From Buxus sempervirens (lineage: Eukaryota > Streptophyta > Magnoliopsida > Buxales > Buxaceae): a DNA stretch of 64,000 bases. Under the pieces are notes generated by a model. It worked only from the letters and a program-made list of their open reading frames with translations, was not told the DNA's origin and did no database searches. The translations under genes and the position numbers were made by a program. The stretch spans positions 6,071,883 through 6,135,882 of the forward strand of contig OX387183.1 in the NCBI GenBank assembly GCA_947561395.2, written 5' to 3'. Shown in pieces: positions 1-64,000 of the stretch. The stretch's first letter is position 1. Each line of letters opens with the position of its first letter.

Positions 1-2321
1 ATCCTTAAAATATTTCTAAAGCCAGCTACAAGTCTTCTTTCTCTCACTTGCCTTCACTCAAAACAGAAAATTCATTTTTCATTTTTTCAGTTTTTTTTAT
101 TTCAGCTGGTGGCTCTGTGGCAATCAAATTATTGGGTATGGCAGAACAGCTTTAGCCCTAGATGATTTCAACCGTGCTATAATTGAGACATTTAACCATT
201 TAGGGTTGTCAGTATAACATCATTACATGCAGGAACTACTACAAAATTACAAATGTGCTCCATCAAAGGGCCCTGGCGATTGATCTGGCCCTCTCTTGAT
301 GCAGAACCCAAACAAACGCTTAAAGGATTTCTTTGACCCTTTTCATTCATGAGCCTTTGATGGGCTCTCATTAACCCCGTGCATGTTCTTCTAAAGGGAA
401 AAAAATCATTTGCAACTGGAGCGTATGCCAGATTCTGTCACCCAAGTGCAACAGCAGAGCCAGGATTTTCGTTCAAGGTAGGCAGTGCAACAAAGAATGA
501 AAAATGATTAGTTGAAAGTAAAAAAATAGTGGGAAAAGCAAAATTTCTAGAGGGGGCAAACTGTATATTTATAAGCAATTACAATAGGTTTTTGTAATTT
601 TAGGGTGGGCAGCGATGGGCTGCGGCCCACCCTAACCTATATGTAGTTCCGCCCCTGCTCAAGTGAGATGCTATCACGTGCAACATCTCATCATTCACAT
701 TTTTACAATAAGAAATGTCATTTTACATTGAAAAATGTGAAAAAACATGAGTCATAGGCGCAATGTTTGTCGCAGGCTCCTATGGTAGACGATATCATTC
801 GGAATCAACAGCTGACGGTGCAAATCATGTCAAGCATCCAATTCTAAACTCAGACCTATGTTAACATTTATACAAAGGTTATGTAATCAAGAGCAAGGCC
901 AGGAGTTGAGGGTGCAAACTTGGGATGGTGGTAAAGCCTTGTGATGTTCACATCCAAAACCACTTAGGATAGTTATAAAGCCTTGTAATGTGCATATCCA
1001 TGGTCTGGATTCAAAATTTACCATCACTAGATCACAAGGAGTTGCTTGAGTCGCGGTTACATGCGGGTCCCTTTTGAAACCGCGCTCCTCTAAATAATAT
1101 GTATATTGGGTGTTTGTGTATACCGGCTATGATTTAAAACTCATTCTTACCAAATCAAAGGAGTGCTAACTCGTATACGTATCGGATGAAATCGTCCGTT
1201 GCAGTGATCTTGCGTCTAACACCATGAGATGCTGCATTTTTTCACGTTTAAAAATGTGAAATATCACTTCGACTGACATTTCACATTTTTAAATATAAAA
1301 CTTATATCATCCGTGGGATGCTGCAGGGTTTGTCGGAGACGAGTTCAACTTGAAACCGCGTTCCCTACAGAAGTATGTATACGGGGGCGGAATGGCTATG
1401 AGCTCTTGATGTGGGACACTGCCGTGGCAGAGGAGCCTTATCTCCGACAGCAAGCCGGCATGGAGGTTGGTTGGGCAGCTTGACAAGAGAGCTTGCCTTG
1501 CGTTGTACACTTGACAGATATATAACATGATCAGTGATCACGATCACGAGCCCTACATCTCTGAGGCCAAGGGCCCATTTGTGATGGAAGTTTTGAACTG
1601 TATCCTTCTCCTCTTCATGATTGGGCCATTCAATTTATACTTTCTCAACTTGTCGGGTCAGTTTCCAGCTGGCAACTTGGCTCCACCATCAACTTGTCTG
1701 GTCTACATCTTGATTGGGGATAGTGCTGGCCTGGGCTGGGCAGGTGATGTTGACAGGCTTGTTGATCCCATGACCCTCCATCTAACAAAAAACTTCCTGA
1801 ATCCAAACCCTCTTATGACCTTATTAACCCATTTAAGCCCCTTTCAATTTATCGTATGCCCCTTGAGAAGCATGCCAACTATAATGTACCCCTTCCCGGA
1901 AAACCCTTATACATCATTATTAAGATTCTTAAATATAAGGGGTATAATAGTCATAATTGCCCTAATTCATTTAAGACTGTTGCTGTTGTAAGACTGTTTC
2001 CTCCCTTTTCTTTCTACATACATTTAGTACTGCACGAGCATCCTGCTCGTATAATATTATGGCAAAGGAGCCCACGATGCATTGGGCAAAAGAATAGTAC
2101 AATGCCTTTCATCCCTAAAATGTTTGAATATGCATTTAAATTTACTTGCTTAGTTTGTAGATAGTTATCGAGTTAGATAAATGTAAGCAACTAATTGAGA
2201 GAAAAAAGTAAATAGAATGAAAAGTGAACAACATTTTACATACCAAATGTCATGGTAGAATTATTAGAATTTTTCTTTTATGTGGGCTCACATTACTTGC
2301 ATTTTTGGTTTTATAAAAAAT
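1..2321. other. Intergenic DNA, no gene seen
   Basis: No coding region with family resemblance is visible. The longest open frame (1527-1991) has no recognisable motif and runs through sequence that looks like ordinary spacer. Around 540-655 is a stretch with a 'gggtggg...cccaccc' palindrome followed by 'ccgcccctg', which resembles common plant transposon debris. Around 661-780 and 1195-1330 are short inverted copies of a repeat built on 'gagatgct' and 'catttttacaat' words that recurs near 15.2 kb and 42.8-43.15 kb. Confidence 0.5.
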
Positions 2322-3097
2322 CACTACAAAAAATGTTGATATTAGTGACATTTAATTAATGACATTTAGAAGAAAATGTCACAAAAGTTATATTTTAGTG
2401 GCATTTACAATAGAAGTCACTAATTTAAAATTTTAATGATATTTACATAAGAAACGTCACTATAGATCTTATATGATGACGTTTATCAAAAAATATCATG
2501 TACTACTAAATTAAAATGAATTTTTTTAATAAACATCATAATTAAGGCATGTAGAAATGTTTAGTAAAGGTTAATATTTTATCAAAAGACGTTAAGTAAA
2601 TCTTGTATAGTGACATTTATTAAAAAACGTCACTCTATTATGATAACATTTCCAAAAATATTAATAGATGTTTAGTACTTAAACAAAGAAATTTTTATAA
2701 GTGGTAGGACTTCTGGAACAATGGTTACGCATCTAATAGATACTATTAGATTAGGCACCATGTCTCAAGTTCAAGTCACGGAGGGCAACATATAGGATGG
2801 ATTAAAAGGCCTATAGAAATGTCATTGAACCTATTTTGTAAATGTCATTAATAAATATATAAATATATTATTTTTATAACGAATTAAATGGATTTGTGAT
2901 ACATATAAGTATCACTAAATATTAAAATAAATGTTACTATAACTAAAAAATTTAATGACGTTTTACGAAATCACTAAAACAATTAGTGACGCCCTTATCA
3001 TTGACGTTTATTGAAAACGCCAATAAAGTTTTAGTGACATTTTTAAGGCATTAGAGACATTTATAAAATGACACTAAAGGTTAAATTTCTTGTAGTG
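2322..3097. mobile_element. Non-autonomous CACTA (En/Spm-like) element
   Basis: The element begins CACTACAAAAAAT and ends in the inverted form ATTTCTTGTAGTG. It is flanked by the 3-bp direct repeat AAT (2319-2321 and 3098-3100), the target-site duplication length expected for CACTA transposons. The 776-bp body is packed with variants of 'gtgacattta' and 'aatgtcac' in both orientations, as expected for subterminal transposase-binding repeats. No transposase reading frame is present, so it could move only with help from another element. Confidence 0.85.
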
Positions 3098-6000
3098 AAT
3101 AAGTTGAATATATAGTCCGTAATGATGTTACAGGTGACCCAATATTATGAGTGATCAATTTAATTGGGTTTAATGCACCTTATTTTGTATATTTGATATG
3201 TGATATAAGTTGTATATAGGTCAGGAGACTATATTGGATTAGGAGTCTCCGTAGAATCCCATTCAAGATTGAAGTCTTCAATAAGAGGACTATTTATTAT
3301 AAATTAGCTAGGTCCCCTCTCCTCTAATGAATTAACAGAACATTACGTAATCTAATAGCGTCTCCCACTTGGCGGGTTTTGATAAAGAGGAGCACGGAAA
3401 GGAAGAGCTACCGCTTTGCAGAAAATCAAAGAAAGAAAAGTATCCATGTCTTCTGCAGGTAAGCTTAAAGCTCGGTTTACTTTTATTCTAGATTCATAGA
3501 TGTGAATTGATTGAAATTCTAACAAGAATAGGAGGTAGTTATCAGATAAAAGTGGGTAGAAGTAAAATTGAGGACCATTTTGTATGACAGACGTTAGCCA
3601 AGGATCTGTAGGGTTCTGACACAAGTCCAGGGTTTTGTTTGGGTTTTGTTTGGGATAAATGGCTATTCAACTCGTTTGTAAAAGTCTGGAGAACCCGTTG
3701 GTGAATCAGATCGCGTGGTAGCAGCTATCAACAGCAAGGACTACCCATTTGGCAAACTTAACTGCCCACGAGTGTGTAATACGATTTTCCCCTCTAACAT
3801 CGTTGACAACCAAATCTTGTATAAGTAGTAGTAATTGCTTGGTGCAACTAAAAAATTAATTTCCGTTACAATGCACTTCAAACACTTTCAACAAACCCAA
3901 CATGGTTGCTTTTAACTCTATAAATGTATGTTATTTAAATTTAGGTTGGGTCGCTATGTTGGTTTAAAGATACAATTAATGGTAGCTCGTGCATATGTCA
4001 CGTGTTACCCTTAACTGTAGCATATAAGTAGGCATTTAAATTCGAATGTGAAAAGAGTAGCGGGGTGGTTATAATTTCGGATTGTTTTAGTTACGGAAGG
4101 CAATAGTCGAAAATAAAAAAAAAATAGAAGGTTAGAATCTGGAAAAATATTCCCTCCTCTTCCATTTATTAATAGTATAGATATAGATAGAGGGAACGGA
4201 ATTATTTACACCTAATTTCCTTTAGTTTCCATGCGTTGGGTCTTGTGATTGGTGTATTCATTTAAAAAATAATAATTTACTTTTTAGTGAAATGATTTTT
4301 AAGGTAAATGCACCAATCATAATATTGTGTAGACACTGGTAGGGGTGGCAATCGGTCGAATACGGTACGGATCTGCTAAGATCTGAATCCGATCCGATAT
4401 CCGACGGATCTTTAATACTTAAATCCGAATTCGAAATTCAATGAATATCCGAAATCCGAATTCGATCCGATATCCGATCCTAAATCCAAATTCAAGATAA
4501 ATGCACCAATCATAATATCGTGTAGACACTGGTGTATGATTTTCGATGCGGACAAAATGATAAAGATTCAAGACAACTAGCTTTTGCAAATTGTTTTTCC
4601 AACCATAGTACAATAAGATCATCCCAGTTGCAAATGTTTTGAAAAAATTATTTTTAGAAAAAAGTTTTTAGGGGCGCAATGGTTTAAGTTTTGAGGATTT
4701 TTTAAAATAATATTTAAAAAGATATAATAAAATTACTTTTAGGGAGCAATAAACAATTTCACACTGTCTTCTTAGGAGTGGGGCATATGAATGTATTTGT
4801 CACGAGGTGTGGGGCCCACTCAACGTTCTTATTGTGGGCCCACTGTTAGGAGAAATTATGGGTTGCAATAATAAGTCAATCTTTGAATAGGTGACCGAAT
4901 TGTGATCACAAGCCCTAAAGTCTTTTATTAGGGCTTCACACTTCCTAATAATGGAAGTTACTTTATATAACATTTGATGATCAGTTGATGAGTGGTTCAA
5001 AACAATATTTTTATGCTCCACCGTAAGGCCCGGTAGGAGGTACATTTTATGTCCATCTTAAACTTGGCTTATTCAACCATTCTAGCTTATGTGGGTCATA
5101 GGAGAAGAACATGCTGGATATTTGTCTGTTTGTCATGTTGGATCTAATAAAATTGAAATTTTATATTCTTTTTGGCTTTTTTTTTTGGTAATCAAATAGT
5201 ATTTCTTGATAAAATGTTGCTTTCAGAAATTAAAAGTGGAAAAGTAAATAGTAAAGTAATATTTAGATCAAATGGTCAACATGAGACAATAATTTGTTGA
5301 CAACTCAAGTAGCTTGGAACTCATTAAAAGCTAGCCTTAAGACTAGTGGGTGAGGATCTTGATTGTTAATCAGCATTAAGTTGATAATAGTTAGGAAATG
5401 GATATATTGAATCATAATCCTTGAGTTTAATTTGAACTCAGATTGATAATTGGATCAAATTGTATATAGCTAAATTCAATTTGATAAAAATCTAATCCCA
5501 TTTTATTTGTGTGTTCATGAACACATGCATGTGTTTGTGTGCATTTGCGAATGTGTTTGCTTATGTGACAGAGAATAATTCTCTACGTGCCAAAACCTAA
5601 TTTTTTGGCTAATGACACTTGATTTGGTCAATTTGATAAAATTGTATAGAATATTTCAAGTTTCTAGCCGGCGTCTTTGTTTGGTTACAAAAAATCTTTT
5701 GAAAATCCTTAAAAGATTCTATTGTTCAATAAAAAATTATCCACCCAAATGCTACAATGTTATCAAATAACTACCCACGTGTATATCTTGTAAAAAACTA
5801 ATCACTGAAAGACTTCTAGGTCAAATATCTTAAAAGGCAAACCTTTCATATAAAAAGCAAAGGAAAATTATAACAAAAGCCTCCTTTAGAGAGCCTTTTC
5901 TCTTCAAGCATATACAATAAAATGTCAATTTGTAGGCATCATTTTCAGATGATTTTATAGGAACAAATGCAACGAGATAGCAGAGGAAGATTGGTGATTA

Positions 6001-6256
6001 AAGACCCAAATTATCAAATCAATGATGCTTATTAGCATATACATCAGTGAAGACTACTGGAAGTGTGATTAAAAGCGACATTAATTAAATAAAAATAACT
6101 CTCAAGAAACAATTGAGACCCTGTAGGACTTTTATCTACAACCTTATGTGAAGTCTGCATTGGAATCATGCCATGTGTACTGTGAATGGCATATATTGTG
6201 AATTTTTGAGCTCCCACAAGATGTGAATTGCTCGAGAAAAGGTTTTTTTCACAAAA
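3098..6256. other. Intergenic DNA, no gene seen
   Basis: AT-rich spacer. Near 4340-4500 is a stretch starting 'aggggtggcaat' with repeated 'gatccgatatccga' words, a common kind of plant DNA-transposon debris. A short direct repeat of 'gcaccaatcataat' with flanking words occurs near 4309 and again near 4503. No open frame shows a known family. Confidence 0.5.
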
Positions 6257-6687
6257 GCCTCTATGTTTGGAACCCTAGATTTGGGGAGAAAAGAAAATAA
6301 AATGCAAAAATTTTCTTTTTTCTTGTTTGGTTTAGATGAAGGAAAATGAGATTTTCTTTCCAATGTAAAAAATTTTCTCTACAAAAAGGTAGGAATTTTG
6401 AAAGAAAAAAAAATTCACTATCACTTATCACTATTCACACCACCCATCCACCCCACTACTAGCACTATCCACCATCACCACCACCAACCAGCCGCCACCA
6501 TCGCCCACCACCACCACCACCACCACCACCAACCAGCCGCCACCACTAGCCGCCGCCACCATTGCCCACCAACACCACCACCCACTGTCACCCGCCCCCA
6601 CCAATCACTGCCTTCTACCTCAACCCATCATTTTACTAAAATATATTTTTCTTTTCTTCTCATTTTTCTTCTCATCCAAATACAACC
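6257..6687. mobile_element. Tourist-like MITE with CCACCA core (degenerate copy)
   Basis: The left end (tgtttggaaccctagattt) and right end (ccaaatacaacc) resemble those of the clearer element at 34162-34979, and both share a core of CCACCA/CACCAC repeats, here about 6455-6605. The right flank is TAA; the left flank is now AAA, so the duplication is no longer perfect. The His/Pro/Thr-rich open frame over the core (6398-6694) is a low-complexity by-product, not a gene. Confidence 0.65.
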
Positions 6688-7533
6688 TAAATGAAGGGGA
6701 AAAAAACGGCTTAAAAAAACAAAAACAAAAAAGACCAATTTGAAGTGCTTTACGAGGATATTTTGGTCAATTTGTGTTAAAAGCTCATACGTGCTGAAAC
6801 AGAAAGGCAAATCAACACGTGTCATGGTGAGGAGGTTAAAACGTTTTACAAGGAAGCTCTAACCTAGTCCTTTTTTCTGGTAACAAAGCTCTAACCTAGT
6901 CCTGGCTCTCAGCCCATCTGAGTAATTTATAAATGCAAGAAAATGACGCGTCGTCTCCCACAATTAAAAGCCCTGTCGGGGCTTCGTTCCTCTTCGGTCC
7001 CCGCCCTACGAAACCCAATCACTAAACAACGCCCCTACGCTCTCTCCAACATACGGTCCTCTCTGTCCTCTCTCTCTCTCTGCCTTGAAAAACAGTATAA
7101 ACTTGCAGAAGAGAAGCAACGTTGTTGTCGCGGCACCTCAAACGGCTAAAACGGTGTCTAACACAGAGAGAAATTGGAGGCCATTGATTCACCATTTGGA
7201 GCATTAACAGGAAAAACGCTGAGAGCATTCTCCGGCATTGATTAACGATACCGTGAACCTTGTTTCTTCTTTTACAAGTTACTTTCTGGTCGTTTGAGTT
7301 GAATTTTGGTGTTCGAAGTGGAAATCTAGGGTTTGCTGAGGTTCGAACGTCCGGTTTATGCTGAAATTTGGTTGAAATTCTTGAGAACTAGTGTAAGAGT
7401 TGGAACCGGCGAACGAGAAGTTAGATTAGTGTTTTTTTTTTCTCTTTTCCTTTTCTTTTCCTTTGAAATTAAGGTTGATTTCGGTTTTGTTTTTCAGTTG
7501 ATCTGATTTGAGTCTAAGTGAATTGGACTGTTG
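6688..7533 (+). promoter_or_regulatory. Promoter and 5' leader region of the bHLH gene
   Basis: This stretch lies directly upstream of the bHLH start codon. It contains a CT-rich run at about 7062-7082 and a T-rich run before 7450, typical of plant leaders. An upstream open frame of 68 codons starts with ATG at 6943; whether it lies in the transcript is unknown. The transcription start cannot be placed from sequence alone. Confidence 0.4.
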
Positions 7534-10500
7534 ATGGAGCGAATTTCGAGTTTGGGCGTTAGATCTGAGAGTTGCTGTGAGGAAAAGCCGATAGTCAGTG
7601 CTCAAACCTATCAAGTCGGTGAGGAAAGCCTTCTTCAGGATGGGCCACCGCCCGAAACCAGTAGCTCTTTCACGGCTCTTCTTGAACTGCCGGCGAATCA
7701 AGCTCTAGAACTCTTACACTTTCCTGAGTCGGAAGAATCCCCGGCGATGGCAACCGCTGAGATCTTGAAAGGTCGACGGAATGATAAATTGACGCTTACC
7801 TACTCGTTGAACTGTTCTCCTGCCTTTTCCTCAAAAGCAGCCCTTGCGGAACGAGTGTCTAGGCTTTCAATCTTCGCAGCCACTGAAGGCTCGCCTGAAA
7901 CGAGTTCTGTTCCGTCGAATTCAAGCGACAGATTGAAGAACGAACCAACCGATTCCGAGTCCAACCCGGCTTTATCACCGATTTTGTCCGATCCAACGAT
8001 TGTAAACAAGAATCGTAGATCCGGAAAGAGGAAGGAACGACAAATCAAGGCAAATTAGTCACTAGGACTTCAGATTCTCAATCTCTGAAGCTGTTTTTTC
8101 CTTGTCCTAATCTAATTTTCTGTAATTAGGTTAAAGGTTCTGCTAAGAAAAGCAAACAGGCGGAGAACGAGAGCTCGAAAGACGAGGACAAGCTTCCTTA
8201 CGTTCATGTTCGAGCTCGCCGTGGCCAAGCTACTGATAGCCACAGCTTGGCAGAAAGAGTAATCTCGCGTTTTAATGATTAATCTTCTCTAACTGCCTAA
8301 CTAGCTATTTTAAATGAGTGAATGTTATCTTTTACAGGCCAGAAGAGAGAAGATCAACGCCCGGATGAAGCTCCTCCAAGAACTGGTCCCCGGCTGCAAT
8401 AAGGTTTGTCAGCCTACCTCTTGTCTTACTGGAGGCTTAAGTGTAATTATAGCTAAATCTTTCTGTTAAACCGTTTTAATAACGGTCTATTGCTTTACCT
8501 TTACAATGGAATTCACCTTTACCAAGAAAAAGTGCTGAAATCTCTTGTCGGGACTTCTGATTTATTATGGTTGCTTTGTCACTGTTTATGTTAGGTTTGC
8601 TGTTGCTAAATAACTTGTTTATGGAAGTTTCGCATTAATAAGGAAAAAGAGAAAAAGTAAATAGCCGTGGATGACATTCCAATATTTAGGTATCTTTTAC
8701 CAAAAAAGACGACAAAAAGGCAGACCCCTTTGTAAAGGAAACAACCAAAAGCCCAGAACGAAGTCATCCAACTGCAAATCGCTGGAAGAGACATGATGCG
8801 ATTGTCCACGACTCTCCATCATATTATATAAAGAAACCATCCAGGAAGAGGAGGTTGGTCCCACCCACCTTGGAACCCAATACCTTCTTGGTAGGTTTCT
8901 ACCTGTAGATGAAATAGATAGGTATGCATGTGACCTCAATGACCAAGATATTACTAATTACTTATTGTATTTAACATTTCGTATGAGGCTTCAGTTTGGT
9001 CGTGAATGTGACACCTCTATTGGTGGGATTTATTGTTTACACTCAATTCAAAAGTTAGAACTTTAGTTGTCATAGATTGTGTGCGCCGTACCTGAATCAT
9101 TTTCCTCCAGGAGGAGATTTTCTATACCCACATTGTACATCCTCTGTGGTCCATAATGGCTACCCTTTCTCCCTGTGGTACAGGAAATAGCTTTACTGTA
9201 TGAAGACTCACTATCAGGGTTTTAAAACCCGAAATTCATACTGATACTGGCTACGGGACAGCCACAGTATGTACTGTCTAAGTAGGGACTAGTGCCGGTC
9301 AGTATTCAGTATTTATGCTAAATACCTGTATTTAGTAGTACTATGGTTGGTCAAATTTGCTGTTTGAAGACCCACTGTCAGGGTTTCAAAACCCGAAATT
9401 CACACTGATACTGGCCATGAGACGGCCGTGGCATTTACTGTCTAAGTAGGGACAAGTGCCGGTCAGTATTCATGCTAAATATCTGTATTTAGTAGTACTA
9501 TGGTTGGTCGGATATTTAGTGGTACTGGGGTCAGCCAGTATCAGTATGTACTGGCTGGTATATACAGCCAGTATTCATACATACCAGTATTTTTGGAGAT
9601 TTAAAAGACTATTCGCAATGGTAAAATTTATAGTTTTTCTAGCCAAGACAAGGAAACCCCTTCTGTGAATCGGGATACTTTTTCACTGCGAAGTACACTG
9701 GTGCTTAAGAGTGTTAGGCTCCCACCATTTTCCATTTTATACAGACAGAAAAGGAAGATAAAATGCCCTTCAACTACCTGAAATTAAAACTGAAATGGAA
9801 AGTCTTTGTGCTTCTGGGTTGGGTGTCTATTTTCTTTCTTAGTCACTATATGGTTCTAATGTTATTCTTTTATGAAATATATGTTTTATGTAGATTTCAG
9901 GTACCGCATTGGTGCTGGATGAGATAATTAATCATGTACAGACCCTACAGCGTAAAGTGGAGGTTCGACTCAGGCAATTAATTCTTTATTGTGGAAATTT
10001 TACATCCAGGAAAACTTTAAGTATCCAAGGATATTTTCCTTCTTGAGCTTTTTCATCTTTATGACACTTATCTTTTGTCTAATTAAATGTCCATGGCAAC
10101 TTCTAAATGAAATCCCCAAGTTTCTCTATACCTGGGATTACCAGTCTCTTAGTTTGAGGTTTTCTATTGAGTACCAGTTATTTCTTATTATAATGTAATG
10201 CATTCAAACCCAATTTTATTCCTTCAATTATTATTATACTGATCTGGTTTAAGTTTTCTTTGTTTCCAGTTTCTTTCAATGAAACTTGCTGCGATTAATC
10301 CGAGGATAAATTTCGGGCTTGAAAGCTTCTTTGTGCCAGAAGTATGTTTTAAATAGTCCTTAATGAAGTTTTTCTTCCTTTACCATATCTTAGTTAATGC
10401 TTATGATATATAAGGTTGGTTAGGACGTTTTTGAAAATAAGAAAAAGTGGCGTTGAGGCCATCTGTATAAAAGCGGTTTCGCAACTCAAAACTCGCATTT

Positions 10501-11828
10501 AGTTGGTCTTTTCTGCACCATGTTATATGTGGAAAAATGTTTTTAACTGGTGTACCGGAAAGATGTTCAGTGTGAATTAATTGGCACCACACAGTTTGAG
10601 ACACTCGGTACAATTAGTGGCCAAGCTGTATAACTTTTTCCTCTCATTTATTTTTTGCCTGCGACAACTTGTTTCTTCTTTCCGAACACCATTAAACCAG
10701 GGGACAGTTCTCCATGGGCTTGCTTTAGGCATGGATTGGATCCTTGTGAACATAATTCCATTGGTGAATTTGAACATGAGGTGACTTCTTAATTTGGACC
10801 CATGCCAGACTCACTCATTTGCATCCTCAACATGGCTAGATGAGGGGAATAAACTCTCCTCTTTTCTACCCAGTTTATTCCTCTATTAAAATGTTGATCT
10901 ATGGAAATTCATATACTAAATTGCTGCCTTCCTTTGTCCATCCAAGCACCATTGAATTTGAACCTTATATCATAACCTTTTGCTTTAACATATTATAACT
11001 ACTTGCAGAGTGGATTCCTAGCCAGCAGCAATTTCCCCAGCACAATCACGCCATCAATGTGGCCTGACACCCAAATCAATGGAATCACACAGCAGCAACA
11101 GAATCATCATCAACAATTATGGCCTGCTGATATGTTCCAACAACCGCTGTGGAGCAGAGATAGCCACAATAGCTCCATTGTGCCAGAGAGCTCACTTTTT
11201 GGTTATAACTCTGCAAATTCAGGTAAATTAGATCTAAACACATTAGGTGAATATATACAGATAAATCCTTCCAGGTTAACCTAATAACAACACAAGTTTA
11301 CACCATTCCATTAGCCACTAACAAGAAGCTTAAGGTTATGGTAACCACTGGAAATATGGTAGATCTGGAGGGAATAAACCTTAAACTTGCACATTTTCAG
11401 GCTTATGTTACATGCATAACTGTTGCTCCAGATGCCCAAGCACTTATGGAGACTTGGTTGGTTAAGCACTAAAGATTAGGATTGTAACAGCTTATGAGTG
11501 AGGAGATTGGGACCTCTCATCCAGTGGCTCCATATTGACGCAGAAAATCAGTCAATGGGATGATTGCAGCTGTCCTGCCGAACTAAATTTTCATAGCTGG
11601 CCATTCACCAATCAGAATTGTTTCACCATCCTTAAAGAAAACCCTCTGATTAGAAAATTATCTTTATGATCTCCTGATGATTATGTTAGCCAGAAAATTA
11701 AGAAAAGTGAGTTAAAAAAATTGTACCATAAAAATTCGTTGTCTTTGATCTTTGTTTCTTTTTCTTGGTCTGATTGTTACATTGGCGCAGCTTCTTTACT
11801 TGCAAACCAGTTGAAAATGGAAACATGA
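7534..11828 (+). CDS. bHLH transcription factor, bHLH48/bHLH60-like
   Basis: Seven coding exons: 7534-8049, 8130-8258, 8338-8403, 9894-9962, 10270-10341, 11009-11222, 11791-11828. They join in frame to 367 residues. The bHLH domain covers about residues 205-260 and starts with a basic region around SHSLAERARREK. His210, Glu214 and Arg218 are in the positions that give G-box (CACGTG) binding in this family, so a nuclear DNA-binding dimer is expected. The first 170 residues are Ser/Glu-rich and end in a Lys/Arg cluster. The C-terminus ends LKMET, close to the LKMEL ending I recall for the clade, which supports the tiny last exon. The first ATG of the frame is 7534. Intron 1 appears to use a GC donor at 8050: all other introns are GT-AG, and reading on through 8050 reaches a stop at 8056. 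Related Arabidopsis proteins are linked to flowering and gibberellin signalling; that role here is inferred. Confidence 0.92.
8404..9893 (+). other. Intron 3 of the bHLH gene, with tandemly duplicated repeat
   Basis: This 1.49-kb intron splits the bHLH domain between helix 1/loop and helix 2. It contains two adjacent diverged copies of a 150-165 bp unit, at about 9199-9365 and 9366-9515. Both contain 'aaaacccgaaattca', 'ctgatactgg', 'tgccggtcagtattca' and 'tagtagtactatggttgg'. A third partial stretch of 'ccagtat' words follows to about 9590. The words resemble the hAT MITE at 48188-48409, but I could not define terminal repeats here. Confidence 0.55.
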
Positions 11829-14526
11829 GGCTGGAGTGGCACTTTGTTCTCAGCTTGGTGTTGTACATATGGGATAATATGCGGTTAGAAGTTAGCAGAA
11901 TAGCATGGAGGAGTTCTCCACATTCAGTTCGGGTTTCCATGTCTGCAATTTTGGCAGGGATGGTATGTTAAACCCCTTGATTTTTCTTAGTGCAAGAAAA
12001 ATCAAATTCTATAGTCTTTTTTCTAATTGATAACAGGTTTTATTCAATCTTCAATCTCATTTGAAAGATGATTGATTGATTGATTGATTCATCTTGTAAA
12101 ACAAGAAGCTATTAATATGATATATCAATATTAGTCATTGATGTTGCTTTTTCTTGTCGGTCTTCCGAATTTTTATGTCCATCAATGTGGCACCTTGTCT
12201 TATTGGGGCCTCAGTAAAACCCTGTTAAACTTTGAAGACTAGAACCTACAAATCATGCACTCACAGATTGTTATTATTGCATATTTCACAATATCATAAC
12301 CTGTATGGCAAACTCTGTCCAGATTTAGGATGCCTGCACTCTGTAAAAGTTTTGCAACTCGATTGTGTATGATGTAATTATCAACAGATTTGACCATTTT
12401 AAGGCTGTGTTTAGCATTACTTTTTACTTTTATTTTTTTACTTTTTGAAGCATTAAGTATGTTTGGGCAGTGAATGATTTTGCATCTCATGATGAATCTC
12501 TTGAGAAGCAAAATTTTATCCCTATTCAAATTTTCCTAGTTATTTAGGAAAAATTGGGAAGCAAAAACATTCACTAATTAACATGCTTATTGCTTCAAAA
12601 AGTAATGTCAAACGCAGCTACGTTGAGCTCCAGCTTTGTTCTGTGCTTGAATTATGGGCCTCACACTCTGCATTTGTGCTGTGCTTGAAAGAGCAGCGAA
12701 GGTGGCCCTCTTCACGTATACTGTTCTTTCTTAGGATAACTCCATTGAGTTGCTTTTTTGAAAAAAAAATGAATGTTCGGTAAATACGCATAGTTAAGTG
12801 AGTCTTGGCTTTATATAATAGTATATAATAATATTAAGAAGTTTTTAACAACTCTTAATGGGATGCCTTCCAAGCGTATGATGCTTAAATCAATTTAAGA
12901 AATTGTAATAAAATGATGGCTATCCTAAAGATTTTCTAAAAATACATATTTAAATTTTCCACCTGACAAAATAGTCACTGTCCACGGACACTCTCATCTA
13001 GTCATCTATACCTATCTCTTCGGAGAGATCAACATTAGAATCACGGACAGTGACAACTTGAATAACTTACACGTCTCAACTGGAGATAAAGTCTTGAAGA
13101 TGACACTTAACAAGACTTGACCACTGTTAGAAGAAGAAGAAGTATCCTCTACTCTTGAATTGTTTTGCTGATATCTATCACTTGGCTTCTAGAGTTGGCA
13201 AAAAGCGAACTGATCCGACGGGCCAATCCAATTATAAACGGGTTGGGTTGACCCATTTATTAATTGGGTCCCAACCCGTTTATTAATTGGGTTGGATGTG
13301 GGTTGGGGTTGTAATCGAGTCAACCTGATTATAATCCGCCAACCTGATTAAAAAAAAAGTGGCATGAACCGGCCTGATTAACCCCAACCTAACCCAATCA
13401 CCCCCCATTCTATTTTAATCATACATTTTGAAAAAATAAAAATATATAATCGGGTTGAACCCATTTATTGGCTGGTTGGGTTCAGTTTGGGGTTTTCCCA
13501 ACCGACCATTAATCGGGTCAACCTGAACCCGATTAACCCGAACCCGATTATGACCTGACCCGTTGCCTGCTTTATTGGCTTCTCTTTTATTTTATAATAA
13601 GCTAATTACATATACTTCCCTTCATGTTTCAGAAATAACATCAGTCTCCTTGCCAAAATTAACCTACAAATTTTTTTTTTTGGTAACAAAATTAACCTAC
13701 TAATAACACTATCGTTTTATTTGCCTTCTTTTAAAAAAGCCTCACAAGTAAATTACATAAACCTCTCACTTACAATTTTTTAATTCAAAAACAAGGATAA
13801 GTTTATCTATACATACCTCAAATTACTATCTATCACAGACTAAAACCACATAATGAAATCTATTATTATATTTCACCGCATTGGGTGTTATTGTTGGAGT
13901 ATATGAAGATTAGTGTTTTTTAAATGGGTCTCAGATCAAAACATTTAAAATTAAGAAAAAAACATTAACTGTCAATTGCTACTGACAACATCTGAGTTTA
14001 ACAGTAACAATCAATGGAGTGAAGCATAGCAGCGGATTTCATCCTTAAAGTCAGAGGATGTCAATATGACCTTTCCACATGCCTAAGGGGAGATGGTGTT
14101 ATTTTAGAAACTTAAAGGATAATAAGTGTAATTAAGATATAACTCGATGGAGATTTTTGTAATTTTCACCTTATAAATTTCGTCCCGCCGCCACCGTGAA
14201 GTTCGTAAAAACACAAAAGAAAAAGCTTTAGCCGAAGATAACGATTTCATTTCGTGAGATTAGAAAAAAAAAAGGGTTACGTAAGAACTAAGAACACGAA
14301 GGAAAGCTTTAGCCGAAAACTCAAGAGCTGACTACATATTCTTAAATGGTTCAAGGGCGGCAATCTTATGGGGATCCACGTAAGGATTCTAGTTAAAGGA
14401 ACCACCAGATTTCAACTATTGGATTTCTGATTTGAGATTAAAAAAAACAAAGGGTTACGAGAAGAAGGAGGTTTTCGACGAATATAAACGATAAGACACG
14501 CAAATGATCGGAAGATCAGCAGGCCA
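11829..14526. other. Intergenic DNA with a small repeat element
   Basis: No gene is recognisable between the bHLH and GH28 genes. At about 13193-13566 is a stretch starting 'agagttggcaaaaagc' and ending 'gacccgttgcc', filled with alternating 'aacccg', 'cgggttggg' and 'attaatcggg' words in both orientations; this looks like a foldback or hAT-type MITE. Around 12972-13062 a short inverted pair (gtcactgtcc / ggacagtgac) brackets about 70 bp. The last 300 bp should include the GH28 promoter and leader. Confidence 0.5.
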
Positions 14527-17391
14527 ATGGCAAATCTCTTCTCCCTCCTTACAACTACTCTCTCCCTTCTCTCCTTCCTCCTCGGATCACAATACTCTGC
14601 GTCGTCTTCAACAATCTCCGTTTCCGATTACGGTGCCGTCGGCGATGGTATACACTACGATACGCCGCGCATCCAGGCCGCTATCGATGCGTGCGTCGCC
14701 GCCGGTGGCGGACGTGTCAGATTCCCACCGGGAAATTATCTGACTGCGACCGTATTCTTGAGATCGGGAGTTGTGTTGGAGATCGAGAAAGGAGCAACGA
14801 TTTTGGGAGGGACGAGACTGGTGGACTATCCGTCGGAGTCTCGGAGATGGTACGTGGTGGTGGCGGAGAACGCGACGGATGTCGGGATCACTGGCGGAGG
14901 CGTGATCGACGGTCAGGGATTGAAGTTCGTGGAGAGGTTCGACAAGCGGAAGAACGTGATGGTGAGTTGGAACAGTACCGGCGCGTGTGACGGTGACGAG
15001 TGCCGGCCGAGACTCGTCGGTTTTCTCGGTTGCCGGAACGTTAGAATTTGGGACGTCAGATTCACGGAGCCGGCTCTCTGGTGGTGCGTACTTATCCCCT
15101 CTGCGCTGCTAACTTGCGCTTATTATTTATTCGATTCCTTTCTTACCGTTTTCTCATGTCATGTCCCACCTGATCTTATCGTACACATATCCAAAAAGGG
15201 AAACAATTTGACGGGACGAAATCATCCGCAGGATGTTGACACGTGTAATATCCCACGGATGCTGTTCATTCATATTCTCCAGTGAGAAATGTGTTGGGAA
15301 TGTGAATGCACATGGAGCATCCCACGATGCTGTGCATTCACATTCCCCGATGAAAAAATGTATTGGAAATGTGAATGCATAGCATCTGTAGGATACTCCA
15401 CGTAGCAACATCGCACGGATTCCACAAAATCTACTGCACATTAACTGCGGCAGACGATTTCAATTGTAAATTACACAAATCTCTTCAAGCTTGACAAAAT
15501 TACAAGAGTAAATTATAAAAGCCTCCTTGAGGTTTGTGCTAATTACAAATACCACCCTTCACGATTCTAGTATAACACTCTTTCCCTTCAAGCTTTTAGA
15601 AAGGTCACACGCACTTCCCTCACCGAAGTTTTTAATAAAGATGTCGATAATCTTTAAGTATAGAAAGACGAATTTATTCTTCAAATTATTCTTCAAGTCT
15701 ATTTTCCGATGCCCATCCAAACAGTTGAAAAACTTCGATTTTTTTTTAAAATATTTTCTGATGTAAAATATTTTCCAAAGAAAAACATTTTACATCAAAA
15801 CAAACGAAGCCTAAGTGTCTAAAAAAATTGTATTTAAAAAATTTTAAATATCCAATTCTAATAAGGAAACAATTGAACTTATATAAAGACAGTAGGAAAT
15901 TTAAAAAGTTTTAAACAAGGACAACATATCATTTACTAACTACTAAGAGGGTAAAATAATAATCTAAAGTTGATGAAACTCATTATATTCACTTATGCTA
16001 TAAAGTTTCTTTCATTTCCCAACCTCAGGAATGGTATCATCCCAAATTTTCTTTGGCACTATGTCCTTCAGCCCTTTTTTCCCGTTCACAGTATCCAAAC
16101 CTTTATGACATGAAGGAATCATACAATTTCTTGCATTTTTTTGGTATCCAAACACAACCTTAGTAACCATGATTGTTACTTGGTAGAGAGGAGGTACTGT
16201 CACAACCAACTAAATTTGATGGGAAGTTAGTAATATTTCAAAAATATGAATGCAAGTATCCATAATTTTAATGAACCTCAAGAGAGGTTTCTGTAGTTTG
16301 TCAAATTAAATATTTACCATTAACCAATTAGATATGGAAGGCAAATTGATGTTCTTCAACCATAAATTGAAAATTATATCATTAACTGATATAAAACCTG
16401 TGCTTAGCTCTTTGTTTTGCAATGATGCTTAAAATTCTAATTCTACTGCATTTTGATTTGAATGCAGTTTGCACTTAGTCAAGTGTGAAAACACATCAAT
16501 TCATGATGTTTCAATTTATGGGGACTTTGACACCCCGAACAACGATGGAATAGATATCGAAGATTCAAATAACACAGTCATCACAAGATGCCATATTGAT
16601 ACCGGGGATGATGCTATCTGTCCAAAGACATCTGCAGGCCCCCTCTATAACTTAACAGCAACAGATTGTTGGATCCGGACAAAATCTTCTGCAATTAAAC
16701 TTGGGAGTGCTAGTTTGTTCAATTTTAAGTACCTGTTTTTCAACAATATCACGATAGTTGATTCTCACAGAGGACTTGGATTGCAGATACGCGATGGAGG
16801 TAACATCATTTGATCCTCTTATGAAGTTCTTCGGGAAGTTAGTTTTCTATTTTGTCTATTCTTATTTGAAAAAATATGTTTTACCTCTGATACCTAATCA
16901 CAGGAAATGTGAGCAGCATTACCTTCTCAAACATAAATATTTCCACAAGGTATTATGATCCATCATGGTGGGGAAGAGCAGAGCCAATATATGTGACAAG
17001 CTGCCCACGCGACTCGAATTCAAAAGCTGGTTCAATCTCTGATCTTACATTCATTAACATCTCAGCAACTTCTGAGAATGGTGTCTTTTTATCTGGTTCT
17101 GAGGGTGGGCTTCTAAGCAACTTGAAGTTCATTCATGTGAGTCTGACTTACAGAAGATGGACAAATTACACAGGTGGTCTGATTGATTACAGACCAGGAT
17201 GCCAAGGATTTGTTAATCATAGTATGGCTGGGTTTATTATGGAGAACATTCGAGGATTAGAGATGGAGGATGTGAACATAAGATGGTTTGATAATCATTC
17301 AAAACAATGGAATAACCCCTTGAACTTCAGGCCTTCAACTGTGAATAACATTTCTTTTCTTAATTTCCACTCCGGAGCTTACAAACAATAG
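14527..17391 (+). CDS. GH28 family (polygalacturonase-like) secreted protein
   Basis: Three exons, 14527-15083, 16468-16799 and 16904-17391, join in frame to 458 residues. The N-terminus (ANLFSLLTTTLSLLSFLLG) is a signal peptide, so the protein should enter the secretory path to the cell wall. A right-handed beta-helix fold is expected. GH28 landmarks are NNDGIDIED (motif I, with the first Asp) and DTGDDAI (motif II, Asp-Asp). The stretch that should carry the catalytic-site His of motif III reads KSSAIKLGS with no His, and the RIK motif IV is represented by LQIRDG. Activity on homogalacturonan is therefore uncertain. It resembles the Arabidopsis 'pectin lyase-like' gene At3g57790, which has the same neighbours. 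Exon 1 is clearly more GC-rich than exons 2 and 3. An ATG at 14504 is in another frame. Confidence 0.9.
15084..16467 (+). other. Intron 1 of the GH28 gene, with hairpin repeats
   Basis: The 1.38-kb intron carries a cluster of inverted repeats at about 15217-15430. One hairpin pairs 'gggaatgtgaatgcac' (about 15296) with 'gtgcattcacattccc' (about 15332). The same 'catcccacgg/gatgctg' words occur near 0.7, 1.3, 42.85 and 43.05 kb. At about 15500-15600 are words (gtaaattataaaagcctcc, ccttgaggttt) like the ends of the Mutator-like element at 39.1 kb. At about 16020-16166, in reverse, is sequence similar to 37548-37640. Confidence 0.5.
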
Positions 17392-17648
17392 AATGTACTG
17401 TAAAACCTCTGGTTGAGTGGCATTATTTATATGACAATGATTTGGCAAGAGTTTCATGTTATCATCATATTATCTGATCCTCAAGCTATTTTCTGAAGGG
17501 GATAGTAGTGGAGAGAATCAAGCAACTTTTTTAGAAAGTTTTTCGATCCAAACAGGTTTTTGGATTGAGAAATCAATATTTGAAAATAACGAATTTAAAT
17601 AACAAGTTCAGCTTTGATTCAAATAAGATCACTCTTTCTGATAGAACT

Positions 17649-20213
17649 CTACAATTCAGAATCAAATCCAATATTCCAAAATCCTTCAGGGGTCATTGGA
17701 GGTACATACCTGTACCTATGCCTTGACGCACCATCAAGATGCTCGCAACGAAAATTGTTTTTATTGTCACCATCCTTACTTCGATCATCAGGAAGAACAG
17801 CATCATAAAATTTCTTACACTGCTTGCATTCAACTCCTTTCAGGTTTTCCCTCTCAGCTTTCTTTCTAACTGGTTCAACATACTTGAAACTTTTAGGCCT
17901 TGACGTTGAGGTTTTCTGCTTTCCTGGACTAGGATTTACATTTCTGTCTTGTGTCTCTTCATCGGAGCTATCAAAATTCATGTCTTTTGGAGCAGGAACT
18001 GGAAAATCATGAACTTCCCCTATCACAGCTTTGTTCTTAATAATTTCTTTAGCATTCTCCAAGGGAGTGTTAAGAAAATCATCATGTGGATCAGGTCCAC
18101 CATGGTCTTGATGGAACCTGGTAGCCCTCCAATAAGAAATTGGTCGTTTCATACCAGCTAGTGGTCCAGTTTGCACATTGATGGAAGGTTTCAACAAAAC
18201 AGGGGAACCGGAAGCAGAAGGGGAATGGGAGTTTGAGCTTTGGATAGTTCGGGCTTCTCTGTCGTCCCTCAAATTTTGTAGGAAAGTTGTGTTATCCTTC
18301 TGCTTGCTCATTTCAGATGTGACAGCAGAGCTTTCTGGATCTTCACTTTCAGGGACTGTGCTACCCGGATAGATAAGAGCAGTTAGCATCAACAAGAAGA
18401 AAACGTATATACTAATTTTGTTTCAAAAGTAAAATGCAATCTCATATCATTGTGAAGAACAGATGTCAAAGTGTTAAATATCGGTGAGCTTCTGAATTGA
18501 ATAAGTACACAGACAACCAATGCTAGTATGTTTCCATGAACCCTCTTGTAGAAAGTTAGCAAAACCAGCAATAGAAATTGTACCTTGTGAAATTATTGAG
18601 TCCTGATGATATGTCCATGAATTGGTTTCCTCCTCCATTCTGCTGTGAGGAAGCATATTCTCTGTAGTGAGGCCAGACTTTTCAAGGAGAAAGTTGTATT
18701 GAGATTTCAACCTTTTATACTTAGCGACCATATCTCTTCTTTTTTGCTTCTCGATCAGTATCTCAGAGGCTTTGGAGTCAATCTCTAGCAATAACTTTTC
18801 TTGGGATTCTCTCTCCTTGGCAACCTCTTCATTCCTCTCTGCGAGATTCTTTTGGAGTTCATCAACTTTCTCTTCTGTACTTCTTAGTTTGGACAGGATC
18901 AGATTCCTTTCTTTTTTATGCCCTGTCAACAACTGCTCCTTATTCAAGAGCTCAGAGGCATTTATTTCAATCTTCTGGATCAATGTTTCTTGTAATTTCT
19001 TACTGTCAGCCACTTCTCCATTCCTCCTCCGGGGCTCTTCTTCAAGTCCACCCACACTCTGCTCTATAAATCTTAATTTGGCTGAAAGTATTTTGTTCTG
19101 TTCCTTTTCGCTCATCATCTCAGAAGTGCATGATTCAATCTTTTGAAGCAACTTTTCCTGCAGTTCGCTTCCCTCAGTCACTTCAGCAGTCTTCCTTCTG
19201 AGCTCCTCTTGCAGCTTATCAATTCTCTCCTTGAGACTTGCTATTTCATCCAGAAGCAATTTTTTCTTCCTTTCATGCCCACCTAACAGGTCTCTGTTTT
19301 TCGCATTTACTGATGATTCTGACTTGATCATTCGGAGCAATTCCTCTTGCACTTCTCTTCCCTTAGCCACTTCATCATTTTTGTTCCTAATCTCCCTGTC
19401 AAGTCTCTGAATATTCTTCTCTAGATCTTCCAATTTGGCTGTAAGCTCCTTCTCCCTCTCTTCACAGGCACTTAGTTGCTTTGTCTTGTTCACGATAACA
19501 CTGGCTTTAGACTCGATCATTCGGAATAAACTTCCATGCAATTCTGTAACCTCTTCCACTTCTTTAGTCTTCTTATCAAGGTCCCACTTGAGAATTTCAA
19601 CATCTTTTTCTAGACCTTTTAATTTTGCCAGAAACAGTTTCTTTTCTCCCTCATGCTTCTCCAACAGTTGTTCTTTGTTTACTATCACAGAAACTTTTGA
19701 TTCAACCCGTTTAAGTAATTCTTCTTGTAATTCCTTCCTCTCATCCACTTCCTTAGTCTTCTGCCTGAGCTTCCCTTGGAGCTCATCAACATCCCCCTGC
19801 AGGCATTCCAGCTTTGCAATGATCAATTTCTTGTTTCTGCTGTTCTCGTCAAACAGGTGTCCATTGTATGACACAATCGCCTTCTCCAATTCAAGAGAAG
19901 CAGTCAGGCGTTTGTTCTCTTCAAGTGCTTTCAGATTTTCAAGCTGAAGATTTTCTATTTGAAGCAAATATGAACTTTCCTTCCTTTTCCAGTCATCTTC
20001 TGCAGCTTTCATGGCCTCAGAGAAGCTTTTCTCCAAGGCTTTGGATCTGGACTGGAAATCTGGGTAAATTTGGCTGCAGAAAACATATTCGATCTGAGAA
20101 ATCCTGTCTTTTGCTTCCTGAATTGTGGCCACCAGAATGGTGCTGAGCCCAGAGAAATACTTTCCATCATCACGATCAAACGGCTGCCCTAGCTCGCGTT
20201 CCATCTCTTGCAC
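17649..20213 (-). CDS. COM1/GR1: COM1/GR1 DNA-end resection protein (CtIP/Sae2 family)
   Basis: Two exons on the minus strand, 20213-18584 and 18355-17649, give 778 residues. The C-terminus is the SAE2/CtIP domain: ECKQCKKFYDAVLPDD with a CxxC pair, RCEHLDGASRHRYRY with the conserved RHR, then VPPMTPEGFW, whose Thr-Pro matches the CDK site needed for resection in the family. The family works with the MRE11 complex to process double-strand breaks in meiosis and after damage, in the nucleus. The N-terminus (LSTILVATIQEAKDRISQIE) matches the plant N-terminal region as I recall it. Residues about 98-514 form a coiled coil of repeated 63-residue units, which probably explains why the protein is longer than the roughly 590 residues I recall for Arabidopsis. 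The start could also be the Met four codons later (20204). Confidence 0.92.
18672..19922 (-). repeat. 63-residue (nine-heptad) coding tandem repeat in COM1/GR1
   Basis: Within the coiled coil, units beginning ELQEELLKRVESK (residue 161), ELHGSLFRMIESK (224), EVQEELLRMIKSE (287), ELQEKLLQKIESC (350), KLQETLIQKIEIN (406) and ESQEKLLLEIDSK (469, partial) follow each other. Their lengths are 63, 63, 63, 56 and 63 residues. A weaker copy precedes them at about 98-160. Sixty-three residues is exactly nine heptads, and the short copy lacks exactly one heptad, so coiled-coil register is kept throughout. Confidence 0.8.
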
Positions 20214-20716
20214 TAGAAGCTTTCCGCATATGCCTTCACGTTGTCAAAAAATCACTGATCTCGTGCTCTCAACCAGGTGCGCAGAATATTAGGATTTTCC
20301 AAGATCCGGTCCAATGAAATTAGCATCTAATTAGTTCGATTTGAACTTTACAGAGCAAGAAAATCAGGAATAAAGAGAACAAAATTGTATTAGTACAATA
20401 ATCTCACAGAAACCCTAATTTCTTCGCTAATGTGTAAGATAATCAAAACACAGGTCCATGTAAGATGATGAAATAGAGAAATCTGCAGAGAGAGGAAGAC
20501 GAACGAAGGAGAAAGAATTAGAGGAATGAAGAACAGAGAAGATTATATCAATAACTCTGAGAATTGCAGGGTCGGATCTGGAGATCTGAAGAGATTAAAC
20601 GAGATAGAGATTCAAATGGCTGTAGCTCTTTCAAGTAGTCGGAAACTCGGCTACCGGTGTGGCTTCCTTGGCAAGCTTTCCAAAGATTAGGTCAAAAGGG
20701 TAAAATGAGAAATCTC

Positions 20717-20724
20717 TTGGCGCC
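20717..20724. promoter_or_regulatory. Candidate E2F site upstream of COM1/GR1
   Basis: TTGGCGCC fits the E2F consensus TTSSCGSS. It lies about 500 bp upstream of the COM1/GR1 start codon. Many plant DNA-repair and S-phase genes are E2F targets, so the site is plausible, but position and function are inferred. Confidence 0.4.
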
Positions 20725-21320
20725 ATTTTTAAATTTCCCACCTTCCCTCGTGTCTTCGCTTGCCAAATTTTCAATTTTTTTTTCTTTTAATGTTCTCTAT
20801 TTTTATTTATATTGTTTTTTGCATATTCGTTTATATATATATATATATCTGTTTGGATTGCGAGAACGTATTTTTTGTTTTTTTTTATGTGATGAGGAAA
20901 AAAAGAAAAAAAACCTTGAGAAAAACACAGGATATTGTAATAAAATATTATTTCCTTAAATTGATTGTGAGAAACATTGTGGAACTCTGAAGGTTAAGAA
21001 ATGTAAGAAATTGTATCCCGAGAAATTCACCTTTCTCATAACATAACTTTAGGCTAAAAAAAATGTATAAGTCATAAGTTGAAATTAAGTACTTAATTAA
21101 ACGATCCCAAACATAGCCTTAGTATTCCTGCACCCTATATAGTTTTTCATGATCAAAATGTAACATAATGGGAATAAGATTTATAAATGTAGAGCTTGTA
21201 GCTAATTGGGTTGCATCTGACCACTTCAAGGTTTAAGAGTTTGGGATATTAATTCAACCCATTGATAAATGGATTTAAACTTGCAAGCCTGTTTATTTTT
21301 AGTTAAATATTTTGATTTCT

Positions 21321-21488
21321 TATTTCCTAATTCCATTTAATTTTAAACTATAATGACGTGCAAGGCATTCAATATACTAAAACCTTGACAAACACAGGAG
21401 AGTGTAGGGGAAAAAATAGTAATTAAAATTTAACATGTTAAATGCCTTGCACATAATTCTAGCTTAAAATTAAATGGAATTAGAAAAT
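21321..21488. repeat. Imperfect inverted repeat / foldback MITE
   Basis: The left arm (about 21321-21375) contains attccatttaattttaaac and gtgcaaggcatt; the right arm (about 21433-21488) carries them in inverted form. The arms are about 50 bp with a loop of about 60 bp. No target-site duplication was clear. A transcript would fold into a long hairpin. Confidence 0.6.
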
Positions 21489-22340
21489 AAATATGCTTTC
21501 TTTTCAAAAAAGGAGAAAAAAAATGTCATTTTTCAAAATGTTAGTGAATTTAGAAAGACTTGGAAATAAATAAATAAGTTTGAAATATTATGACACCAGC
21601 CAATATAGCACATATTGATTTTAAGTGCATAAAAAATTGAACTATAATGCTTGTTCATGGGATATAATTCACCAAGAAATTTAATATAATTGCATTGATC
21701 ATAATAAATTCCAAAGGCGTTGATGCTCCTTGCTTGCATTCTTTTGTAAGAGGGGTACTTTTTTTTTTTTATTGGAAAAACAAAATTTTATTAACTTTGT
21801 AAGTAAAATCTTCCTCTAACATCATCTAGGAGTAGAATTGAAAGAAATGAAATGGAGATTTCATCCAAGTACAAGAGAAATTCTCAATAATTTGCTTGTT
21901 TTGCATGAACGCATTTCCTCTAGTACTAGATGTTAGGGGTGTGGGGCCTGTGGGCCCCCTATTGCCAAGGACATGGGACTTCAAGGTAGGACAATATTGA
22001 GAGCATTTCATCTTGTGTCACTTAGTGGTACCAGCGTAAATCATGCGGATGGATGCCTCATTTCAATGTGGAGCCCACATCCCAAAACACATCCTATTCG
22101 CTGGTTTCATAGAAACACCGGCTTCTGGCTCTAGAGGAAATCCATTCGGCAATATTGGGTAGCCTAAGCTTGTCCATTAATCGGGTTAATGTAATGGATT
22201 CAGGCTGGGGTCGGGATCGGATGGATCTAGATCCGACCCGATTGACTGCCTTGGCTGGAAAGTTTCTTCATTCTTTCCCTCCATACGAGTTAAATGGGCA
22301 GTTACGTTGGCCATTAATACCGTTATCCGAGGAGCCCAAA

Positions 22341-25294
22341 ATGTTCTGCAGAAGAACTAGCTTTCTTCTTCATCCCAAACGTTCATCTCCCCACACGAAG
22401 CTATTTACCCGCCAAAACCAAGTAACCTCCTCTCCTCGACCATCTTCTTCAATTTTTAAAATTCTGTGCACCAACGGTCGATTAAAAGACGCTATATTAG
22501 AGATGGCCGTTCAAGGTTTGAAAGTGAAGTTCGAGGGATACGATACTCTCCTCATGCAATGCGTTAACGAGAGAGCCATTACAGAGGGTCAGAGAGTCCA
22601 CGCCCACATGATAAAGACTCGTTATCTTCCACACGTACACCTCAGAACGAGGCTTATTGTTCTCTACACGAAATGTGACTGTTTGGTTGATGCCCGGAGA
22701 GTGCTCGATGAAATGCACGAAACGAATGTAGTTTCTTGGACTGCCATGATCTCCGCCTATGCTCAGAGGGGTCGCCCTTCTGAAGCTCTAGACCTCTTTG
22801 TACAGATGCTAAAATCAGGTATTTTTCTCTCTTAGAATTACACAGTATTAATTCTATATGTTGACAAAGTGGAAGATCCAACAGTAGCAAAGCAACAACT
22901 GAAACAGACAAATTGTTTAATCACCGTTCAAAGAGAGGGACTAAGACTGTACCCCCTGTTGGGATCCTCTCATGCATGCCCACCAATCATGAGCATAGCA
23001 TTTCAAGATGCACTAATCACTCTACCACACCCCCCACATTGAGCACAGTTGCAAACTACCATGTATTAGCTTTGACACGGCATGAGATGGACAGCAAATA
23101 GGAGTGGAAGAAAAACTTTGATTAAAAGAAGAAAAAATAAAGGATATGCCACACATTGAGCACACCTTTGATACGACACAAGATGGACAGCGTACAGCAG
23201 TCGAAGAAAAGAAAAGAATGATGTCAGTAGAGTATTGCTGTTACATAGACAGGGTTCAAATCCTCTAGCAATTGTGTTGTTAGCTATCTGTGCAGTCAAT
23301 GGCTGCCAATCTGCACGTCACAACACAGACATGTACAGTATCAGAGCTGTTAGCTGCACCATTGCAGAGGATTTGGTCCCATGCGGACAATAAAAGATTA
23401 GATATAATTCATCCATGTAATCAGAAATCCTGTTCTAACTCTTACGAAGGATAATGTTAGTGTAGTGGCTCTTAACATTTATATGTTTGAGAATTTCTAT
23501 GATGCAGACACAGCCAGTTCATAGCTGTTGCATGCAGCATTGTTCCAATTTGTGTTATGATATTCTGTATTTCTAATTAAAGTAAAACTGACAGCTGAGT
23601 TTGCAAAAATTTGTGCTCGGTTTGTGGTTTTTTGTAGCTAATTATTGACTCTCGTCTATATCTTTTAAATGGTGCACCAAAAACTGGCATGTAAATCCAA
23701 ATTATAATAATTGGCAAGAGGAAGTTAGACACCCAATACAGAACTAGAACTTGAGTTTCAAATTTTTATTTATTTTTTATATATTTTGTAAAGATCCCAT
23801 GGATAATGATGACAAAGCTCCGTGACTGCCTGCTCTTCACAAAATTCAGGTACGCCACCAAATGAGTTCACATTTGCGACTGTGTTTACAACTTGTACGG
23901 GTACTTGTGCGCTTGACCATGGTGCACAAATTCACTCACTTGTAATCAAGAGCAGTTTTGAGTCACATATATTTGTTGGGAGCTCTCTTCTTGACATGTA
24001 TGCCAAAGCCGGTAAAATCCATGAAGCACGTGGAGTTTTTGAGGGGTTGCCAGAGAGGGATGTTGTTTCTTGTACTGCAATCATTTCAGGTTATGCGCAG
24101 CTAGGTCTTGATGAGGAGGCATTAGAACTATTCCGCCAGTTGCATAGTGGTGGAATGAGCCCAAACTATGTTACATATGCCAGTGTATTAACTGCATTGG
24201 CTGGCCTTGCCTCCTGTGATCATGGCCGCCAGGTTCACAACCATGTCATACGGTCTGAATTACCCTTCTATGTGGTTCTTCAGAACTCTTTGATTGATAT
24301 GTATGCAAAATGTGGGAGCCTTAGTTATGCAAGAAGGGTTTTTGATGGGATGTCTGAGAAAACAGTGATCTCATGGAATGCAATGATGGTGGGATACAGT
24401 AAGCATGGGTTAGGAAGGGAAGTTATAGAGCTCTTCAGGTTGATGAGAGAAAACAAACAAGTCAAACCTGACACTGTGACTTTCATGGCTGTCTTATCTG
24501 GTTGCAGCCATGGTGGCCTGGTAGATGAAGGACTGGACGTATTGGAAGAGATGGTTAATGGGAAAGATGGGATTAAGCCAGAAAGTGAGCATTATGGATG
24601 TGTTGTTGATCTATTTGGACGCACTGGGCGAGTAGACAAAGCTTTCGAATTCGTTAAACAGATGCCATTTGAACCAACGGCAGCTATTTGGGGTTCACTT
24701 TTAGGTGCTTGTAAGGTCCATGCTAACATTCCTATTGGAGAATTTGTAGCTCATCGCCTTTTTGAGATTGAGCCACAAAATGCTGGGAACTACGTCATTC
24801 TGTCCAATTTATATGCTTCTGCTGGTAGATGGGAGGATGTAACTAGTTTGAGGCAGTTGATGAAAGAAAATGCTGTGACAAAGGAACCAGGGCGAAGCTG
24901 GATCAAGCTAGGTCAAACCCTTCACACTTTTCATGCAAGTGATCGTTCCCATCCAAGAAGGGAAGAGGTATTCATGAAGGTGAGGGAATTGTTGGTAAAG
25001 ATTAAGGAGGCTGGTTATATTCCTGATCTCAGCTGTGTGTTGCATGATGTGGATGAGGAGCAGAAGGAGAAGATACTCTTTGGCCATAGCGAGAAACTGG
25101 CAGTGGCATTGGGGATGATTGGTACTCCTGAAGGGCGTCCTATCCAAATCATCAAAAACCTACGTATATGTTCTGATTGCCACAATTTTGTAAAGTTTGT
25201 ATCGAAAGTTTATGGAAGAGAAGTATCTTTGAGGGACAGCAACCGTTTCCATAACATTGTTGCTGGATGCTGTTCTTGTGGAGATTACTGGTGA
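22341..25294 (+). CDS. PPR-DYW protein, At3g13770-like, probably mitochondrial
   Basis: Two exons, 22341-22818 and 23850-25294, join in frame to 640 residues. The first Met of a targeting-like N-terminus (MFCRRTSFLLHPKRSS) was chosen; the frame is open further upstream, but that would add 62 residues without family support. Repeated PPR units are visible, for example LIDMYAKCGSLSYARRVFDG followed by VISWNAMMVGYSKHG. After them come the E-type motifs and a DYW domain with HSEKLA (the HxE of the deaminase), CSDCH (CxxCH) and the ending CSCGDYW. All zinc and catalytic positions are intact, so C-to-U RNA editing in an organelle is the likely job. The related Arabidopsis protein is annotated as mitochondrial. 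The 1,031-bp intron is notable because most plant PPR genes lack introns. Confidence 0.92.
22819..23849 (+). other. Intron of the PPR-DYW gene
   Basis: Donor 'cag|gtattt' and acceptor 'ttcag|gtacg' join in phase to make ...LKSG-TPPNEFTF, the expected PPR continuity. Inside are two diverged copies of a unit with 'cacattgagcaca', 'ga(t/c)a(c/t)g' words and 'gatggacagc', at about 23033-23115 and 23148-23217. No other feature was recognised. Confidence 0.6.
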
Positions 25295-25844
25295 ATGATG
25301 AAGACCCTCTAATGCTAGTAGATCTTTCCACTTAAAGGAGGCCTTTTTTGGGAGCCTTATTAGATTGGTATCCAAATTGACCTGAAGATTGTGGTGATAC
25401 TTGATGGATTAATGAGATGAGAAAGTGTTCAGGGTCCAGAATGGAATCACAGAGATAAGATCTTGACAAAATGAAACAAGTTCTCTTTTTGGTTATTCGT
25501 TTCTACATTGGCTATCCTTCCAACTTTCCCGTAACAGAATTTGAAAATTGCTGCCATGGATCCAAAGCTACTTGGTGTGTCAAAGCATCTACTGTACATT
25601 GAGAGAGTATCCCTCAAACTGCTCTTTGGGTTTCCTTTGAAGTTCATGATTTTTCATTCCTTCATGCAGATAGAATATATAATAATTACATAGTTTGTTC
25701 ATTGCAGATATATTCCTGAATGTAAAGAACGTGGTGAGTAACCCAATTATAAGAGAGAGTTCAAGCATTCTTTCAGGTAAAAAGGAAGAAAATAAATTGT
25801 GGGATGCACATTTCTGGTAAGCAAGGACCATGATATGATGGCAA

Positions 25845-25985
25845 AAGCATTGGGCTGCCAGCATGAGAACACCGGTTCTGGTTTGAGCGAAGCCACTTTG
25901 CATGGAAATGGCAAAGTTTAGGTCTGTTGCCAATCTGCTCCTCCCAGGACTGGGACCCACACCATGTTATAGTCATTTTATTAAG
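25845..25985 (+). mobile_element. SINE-like fragment
   Basis: The stretch has 'gggctgccagc', then 'ggttctggtttgagc' (like a Pol III box B), then 'gccactttgcatggaaatgg' and 'ctcctcccaggactgggacc'. This order is typical of a common tRNA-derived plant SINE family. A related, more decayed copy lies at about 47985-48140. Confidence 0.5.
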
Positions 25986-27072
25986 TCTAACATAGGATAT
26001 CAATAAAATGGATCAGGGCACCCAACTTAACATGGATGCTCTTGCCACATGCTTTCAAGCCTTATATTTTGACGTCCTTTGTTCTGTTTTTGTAAAATTA
26101 AATGTGCATCAGTCAGTGTTGCTCCACAAGCAGGGAGGTTGACATATTTGGTTGAAGTGGTTTCTGGAATTCAGGGGGTACATAATGAAACATATACTTC
26201 ATCACTCATGTTGAATCTAGATAGACTGAGAATGAAGATCAAAGTTTCTATTCAAAATTTCAAACAGTACATAGATTGTATTAATATTTTCTTTTGCATA
26301 GATGTCCTGAAGATTCTATTGCATTACTGACATTGTGATTTAAAGAAATCAGTGTTGCTATTCTGCAAGTGCACAGAATTTTGTTAGAAAACATGTGTAG
26401 TGGATATCCTCTTTGTTAACATGGCTCAGAGACCGAAAACGTTGACTTCAGACAGTGTAATGGTTTCACTAATTATGTGATATTTTTAGACTTTGTGACT
26501 TTGTCTGAAATTTTCATGTTTTGGGATGTCTTTAACACAGATTTCACCTTTGTCATACATGATTCTAGCATATTACCAGAAAAGTTCTGCAGATACTAAT
26601 GCATGGTGCCCTCTTCTTTTGTGGGTGAAAGAATTTAGTAGCTTGAAGAAAATATACATGTGATCCACATTGTAAGATACTAAGATATGTGTTCAACCTG
26701 CTTATTGTAAACCTAATTGCTCTGCTGATCTTAAAATATTTAGTTTCTAATGTTCAGCTAGAAAATTTTAACTTTTAAACTTCATTAGGATTACTTATTT
26801 GATAAGCTTATATGAAAGTTAATAACATTCTAAAAACATTGACGGAAAATTTCATTGAAAATTTATATATGAATACAGATACAACTTCAAAAACTTAAGA
26901 CTTGAAAAACAAACAATGACATAAAATAGGAGATCAATCTCTCACTTTTTCTTTTTTCCCTTTTCATTCTCTTTTTTTTCAAATTAAGGCATGTGATCTC
27001 TTACTCCAGGTAGTTTTGTACCCTAATTCTCTTTGTTTAGAAGGGTAATCTAAGGAAAAAAAGGTATCTAAA

Positions 27073-27146
27073 AAGGGTTCTCCAACTTCCACCTGCTAGT
27101 TAAGTGTTCTCCAACTTCCACTTGCTAGTTAAGGGTTCTCCAACTT
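27073..27146. repeat. Tandem repeat, three copies of about 28 bp
   Basis: The unit 'gttctccaacttccac' followed by '(c/t)tgctagttaag' occurs twice in full and a third time in part ('gttctccaacttcc'). Confidence 0.8.
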
Positions 27147-27787
27147 CCCCCCCTTTTTTTTTCCAAATATTGCCCTCCCCAAACAAAATAATCCTCCACT
27201 ATTCTATAACATGTTGTAACTACGTAGCTACCTCGGGCTGTTTATCTAAGTAGGCCCACGTTTTCTACGCACGTAGCGCTTGCAGCCCCCTTGTTATCAT
27301 GAATTGAAGCACTGAAATGAAAGATATAATCTTGCACAAGAATAAAAATTAAAATAATATAAAAATGAATTATTATTAATTCTAAATTATGGACACACAA
27401 AGAGTAACCTTGTCTTAGGGCTGTAAAAGGATTGAATATCCAAGTCTAAATTCAATTTCTTATTTATATGAAATTAATTGGATTTAAATTATTAACTGCA
27501 TGCTATGCGACGGATAAGATTGTAAATATTGTTCAGATCAAAATGGGTCGAATTCGGATCTAGAAGTTGACCCATCGAGTCACTGACGATCCTAATCGTA
27601 GGTGGATTATTTTTATAGTTTTAGCCAAACATGTCCCTTGTCTCTTGATGCGCAAAATGACCGATATATCCTCTGATCGTCGAAGTCCGAAGTTCCGAAC
27701 TCCAAATCCCAAACAAGGAGCCGAGATCAACCTGGTTTTCTCTTGTTATACCGATCTCTCTCTCCCTCTCTGAAAGCAAACACAAAC

Positions 27788-28153
27788 ATGTCTTCTTCTC
27801 CAAAGGCTTTTGCTGCGGCTGCAGGAATGCTCAGAAACCGTCTCAAACAGTCCCTTCGTACTAGAGGAGGCGGAGGAGACGGACCGAGCCGGTGGACGAG
27901 CCCTGGCCACCAGGAGCGACCAAATGGTTACTTCCTCAATCAAACCCCTCCACCACCAGGCGAGTCCAGAAAATGGGAGGACTGGGAGCTTCCTTACTAC
28001 ATCACTGGCTTCCTTACTGTCGTTATCCTAGGCGTCGGTCTCAACGCCAAGCCCGATTTCACAATCGAGACTTGGGCCCACCAGAAAGCCCTCGAACGGC
28101 TCGAGAAGCAGAATGTCGCTCTATCTGCCCCCTCCGGCGATGAATCCGATTAG
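27788..28153 (+). CDS. Complex I subunit ESSS / NDUFB11-like
   Basis: A single exon of 121 residues. The start is the ATG at 27788 after a CT-rich leader; the frame is open upstream to 27743, but the family begins near MSSS. The Ala/Arg-rich N-terminus with RLKQSLRTRGGG suits a mitochondrial protein. PNGYFLNQTPPPPGESRKW and WEDWELPYYITGF precede one membrane segment (about residues 69-86), then a charged tail (ETWAHQKALERLEKQN). This layout matches the ESSS subunit of NADH:ubiquinone oxidoreductase, an accessory protein of the membrane arm of respiratory complex I in the inner mitochondrial membrane. The Arabidopsis copies (At2g42310 and At3g57785) sit between the same neighbour families. The acidic end GDESD is short. 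Confidence 0.9.
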   Translation: MSSSPKAFAAAAGMLRNRLKQSLRTRGGGGDGPSRWTSPGHQERPNGYFLNQTPPPPGESRKWEDWELPYYITGFLTVVILGVGLNAKPDFTIETWAHQKALERLEKQNVALSAPSGDESD

Positions 28154-30814
28154 TCGGTGGTCTGGGTAATGGTTAATTCACAATACCCATTTCTTGGTTT
28201 TGACTTCCTTTGATGGATTCTAAGATGTCGATGTGGGGAATGTTGAATTTATGTTTATAAATGGGAGTATGTAGTTCAATAAGATCTTTACTGTTGAATT
28301 TGAGATACTGAAGATCTTAATTGATGGTTTCTAACGAGTTCTCGAAATGTTTGGAATGAACATATTTTGAGAAGTTTACAGTCTGTTTTACTCAGTTTAT
28401 GTCTTATGGTACATGTGATTCTGTGGGGATGATGAAGTCAGTTTTCGTTGATTTTTTTTCTTGTTTAAAATTTTTAGTTAGCAGGCCAATTGTAGCAAAA
28501 CAAAGAAATATAGTTTCCTTAATGATATAATTCTGTCATTCAGGGATCACCGACAGCAGTTAGTTGGTTATGGACACCAGTTATGATCCTTTCCGTTTAC
28601 AAAAAGCTCATTTATACTACAGTGTATGCACTGCAAAATTTCCCAATCCACCCTCAAGAGGCCTGAAATTTTTGTGTTTTTGTTGAATTCTTTGATGCCA
28701 GCGAGACAAGGGAAATATTTTTATAATTACTATGTCACCTATAAATAGTGAGTTGGCACTTGGAGAGCTGGGATCATGAAATGAATTTCATTCAGTCGAG
28801 CTTCATCCATGCCATCTTTAGTTTTCACCACGATGGCCATGATGTTTTTCCCAACTCTATATTAATCAAACAATGATTACTGTTTAGTTTAGGATTCAAA
28901 TTGGTTGATTTATCTTTATGACACACCGATAATATTTATTGTGATTGAAGGCTGTTCTAAGCATACCATGTCTTTTCTTTACCCAGTCCCACATTTTTTA
29001 GCCTTTTTTAGCTTGGGTCTATTCACTTATCCTAGTTAAATGGTAAATTAGAGTCATGTAATAGTGTTTTATCCTTTTATTTTATGAACTACTATGATTT
29101 TTCTTTGCAATAAATGAATTCCTAAAGTAAAACCTAAACCCAACTTGTTCATCACAAAAGAAACCTAGACCCAACTGGGCAAAGCCTGTTGTGTTCTATT
29201 TGATTCTGTTGACTCTTTCTTTTCTTTTTCTCTTCTTTTTTTTTTTTATCAGTTTCAAATTTTAATATGTGCAAATTGTTGAATTATGTCAGCTTGCTTT
29301 GTTTGTGCATTCAGCCTTCCATATTCTTTAGATTCATTGTAGTAAGAAAATCCTTACATTCTAGAGACAATCCAAGTGTTACTGCAGTCAAATTTTTCAA
29401 AGATAGTGTCCCATCTATGTTATATTAATATATGTCTAACAACAATGTTCTGCCTATCTTCTTATTTTGTGCTTCCTGTCCTTCCTACTTGATGTCATGA
29501 TGAGTAATTGTCTTTTTAAGATCCATTTTTGTAGTTATCCCATGCCTTCCATAGTTTAGCTTGTGGAGGATATTGTAGTCCCTTAACATGTTTTGATTCA
29601 TCATGTTCTATTTTTTTCCTCTCTGGTTTCTAATTTAGATTCACTTTGTGGGGTTATCCTCCAAAACTTTAGAAGGGCACTAGTCCTTGATTGGTGGCTG
29701 TAATGACACCTGTTATGTTGCAACAACAGGAGCTGCAACACAATCGCAAATTCTTTATCATAAACATCTCATGAACCCAGTGATACTAGCACAAACTCAA
29801 ACGAATAATGCTACTAGAGTTGCTTAGCATAACCACTTACAACCATGAACTCACATACTTCCTTTCAAAAACACCAAGATTATGTTGTGCGTGAATAATG
29901 TGCCAAATGATTGTATGTTGTCACTCCTATTCAGCGAACATGCATGAACTTTAATGTTCGTGTTTGAAGATCTTAGGAGTAATTTTGATTGTTCCAAATT
30001 CAATTAAATGGATTCTTTTCTCTTAATTATGAGAGCTCCATTACTCTTTCCAGTGTAAGAGAGAGGTATCATGAAAAGAATAAAAGAGATTATCTAAAGA
30101 TTTATTTTCAAAAAAAAAGATAAAAAAACTTTGCAATAGTGAACTTGATTGGATGACTAAACAAGGAGCATGTGTTCCTTTTGTAATATATTAAAAAAAA
30201 TTCTAACAGAACTCCCAAATCAATCAATAAATCAATAGCCAACTGCCTTATCCCAACTAGTTGGAGTCGGCAACATGAACTCATGTTCCTCTATTCTATA
30301 TAGTAAAAATCATATTTTCAATCAGCTTATAGGCATTCAAAACTTTTCTATCCATGTATTTTTTTTGGGGCCTTTTCCATACTTGTTTAGAAATTTCAAC
30401 AAGTATCGCTCACACCTTCTCACAACTGCCTCTATAGGTCTTTTTTTTTACGTATCCAAACCATTGTAACTTACTTTTTATTTTTTATTTTTTATCTTGT
30501 CACTTATTTAAGCAACACTTGACCACTCTTGAATAATCCTGTTCCTTATCTTTTCTAGTGTTCCCACACACCCAATCTCAATATCCACATCTCAACAAGG
30601 CTCATCCTACACATGTTTTGCTTTTTGTCCAATATTTTTATCCATTCTAGCTTCTTACAGGAAGATTCTGGCCACTGGTTCTGTATTGGGAATAGGTCCT
30701 TTCCAGCTCTTATGAATTATGATTGTTGGAGACCCAGAACTTGGTGTCCCAGTTAAAGCAGTCCTGTGGTCGCTAAAAAAGTTGCCTTTTTTTGTTTTAT
30801 ACAAATTTTTTTGA
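28154..30814. other. Intergenic DNA, no gene seen
   Basis: AT-rich sequence following the ESSS gene, with no recognisable coding region. At about 30236-30620 is sequence starting 'caactgccttatcccaactagttggagtcggc' in pieces and ending in 'cccaatctcaatatccacatctcaac'; this wording is familiar from antisense plant RTE-type LINE debris, but the copy is too decayed to define. Confidence 0.4.
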
Positions 30815-32892
30815 CAGGTTATTCATGGTTGACATTCTCACTCGTAGGAAAATGAATTTCCCTAATCACAACATCTTTGTGATGCATGAGGAACGAATGG
30901 ATCACTTATTCATGCATTGCTGTTTCATTTTGTCACTCTGATGAATTACTCAAGACATTTAGTGATTTGGGTTTTTGAAAGCTCGTGGCATTTAAAAGGA
31001 AAGGAATGCAAGAAACAAAGTCTACTATGGAGGCTTTTTCTGGCAGATATGCAAGATAGAAAATCTTATATGGAAGATTCTGCTTGCAATTTAGAGGTGC
31101 AGCCCTTTAGCCTTTCTTGTAGAATGGTAACATGTGATATGGAGTCTTGCCTGTAGAAGGCCATTGAATGTTTGAGGCCGATTACTTCTCTCAGCTACTA
31201 GCAGATGTTTACTCTTGCTTCATGAAACTTGTGAGGATATGTGACTTCACCGAATCAGATATTCGTATTTCCTCTCATCTGGAATCTGAACACCCCTTCT
31301 AAAGTAGCCATTTTCCTTTGGAATGAATCTTTGGTCAAAATTCTGACAATTGACCTTCTTGTTTCTGCGAATTAGATGATTTCTAGTATGAGTTCGGACA
31401 GTGCATCATCTTCTCCATTTTTTTTTTCTATTTGGGTATCTTTTGTCTTATTATCTACCCAATGCTGGAGTGTTTTGGTCAATGCCTGGGGACCTGCATC
31501 ACAAGCATATGTTTTCACCTACTTTTTTTTTTTTTGGTAGAAATGTTTTCACCTACTTGGAACATAATGATCCTGCGACAAGAAAGCCATCTTAATTGAC
31601 TCCAAGTTGCTCCCTGTAAGTCTTCTGAATTTGAAATCTTATGGCTTTTGCTAGAAGGGATGCTATTTATCATCACTGGTCTATTTAGGATGATATTGAT
31701 AAATTGTAGCAGTAAGTTACCTGGGTGTTTAAGTGTTTAACTGAAGTGAATTTTCAGCATCAAAGTGAATGCTGATGTAACACTGTTCTTTTAGAAACAT
31801 GATACAAGTAAACATTTTTTGTGATGGTTAACTTGATTTTGCAGTGTAATTTATATTGGATGGATTGAGTGAATCTTGATCTTCATACTGTGTTCCCTGA
31901 AAAGACTGTCAAAATATTTTTATTTTCTCTGTTATGATTGCTCTGCTGAAGAAAGTGCTATATAAACTCAAAAGAGCATGATTTCTGGTGAGTCTGAATG
32001 ATTTCCATCAACTGGAGATTATACATAATCCAAGAAATATATTAGTTGTCTGAGGATATGTATTAAAAGAAGAATGTTCAAGAGTCAAAATGTTGAAGGC
32101 CCGATGAATGCAATGATTGGCGTTCCATTGGAAGTGAATCTGAATATTAATACATCATATCCATCACTTATTAATTGGTAGCTTGGGTTCACAATTCAAA
32201 GTGGGGGACTACATGTTTCACAATTCTCTTTATATCATTAGCCAGTTTGTTTCTTCATATTGTCAATTAAACCTTCTTTGTCTCCTTTAAGAATCTTTGT
32301 AGTCCTTAAATTTTATATGACAATCTGCTCACATCTTTGTTGGTTACCAAGAGTTTTGTTTTAGTTTCCAGATGAGTTGGGGAGCTGGGGCTACTATGTT
32401 GTAAGATTAGGATCTCTGAAGGGAAGGAAGCTTTATCCAAGATGAAGATAGGAGAAGTTATAGGAGTATATGATATATGATATTAAAATTGAAGTATGAA
32501 CTGAGTGGGAGAGATCAATATTATTGGGGTTTTAACCAAATAATTTTGGAGTTTCATGAATTGTACCAATGTCAAATGCTTTGAGGGAAAGTATAGTGAT
32601 ACCAGAGGATTTTCGATGACATAAGGTGCAGCAAGGTTGGTCTTTTGGATCAGGTGATATCAGCAGCAGCTATGTGGGCATCAGTCCATAAGGATTTCAG
32701 CACTTATCAAGTTATTGATATTGTTAGGAATTGGGCCTCTATCGTTCACTTCTGATTGTATTTACTTTATTATATGTTTTTGGATTGTGTTTGTGTTTGT
32801 TTCTGTTTTGTACTCTTTGGAATGCCTACTCCTTGTGGGTGCTCCTTTCTCTTGATATGAATGAATTTCATTACTTATCAAAAAAAAAGAAT
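30815..32892 (+). mobile_element. L1-type LINE remnants (zinc-knuckle region and 3' end)
   Basis: Translated pieces match the zf-RVT segment that follows the reverse transcriptase of plant L1 LINEs. About 30815-30935 reads DILTRRKMNFP and ERMDHLFMHCCF. About 31295-31375 reads TPSKVAIFLWNESLVKILTI. About 31470-31500 reads GVFWSMPGDL. The pieces are in different frames and with stops, so they are dead. The order suggests two overlapping fragments. Near 32860-32890 'tttcattacttatcaaaaaaaa' resembles an L1 3' end with a poly-A tail. The stretch between about 31620 and 32650 shows nothing I can identify. Confidence 0.55.
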
Positions 32893-33236
32893 AAGAAGAT
32901 GTTCGAAGCTGTAAAAAATATTTTAGAATGAAGCTTCTGAATCAACCCATTAAATTATTGAAAAGATAAATGGAACAAAGGTTAAGAATAATAACTCATC
33001 TTAGAAAATTAGTTTGGCTTTATGCCAAGGAGGTCTACCTTTGGGTTGAAAAGATCTTTACATCTTCTTTATCAATCCAGAGAATGCATTAAATAAAGTC
33101 ATAAAACAGTTAATCTGATCAAAATAACACCAATTATATATATTAAGATTATTAGAGACATTTACAGGGGATCTTTAACTTAGGTGAGATCATTGCAATG
33201 TGACAGATTTCCAGTAACAATACAGTAATGTTGAGA

Positions 33237-33890
33237 GTCAGCTATGGGTCCCTATCCTTTTGCTTTAATCATGGATGAATTAATTACTTGTATCCAAGAG
33301 AAGGTTCCCTATTGTATGCTGTTTGTCGAAGATGTGGTTTTGGTATACCAAACTGGATATAGTAAATACAAATTGGAGTTGTGGACGGATCCCTCTTAAT
33401 TAAATGTTTTAAAATAAGTTGAAATAAGACTGGGGATATGGAGTGTAACTCGGTGCAATTAATAGTTGAGGTGAAGCACTTACTACAATTGATAACCAAA
33501 AGATTCCCTCAATCAATTTCATTATCATGGATCTGTTCTTTATGAAGAAAAGGGAGATATTGATGAGGATGCTGAACATTTAAGTGGCAAGGCACTACTA
33601 GTGTGTTATGTGATTTACATGCTCCACTTATAACTAAAAGGAAAATTTTACGAGGCAACCATTATACTTGCTATGACATATGAAGTATAGAATGTTGAGC
33701 AATAAAGAAGCAACTTATTCATAGAATGAATGCTGATGAGATGATGATGCTGAGGTAGATGTGGGAAGACTAGGAAAGATAATGTGAGGAATAAATTTAT
33801 TTGAGAGTATCTAGGTGTTGCCCAAATGAGAGGTATGATAAAGGAAAGTAGGTTAAGATGGTTTCGACATGTAAAGCGAAGATTTAAGCT
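33237..33890 (+). pseudogene. RTE-type LINE reverse transcriptase fragment (decayed)
   Basis: About 33258-33395 reads FALIMDELITCIQEKVPYCM then LFVEDVVLV, matching the palm motif of RTE-clade reverse transcriptase. The catalytic FADD has become FVED. Farther on, about 33725-33885 gives, with stops, MWEDGKDNVRNKF, EYLGVAQMRG and ESRLRWFRHVKR, matching the C-terminal region of the same family. The order and strand agree, so this is one 5'-truncated, inactive copy with about 300 bp of poorly conserved sequence between. Confidence 0.75.
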
Positions 33891-34161
33891 GCAATTGGAT
33901 ACCGAAAAATGGATCACTAGAAACTGATGTTTCTCACAACAAGTTTCCTCAGATTTCCTGACTACTTGAGCAAGATGCATCTTAAGCTTAAAATTTTCTC
34001 GTGTCATTAGAATAAGTGTAGGTTCATCCCACCTTCTTGCAATCCAAAAGGGTGTGGGAAGCAGGATGCCTTGAATTGCCCATGCTCTCCTGCATTCCCC
34101 CCATATCCAAATGTAGCCTTAGTGACACAGTTGCAAGAAAATGCAAAAGGTTATTCATTAA

Positions 34162-34979
34162 GGCTGTGTTTGGAACCCTGGATTCTAGGAGAAAAGAAAA
34201 GAAAATGCTAATTTTTTTTTCTCCTGTTTGTTTTTATAAATAAAAGAAAGTGATTTGGAGAAAAACTTTGTCAAAAAATTCTCTTCTCCTTTCTTTCAAG
34301 GCAAAAGATTTTCTTTCCAAAGAGGTAGAAATTTTGAAAGAATGAGAAAATCCATTATCATTAACCAGTACTAAAACCACCCATCCTACCCCACCACCAT
34401 CCCCTCTACCACACACCATCACCACTCCCACCGCCCGTCACCACTACACCACCTGCCACCACCCACCATCCCACTACCACCACCCCCACCACCACACACG
34501 ATCACCACTCCCACCACCCCTCACCACCACTACACCACCATGACCTCCTGCCACCACCCCACTACCGTCATCCCACCACTGCCCACCAATTACTACCACC
34601 ACCATACCACTGCCAACTGTCTCCCACCATCCCACCACCACCACCACCCCACCGCCACTCATCACCCCACCACCACCCACCACCAATCACCTCCCACCAG
34701 CACCATAACACTGCTCACTGTCACGCACCGCCTGACCCCCACACATCACCCCACTATCACTATCCGCCACCACCCACCCCCACCCATTGACCACCATCAC
34801 CACAACTACCACCCCACCACCACCCACCAACACCACCACTCCCCACCCATCATCTTATTAAAATATGTTCTTCTTTTCTTCCTATTTCTCATCTCATCCA
34901 AACACCAGAAAAGAAAAGAAAACCATCATTTTCTCTCTTCTTTTCTTTTTTCCCCAAATCTAGAGTTCCAAACACAGCC
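34162..34979. mobile_element. Tourist-like (PIF/Harbinger) MITE with a long CCACCA core
   Basis: The left end GGCTGTGTTTGGAAC and the right end GTTCCAAACACAGCC are perfect inverted repeats, and similarity continues inward for about 50 bp. The 3-bp flanks TAA (34159-34161) and TAA (34980-34982) are the target-site duplication expected for PIF/Harbinger. Between the arms, about 34376-34850 is a run of CCACCA, CACCCC and CACTACC words, giving His/Pro/Thr-rich open frames on one strand and Gly/Val-rich ones on the other. No transposase is present. Confidence 0.88.
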
Positions 34980-34982
34980 TAA

Positions 34983-37923
34983 AGGATCTAAAAGGGAGAG
35001 GAAGGTCAAAAAGAACTTGAATAGAATTAGTTAGAAAGACTTCTAGATTCATATAATCTAACTAAAGGTATGGTTTTTAACAGATTGTGACAGAGGCATA
35101 CAATTCATGGTGCTGACCTCGTCGAGTTGAAATAAGGCATTTTGTTCAATGATAAAGTGCTTCCACCAGCAAGGTTATGTCTGCATGAGAGCAGTGTTAA
35201 GGGTAATTCAACCCTTTCATTCTTGATTGTTCCAGACTTGAGGCTATTTCATGTGACACTCATATGATACTTTAACTACGTTACAAGTTTTCTGTGTTTT
35301 TTTTTTCTGGTGGTTGAATATTATTTGTGCTTTTCATCTGCATTGGTTCTCCAGTTTGCCCATTATTGTTCTTTTTCTATACTCTTCCACTGGCCCTGTA
35401 CTTGATGTTTAACTATTACCCACCACTGTTTGTTTTTACATTTGCCTTTGCTCCAATTTCTAAAGCACTGTCTAGGTCGGTTTTCTGCTTCTAAGAACTG
35501 AGTAACAACATCTAGTGAAGAATGAACACTGGACATCGGGAACTGCTACCCATATTTTATTTTTTTTATGTATTTTGCTACTTTGTGTTTGTTTGGTATT
35601 TATGAATGTCATCTTTGGGAAAAGCTATTTAGCTAAATTTATGAATTATCCAGTAGTATATGCTTTGAATACAATGCTTAGAAAATTCTGAAAATGCCTT
35701 GCATCTGTAGTCATTGATTAGGAAGCTTTGTTCCATTATTTTAGATCAGTAGTAATGTTTTATTATGACTTTAGTTATGACACTAAGAATATATTGTATC
35801 TTCATTTTTAATATAAAATATTAAATTTTGGGAAGTTTTCATTGGTCGTTTCATCTATAATTTCCATTAATGCAGTTACTAATTTTTTTTATCTCATGAT
35901 TATTCTTAATTTCATTTTTTTAGATGATGCTGGATTCTAGTAATTTAGCAGACTCAAGACTCCATCATAGACCTTGTAGAAATCTTCCTAGAAGTACACA
36001 ATTTCAATTATTTCTTACTGTTTGAGAAAGCCAAAACATCTGAGTTTTAGTTTCCATGCTGAAATTTCAAATACCCTTTTTTGTCAAAAATTTTGAGTAC
36101 TTTTTTTAATATACAAATATGTTTAATTTTTATTTTAAATATTAATTTTCAAGAAAATATAAAAAGCCATACTGCTTCTCTAATTAACTAAAAACTTGAA
36201 ATCTTCATTACCCCATGATTCATTAAAGATGTAGTGATCCTTGGACTGGGGACTGTATAGGTGGCTAATTTGGTGGCTGTTCAATGGACAGCTCAACAAA
36301 GCCATCATGGAAGAAATGGAGAAAAGGACATGCTACCTGTAATCCCTTCAACTTTTCTCCCAACTATTACCCCTTGAAACTATCTTTTTCTTTTTCTTGG
36401 ATGTTTCACCTTTTATAGGCACATGTAGAAATGGAAATATCAAATAGCAGGTTCAGACAATCCATGATACAGGCTGAGTAACTTGGACCTGCATTGTCTA
36501 AATTATAGTTTTAGACGTAATATGAGGAAGAAAAGATTGCTAACGCCAGCATAAGAATACTTACAGTCCACACAATCTCACTGCACCGAACTTGATGGTG
36601 CATGCCTTGCATGCTGTTAGCATCAGGGCAGGCGTTACTTTGAACTGTAAATAGAAAGTAGGCTTCAATACAGTTTGATGGTAATGGGATATGTGTAAAG
36701 GTGAATTATCCATGTTTTCATTCTATACTGTAAAATGAAGATTGTATCATCGTTGTTTTCCTTAGTCTGTGTTTGGTTAGGTGGAAAACAATGGAAAAGG
36801 AAGTAAAATAATGCTTTCTTTTGTTTCCTATCATTTTGAGAGCTTTTTTATATATATATATAGAAAAAATAGGGCTGTTTTGGAAAATTACTTCATGAGA
36901 CCACATTTTCCTATTACCCAAACCCAAATTTCAATGGAAAGTTTATTTTCCTCTGCTTTCCTATAGATTTTGTCATCTAACCAAGCAATTCTTTTGATGT
37001 GTTCCAAGTTTTGATTAATGATTGCCATGTTGCTTCTGGTGGTAGAGCATGTGTTTGGTTTAGTGCTGTATTTGGTGTTTGATATGCTGCATTTTACCTT
37101 CTATTACTTTGCTTTAAGATTAGAGATGCATAAAGACATTGGAGATTGAAATAGAATAATCTTCTTTTGTTTCGATTTGACCTGCTTCTGGTTGTAACTT
37201 CTCTTACACTTCAAACTTTACCATCCGGAAATCTTTATTGAATCAACGGATTAGGCCGTCTTTATACCGGTCCCTTTCACCTCTATTTCTGTCTATCTGA
37301 TAGCTTTCATCTCTATTTCTGTCTATCTGATAGCTTTTAAAATTTTGTTGCCGTTGGACTACTTTTGAATTTTTGTTTGTGATGAAAAATTATAATATAA
37401 CTTCTTTTTCCCTAAAACCATTCAAACTTTCTGATAACTTCTATAATCTCCATCTCCCTTAACTTACAAAAGCATATCTCTCTTTCTCTCTCTCTCTCTC
37501 TCTAGATATATCTTATTTTCTTCCTAATCTGAATCATTCTGTTAGGCTGTGTTTGGATACCAAGAAACTGCAAGAAAATTTTGGATTCCCTCATGCATGG
37601 TGTTTGGATACTAGGAAAAGGTAAAAAAATACTGTTGGACTTAATATGTAATGCCCCGATCCCACCAACAACAATATTGCCCGCTTTGACCTATCAAGTC
37701 TTATGGTTTTGTTTTTGGGTTTTATCCCAAAAAAGCCACATTGCTTGAAGAAGTTACAAGCTTACAGACATTGATTTTTACTTTTTCCTTCCCTGGATAA
37801 TGTAGGAATTTGAGATCTCATATAACATTTATGAAAATTTTGAAAGAAAAATAAGCCTATTCTTTATTTTACAAGTTTTTCTTCCTTCTAAAAAGAATAT
37901 AAAATTAGTTCTATTTTACAAAC
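34983..37923. other. Intergenic DNA with small repeats
   Basis: No gene was recognised. At about 36764-36990 is a degenerate Tourist-like inverted repeat (tgtgtttggttaggtgg / catctaaccaagca). At 37276-37338 a unit 'ctctatttctgtctatctga' plus flanks occurs twice in tandem. At about 37482-37503 is a CT microsatellite. At 37548-37640 'ggctgtgtttggataccaa' starts a stretch also found, inverted, at 16020-16166. Confidence 0.45.
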
Positions 37924-38258
37924 CAAGGTTTTAAGTTTCTGTGCCGCTGGGCGTGCCACCCAGGGCACCGAACGGCATTTCGACGGCACACCGGCGCGTC
38001 GGAAAATTTTAAATTGGCCAAAAAGGAAAATTTTAGGTTTTCTTGGATTTTGGCGAAATTTCATCGGCACGCCGCCTGTTTCACTAAAAAAATTTAAAAA
38101 ATCTGCATTTTTTTCTCTATTTCGGTCCGTTTCGCTGGGCACGCTGTCCCGTTTTGCCGCAAAATCGTTGAAATTTTGTCAATAATGCAACTTGACGATT
38201 TCCCCCAGCGAAACGCATCGTTAGGGGCACAAACATGCCGCCGAAACTGTAAACCTTG
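37924..38258. mobile_element. hAT-type MITE (CAAGGTTT family), copy 1
   Basis: Bounded by CAAGGTTTTAAGTTTC and its inverted form GAAACTGTAAACCTTG, and flanked by the perfect 8-bp duplication TTACAAAC (37916-37923 and 38259-38266). An 8-bp duplication is the hAT signature. The 335-bp body is rich in inverted 'gccgccgaaa', 'ggcacgcc' and 'tttcg' words. It has relatives at 53042-53349 and 57468-57797. Confidence 0.88.
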
Positions 38259-38266
38259 TTACAAAC

Positions 38267-39103
38267 TATATATTACAGTAAAAACCCCAATATTGTCTTA
38301 CAGTTAATTAGCTAAACTCTCTGCTTTTATTTTTATTTTGTTTAAGATTAAGATTATTACTTCTACTTTTTCAAAAGACATTACCTATGGTTATTTATGT
38401 TTCATAAGTTTCCCGTGCAATGCTTAGGCAACGGCCACTGGCCAGTAGCTGGCATCGCAGAGGTGGCAACATATAATCCATGAGAAAGAGCATGTAATCA
38501 TAAATGGTATTTTATCATTTAGTTGGTTATTATTAATAAAAGCGAAGGCTCATTGTTATTAATTCATTATTTGATGTGGGACCCAACTTAGGACATTATA
38601 CATAGGCCCTACCATGGGTTGGCTTGGATTGTGGCCCCACTCGCCAACTCCAATTCTAATTAAGTACAAAAAGCAGTAAGTAAAAGGACGTTCCATGGAT
38701 GTCTTGTCTTTTCTATTTTTAAATTCCTAGATAACGATCCCAAGCTTTAGAATTTGGTACAGCTGCAACCAATTCTTTAATGTTGGGTACGAATAAGAGA
38801 AAGTTAGGTTGAAATTACTTCAAATCAAAGTGCTAACTATGTTAATGATATTGGCAGGGGTTGCACGTGCAATACTGCATGTAGGCAGAGGAAATGAGGA
38901 GAGGAGTAGTGGGAGAAGCAATTAGAAACTGAATGGGTTTTGGGCAAAAAAGCTGAATTTAAACAGATATAATCCTATATTATTGAAATGCCAAATTATG
39001 CAAGGAATAAGTAAATTGTTTTGGGCACGCTTCCCAAAGAGCCTTCTTGTGGTAAATATGGTATAGATGTTTTGATTGAGTGAGAACTGAGTGAAAAAAG
39101 AAA
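38267..39103. other. Intergenic DNA, no gene seen
   Basis: Ordinary AT-rich spacer between two transposon relics. I saw no coding resemblance. Confidence 0.45.
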
Positions 39104-39535
39104 GGGTAAATTACACTTACCTGCCTTGAGGTATACTATAATTACACTTACCTCCCTTGAGGTTTTTGAAATAACACTTTCCCCCCTTGAGATTTGTGTA
39201 TGGGTCAAAATAACACTATTTTATTGAAGTTTCCGTCAAAACAGTAGTGATAGTTAGTAAAATAATTTGAACTGGACAAGATTACCCCCATTTAAGTTAA
39301 ATGATAGTTATGCCTTAGACCATTAAAATTTTTGTTTTCATCTTTATGAAGGGGTAATTTTGTCCAGTTCAAATTATTTTACTAACTATCACTATTATTT
39401 TGACGGAAACTTCAATGAAAGAGTGTTATTTTGACCCATACACAAATCTCAAGAGGAGAAAGTGTTATTTTAGAAACCTCAAGGGAGGTAAGTGTAATTA
39501 TAGCATACGTCAAGGGAGGTAAGTGTAATTTATCC
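39104..39535. mobile_element. Mutator-like foldback MITE with arms of about 190 bp
   Basis: The left end GGGTAAATTACACTTACC and the right end GGTAAGTGTAATTTATCC are inverted copies, and the similarity runs on through 'ccttgagg', 'gggtcaaaataacac', 'gaagtttccgtcaaaa' and 'aaataatttgaactggac'. The arms are about 190 bp each around a short AT-rich centre. The flanking 9-mers AAAAAGAAA (39095-39103) and AAAAAGAAG (39536-39544) differ at one base, in line with the 9-bp duplication of Mutator-like elements. No transposase is present. Confidence 0.82.
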
Positions 39536-40352
39536 AAAAAGAAGGAATTGGTATGCATACAAAAACAAATTCTTTAAAAAGACTTGTAAATGTTTTGTTT
39601 GTTGTAAGTTTGAAGTTTATAAGCCTTTTATGATAATTTTTGGGAAAAAAAATTCATTCACTGTAAAATGATATTTATCCTTAATTATTCGAAAAAGTCA
39701 TCACTCGTTTTTTTAAATATCAAGAACTTGTTGACTGAATTTGAATTATGTTTTAAAAATATCATTCAAAACCTTTTTTTTTTTTGTTCTTTTTTACCTC
39801 TTACCGGTCAAACCTCCTCACCCACGCCCATTATTTTTGTGGGGTCAGGCCGCATTTACGTCATTCACAAGCTGGATCTTGATTGTACTTCAAGATGGTA
39901 ACCGCTGCCGACAGAGAATTGAATCATCGCCAAGAAAAGTTGAAAGGCGATCCTTAGACGAGGCTGTGTTTATAAAGGGAAAATATTGGGTTCATTATCC
40001 CACTTTAAAACCCCATTCCTACTCCCTTGGCTCTTTTTCTCTTCCTGGAATCTAGGTTTCTGTCCAGCTCTTTGTCCTTTCTTCTCCTGCAATCTAGCCT
40101 GTTGACGTCCTAGCGGAAGATGCTAGTTAGGTAAATTGTCAAAGATAAAAAGGCAATTTAACAGTTTGTTAAACTGTTTACATTTTGACGGTTTAATTAA
40201 ATAATAGTGCATTTTATATATAAATAGGTGCATCTTATATATAAATTATCATATCCAAAATTGCATATAACTGAAACCATTTATAATTATCTTCTTGAGA
40301 AAAAAATTAGTAAATCTTATATCTATACTATTCTATAAAGCCAACACTGAGG
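39536..40352. other. Intergenic DNA, no gene seen
   Basis: Contains open frames at 39668-40055 without family resemblance. Near 39725-39765 is a short copy of one arm (gactgaatttgaattatg) of the inverted repeat at about 41431-41737. Confidence 0.4.
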
Positions 40353-40357
40353 ATTCT

Positions 40358-40688
40358 TGTAATGCTCCGGACCCATATCCAACAAGATATTGTCTGCTCT
40401 CAGCCTAATGGGTCCTCACGGATTTGTTCTCAGGGGATAACATGACAAAACTTCCCAGTGATCATCCGTCCTAGCACTGCCTCACTCGAGTACGCTTAAC
40501 TTGAGGGTTCCAAGAGGATTTAGTCCCGTGTTATGCCTTAAAAGGCTTCTTACTTTGTAAGATATCACAAGACTACTTATAACATCCCCGAGCGTTGTGG
40601 GATCCCAACCATATGCACATTCTCGTCTGGTAGCTCGTCCAGTGAGATTATCCATTCACCCGTCCACTCAAATAGTCAGGATGTCACA
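40358..40688 (-). mobile_element. Solo LTR with 5S-rRNA-like segment (Cassandra-like TRIM)
   Basis: The 331-bp unit starts TGTAATGC and ends GATGTCACA (TG...CA ends) and is flanked by the perfect 5-bp duplication ATTCT (40353-40357 and 40689-40693), as expected for an LTR-retrotransposon insertion reduced to one LTR. In reverse orientation the middle (about 40441-40527) closely follows the second half of plant 5S rRNA, including AAGTTAAGCGT, GCTAGGACGG and CTGGGAAGT. An LTR carrying 5S sequence is the hallmark of Cassandra elements. No internal region or second LTR is present. Confidence 0.85.
40441..40527 (-). ncRNA. 5S-rRNA-like sequence inside the solo LTR
   Basis: On the minus strand the order 'aagttaagcgt', 'gaggcagtgctaggacgg', 'atgatcactgggaagt' matches 5S rRNA from its internal A box to near its 3' end, with scattered substitutions. 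The first third of 5S is poorly kept. It is not a standard 5S gene; it may retain part of an RNA polymerase III promoter. Confidence 0.75.
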
Positions 40689-40693
40689 ATTCT

Positions 40694-43600
40694 TAACTGA
40701 GGTTTCAATCCCAAAGACCCTTTTGCTTTGATTTATAGTTACATCTTTAAACCAATTGCAAACCCAACTGATAACCATCCAAGTAGGCATTTACCTATTA
40801 TTCCTTTACTACGCGCATAACACGTAGGCTTGTACCTAGGACCTCAACAACTTTAATACGATATAGAACACCAATCCTACCAAAAGATTAAGCTGATAAT
40901 ATGGGTGAACTTTATATATTTGATTATATTCGTAAAACCTAATATTAGTATAACTCTGTCCTTGACTAATTGTTGGTGAAATCTTATACAGCTCTTCTCC
41001 TTATCTTTATAATGAAGGTTTCGGGGTCATATGCACGTAAGACAATTACACAAACGTGTAATTAGGTTGCCTCTTTTCTTTATGGTAAAGTATTTGGTTG
41101 GTTGGTTGCTACCAAAAAAAAAAAAGTATTTGGTTGGTCAAGTTGGTTCAAAGGGCTGTTAAGAACTTAAGACTTCTAATGAATATAATAATATGAGGTT
41201 TTGACGCCAAGTAACAACTTACATCAGATACCAACCAATCTGAATGGTCGGTCATGTAAATACACGGTCAAGTGCCTGTCAAAGGATTAGTCCTTTTCTT
41301 ACATGGGAAAATATATGATGCCACTAGCTAGATCATGAAGAGTAACAACTTCCTCAACAGAGTTGGGGGAAATTGTATATTATTAGTGATGGGAGGGTTC
41401 TAAGAATTATATATTAGGGGAAATTGGATTTTAGTATTGGTTTTAAGAATAATTCAGATTCAGTCATCCAATTCTTCATAATTGGAAAATAGGCGTACTT
41501 TTTTAAAATAATTGACGAGAAGTGTCATTTTACTATGATTTTCTTTAAAAAATATCCTTACTTATAAGCTTCTTTACATGCAATAAACCATGATCAGAAA
41601 ACATTTATAAGGGCACTTTTGAACATGAATTGTAAAATAGTACTTGTTTTCAAGTATTTGAAAAAAGTCTCACTAATTTTTTATTATAGAGAATTGAGAT
41701 GACTGAATCTGAATTATTGTTAAAAAGTACCACTAAAATACATAACTAATTTCACAATTATACTTGGTCAGCTATCGATCATCTCAATTTCCAAAATAGT
41801 TTGTTGGGTTCCTAATTACCTACCAAATAAGCCATTCTTTTCTAAGTAACTGCCGTTGCAACATCGTTTTCATCCTTTGTTGGCCAGACCGGGTCTTTGC
41901 TTAATTGACTGTTCATTGACCATTCTACTGTTGATCGGTTGGTGGGCTCTTTTCTTAGTTCGACCACGTATTGATGATTTTGATTTTTGATAAGTACTTG
42001 TGCTAGTTAATCAACCCACAATGACTCCTTCATCCCAAAATCCCAACCGTGTTAGTTAGTTTGGAACTCATAGAGAAGACAGCCTTGAGATCAAGCACTC
42101 ATGGAGAAAAAAGTTGTGAAGAAAAAAGTTGTGAAGACATAGAGAACTAGTGGAAAAGAAGGATACCATCATGGTGATAAAGAGAGAGAGATCTCATGGA
42201 GAAGAAGAAGTTGCAGGGAAGGAATGAACATTCTTTCTTTGCAGCCAACCCTTCTCTTAAATTCGAGAAAAGATAAATGTTGAAATATTGTGTATGAGCC
42301 TTTTAATATACATAGTTGTACCTTCACTTATCAGCTTAAGCTTTGTGAGGGAGATCCAATGTCTTTAAAAGAAAAGAGAGAAATCTACACTTACAACCCT
42401 TATATAATAAATTGGATGCCCTTGCATTTGAGAAAGGAAGGGACCATTGTCTATATTTGAAAAAAAATGCACTTATCCCCCTTGCTAGTAAAATTTGGCC
42501 AAATAAAGAGATGAACTTTCACAATTTCAAGGTTTAGGAAGAGATATTTAGGTCCTTTTTTCTTATTGTATTACTTAACATAATCTTGGTCAAGTTTTAA
42601 CTACAAGATATATAATGCATTTAATTGTTGATTTTAAAGAATGCAAAAACATAATAAAGATGAAAACAACGCAACAAGAACAACACAAGATTTACGTGGT
42701 TTGATGAGATGACAAGAATTAATTCACCATACTTGAAAAAGGATACAAACCTTAATACAATCCTTCCGAGAACAAATATTTTGACCTAAAATATACTGCA
42801 ATTTGAGCTTGCATTGGTCCCTGCTCTTTGAGTGGATGCGTCCCACGATTAGTCTTTTTTCAAGAAGGCCTCACATAAAACATTTACAATAAAAAAAAAA
42901 TTTAACTGTGGGATACTCCACTTGACAGTATCTTGTTCAAATAGCAAGGGCCAATACAAGCTCAAATTGCACTAGATTCATCCCATCACCTTATATGTTT
43001 ACTTGAATTACATTTGTTTTAGCCGTGAGATGCTGCTATTTGAAGCATCTCACTGTTAGTGTTTTCATGTGGGCCTTATTTAAAACATTTACAATAATGA
43101 AAAAAATTGATCTTAAGATGCTCCACGTGACAATATCTTATAAGATAATTCAGATAAACATAACAGGAAATTTGGACCCTTATAATAAAGGTTGTACAAT
43201 CCACATTTCGATTTTAACTTTGGTCCAGGTCGGTTCGGTTCTGCAATTAATCATAAATGTGAGACATTAAAACAATAGGGTTTTTTTTGGTGAAACATTA
43301 AAACAAAAGGGTGCCGTGGGAATCTAATTACTTTTTCCATTAATGGGAGTTTAAATGTATATTCGAATAATAATAAATTAATAGTTAATGCTACCCGTGT
43401 CAGTAGAACCAAAGGTAAAAGTTTAAAGGAGATATTGGTAACCGCCGAAGGAACAACGGTACTTCAGAATGACAGGAAATAATGTGCTGATAATGCGTAG
43501 CGTAACCGGGAAGTCCCGGTCAGTTTCTGGCACCGACATCTTTTCCCGGTCACCTGTAACCGGCCGTACTAACAGCTGGGCCTTTTTAAGGACAGTCCCC
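40694..43600. other. Intergenic DNA with two inverted-repeat elements
   Basis: No gene was recognised. An inverted repeat at about 41431-41737 pairs 'aataattcagattcagtcat' with its complement, with ends 'ttagt...actaa'. Another lies at 42798-42970. Near 42104-42136 a short direct repeat 'gaaaaaagttgtgaa' occurs twice. At about 43025-43140 is another copy of the 'gagatgctg...catttacaat' repeat family. Confidence 0.5.
42798..42970. mobile_element. Small MITE with 30-bp terminal inverted repeats
   Basis: The left end GCAATTTGAGCTTGCATTGG and the right end CCAATACAAGCTCAAATTGC are inverted copies, continuing to about 30 bp. The flanks ACT (42795-42797 and 42971-42973) form a possible 3-bp duplication. 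The interior carries the 'cccacgat / gtgggatactccac' words found in other copies of the 0.7/1.3/15.2/43.0-kb repeat family. Confidence 0.65.
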
Positions 43601-46280
43601 GCTAGTTGCCGAATCAGGAGAATCTCATGAACAGCTTGTCATCTTGTACTCTGTCACTCTTAGCTAGAGAGAGAGTAGAGAGAGAAAGGAACAAACATTA
43701 AATGCTGTAATTAAACGTCCTTCCCAAAGCACGGGTGAGTCCGGATTTCTCCGCGGATTTCGAGATTTGAAGACGACGCTCGCAGTTGAAGCTTCGAAGA
43801 TCGCAGAAGCTCAGAAAAACTTCGGTGAGTTCAGTCCTTACTCTGTTGCTTTTTCAGGATTGAAGACAGCTTTGCTTTTTCAGGATAGAAGACAGCTTTT
43901 CTCCTGTAGCTATCTTTTGCGTTTGTTTTCGGCTTTTTCTCGAACAACACGCCAAATTTGAAAATATTTTATTGTCCTTGTTCTCTGAAGTTCTGATCTG
44001 AAACTCTGTACGGGACTAAAGCTGGATCACGTCGTTTTTGTTGAAATTTCGGATTTACTCTGGTGTAAGCACGGTGTATAGCACTGAAACTGGATCGAGT
44101 CGTTTCTTTAGAATTTGGAATTTGCTCTTGTTTTTTATGCGTATTCTGTGTCTGTGGGATTTCTTTCTTTTGGATTGTGAATTGTGATGCTAGCGAAAGC
44201 TGCTGAGTTGCTGTATGATTGGTGGCGCGTGTGTGTTTTAATGTGTGAAGTTGTTGACGAATGGTAAGATTAGATACTATATGTGATCTTTGAGCTAGAG
44301 CGCAAGTCTCTTGAATCCGCATTGGTGAAATTATGCTGTAATCTTTTTTGGTTTTAGAGGTATACTGGATTTGAGATTTTTGTTTGGATTATGAGCTCTG
44401 ATCCGGTTTTTCCATATCGAGAGTAGTGATGTTTAAGCAGATGCGGTATGCTTTGCGTTTCATTTGGTATTAAGCGTGATTTGAAATAAGCAAACGACGA
44501 GAGCTTTGGTGAAAGGCAGCCTTGTTTAGGTGATTCTATTTTCGGAGAAAAAAGAGGAGGTGGTAGGGGAATGGACGGAAAGCTGGTTCTTGATCATTCT
44601 ATGCAGTGGAAATTACATTTATACAAGAGCTAGATCTGAGATAGGGAATCTGAGAATTGGAATTGGTAGGTAGACAATCCTTCCCACTCGTTGATGTCGG
44701 CAACTCTTAAGTTCAGTGAGCTTCGTACTCAAATTTCAATTGTCTTCAGAAAAAATATTCAGAATTCATGCTTTACATGAGAGAGCTACCAATTGCTTGG
44801 GTAACTTTTAACTCCAACGTTTCTTATGGATTTTGAATCTGGATTATGAATCATTTGGAGGACTAACATTGCTTTGTTTCTTGTCTTCAATTTATTTTTC
44901 TTTCTATTTGTGATGATATGAATTATGTTACGATTGCTGTGTTTACTGATACGATGTCCCCTGATAAAGGCCAAAAAAAGGACTTCGTGATTACGTCATG
45001 GTAAGTGGAAATCGTCAATTGAGCTTGGAGATATTCAATGGCGGAAAAACTGATTCATTAGATGAATATATCCACTCTGATTCATAGTGTTAGATTCCCT
45101 TCCTTGCTGTTCGACTATTTTTCTAAATAATCTTTCTTTTTCTTTTTTTCGGATGGCATATTTGGCCACCACGGCTTGTCATCATGCATCTTCTGGTTCT
45201 AGATTTAGGCTGTTTTAGCTGATAGATGGTCTTCTCCGTGATATCTCTCCGATAGTAGGATCTATAAATTGATTCAGCTTCTATCATTCATCAATTAAGC
45301 ACACACTCTTGCTTGTAATACTTCTTCGGGGAACATCATCCAGCGAATCCTTTCTAGATGTTAATTTATCTTTTTCTCAAGTAAATTTAGGTTCAATATT
45401 GTCTTCTATCCACCAATTCTTACTCTTGCTTGATTGATTTTGCCATTATGCTTCCATTTTTTCTTCCTGTTTGTTTGATTATTATTTGAATTTTCTTCCA
45501 GTATATTTCAATTTGTTTGACTAATGCAAGCTATAACAGTATAGCTCCTGAGGTAGCAAGTGATTTGTATAGAAAGTAAACTAACAGTCTGCAACAAAGA
45601 ATTATATAAAATAATGTATCTGTTTGGCATGACATCTTTACTAGTAATCTATGCTTCTATATGTGACTACAGACATAATTTATCAAGAGTTACAACAGAG
45701 TCATTATGGAAGTAGAACTGTCTGTAACATGATACACCATTTCTTCTTTCAGTAGCTTGAGATTTCGACTTTGTGCTATCAACTTTTGTAACTGTTGTTA
45801 TTGAATTGATTGACTTTTGAATTGACTCAATTGAGAATTTCACATGCAAAGGACTATTAACACATGGTTCTGTGCTTGTTCAGGTGCTTACTCTTCCTTA
45901 TTTAGCTTTTGGTATTAAGAAACTGCCTTTAAGCAGATGATGACCGTGCTCATTGAAAAAATCTAGTGGCGTACTCATTTGCTAATCATATTTTCCTTAA
46001 AAATTTTTTCTGTAAAAATCCTTCTCTCAAATCATTTGATTTTGATCTGGATGTTGTCTTATTTCAGGATATAACAAAACATACAAGGCAGGGACAAAGG
46101 AGGTTTATTTTGTGTTGGAAGCATTATTACTGGATGTTGCCAACTTAAAAGACGGAGGTGTAAATTCTCTTGTACACTGACCATAGGCCTTTTCCTGTTA
46201 ACAAAGTCTGCCAGAAGTAGTTCATTGAGGGAAATTGCCTGTAACTTTCACGACATAAATATCTGCTTCTTTTGGTTCAG
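43601..46280 (+). promoter_or_regulatory. Promoter, non-coding first exon and leader introns of the gar2-like gene
   Basis: A GA-rich leader-like stretch (about 43660-43824) ends at a good donor 'ttcg|gtgagt' (43825). A possible second leader exon is 46069-46159 ('cttatttcag|gat' to 'ggag|gtgtaa'). The coding exon follows an acceptor 'ggttcag' ending at 46280. The long T-rich stretch between looks like intron. This model needs transcript support. Confidence 0.45.
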
Positions 46281-46305
46281 TTCGGAGAGTTGGGGTAAAG
46301 AAAGC

Positions 46306-49300
46306 ATGGCAACAATGGAAAAGAAGAAAATGTTGTCAAATCCTAACCATGCCAAACGTGAAAGAAGGAGCAGTAGACTGCGTCAAGAGAATGAAAGCAG
46401 AATTTTGAATGAAAAGGAAGTAGATTCTAAAGCCTTGGATGCTAGGCCAAGCCCCAGGATCTTAGTAAGTGATTCAAACACAGGAATGGAGTCACCTGAG
46501 GTTTATGACAATGTGGTTATACATTATGTGGATGATGCTTACAGGTTTGAAGAGGAGCCCGGAGATTCGGAAGCCCGTGAAATGATTGCCAAAGAGAATG
46601 GGATTGAACGAGAAGAACATGCTAGTTGTTTGGAGAGAAAACCTAAGGCAAAGGAAGGAGTGTCTGATTGTGAGACAGTAAAGGTATCTGTATCATCTCA
46701 AGGTGACAGTCCACCAACTGAGAATGATAAGGTAGGTAGAGCTTCAAGAGTTCCCAAAATGCTCGAGAAAAGGGACTTTGCGGAGAGCCGTACTCATGTG
46801 ACAAAATCAAGAGCTGATCACCATGAAACGAATAAATCACACGTCAAGTCATCACTTAATAGCCCAAAAAAATCTTCCAAGTCCAACAGAGGTTCTTCTA
46901 AATTGAGTACTAAAAGCATCTCTGTTAACAAATCAAAGATTATGGAAGTCCCCCCTAGGCCTTCATCAGAATCATCTGAAGGAGTTTATGATAAGCCTAT
47001 TGAAGAGACAAAGGAGATAGATATCTCTGATGAGGCCCCTAATGGTGCTCAGAGTATTGGAAGTGATGATGAAACAGTTGATGCTGAAGAAAATGTTGTC
47101 CATGAAGACAGAGCATCTGCAGACCAAAATATTGAAGAAATCAAACTGCGAATTGAGAAACTTGAAGAGGAGCTAAGAGAAATTGCTGCTCTTGAGATGT
47201 CACTCTACTCTGTGGTACCAGAGCATGGTAGTTCAGCACATAAGATGCACACACCTGCTCGACGTCTTTCTAGGTTGTACATTCATGCTTGCAAGCATTG
47301 GACTCAAGACAAACGAGCCACAATTGCAAGGAACACGGTATCTGGGTTTATACTGGTTGCCAAGTCCTGTGGTAATGATGTTCCAAGGTAGAGAATATTA
47401 TTGCATCTTTACTTTGACTAATTTTTGAAAGATTTTCTTCTCCTTCTTGTTCATTAGTAATCCTTTTGTTCTTCCTTCTATTAATCATGAAGGTTGACCT
47501 TCTGGTTGTCAAATATCATTGTTCTGAGGGAGATTGTTACTCAAGCCTTTGGCAATTCATGTCAATCAAGTCCAGCTACAAAGGTTGTCGAATCAAATGG
47601 TGGTGGAAAGAGAAGTGAAGGGAAGTCTTCGTCGCTGAGGCGGAAGGCTAATTCTGGTGGCAAACAGATGAACAATGCTGGTTTCATGCAATTTGTTGAT
47701 GACTGGCAGGAGACAAGAACATTAACAGCTGCATTAGAAAAGGTTGAATCCTGGATTTTTTCTCGGATCGTTGAATCGGTATGGTGGCAGGTAAATTTCT
47801 AATGATTGTCACATGAAGCTTTATAATTTCGTGTTGTATATAATTTCAAAGAATTTCTTATCAGTGAATTAAGCATAGAATTACTTTCTGCTTGTGTTAG
47901 TAATATAACTCCAACCAGTTAGGCAACACAGTTGAGACCGGCTTTGGTCCTAAAAATTTTGCTTTCACACACACGAGCTACTTGGACAAAAAAGCCTTGG
48001 GGCTGCTAGCGTGAGAAAGCAGGTTCAATGCTTAACATAGCCACCTTGCACAAAAATATTAAAATGCTATGACTGTTTTCGATTCACTCTTCCTGAAACC
48101 CTGCCTCAATGAGACCTGCATTAGGTTATAATCCTTTGTTATAACTTATGAGCAATTATTTTATATTAATAATTTCTGACAAAATTACAAGGTTCCAAAA
48201 CTCAGCTGATACTGAGATGTTTCAGCCGAGTTGACTCAGTATTGGCTTTGTCCAAGAGGAGATACAATGGCATCACTGGTATCGGCCGATATCTGTTGTT
48301 ACCAGCCGATCGACTCGGCAGTATCGAGCTGACTTTGTTGAGCCATTTCTGAGTTCAGCTGAGTTAACCAGCCAATACTATTTTTATCCACCGAGTTTTT
48401 GAAGCCTCGCTAAATTACTTGCTTTCTTTCTTGAGCTGACTGATATTATCTGTTTTCAGACTTTAACTCCACATATGCAACCGCCAGTGGGGGGTGTATA
48501 TGCCAACAAAAGATTTGGAAAGGTGTTGGGGCCAGCCTTGGGAGATCAGCAGCAAGGGAGCTTTTCTATTAACCTGTGGAAAGTTGCTTTCCAGGATGCC
48601 TTTCAAAGGCTTTGTCCTGTTCGAGCAGGTGGCCATGAGTGCGGTTGCCTGCCCGTGTTAGCCAGAATGGTAAGCAGTCTACATATCAACACATTCCTAA
48701 AAGTCACCTATACTAAATCTCATTTCTGGTTTCATAGACAAGCAGATGTTTGTACCATGGCACTGAAGGATGAGCGCAAACCACCAAAAATTCACTTTAG
48801 TTAGCAGACTCTGGCCTGTGACAAGATTGTATCCTTTGGAGAGTGAAACTTTCTCTTTTTTATTCTGGCTTCAGGTGATGGACCAGTGCGTTACTAGACT
48901 AGATGTTGCAATGTTCAATGCTATTTTGCGTGAATCGGCAAATGAGATCCCAACTGATCCTGTGTCGGATCCAATTGTTGATTCCAAGGTTCTGCCCATA
49001 CCGGCTGGCCAGTTGAGCTTCGGATCTGGCGCACAACTGAAAAATTCTGTACATATCAGACTCATTTCTTCTCTTTTGTTTGCAAGATTTATTTGGACAA
49101 TGTATTATTCCTCCGTATGATGATTCTTTTTCATTATAGTTAATTTTCATATTTGTGCAGGTTGGCAGTTGGTCTAGATGGCTTACAGATCTTCTTGGTA
49201 TGGATGCTGATGATCCCATGAAAGGTCAGGATAACGGTGAGGATGATGAAAGATGGAGCAGGAATCCAGAACCCAAATCCTTCCCTCTACTTGATACCTT

Positions 49301-50429
49301 GAGTGATCTTTTGATGCTCCCAAAAGACATGCTTATGGACCGATCCATCAGAAAAGAGGTTAATGTTGCAGGTTTTATATGCTTGTTTTCAAAAAAAATT
49401 TGAATGATATCGTCTTTCTTAGATATTTTATTTTACTGTTCTCGTTCTAACAGGTCTGCCCATTAATTGGTCTGTCTTTGATTAAACGAATACTTTGCAA
49501 TTTTACCCCTGATGAATTCTGCCCAGATCCTGTTCCAGGAGCCGTGTTAGAGGCCCTAAATGCTGAGGTACTATTTTGTCTCTCCTCCTCAATTTCGTCC
49601 ATTTGCAGGAGTCCATGCTTTCTATAAAATATTCTGAGAGAGTTTTTCACCTAGATGTCAATTTACAGTGTGCTTAATTATCTAGCACCAACACAATGCA
49701 ATTACATGAAACTATTCCTCTTGACACCAGAAGAAACAACTGGCAAATTAATTGTCAGAAAAAAAAAATGTAAACTATGTTTAATTGCAAGTTATAATAA
49801 TCTTTATAAAGCTTAGGTGGGATTTAACATTCCTGCATTTCTTCTGTTTTTATTTCTTCTTCTACAAAACAACATTATCTCATAGCATTTGATAACAAGT
49901 AACTGCTTAATTATTGAATAAAGATTATCCAGGAGAGATATCAGCATTGGCTGATGTATATCTGATCGTGCAATTTAAAAGTCTAGTTTTCCTGTTCTAT
50001 TTTTTGTTTGGAAAAATCTGATTTTCAGTTTTTTATTTCCTTTTTCATTATGTTGGCTTGTGGATGTTCTTAATTCAGAGTGTAATCGAAAGAAGATTAC
50101 CATCAGATGGGAATTCAGTCAGCAGCTTCCCTTCTAATGCTGCCCCAGTTGTTTATATTCCCCCTTCCCCAGCTGATGTAGCAGAAAAGGTTGGAGATTT
50201 GGGAGAGAAATCTCAGTTGACAAGAACTGCATCTGACATACAAAGAGGAGGGTATACCAGTGATGAGGAATTAGATGAACTGGAATCCCCTCTGACCTCA
50301 ATAATTGACAAATTGCCGCAGTCTCCAGTTACTGGAAATGGAAATGGAAATGGAAAACGAGTCGAAAAAATGGGATCCAGTGGAGGAAATGTGAGGTATG
50401 AACTTCTTCGAGAGATCTGGTCATTGTGA
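46306..50429 (+). CDS. Gar2-related-like protein, function unknown
   Basis: Seven coding exons (46306-47387, 47493-47790, 48460-48669, 48875-49048, 49161-49358, 49454-49567, 50079-50429) join in frame to 808 residues. The first half is charged and low-complexity (Ser, Lys and Glu runs, such as KSSLNSPKKSSKSNRGSSK), followed by a short coiled coil (IEEIKLRIEKLEEELREIAA, about residue 275 on). The second half is a conserved helical region with LTFWLSNIIVLREIV, ESVWWQTLTPHMQ, DAFQRLCPVRAGGHECGCLP and LLREIWSL. This C-terminal part also resembles plant EEIG1/EHBP1-type proteins and possibly a DIL-like fold. It matches Arabidopsis At2g42320/At3g57780, labelled 'nucleolar protein gar2-related' on weak grounds. 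I do not assign a biochemical role. The ATG at 46306 was chosen; the frame is open upstream into the presumed intron. Confidence 0.85.
47985..48140 (+). mobile_element. SINE-like fragment in intron 2 of the gar2-like gene
   Basis: 'ggggctgctagcgtgagaaa', 'caggttcaatgct' (box-B-like) and 'agccaccttgcac' occur in the same order as in the SINE-like stretch at 25845-25985, followed by a diverged 'accctgcctc' tail. Confidence 0.45.
48188..48409. mobile_element. hAT-type MITE in intron 2 of the gar2-like gene
   Basis: The ends CAAGGTTCCAAAACTCAG and CCGAGTTTTTGAAGCCTCG are imperfect inverted copies. The flanks CAAAATTA (48180-48187) and CTAAATTA (48410-48417) match at 7 of 8 bases. The body has 'ggccgatatc' and 'gagttgactcag' words in both orientations. 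The ends relate it to the CAAGGTTT family. Confidence 0.7.
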
Positions 50430-51304
50430 TTCGATATGCATTGTTACTCCGCTTGTATAAAAAATATATAGATATGGAAAGGACATGAAAAATAAGAGAG
50501 AACATTTTAGTGCAGAGTTAGTAGATGATTTACGGACAGGTCTTACGAATGTCTCAAGCATATTTTTTGACTTTTTCCCTTGATGTACGTATATCAGATG
50601 GCCTCTTCATCAATTGAAATTTTGCTCCAAAATTTCAATGTGTTCTGTAGTTTTGCTTATACGTAAGAGAAAAAATATGTTTCTGTAGTTTGAAAAAAAA
50701 ACTTATCTACTACTTGTTAGTCAATGCTTTAGAGGCCGTTTGGTAACGTTTTTTTTTAAAACAGTTTGAAAACCAAAAACAGTTCTAACTGTTTTTGGGT
50801 TTTTGAAAACAAACGACAAGAAACCCGTTCGATAACAATCACTGTTTTTTAGGTTTTTGAAAACAAGTTACAAAAAACCTGTTTGGTAACAATTAAAGGT
50901 TGAAACAAAGAAAAATGAACTCCAACACGTACCTTCCATGGAATGGAGAAGCGCGTAAAGAGATTTTTACACATTACACAAGAATGGTACATTGTGCAAA
51001 ATTTATTGAGAGGCGGTTTTTTTAAATTTTCCTAGCATTTTCTGCCGCCCTAACCCAAACTTATTATCCAACCTAAACTTTATTATTTAAGTTCCAATTA
51101 GGTTTGGTTTGGCCCAAACAAAATGTCATTTTTTTTTATTCTGTTTCATTTATTTTATTTTGCTATGAATGGTCATGTTGGGATATCACATTTATTGCAT
51201 TATACCTTTTTCAAATTATTTATTTGAGAAAAAAATTCACTTGCATAATGAATCAATCGCAGCTATAATCACAGATGAAATTGCAACAAAGTCAACAACT
51301 ACAC

Positions 51305-51473
51305 TCTCCAATCTCATTGCGTTATAGACCTCCAATGCTTCCTCTAGCATCCCGTTCTGTGAATAGCCCATTAACAATGGACACAACATCTCTCACGGGC
51401 ATTTGATCGAACAATAAACGTGCACCATCAACCTGTGCATTTTTTCATGTACATGTCAATCAACCCGACAGCA
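51305..51473 (-). pseudogene. PPR repeat fragment, antisense, frameshifted
   Basis: On the minus strand, in three frames, one reads LIDMYMKKC, then VDGARLLFDQMPVRDVVS, then MGYSQNGMLEEALEVYNAM. This is one and a half PPR units in the right order with two frameshifts. It lies head-to-head with the DYW fragment that starts just after it on the other strand. Confidence 0.8.
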
Positions 51474-51477
51474 ATGA

Positions 51478-51764
51478 AACCTAGGGGGTATGTACCAGAC
51501 ACTTCAGTAGTGCTGCTTGACATGGATGAGAGTGAGGAGTGTGTTCTTTATCGCCATAGCGAGAACTTGTACTTGTTTTTTGGGCTACTGAACACACCGG
51601 AGGGTCCACCGATTAGGATCACGAAGAACCTCCGTGTGTGCGAGGACTACCTTGCTGCTTTGAAGCTTGTGTCTAAAATTGTTGATAGGGAGATAGTTGT
51701 GCGTGATCGGAACCGTTTCCATTGTTTCAAACATGGTTCTTGTTCTTCCAGGGATTATTGGTAA
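51478..51764 (+). pseudogene. DYW-domain fragment of a PPR gene, inactive
   Basis: The frame reads KPRGYVPDTSVVLLDMDES, RHSENLYLFFG, PIRITKNLRVCED, VDREIVVRDRNRFH and ends SCSSRDYW. The HxE residues remain, but the CxxCH zinc site reads CEDYL and the final CSCRDYW has become CSSRDYW, so editing activity is not expected. It lacks all upstream PPR units in sense. It differs too much from the PPR gene at 22341-25294 to be its recent copy. Confidence 0.85.
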
Positions 51765-52136
51765 TGATTTCATCTCAAACGTCTTCATAACCACTATCTG
51801 AACGGCATAGAATAATAGAAATCGAGGGCATGGTTGCTATTGTAAAAAGAGGGAAAAATTTTGCAAGGGACTCATCCTGATTCATGGCTTGGAATGAGTG
51901 TCAGTCTCCAGCCTAAGTTCTGGTTGATGGACGGGTATTCAGTACAGTTTTGAATGAACAATTGCAGAGACAGGAGGGAGGGACTGACTATAGGAAATCA
52001 TCTCCGAAGGATCGAGGTTTAAGTTCCTATCCCAAACCTGTTTTCAGGCCGGTTTTCACAGGTTGTTAAGTGGTTCTGAAGTTGATCACCAGCGTTGCTA
52101 TTTTATGGTTGCAAATAAGAGAGAGGAGTTTCCGCC

Positions 52137-52259
52137 ATGAACGGTAGTGGATATAGCAGAATTGAATCCGAGTATATACGCAGACACCATGAACACAAGA
52201 CAAGGGAGAACCAGTATAGCCATGCCCTAGTTAAACATATCAGAGTTCCCGTTCATATC
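52137..52259 (+). pseudogene. Orphan first exon of a PYL-type ABA receptor
   Basis: From the ATG the 41 codons include ESEYIRRHHEHKTRENQ and HALVKHIRVPVHI, matching the N-terminus of PYL7-10-class abscisic acid receptors. Immediately after comes GTAAGA, a good splice donor at the place where I expect the first intron in that class. No second exon (the VWSLVRRFDQP region) is found downstream on either strand in this window. It lies inside the element at 50732-52597 and is most simply a captured fragment. Confidence 0.8.
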
Positions 52260-53041
52260 GTAAGATCGCTTTCTATCAATTCATCGGCTTTTCCTTGCAA
52301 TCATTTGCTGAAGATCAGGTTTCAGCACTTGACAATGGAGGAAGAGAACTGAAAGTCGGGGAAGTCGATTGGAGTCGAGATGAATCAAATTGGAATATTA
52401 CAAAATTGCCACAGTTAAAAAACGCAGAAAACGGTTTTTCGTTTTCAGAAACCGATAATTTGGGTTTCTGAAATCTGGATGTTTTTGAAACCGTTTCTTT
52501 TAAAAACAATTTGGAAACCATTGATGCCAAACATGTTTCCGGTTTTCTGTTTTCAAAAACAGAAAAACCGTTTCTCGACACGTTACCAAACACCCTCTTA
52601 GATGAATGGATCACCCAATAAAAAATACCTGATTTTTTGGGGGTATCTAGAGGGGAATTTAGAATCACACTGCAAAACATCTAAATATTTTATCCAAAGT
52701 TACGAGTACACCATATCCCAAGTCAGATATGAGTTCTTTTGGTCTCTCTTTCATCTTCTTATATCATGTATTATCATATCATTTACACCTTATATTGCCA
52801 TATTATTTGAAATTTTGGATCAAAAGAGTACGGTTCTGCCCTTATAGTTTGATTTCATTTGAGCTTTTAGTGGTCCCAGTTATGGGTAAAAAAGATAATA
52901 TTGTATTGGGTTGGCAGTAGGCATAAAATCGCTGCTAAATCATTATAGACATGAATTTTCTAACTTAATTTATAATTCCTGAATTCTCTTTTCTTTTTTC
53001 CCTTTCAATTTTTTTTGGTTTTTACCATCTATACTCCATAG

Positions 53042-53349
53042 CAAGGTTTACAGTTTCGGCTGCCGAAATTTCGATTTTTATACCCCTAACGATGTGTTTC
53101 GCTGGGGAAAATCGTTAATTTGCAACGTTGGCGAAACGGACCGAAATTTCGAACGAAACGGGTGGTGTGCCGAGCGAAACGGACCGAAACAGAGAAAAAA
53201 ATGTAAATTTTTTAAAAATTTTTTTTAACGAAATGGGCAGCGTGCCATCCAAATTTCGCCGAAATTCAAAAAAACATGATTTTTTATTTATTTTTTTTGC
53301 CCATTAAAAATTTTCCGACGTTTCGGCGGCACCGAAACTTAAAACCTTG
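53042..53349. mobile_element. hAT-type MITE (CAAGGTTT family), copy 2
   Basis: The ends CAAGGTTTACAGTTTCGG and CCGAAACTTAAAACCTTG are inverted copies, flanked by the perfect 8-bp duplication CTCCATAG (53034-53041 and 53350-53357). The 308-bp interior has the same 'gccgaaatttcg' and 'ggcgaaacgg' words as the copy at 37924-38258. Confidence 0.88.
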
Positions 53350-53581
53350 CTCCATAGGAAACTGTAACTTGCCATATTATTTGTTCATAATTTGTTAAAG
53401 ACTAGAAAACCTTGGCCAAGAATAACTGAAAAACCTTCAGATGAATCGCATAACATCTACAACTACACTTTCTGTTTGTGGGACGATACACTAAAGAATC
53501 TAAGATCAAAACCATTTGTCTAATGAAGTAAAATCAAAATGTAACCAAAACAGGTGTTACCAAAAGATAGAATCCGCGAGT

Positions 53582-60068
<6,487 letters not shown>

Positions 60069-63000
60069 TCATGCTCCAATATTGAAATATATAGTGTAAG
60101 ATTCATCTCTCAAGCTCAGCAATGGCTCTAGCAAGAAATTTCTCCTCTCCCCTTTTGCGACAAAGCTGATGGGATGATACTCACTGATCCCTTCCCTTGT
60201 GATGAAGCTTGCTCCCTGCTGGAATCCAGGGTCTGCTGACTTTGACTGGCAGCTCAGTTTAACAACTGTACCTGCATTGTAGTTCACTCCACTGTAAATG
60301 AAGCACCCCTTCTGGCTCTCTGATTCCAAGGATACTGTGTTCAATCCCCCATCCAATCCTGCAACCACCTTGAACACAGACGAATCCTTTCCACTGGCAG
60401 CATTTGCCAGTGAAAGGTTATCATTTGGTCGTTGTCGTACCACCACCATTCCTGGAAGGTCAAATGGTTCTAGCATGACAGACTTGCCTATAAGATCCAT
60501 TCCCCATGAAGAGGAAGAAGGATTCGCATCTTTGGAGATGAGTCTGAAGGTGGCATGGACTGCAGAATCTGTTCCAGATTCTGGTAACTTCTCCATTGTA
60601 ATTGAATTTTTTGAATTTGTGATGACAAATGTTGAATTACTGGACTCTTGAGCAAGAGAGATTAAATTGGAATTATAAATTGCAGGAACTGCAGAAATCC
60701 AGTCCGAAAGTGAGCTAGCTGACCCTTTTTTGATGTCCCAGTCACCGCTGGTCAGACCGGCAAGAAGGTAGGGGCCATAAAGTATGGCCTGGATAGAAGC
60801 ATACTGTGGTCGGTCATCTGAATTTCATTTGAAGATTTATCAGCCATCTACATGTACAAAACTCTGTATATTCTGTTTTCAACTTATTTAATAGATAAAA
60901 AAAAATGGATTTGTACCATTAGCATAAAATATGTAAATAAAAAAAGGAATCATGAAGAAAAACTTGTTGCACTACCTTTTATAGCCTCTGTCCTTAACAT
61001 AATAGGTAGCTGAAGGGTCAATTTATCCCCAGAACTCCATTTTCTTGTGACTGATAAGAAATTACCTGATCATGGTCAAAATGGATAGTCAGGAATATCT
61101 GTATGTACAAAATAACAAAAAGAGTCCAACAAAATTGGTTAATATATACTGAACTAAAGTCTCTATAATTTTAAGGCCCATTTGCAATTTTAAAAATAAG
61201 TGACCAGAATAAATAGAGCTAAGTAAAAAGTGCATTTCACTACAAGAAAGTGGGAAATACAAGAATTCACACCTGGATTTGGTAAAGGCAAATTTTGAGA
61301 ATTTAGTGCAGCCTTGGCACCACTTGAGTATGTCCACAATGGTATCCGCACATTCAAGGTTGATGACTGGGCAGCTCCCTGCAAAATGGTAAACTATTAT
61401 CCGACAGATAATGCCTCAGGCAACGAGAATTACTTTTAATACCAAAACCACAATACCGAGCACTTGTAAGAAAGAGAGAGAGAGAGAGAGAGAGAGTGTG
61501 TGTGTGTGTGTGTGTAGAATACAACATCAGGAGGCCTTGCTAATATCAATTAGGAAATTTAATCCCTAGATTTGAGCAATCTGCAGCATTTTGGTCATAA
61601 TGAGTTGCATGAAAAAAAATTGCACAAAGATTTCATCCCAAAGCAATGCTCTTTTAAAAGGCATGAGGCTTCTGCCTCGGCTTGCTTCAATTCAATTCAA
61701 AGATCAGGAAAAATGCCTGAAGGATCAAACCATACGATTCTCACACCTTTATCATGATGTTCGCATAATTTTAAAGCATTAAATTGAAAAAAGATGCAGC
61801 CTAAAGCAATTTTTTTAAAACGCTTGTGAAGCTTCTGTCTTGGCTTGCTTCAAGCCAAAGCTCAAGAAAAATGCCTGAAGGCTCAAATCATATGATTTTT
61901 ACACCTTTATCATGATGTTCACCTGAATTTAAAGCCTTCAGGCTTGGCATTTGTTTGAGGCCCATTCCTCATAATAAGTAAAATCAGGAATTTTGCAACA
62001 AACTGGAGATTATCAAAATCATCACCTGTATAATTATTTGTACTTCAGATATTGAGTCTTAAAAATTTTGGGCCTCTTAACATCCTTCAGACTCTATTTC
62101 TCATCAAAATGTCCCTAATAGATTTTGGACATTCACTAGTTAAGAACATCATTTTTGTAACTCTGTTTAAACTACCTAGATTATAACTTTCAATGTGAAA
62201 CAATGGCCAACTCATGCTTAAATTTTTTTATGGACTTGAGGTAAAGCCCTAATTCTTAGAAGTTTGAGAACTTCCTCAGACAGATAGACTCGTAAGGGCC
62301 TCCTTGAAGAGGATGACTAGAAAAATGGAAGGCATTTGGTGGATCCAGGCCAGTTATGAAAATCTCAATGATAAAAAATGTTGTAATTAAGGGCATTTAA
62401 CCATCTGATTACCAAGCTCCTTTTCAAAAATTTTGCCAGCAGTTTCTTCAATTATTCAAAAAGATATAATAATCAAATTCAAAGGCTTAAATTATTTGAT
62501 CAAGCAAACTTTGAGATATACTTGATCTTTTTGGTGGGACCTATTGAAATTTGGGTCCTGACCCTTAACAAATGGCTAGCTGCTTGGCCAAATCCGTGCT
62601 TAAAAAACATCATGTGACACAAAAACCAAGATTTTCCAAACTTATGCAATAATGAGAAGTAGTAATAATCATCAATGCACAAATTATATACAAGATAGAA
62701 ACTTTTTGTACTATACCTTCTTTTTTAGAAATTGTAATGTTACTCGAAGATAGGGATCCCAGGAAACAGCAGGTTTTACAGTTTGATTTAAGAGAACTTG
62801 TCCAGATTTCCAATCAAGAATACTTGAAATGAACTGGATAATATAAAGCACTGGTTCCCCTTTCTCCTCAAAGTATATCGAGTCTCCTAACTTTGAAAAT
62901 GATTCAATTCCTGCAAAAGCAAGTGGAAAATTGAATTATCAAAAAATTTCTCACTGGAAAAGAAATACAACCAGCAACATTAAGGAAACAACTAAATTTT

Positions 63001-63924
63001 AAACAGGGAAGTTAGGTGCAGGACAGCAATTTAATAAAGTTTTCTCCATCAAAACAAAAGAAAAGAAAGAAAAAGATAGTTCAATTTGATAACATTACAA
63101 AACCTACAATTGTCTGTCAGTCCAGGAACACAAGAACCTCTTTCAAGCCTTGTACACAATAGAAGTGCCTATAAACCACATTCACCTACAATAGGCTGAA
63201 TGGGTCATTAGATAGGTAAGAAATAAGTTTTATTTGACAATTGACACAGACTTTGCTGGAACCAAAGAAATGCTAATAAAATGCAGAATAAAAATAGGGA
63301 GTGTCAAGCACAAACCAGTTCCATAGCAGCACCAGAAAGAGTCGAACTTGGTTCCCCATTTATGGTAGCTTCGGGCCTTGGAAACTCCACGGCCCTGAGG
63401 GAGCATATAGATCATAACTCCAGGATCCCTTCCTCTCTGGATGCTTAGCACACCATTTGTCAGGGCACGCTCATAATAATCTGCATATGCCATGCCTTTT
63501 GTCCACCTAAACAGGTGGCGAGAAACCTACACAAATGCAAGTCCTTGAGTGCTTAAAATGGCACAATAGCAATACAAATTTTATGTGAACCATGTCCCAT
63601 GATAAATAGGCATGCTATTCATATTTTGCTGAGATTTTATATAGGACACATAAATTGACATCAAAACAGTAAACAAGGATCTGCTATGAGTCCCAGGTTT
63701 CCAGGTCACTGGTCTTATGAAAAGCAGATGTAGAAAGAAAGATCTAGTATGTTATATAAGAACTCAACATAAATATGGTTAATCAAATAATAAATTGTCC
63801 CACAGAAGCTACAATGTGCGGATATATAAGTAAGAATAAACAGCACACCTTCAGCATGTTGTACGTTGTGCAAGATTCTTCATTTTCTGTCTGTAGAGTG
63901 CTTGCCAACCGCTTAGGATCTGAC
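60069..63924 (-). CDS. GH127 (DUF1680) beta-L-arabinofuranosidase-like, C-terminal part
   Basis: Six exons on the minus strand, 63924-63849, 63526-63316, 62910-62717, 61378-61273, 61065-60976 and 60817-60069, give the last 474 residues. The N-terminal half lies beyond the right edge. The segments include SDPKRLASTLQTENEESCTT, SRHLFRWTKGMAYADYYERA, KWGTKFDSFWCCYGTGIESF and RPQYASIQAILYGPYLLAGL, matching the GH127 family. The zinc-binding set known from HypBA1 (Glu and Cys of EESC, and the two Cys of WCC, one the nucleophile) is fully present, so the enzyme looks active. The family removes L-arabinofuranose from glycoproteins or polymers. About 140 C-terminal residues (MDLIGKSVMLEPFDLPGMVV onward) resemble an AbfB-type arabinose-binding module as in Arabidopsis At5g12950/At5g12960. 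Confidence 0.92.
61379..62716 (-). other. GH127 intron with microsatellite and a duplicated unit
   Basis: A compound (GA)n(GT)n microsatellite lies at 61470-61516. Two diverged copies of a unit of about 150 bp lie at about 61640-61780 and 61800-61935; both contain 'gcttctg(c/t)ct(c/t)ggcttgcttcaa', 'aaaaatgcctgaagg' and 'acacctttatcatgatgttc'. Nothing else was recognised. Confidence 0.65.
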
Positions 63925-64000
63925 CTGCAAAAGATTGGAGCAAGGTGATAACATAGGCACAAAATGATGTAACTGAAATTAGAAATCAAATGGAGCAACA

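Follow-up and report, generated by a model that had tools for sequence, protein, structure and literature searches.

The closest described systems are the Pack-PIF elements known in maize and rice (Gisby and Catoni 2022, PMC8903248). These are non-autonomous elements with PIF/Harbinger ends, TTA or TAA duplications, gene pieces inside and several copies, all of which apply also to the element described below. Maize cluster 18, in which a 163-bp piece was followed by one of 58 bp from a second gene, is a case of stepwise internal gain. In comparison with these maize and rice examples, our element differs in that three gene pieces appear to be nested, one of them including promoter and exon 1 as well as the splice donor, in that the two known parents are on different contigs, and in that related elements keep stages. 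In grapevine the PIF family Pifvine-3 contains transduplicated exons and introns, and the CACTA element Cactavine-5 a piece of a PPR gene in opposite orientation (PMC2528002, 2008). These provide precedents for gene pieces in PIF elements, for an antisense PPR piece in a DNA transposon and for transposase-bearing elements with a gene piece, comparable to three elements found here (L053, L055 and L057, see below), whereas our element is devoid of transposase and the grapevine PPR case is a CACTA element.

In animals, Pack-TIRs are TIR elements filled with host DNA, for which a model of gap filling and template switching was put forward (PMC8277862, 2021). The filling with host DNA is similar here and the capture model that we prefer is taken from there, but 56.9% of the animal Pack-TIRs, according to the same source, lie within 15 kb of the parent while both known parents of our element are located on other contigs. 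The word Harbinger has 0 occurrences in the main text of PMC8277862.

No report of this particular element was found in the open-licence literature. The class is already known, from the maize and rice Pack-PIFs and the PIF gene pieces of grapevine, and the element is a further member of it. As in Pack-MULEs, short ends ferry gene pieces. Pack-MULEs have long ends and duplications of the 9-bp type, and belong to a superfamily other than that of the short-ended element with 3-bp TTA/TAA duplications presented here.

The element in the window and its copies

The window (the whole stretch of 64,000 nucleotides analysed, on contig C3) contains at positions 50732-52597 a complete non-autonomous PIF/Harbinger element of 1,866 bp. 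Its features are listed below in window positions; "el" denotes positions within the element and L numbers are fetched loci, L014 being that of the PYL gene on C9.

50729..50731, no strand: left target-site duplication TTA (single TTA at the C19 and C1 empty sites)
50732..50748, plus: left terminal inverted repeat GAGGCCGTTTGGTAACG (repeat pairing; 241 exact genomic matches behind TWA, control 0)
50732..50894, plus: left terminal region, ~163 bp (common to same-ended elements with other cargo and to transposase-bearing elements)
50899..51240, plus: piece captured from the PYL gene promoter (81% identity with L014 reverse strand 1001-1355)
51241..51478, minus: captured antisense PPR gene piece, left half (Pfam PPR 2.6e-6; part 77-83% to the C21 relative)
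51474..51939, plus: piece captured from the 3' end of the PPR-DYW gene on C8 (87% identity)
51944..51998, minus: other end of the PPR piece, cut off from the left half by the DYW insert (91% identity with C21)
52023..52294, plus: piece captured from the PYL gene on C9 (89% identity), from the leader through exon 1 and the splice donor to the beginning of intron 1
52295..52597, plus: right terminal region, ~303 bp (common to same-ended elements of other cargo)
52581..52597, minus: right terminal inverted repeat (15/17 matches to the left repeat)
52598..52600, no strand: right target-site duplication TTA (read in the sequence)

The inverted repeats (50731-50749 and 52580-52598) are 89% complementary over 19 nt, with a core of 17 bp. 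An earlier note on this DNA had described inverted ends of 17 bp with 15 matches, TTA on both sides and no transposase inside; sequence and repeat pairing bear out the ends, and none of 10 window frames compared with Pfam (all frames of at least 60 aa plus two shorter ones) matched a transposase family. The three inner pieces that it listed (antisense PPR, sense DYW and sense PYL exon 1) were also found, the first two by Pfam and the third by its parent gene, and the PYL promoter piece at 50899-51240 and the far side of the PPR piece at 51944-51998 had been overlooked.

Some 300 bp upstream of the element a plus-strand frame ends with its stop codon at 50426. Beyond the right side of the element there is a minus-strand frame (53585-53866) that we take to be ribosomal protein L31. 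No broken reading frame was seen at the insertion. Short repeats CGAAACGG / GAAATTTCG, detected by eye at 53100-53330 to the right of the element, resemble another small repeat element.

At least six full-length copies, including the one in the window, are present in the 676.5-Mb genome, to judge from its genes that of a plant (whole-element search, best 40 of 1,855 candidates scored; best 150 of 405 in a further genome search; all whole-genome counts are lower bounds). The other five, at C15:1179836, C1:62267796, C8:38716193, C1:1511922 and C14:8827845, are 97-98% identical to the window copy, and all six have identical TTA or TAA flanks on both sides. The copies differ from each other by 2.1% on average (range 1.2-3.1%) while the cargo is only 81-89% identical to its two known parents, so the spread looks younger than the captures. 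The window copy is inserted in a repeated stretch of roughly 340 bp that is present also on C19 and C1 without the element. Joining 120 bp from each side of every copy with one TTA/TAA, and scoring the best 40 of 1,388 candidates, we found for five of the six copies an empty place related to the target site, with one TTA/TAA; such places are no alleles but sequences resembling the flanks at other positions of this genome. Seven empty sites were fetched, two of them for the window copy (C19 and C1) and two for the copy at C1:62267796 (for which many more were listed), and all seven have a single TTA or TAA at the join, with identities of 84-98%. For the copy at C1:1511922 no match spanning the join was found among the matches listed. 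The element has been mobilised as one unit.

Same-ended elements and transposases

A genome search with the element ends for further TTA/TAA-flanked copies had been suggested by the earlier note; the exact 17-base left terminus behind TTA or TAA (TWA+GAGGCCGTTTGGTAACG) has 241 occurrences in 676 Mb, against 0 for the reversed-pattern control. A search of the genome with the transposase family PF13359 (best 150 of 614 candidates scored) listed many Harbinger-type matches, one of them ~0.4 kb from a 93% left-end match with the exact terminus. This locus, L053 (C3:15781196-15784484), is an element of 3,289 bp with TAA on both sides and a DDE_Tnp_4 domain (PF13359, E 5.3e-12), and its ends match those of the window element at 93% over 163 bp (left) and 74% over 230 bp (right). 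L055 and L057 are 98-99% identical to it over ~2.6 kb, with one recognisable end each, and L056 is 94% identical over 1.8 kb, with only the left end recognisable (PF13359 E 4.8e-12). In the relatives examined the transposase frames are split, by introns or damage, and not clearly intact, and no Myb-type/SANT-like ORF1 was detected in the six non-transposase frames of L053 and L056 that were scanned. Taken together, the terminus and transposase searches place further putative transposases (PF13359 matches) ~525 bp inside exact left termini at C1:9180265, C3:32598353 and C9:22451474. The TTA/TAA duplication, the short inverted repeats and the same-ended relative with a DDE transposase place the element in the PIF/Harbinger superfamily, and its host-gene pieces with parents elsewhere, its lack of a transposase and its mobilisation as a unit make it a Pack-PIF. 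Movement in trans by a PIF/Harbinger transposase, probably the DDE transposase of the same-ended relatives, is well supported by this structure.

Ahead of the transposase gene of L053, L055 and L057, where ORF1 might be expected, there is a sense PPR-like stretch (Pfam PPR_2 E 8e-9 in L055; E 0.04, below the cut-off, in L053). Another PIF element, L054 (C9:47594800-47600200), with transposase and a Myb/SANT ORF1 (PF12776 E 2.8e-8), lies ~8 kb upstream of the PYL start codon; as a source of our element it was rejected, with no matching ends in the 5.4 kb fetched.

Twelve further same-ended loci were fetched (L018, L019, L022-L031). Both termini could be identified by pattern in seven of them, always with matching 3-base flanks (TTA/TAA in six and TGA in one). 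The interiors of these seven and of L025 are unlike the cargo of the window element and form four groups, L018/L022, L023/L024/L025, L026 and L027/L028, while L019 and L029-L031 were left unassigned. The two copies of the first group are 98% identical and carry an antisense piece of the N-terminus of ALMT, a malate transporter (E 6e-9). The interior of L026 gave a weak LRR signal below cut-offs, and in the L023/L024/L025 and L027/L028 groups no Pfam match was obtained with the one protein tried per group. In addition, facing pairs of exact left termini 1.2-1.4 kb apart (for example C1:68271374/68272729, C6:45838305/45839537 and C8:22626365/22627686) are possibly further elements of the same group with other cargo.

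Origin and arrangement of the cargo

The earlier note had proposed aligning the inner pieces to their parental genes, and this succeeded for the PYL and DYW pieces, the parents of which are on C9 and C8 respectively, but not for the antisense PPR piece. Two separate parts of the element come from one gene on C9: el 168-509 matches its promoter region and el 1292-1563 its leader, exon 1, donor and start of intron 1. This parent is an intact PYL-type ABA-receptor gene with three exons, of which exon 1 matches PYL10 and PYL9 in PDB (E 3.7e-12 and 1.3e-9) and exon 2 matches PYL9 (E 9.7e-39). The element frame at 52119-52349 has no Pfam match, and the identification of 52137-52259 (from the ATG at 52137 to the last coding base before the splice donor GTAAG at 52260) as PYL exon 1 derives from these matches of the parent. 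Since intron and promoter sequences are both included, genomic DNA rather than mRNA was copied. The promoter stretch partly overlaps dispersed repeats matched at many places (about L014 reverse strand 1142-1906), so that the evidence for its assignment is an identity of 81% across 342 bases of the element, ~140 of them outside the repeat. The promoter of the intact PYL gene itself contains (L014 reverse strand about 1588-1906, C9) a dispersed repeat of ~320 bp that is 97-98% identical to copies on C3, C6 and C19 and falls in the part missing from the window element.

The DYW piece (el 743-1208) matches the last part of, and the DNA downstream of, a PPR-E-DYW gene on C8, an uninterrupted gene of 632 aa. 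It includes the last ~97 codons up to the stop TAA at 51762-51764 followed by ~175 bp of downstream DNA, and the sense frame at 51375-51761 matches DYW_deaminase with an E value of 1.2e-33 (Pfam). PPR coding sequence is found in antisense within el 510-742 (51237-51389, Pfam PPR E 2.6e-6). The C8 gene was discarded as its source, BLAST having matched it only to el 743-1208 and otherwise to 14-21 bases at E 0.2-0.7. Of 10 genome matches to the antisense piece, nine belong to the element family; the other, a frame at C12:36846583, was rejected as parent at 46% amino acid identity over 37 residues. The PPR parent may be lost, too diverged or missed. The earlier note had considered the cargo as parts of two unrelated gene families, with one of them joined in inverted order; the capture of PPR and PYL pieces stands, but three genes are involved and the antisense PPR piece is not a flipped part of the DYW gene.

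The pieces appear to be nested and not lined up, the DYW piece within the PPR piece and the PPR piece within the PYL piece. An older relative on C21 (L052, C21:23.004-23.005 Mb) has the same left end, then a PYL promoter stretch (L014 reverse strand 903-1076) that starts further out than in the window element, and then the PPR piece without DYW. At the position where the window element changes over to DYW, L052 simply continues, and the far part of the PPR piece (el 1213-1267) comes ~140 bp on. Open frames of 583-973 aa at no fewer than 22 other places match the minus-strand translation of L052 (best E 2.4e-7, best 150 of 427 candidates scored), and all 22 alignments begin between residues 7 and 15, ahead of residue 20, which corresponds to the switch to DYW; PPR profile matches in this stretch were below the Pfam cut-offs (best E 0.016). 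Other relatives differ in what they hold. L009 and L010 contain all three pieces, with 77-89% identity to the window element depending on the piece, but are without el 262-563. L011, L012 and L017 have in common the left PYL shell, with one common break after which another sequence follows, and PYL exon 1 is kept on the right in L011, L012 and L013. The match of L016 ends at el 974. The different insert in L011, L012 and L017 suggests that the PYL shell was filled more than once. Together with the C21 relative, in which PPR is present without DYW, this points to a cargo gained stepwise and inward, in what we infer to be at least three steps. The evidence for this order comes from a single decayed relative, that on C21, in which the DYW piece might alternatively have been lost by an exact deletion. 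An intact early stage with an uninterrupted PYL stretch was not found among the 51 matches listed (best 40 of 700 candidates scored). The parents have diverged 10-20% from the cargo, which blurs any micro-homology at the junctions.

Capture, spread and significance of the cargo

We consider it very probable that this is a Pack-PIF dependent in trans on the transposase of same-ended relatives, the cargo of which was gained from the outside in by repair filling and is most likely inert. A stretch of the PYL gene, from the promoter into intron 1, would have entered the element in a first step, a PPR piece would then have been inserted in reverse orientation within it, and finally the 3' end of the unlinked PPR-DYW gene within the PPR piece, each gain at the expense of part of the filler already present. 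Most probably a break or gap within the element was repaired each time, with foreign DNA copied in as filler by gap filling and template switching. The finished element would then have been amplified to six copies by cut-and-paste at TTA/TAA.

A rather unlikely alternative is that the cargo of the same Pack-PIF was obtained by fusion of neighbouring insertions, two elements flanking gene DNA being mobilised together. This is the model of Catoni et al. 2019, presented with a maize Pack-PIF example in section 9 of PMC8903248. The genome does have raw material for it, since at L013 (C15:37612550-37615687, reverse strand about 1968-1975) two elements of the same family stand back to back with one TTA between them, and a second left end is found downstream in L016. 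However, no remnant of an internal end was detected in the middle of the element (el 261-1558, blastn with E up to 0.1), two of the pieces have their parents on separate contigs (C9 and C8), and the newest piece appears to be surrounded by an older gene piece instead of by two element ends. It is this last position, along with the lack of end remnants, that makes us prefer repair filling. Pursuing the repair reading further, and much more tentatively, the PIF/Harbinger interior might be a repeatedly refilled repair pocket into the middle of which unlinked genes are copied, with the newest innermost. The family could then, with a similar reserve, preserve the stages: a PYL shell with one insert, with PPR, and with PPR plus DYW.

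As for the cargo itself, the proposal that it is functional, through chimeric transcripts or through small RNAs that regulate the DYW or PYL parents, seems to us improbable. In its favour, a promoter piece, exon 1 and a splice donor were captured in sense; exact runs of 58, 36 and 35 nt are shared with the DYW parent, and two runs of 37 nt with the PYL parent; five of the six copies have an open DYW frame of ~130 aa; and variable sites, which are spread over all segments at densities of 3.4-8.6%, are scarcest in the DYW coding piece (3.4%). Nevertheless, the DYW frame accumulated among the six copies 4 synonymous against 7 non-synonymous changes plus 8 deleted bases, and all six have CEDYL where the parent has CEDCH and CSSRDYW where it has CSCRDYW. 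Zinc-binding residues therefore look lost. A role of the DYW piece as a protein was rejected on copy variation and altered residues. The PYL frame is also open in five of six copies, and its exon 1 shows 3 synonymous and 2 non-synonymous changes among them, the synonymous fraction expected without constraint being 0.22 for DYW and 0.19 for PYL exon 1; with so few changes constraint is neither shown nor excluded. Between the parent and each of the six copies, 3-4 changes fall in synonymous and 8-10 in non-synonymous codons of PYL exon 1. Overall, frames, substitutions and residues in the six copies gave no sign of cargo working as a protein. The antisense RNA against PPR genes envisaged in the earlier note lacks a close target in the genome search, the best match outside the element family being the frame at C12 mentioned above. 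Trans-acting small RNAs on the DYW and PYL parents are conceivable from the exact runs of up to 58 and 37 nt, but inert passenger DNA is most likely what the cargo is.

Finally, two separate MITEs flanking ordinary gene debris, the case that the earlier note had set against its own reading, are ruled out even though such ends are common (241 exact left termini), because the whole unit recurs six times, each with its own duplication, five of the six copies have empty sites without the whole unit, and there are no internal ends in the middle of the element. These same observations, with the same-ended transposase relative, agree with the view of the earlier note that one PIF/Harbinger-like element captured PPR and PYL pieces.

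Two intact parents, staged relatives, a same-ended relative with transposase and empty sites make an unusually complete set. The copies hold sequences of a DYW domain and of a PYL exon, and gene-finding programs may count them as genes. The family can be used to tell repair filling from the fusion of neighbours, and repeated refilling of the interior, if true, would speak strongly against neighbour fusion for the capture of unlinked genes in plants.
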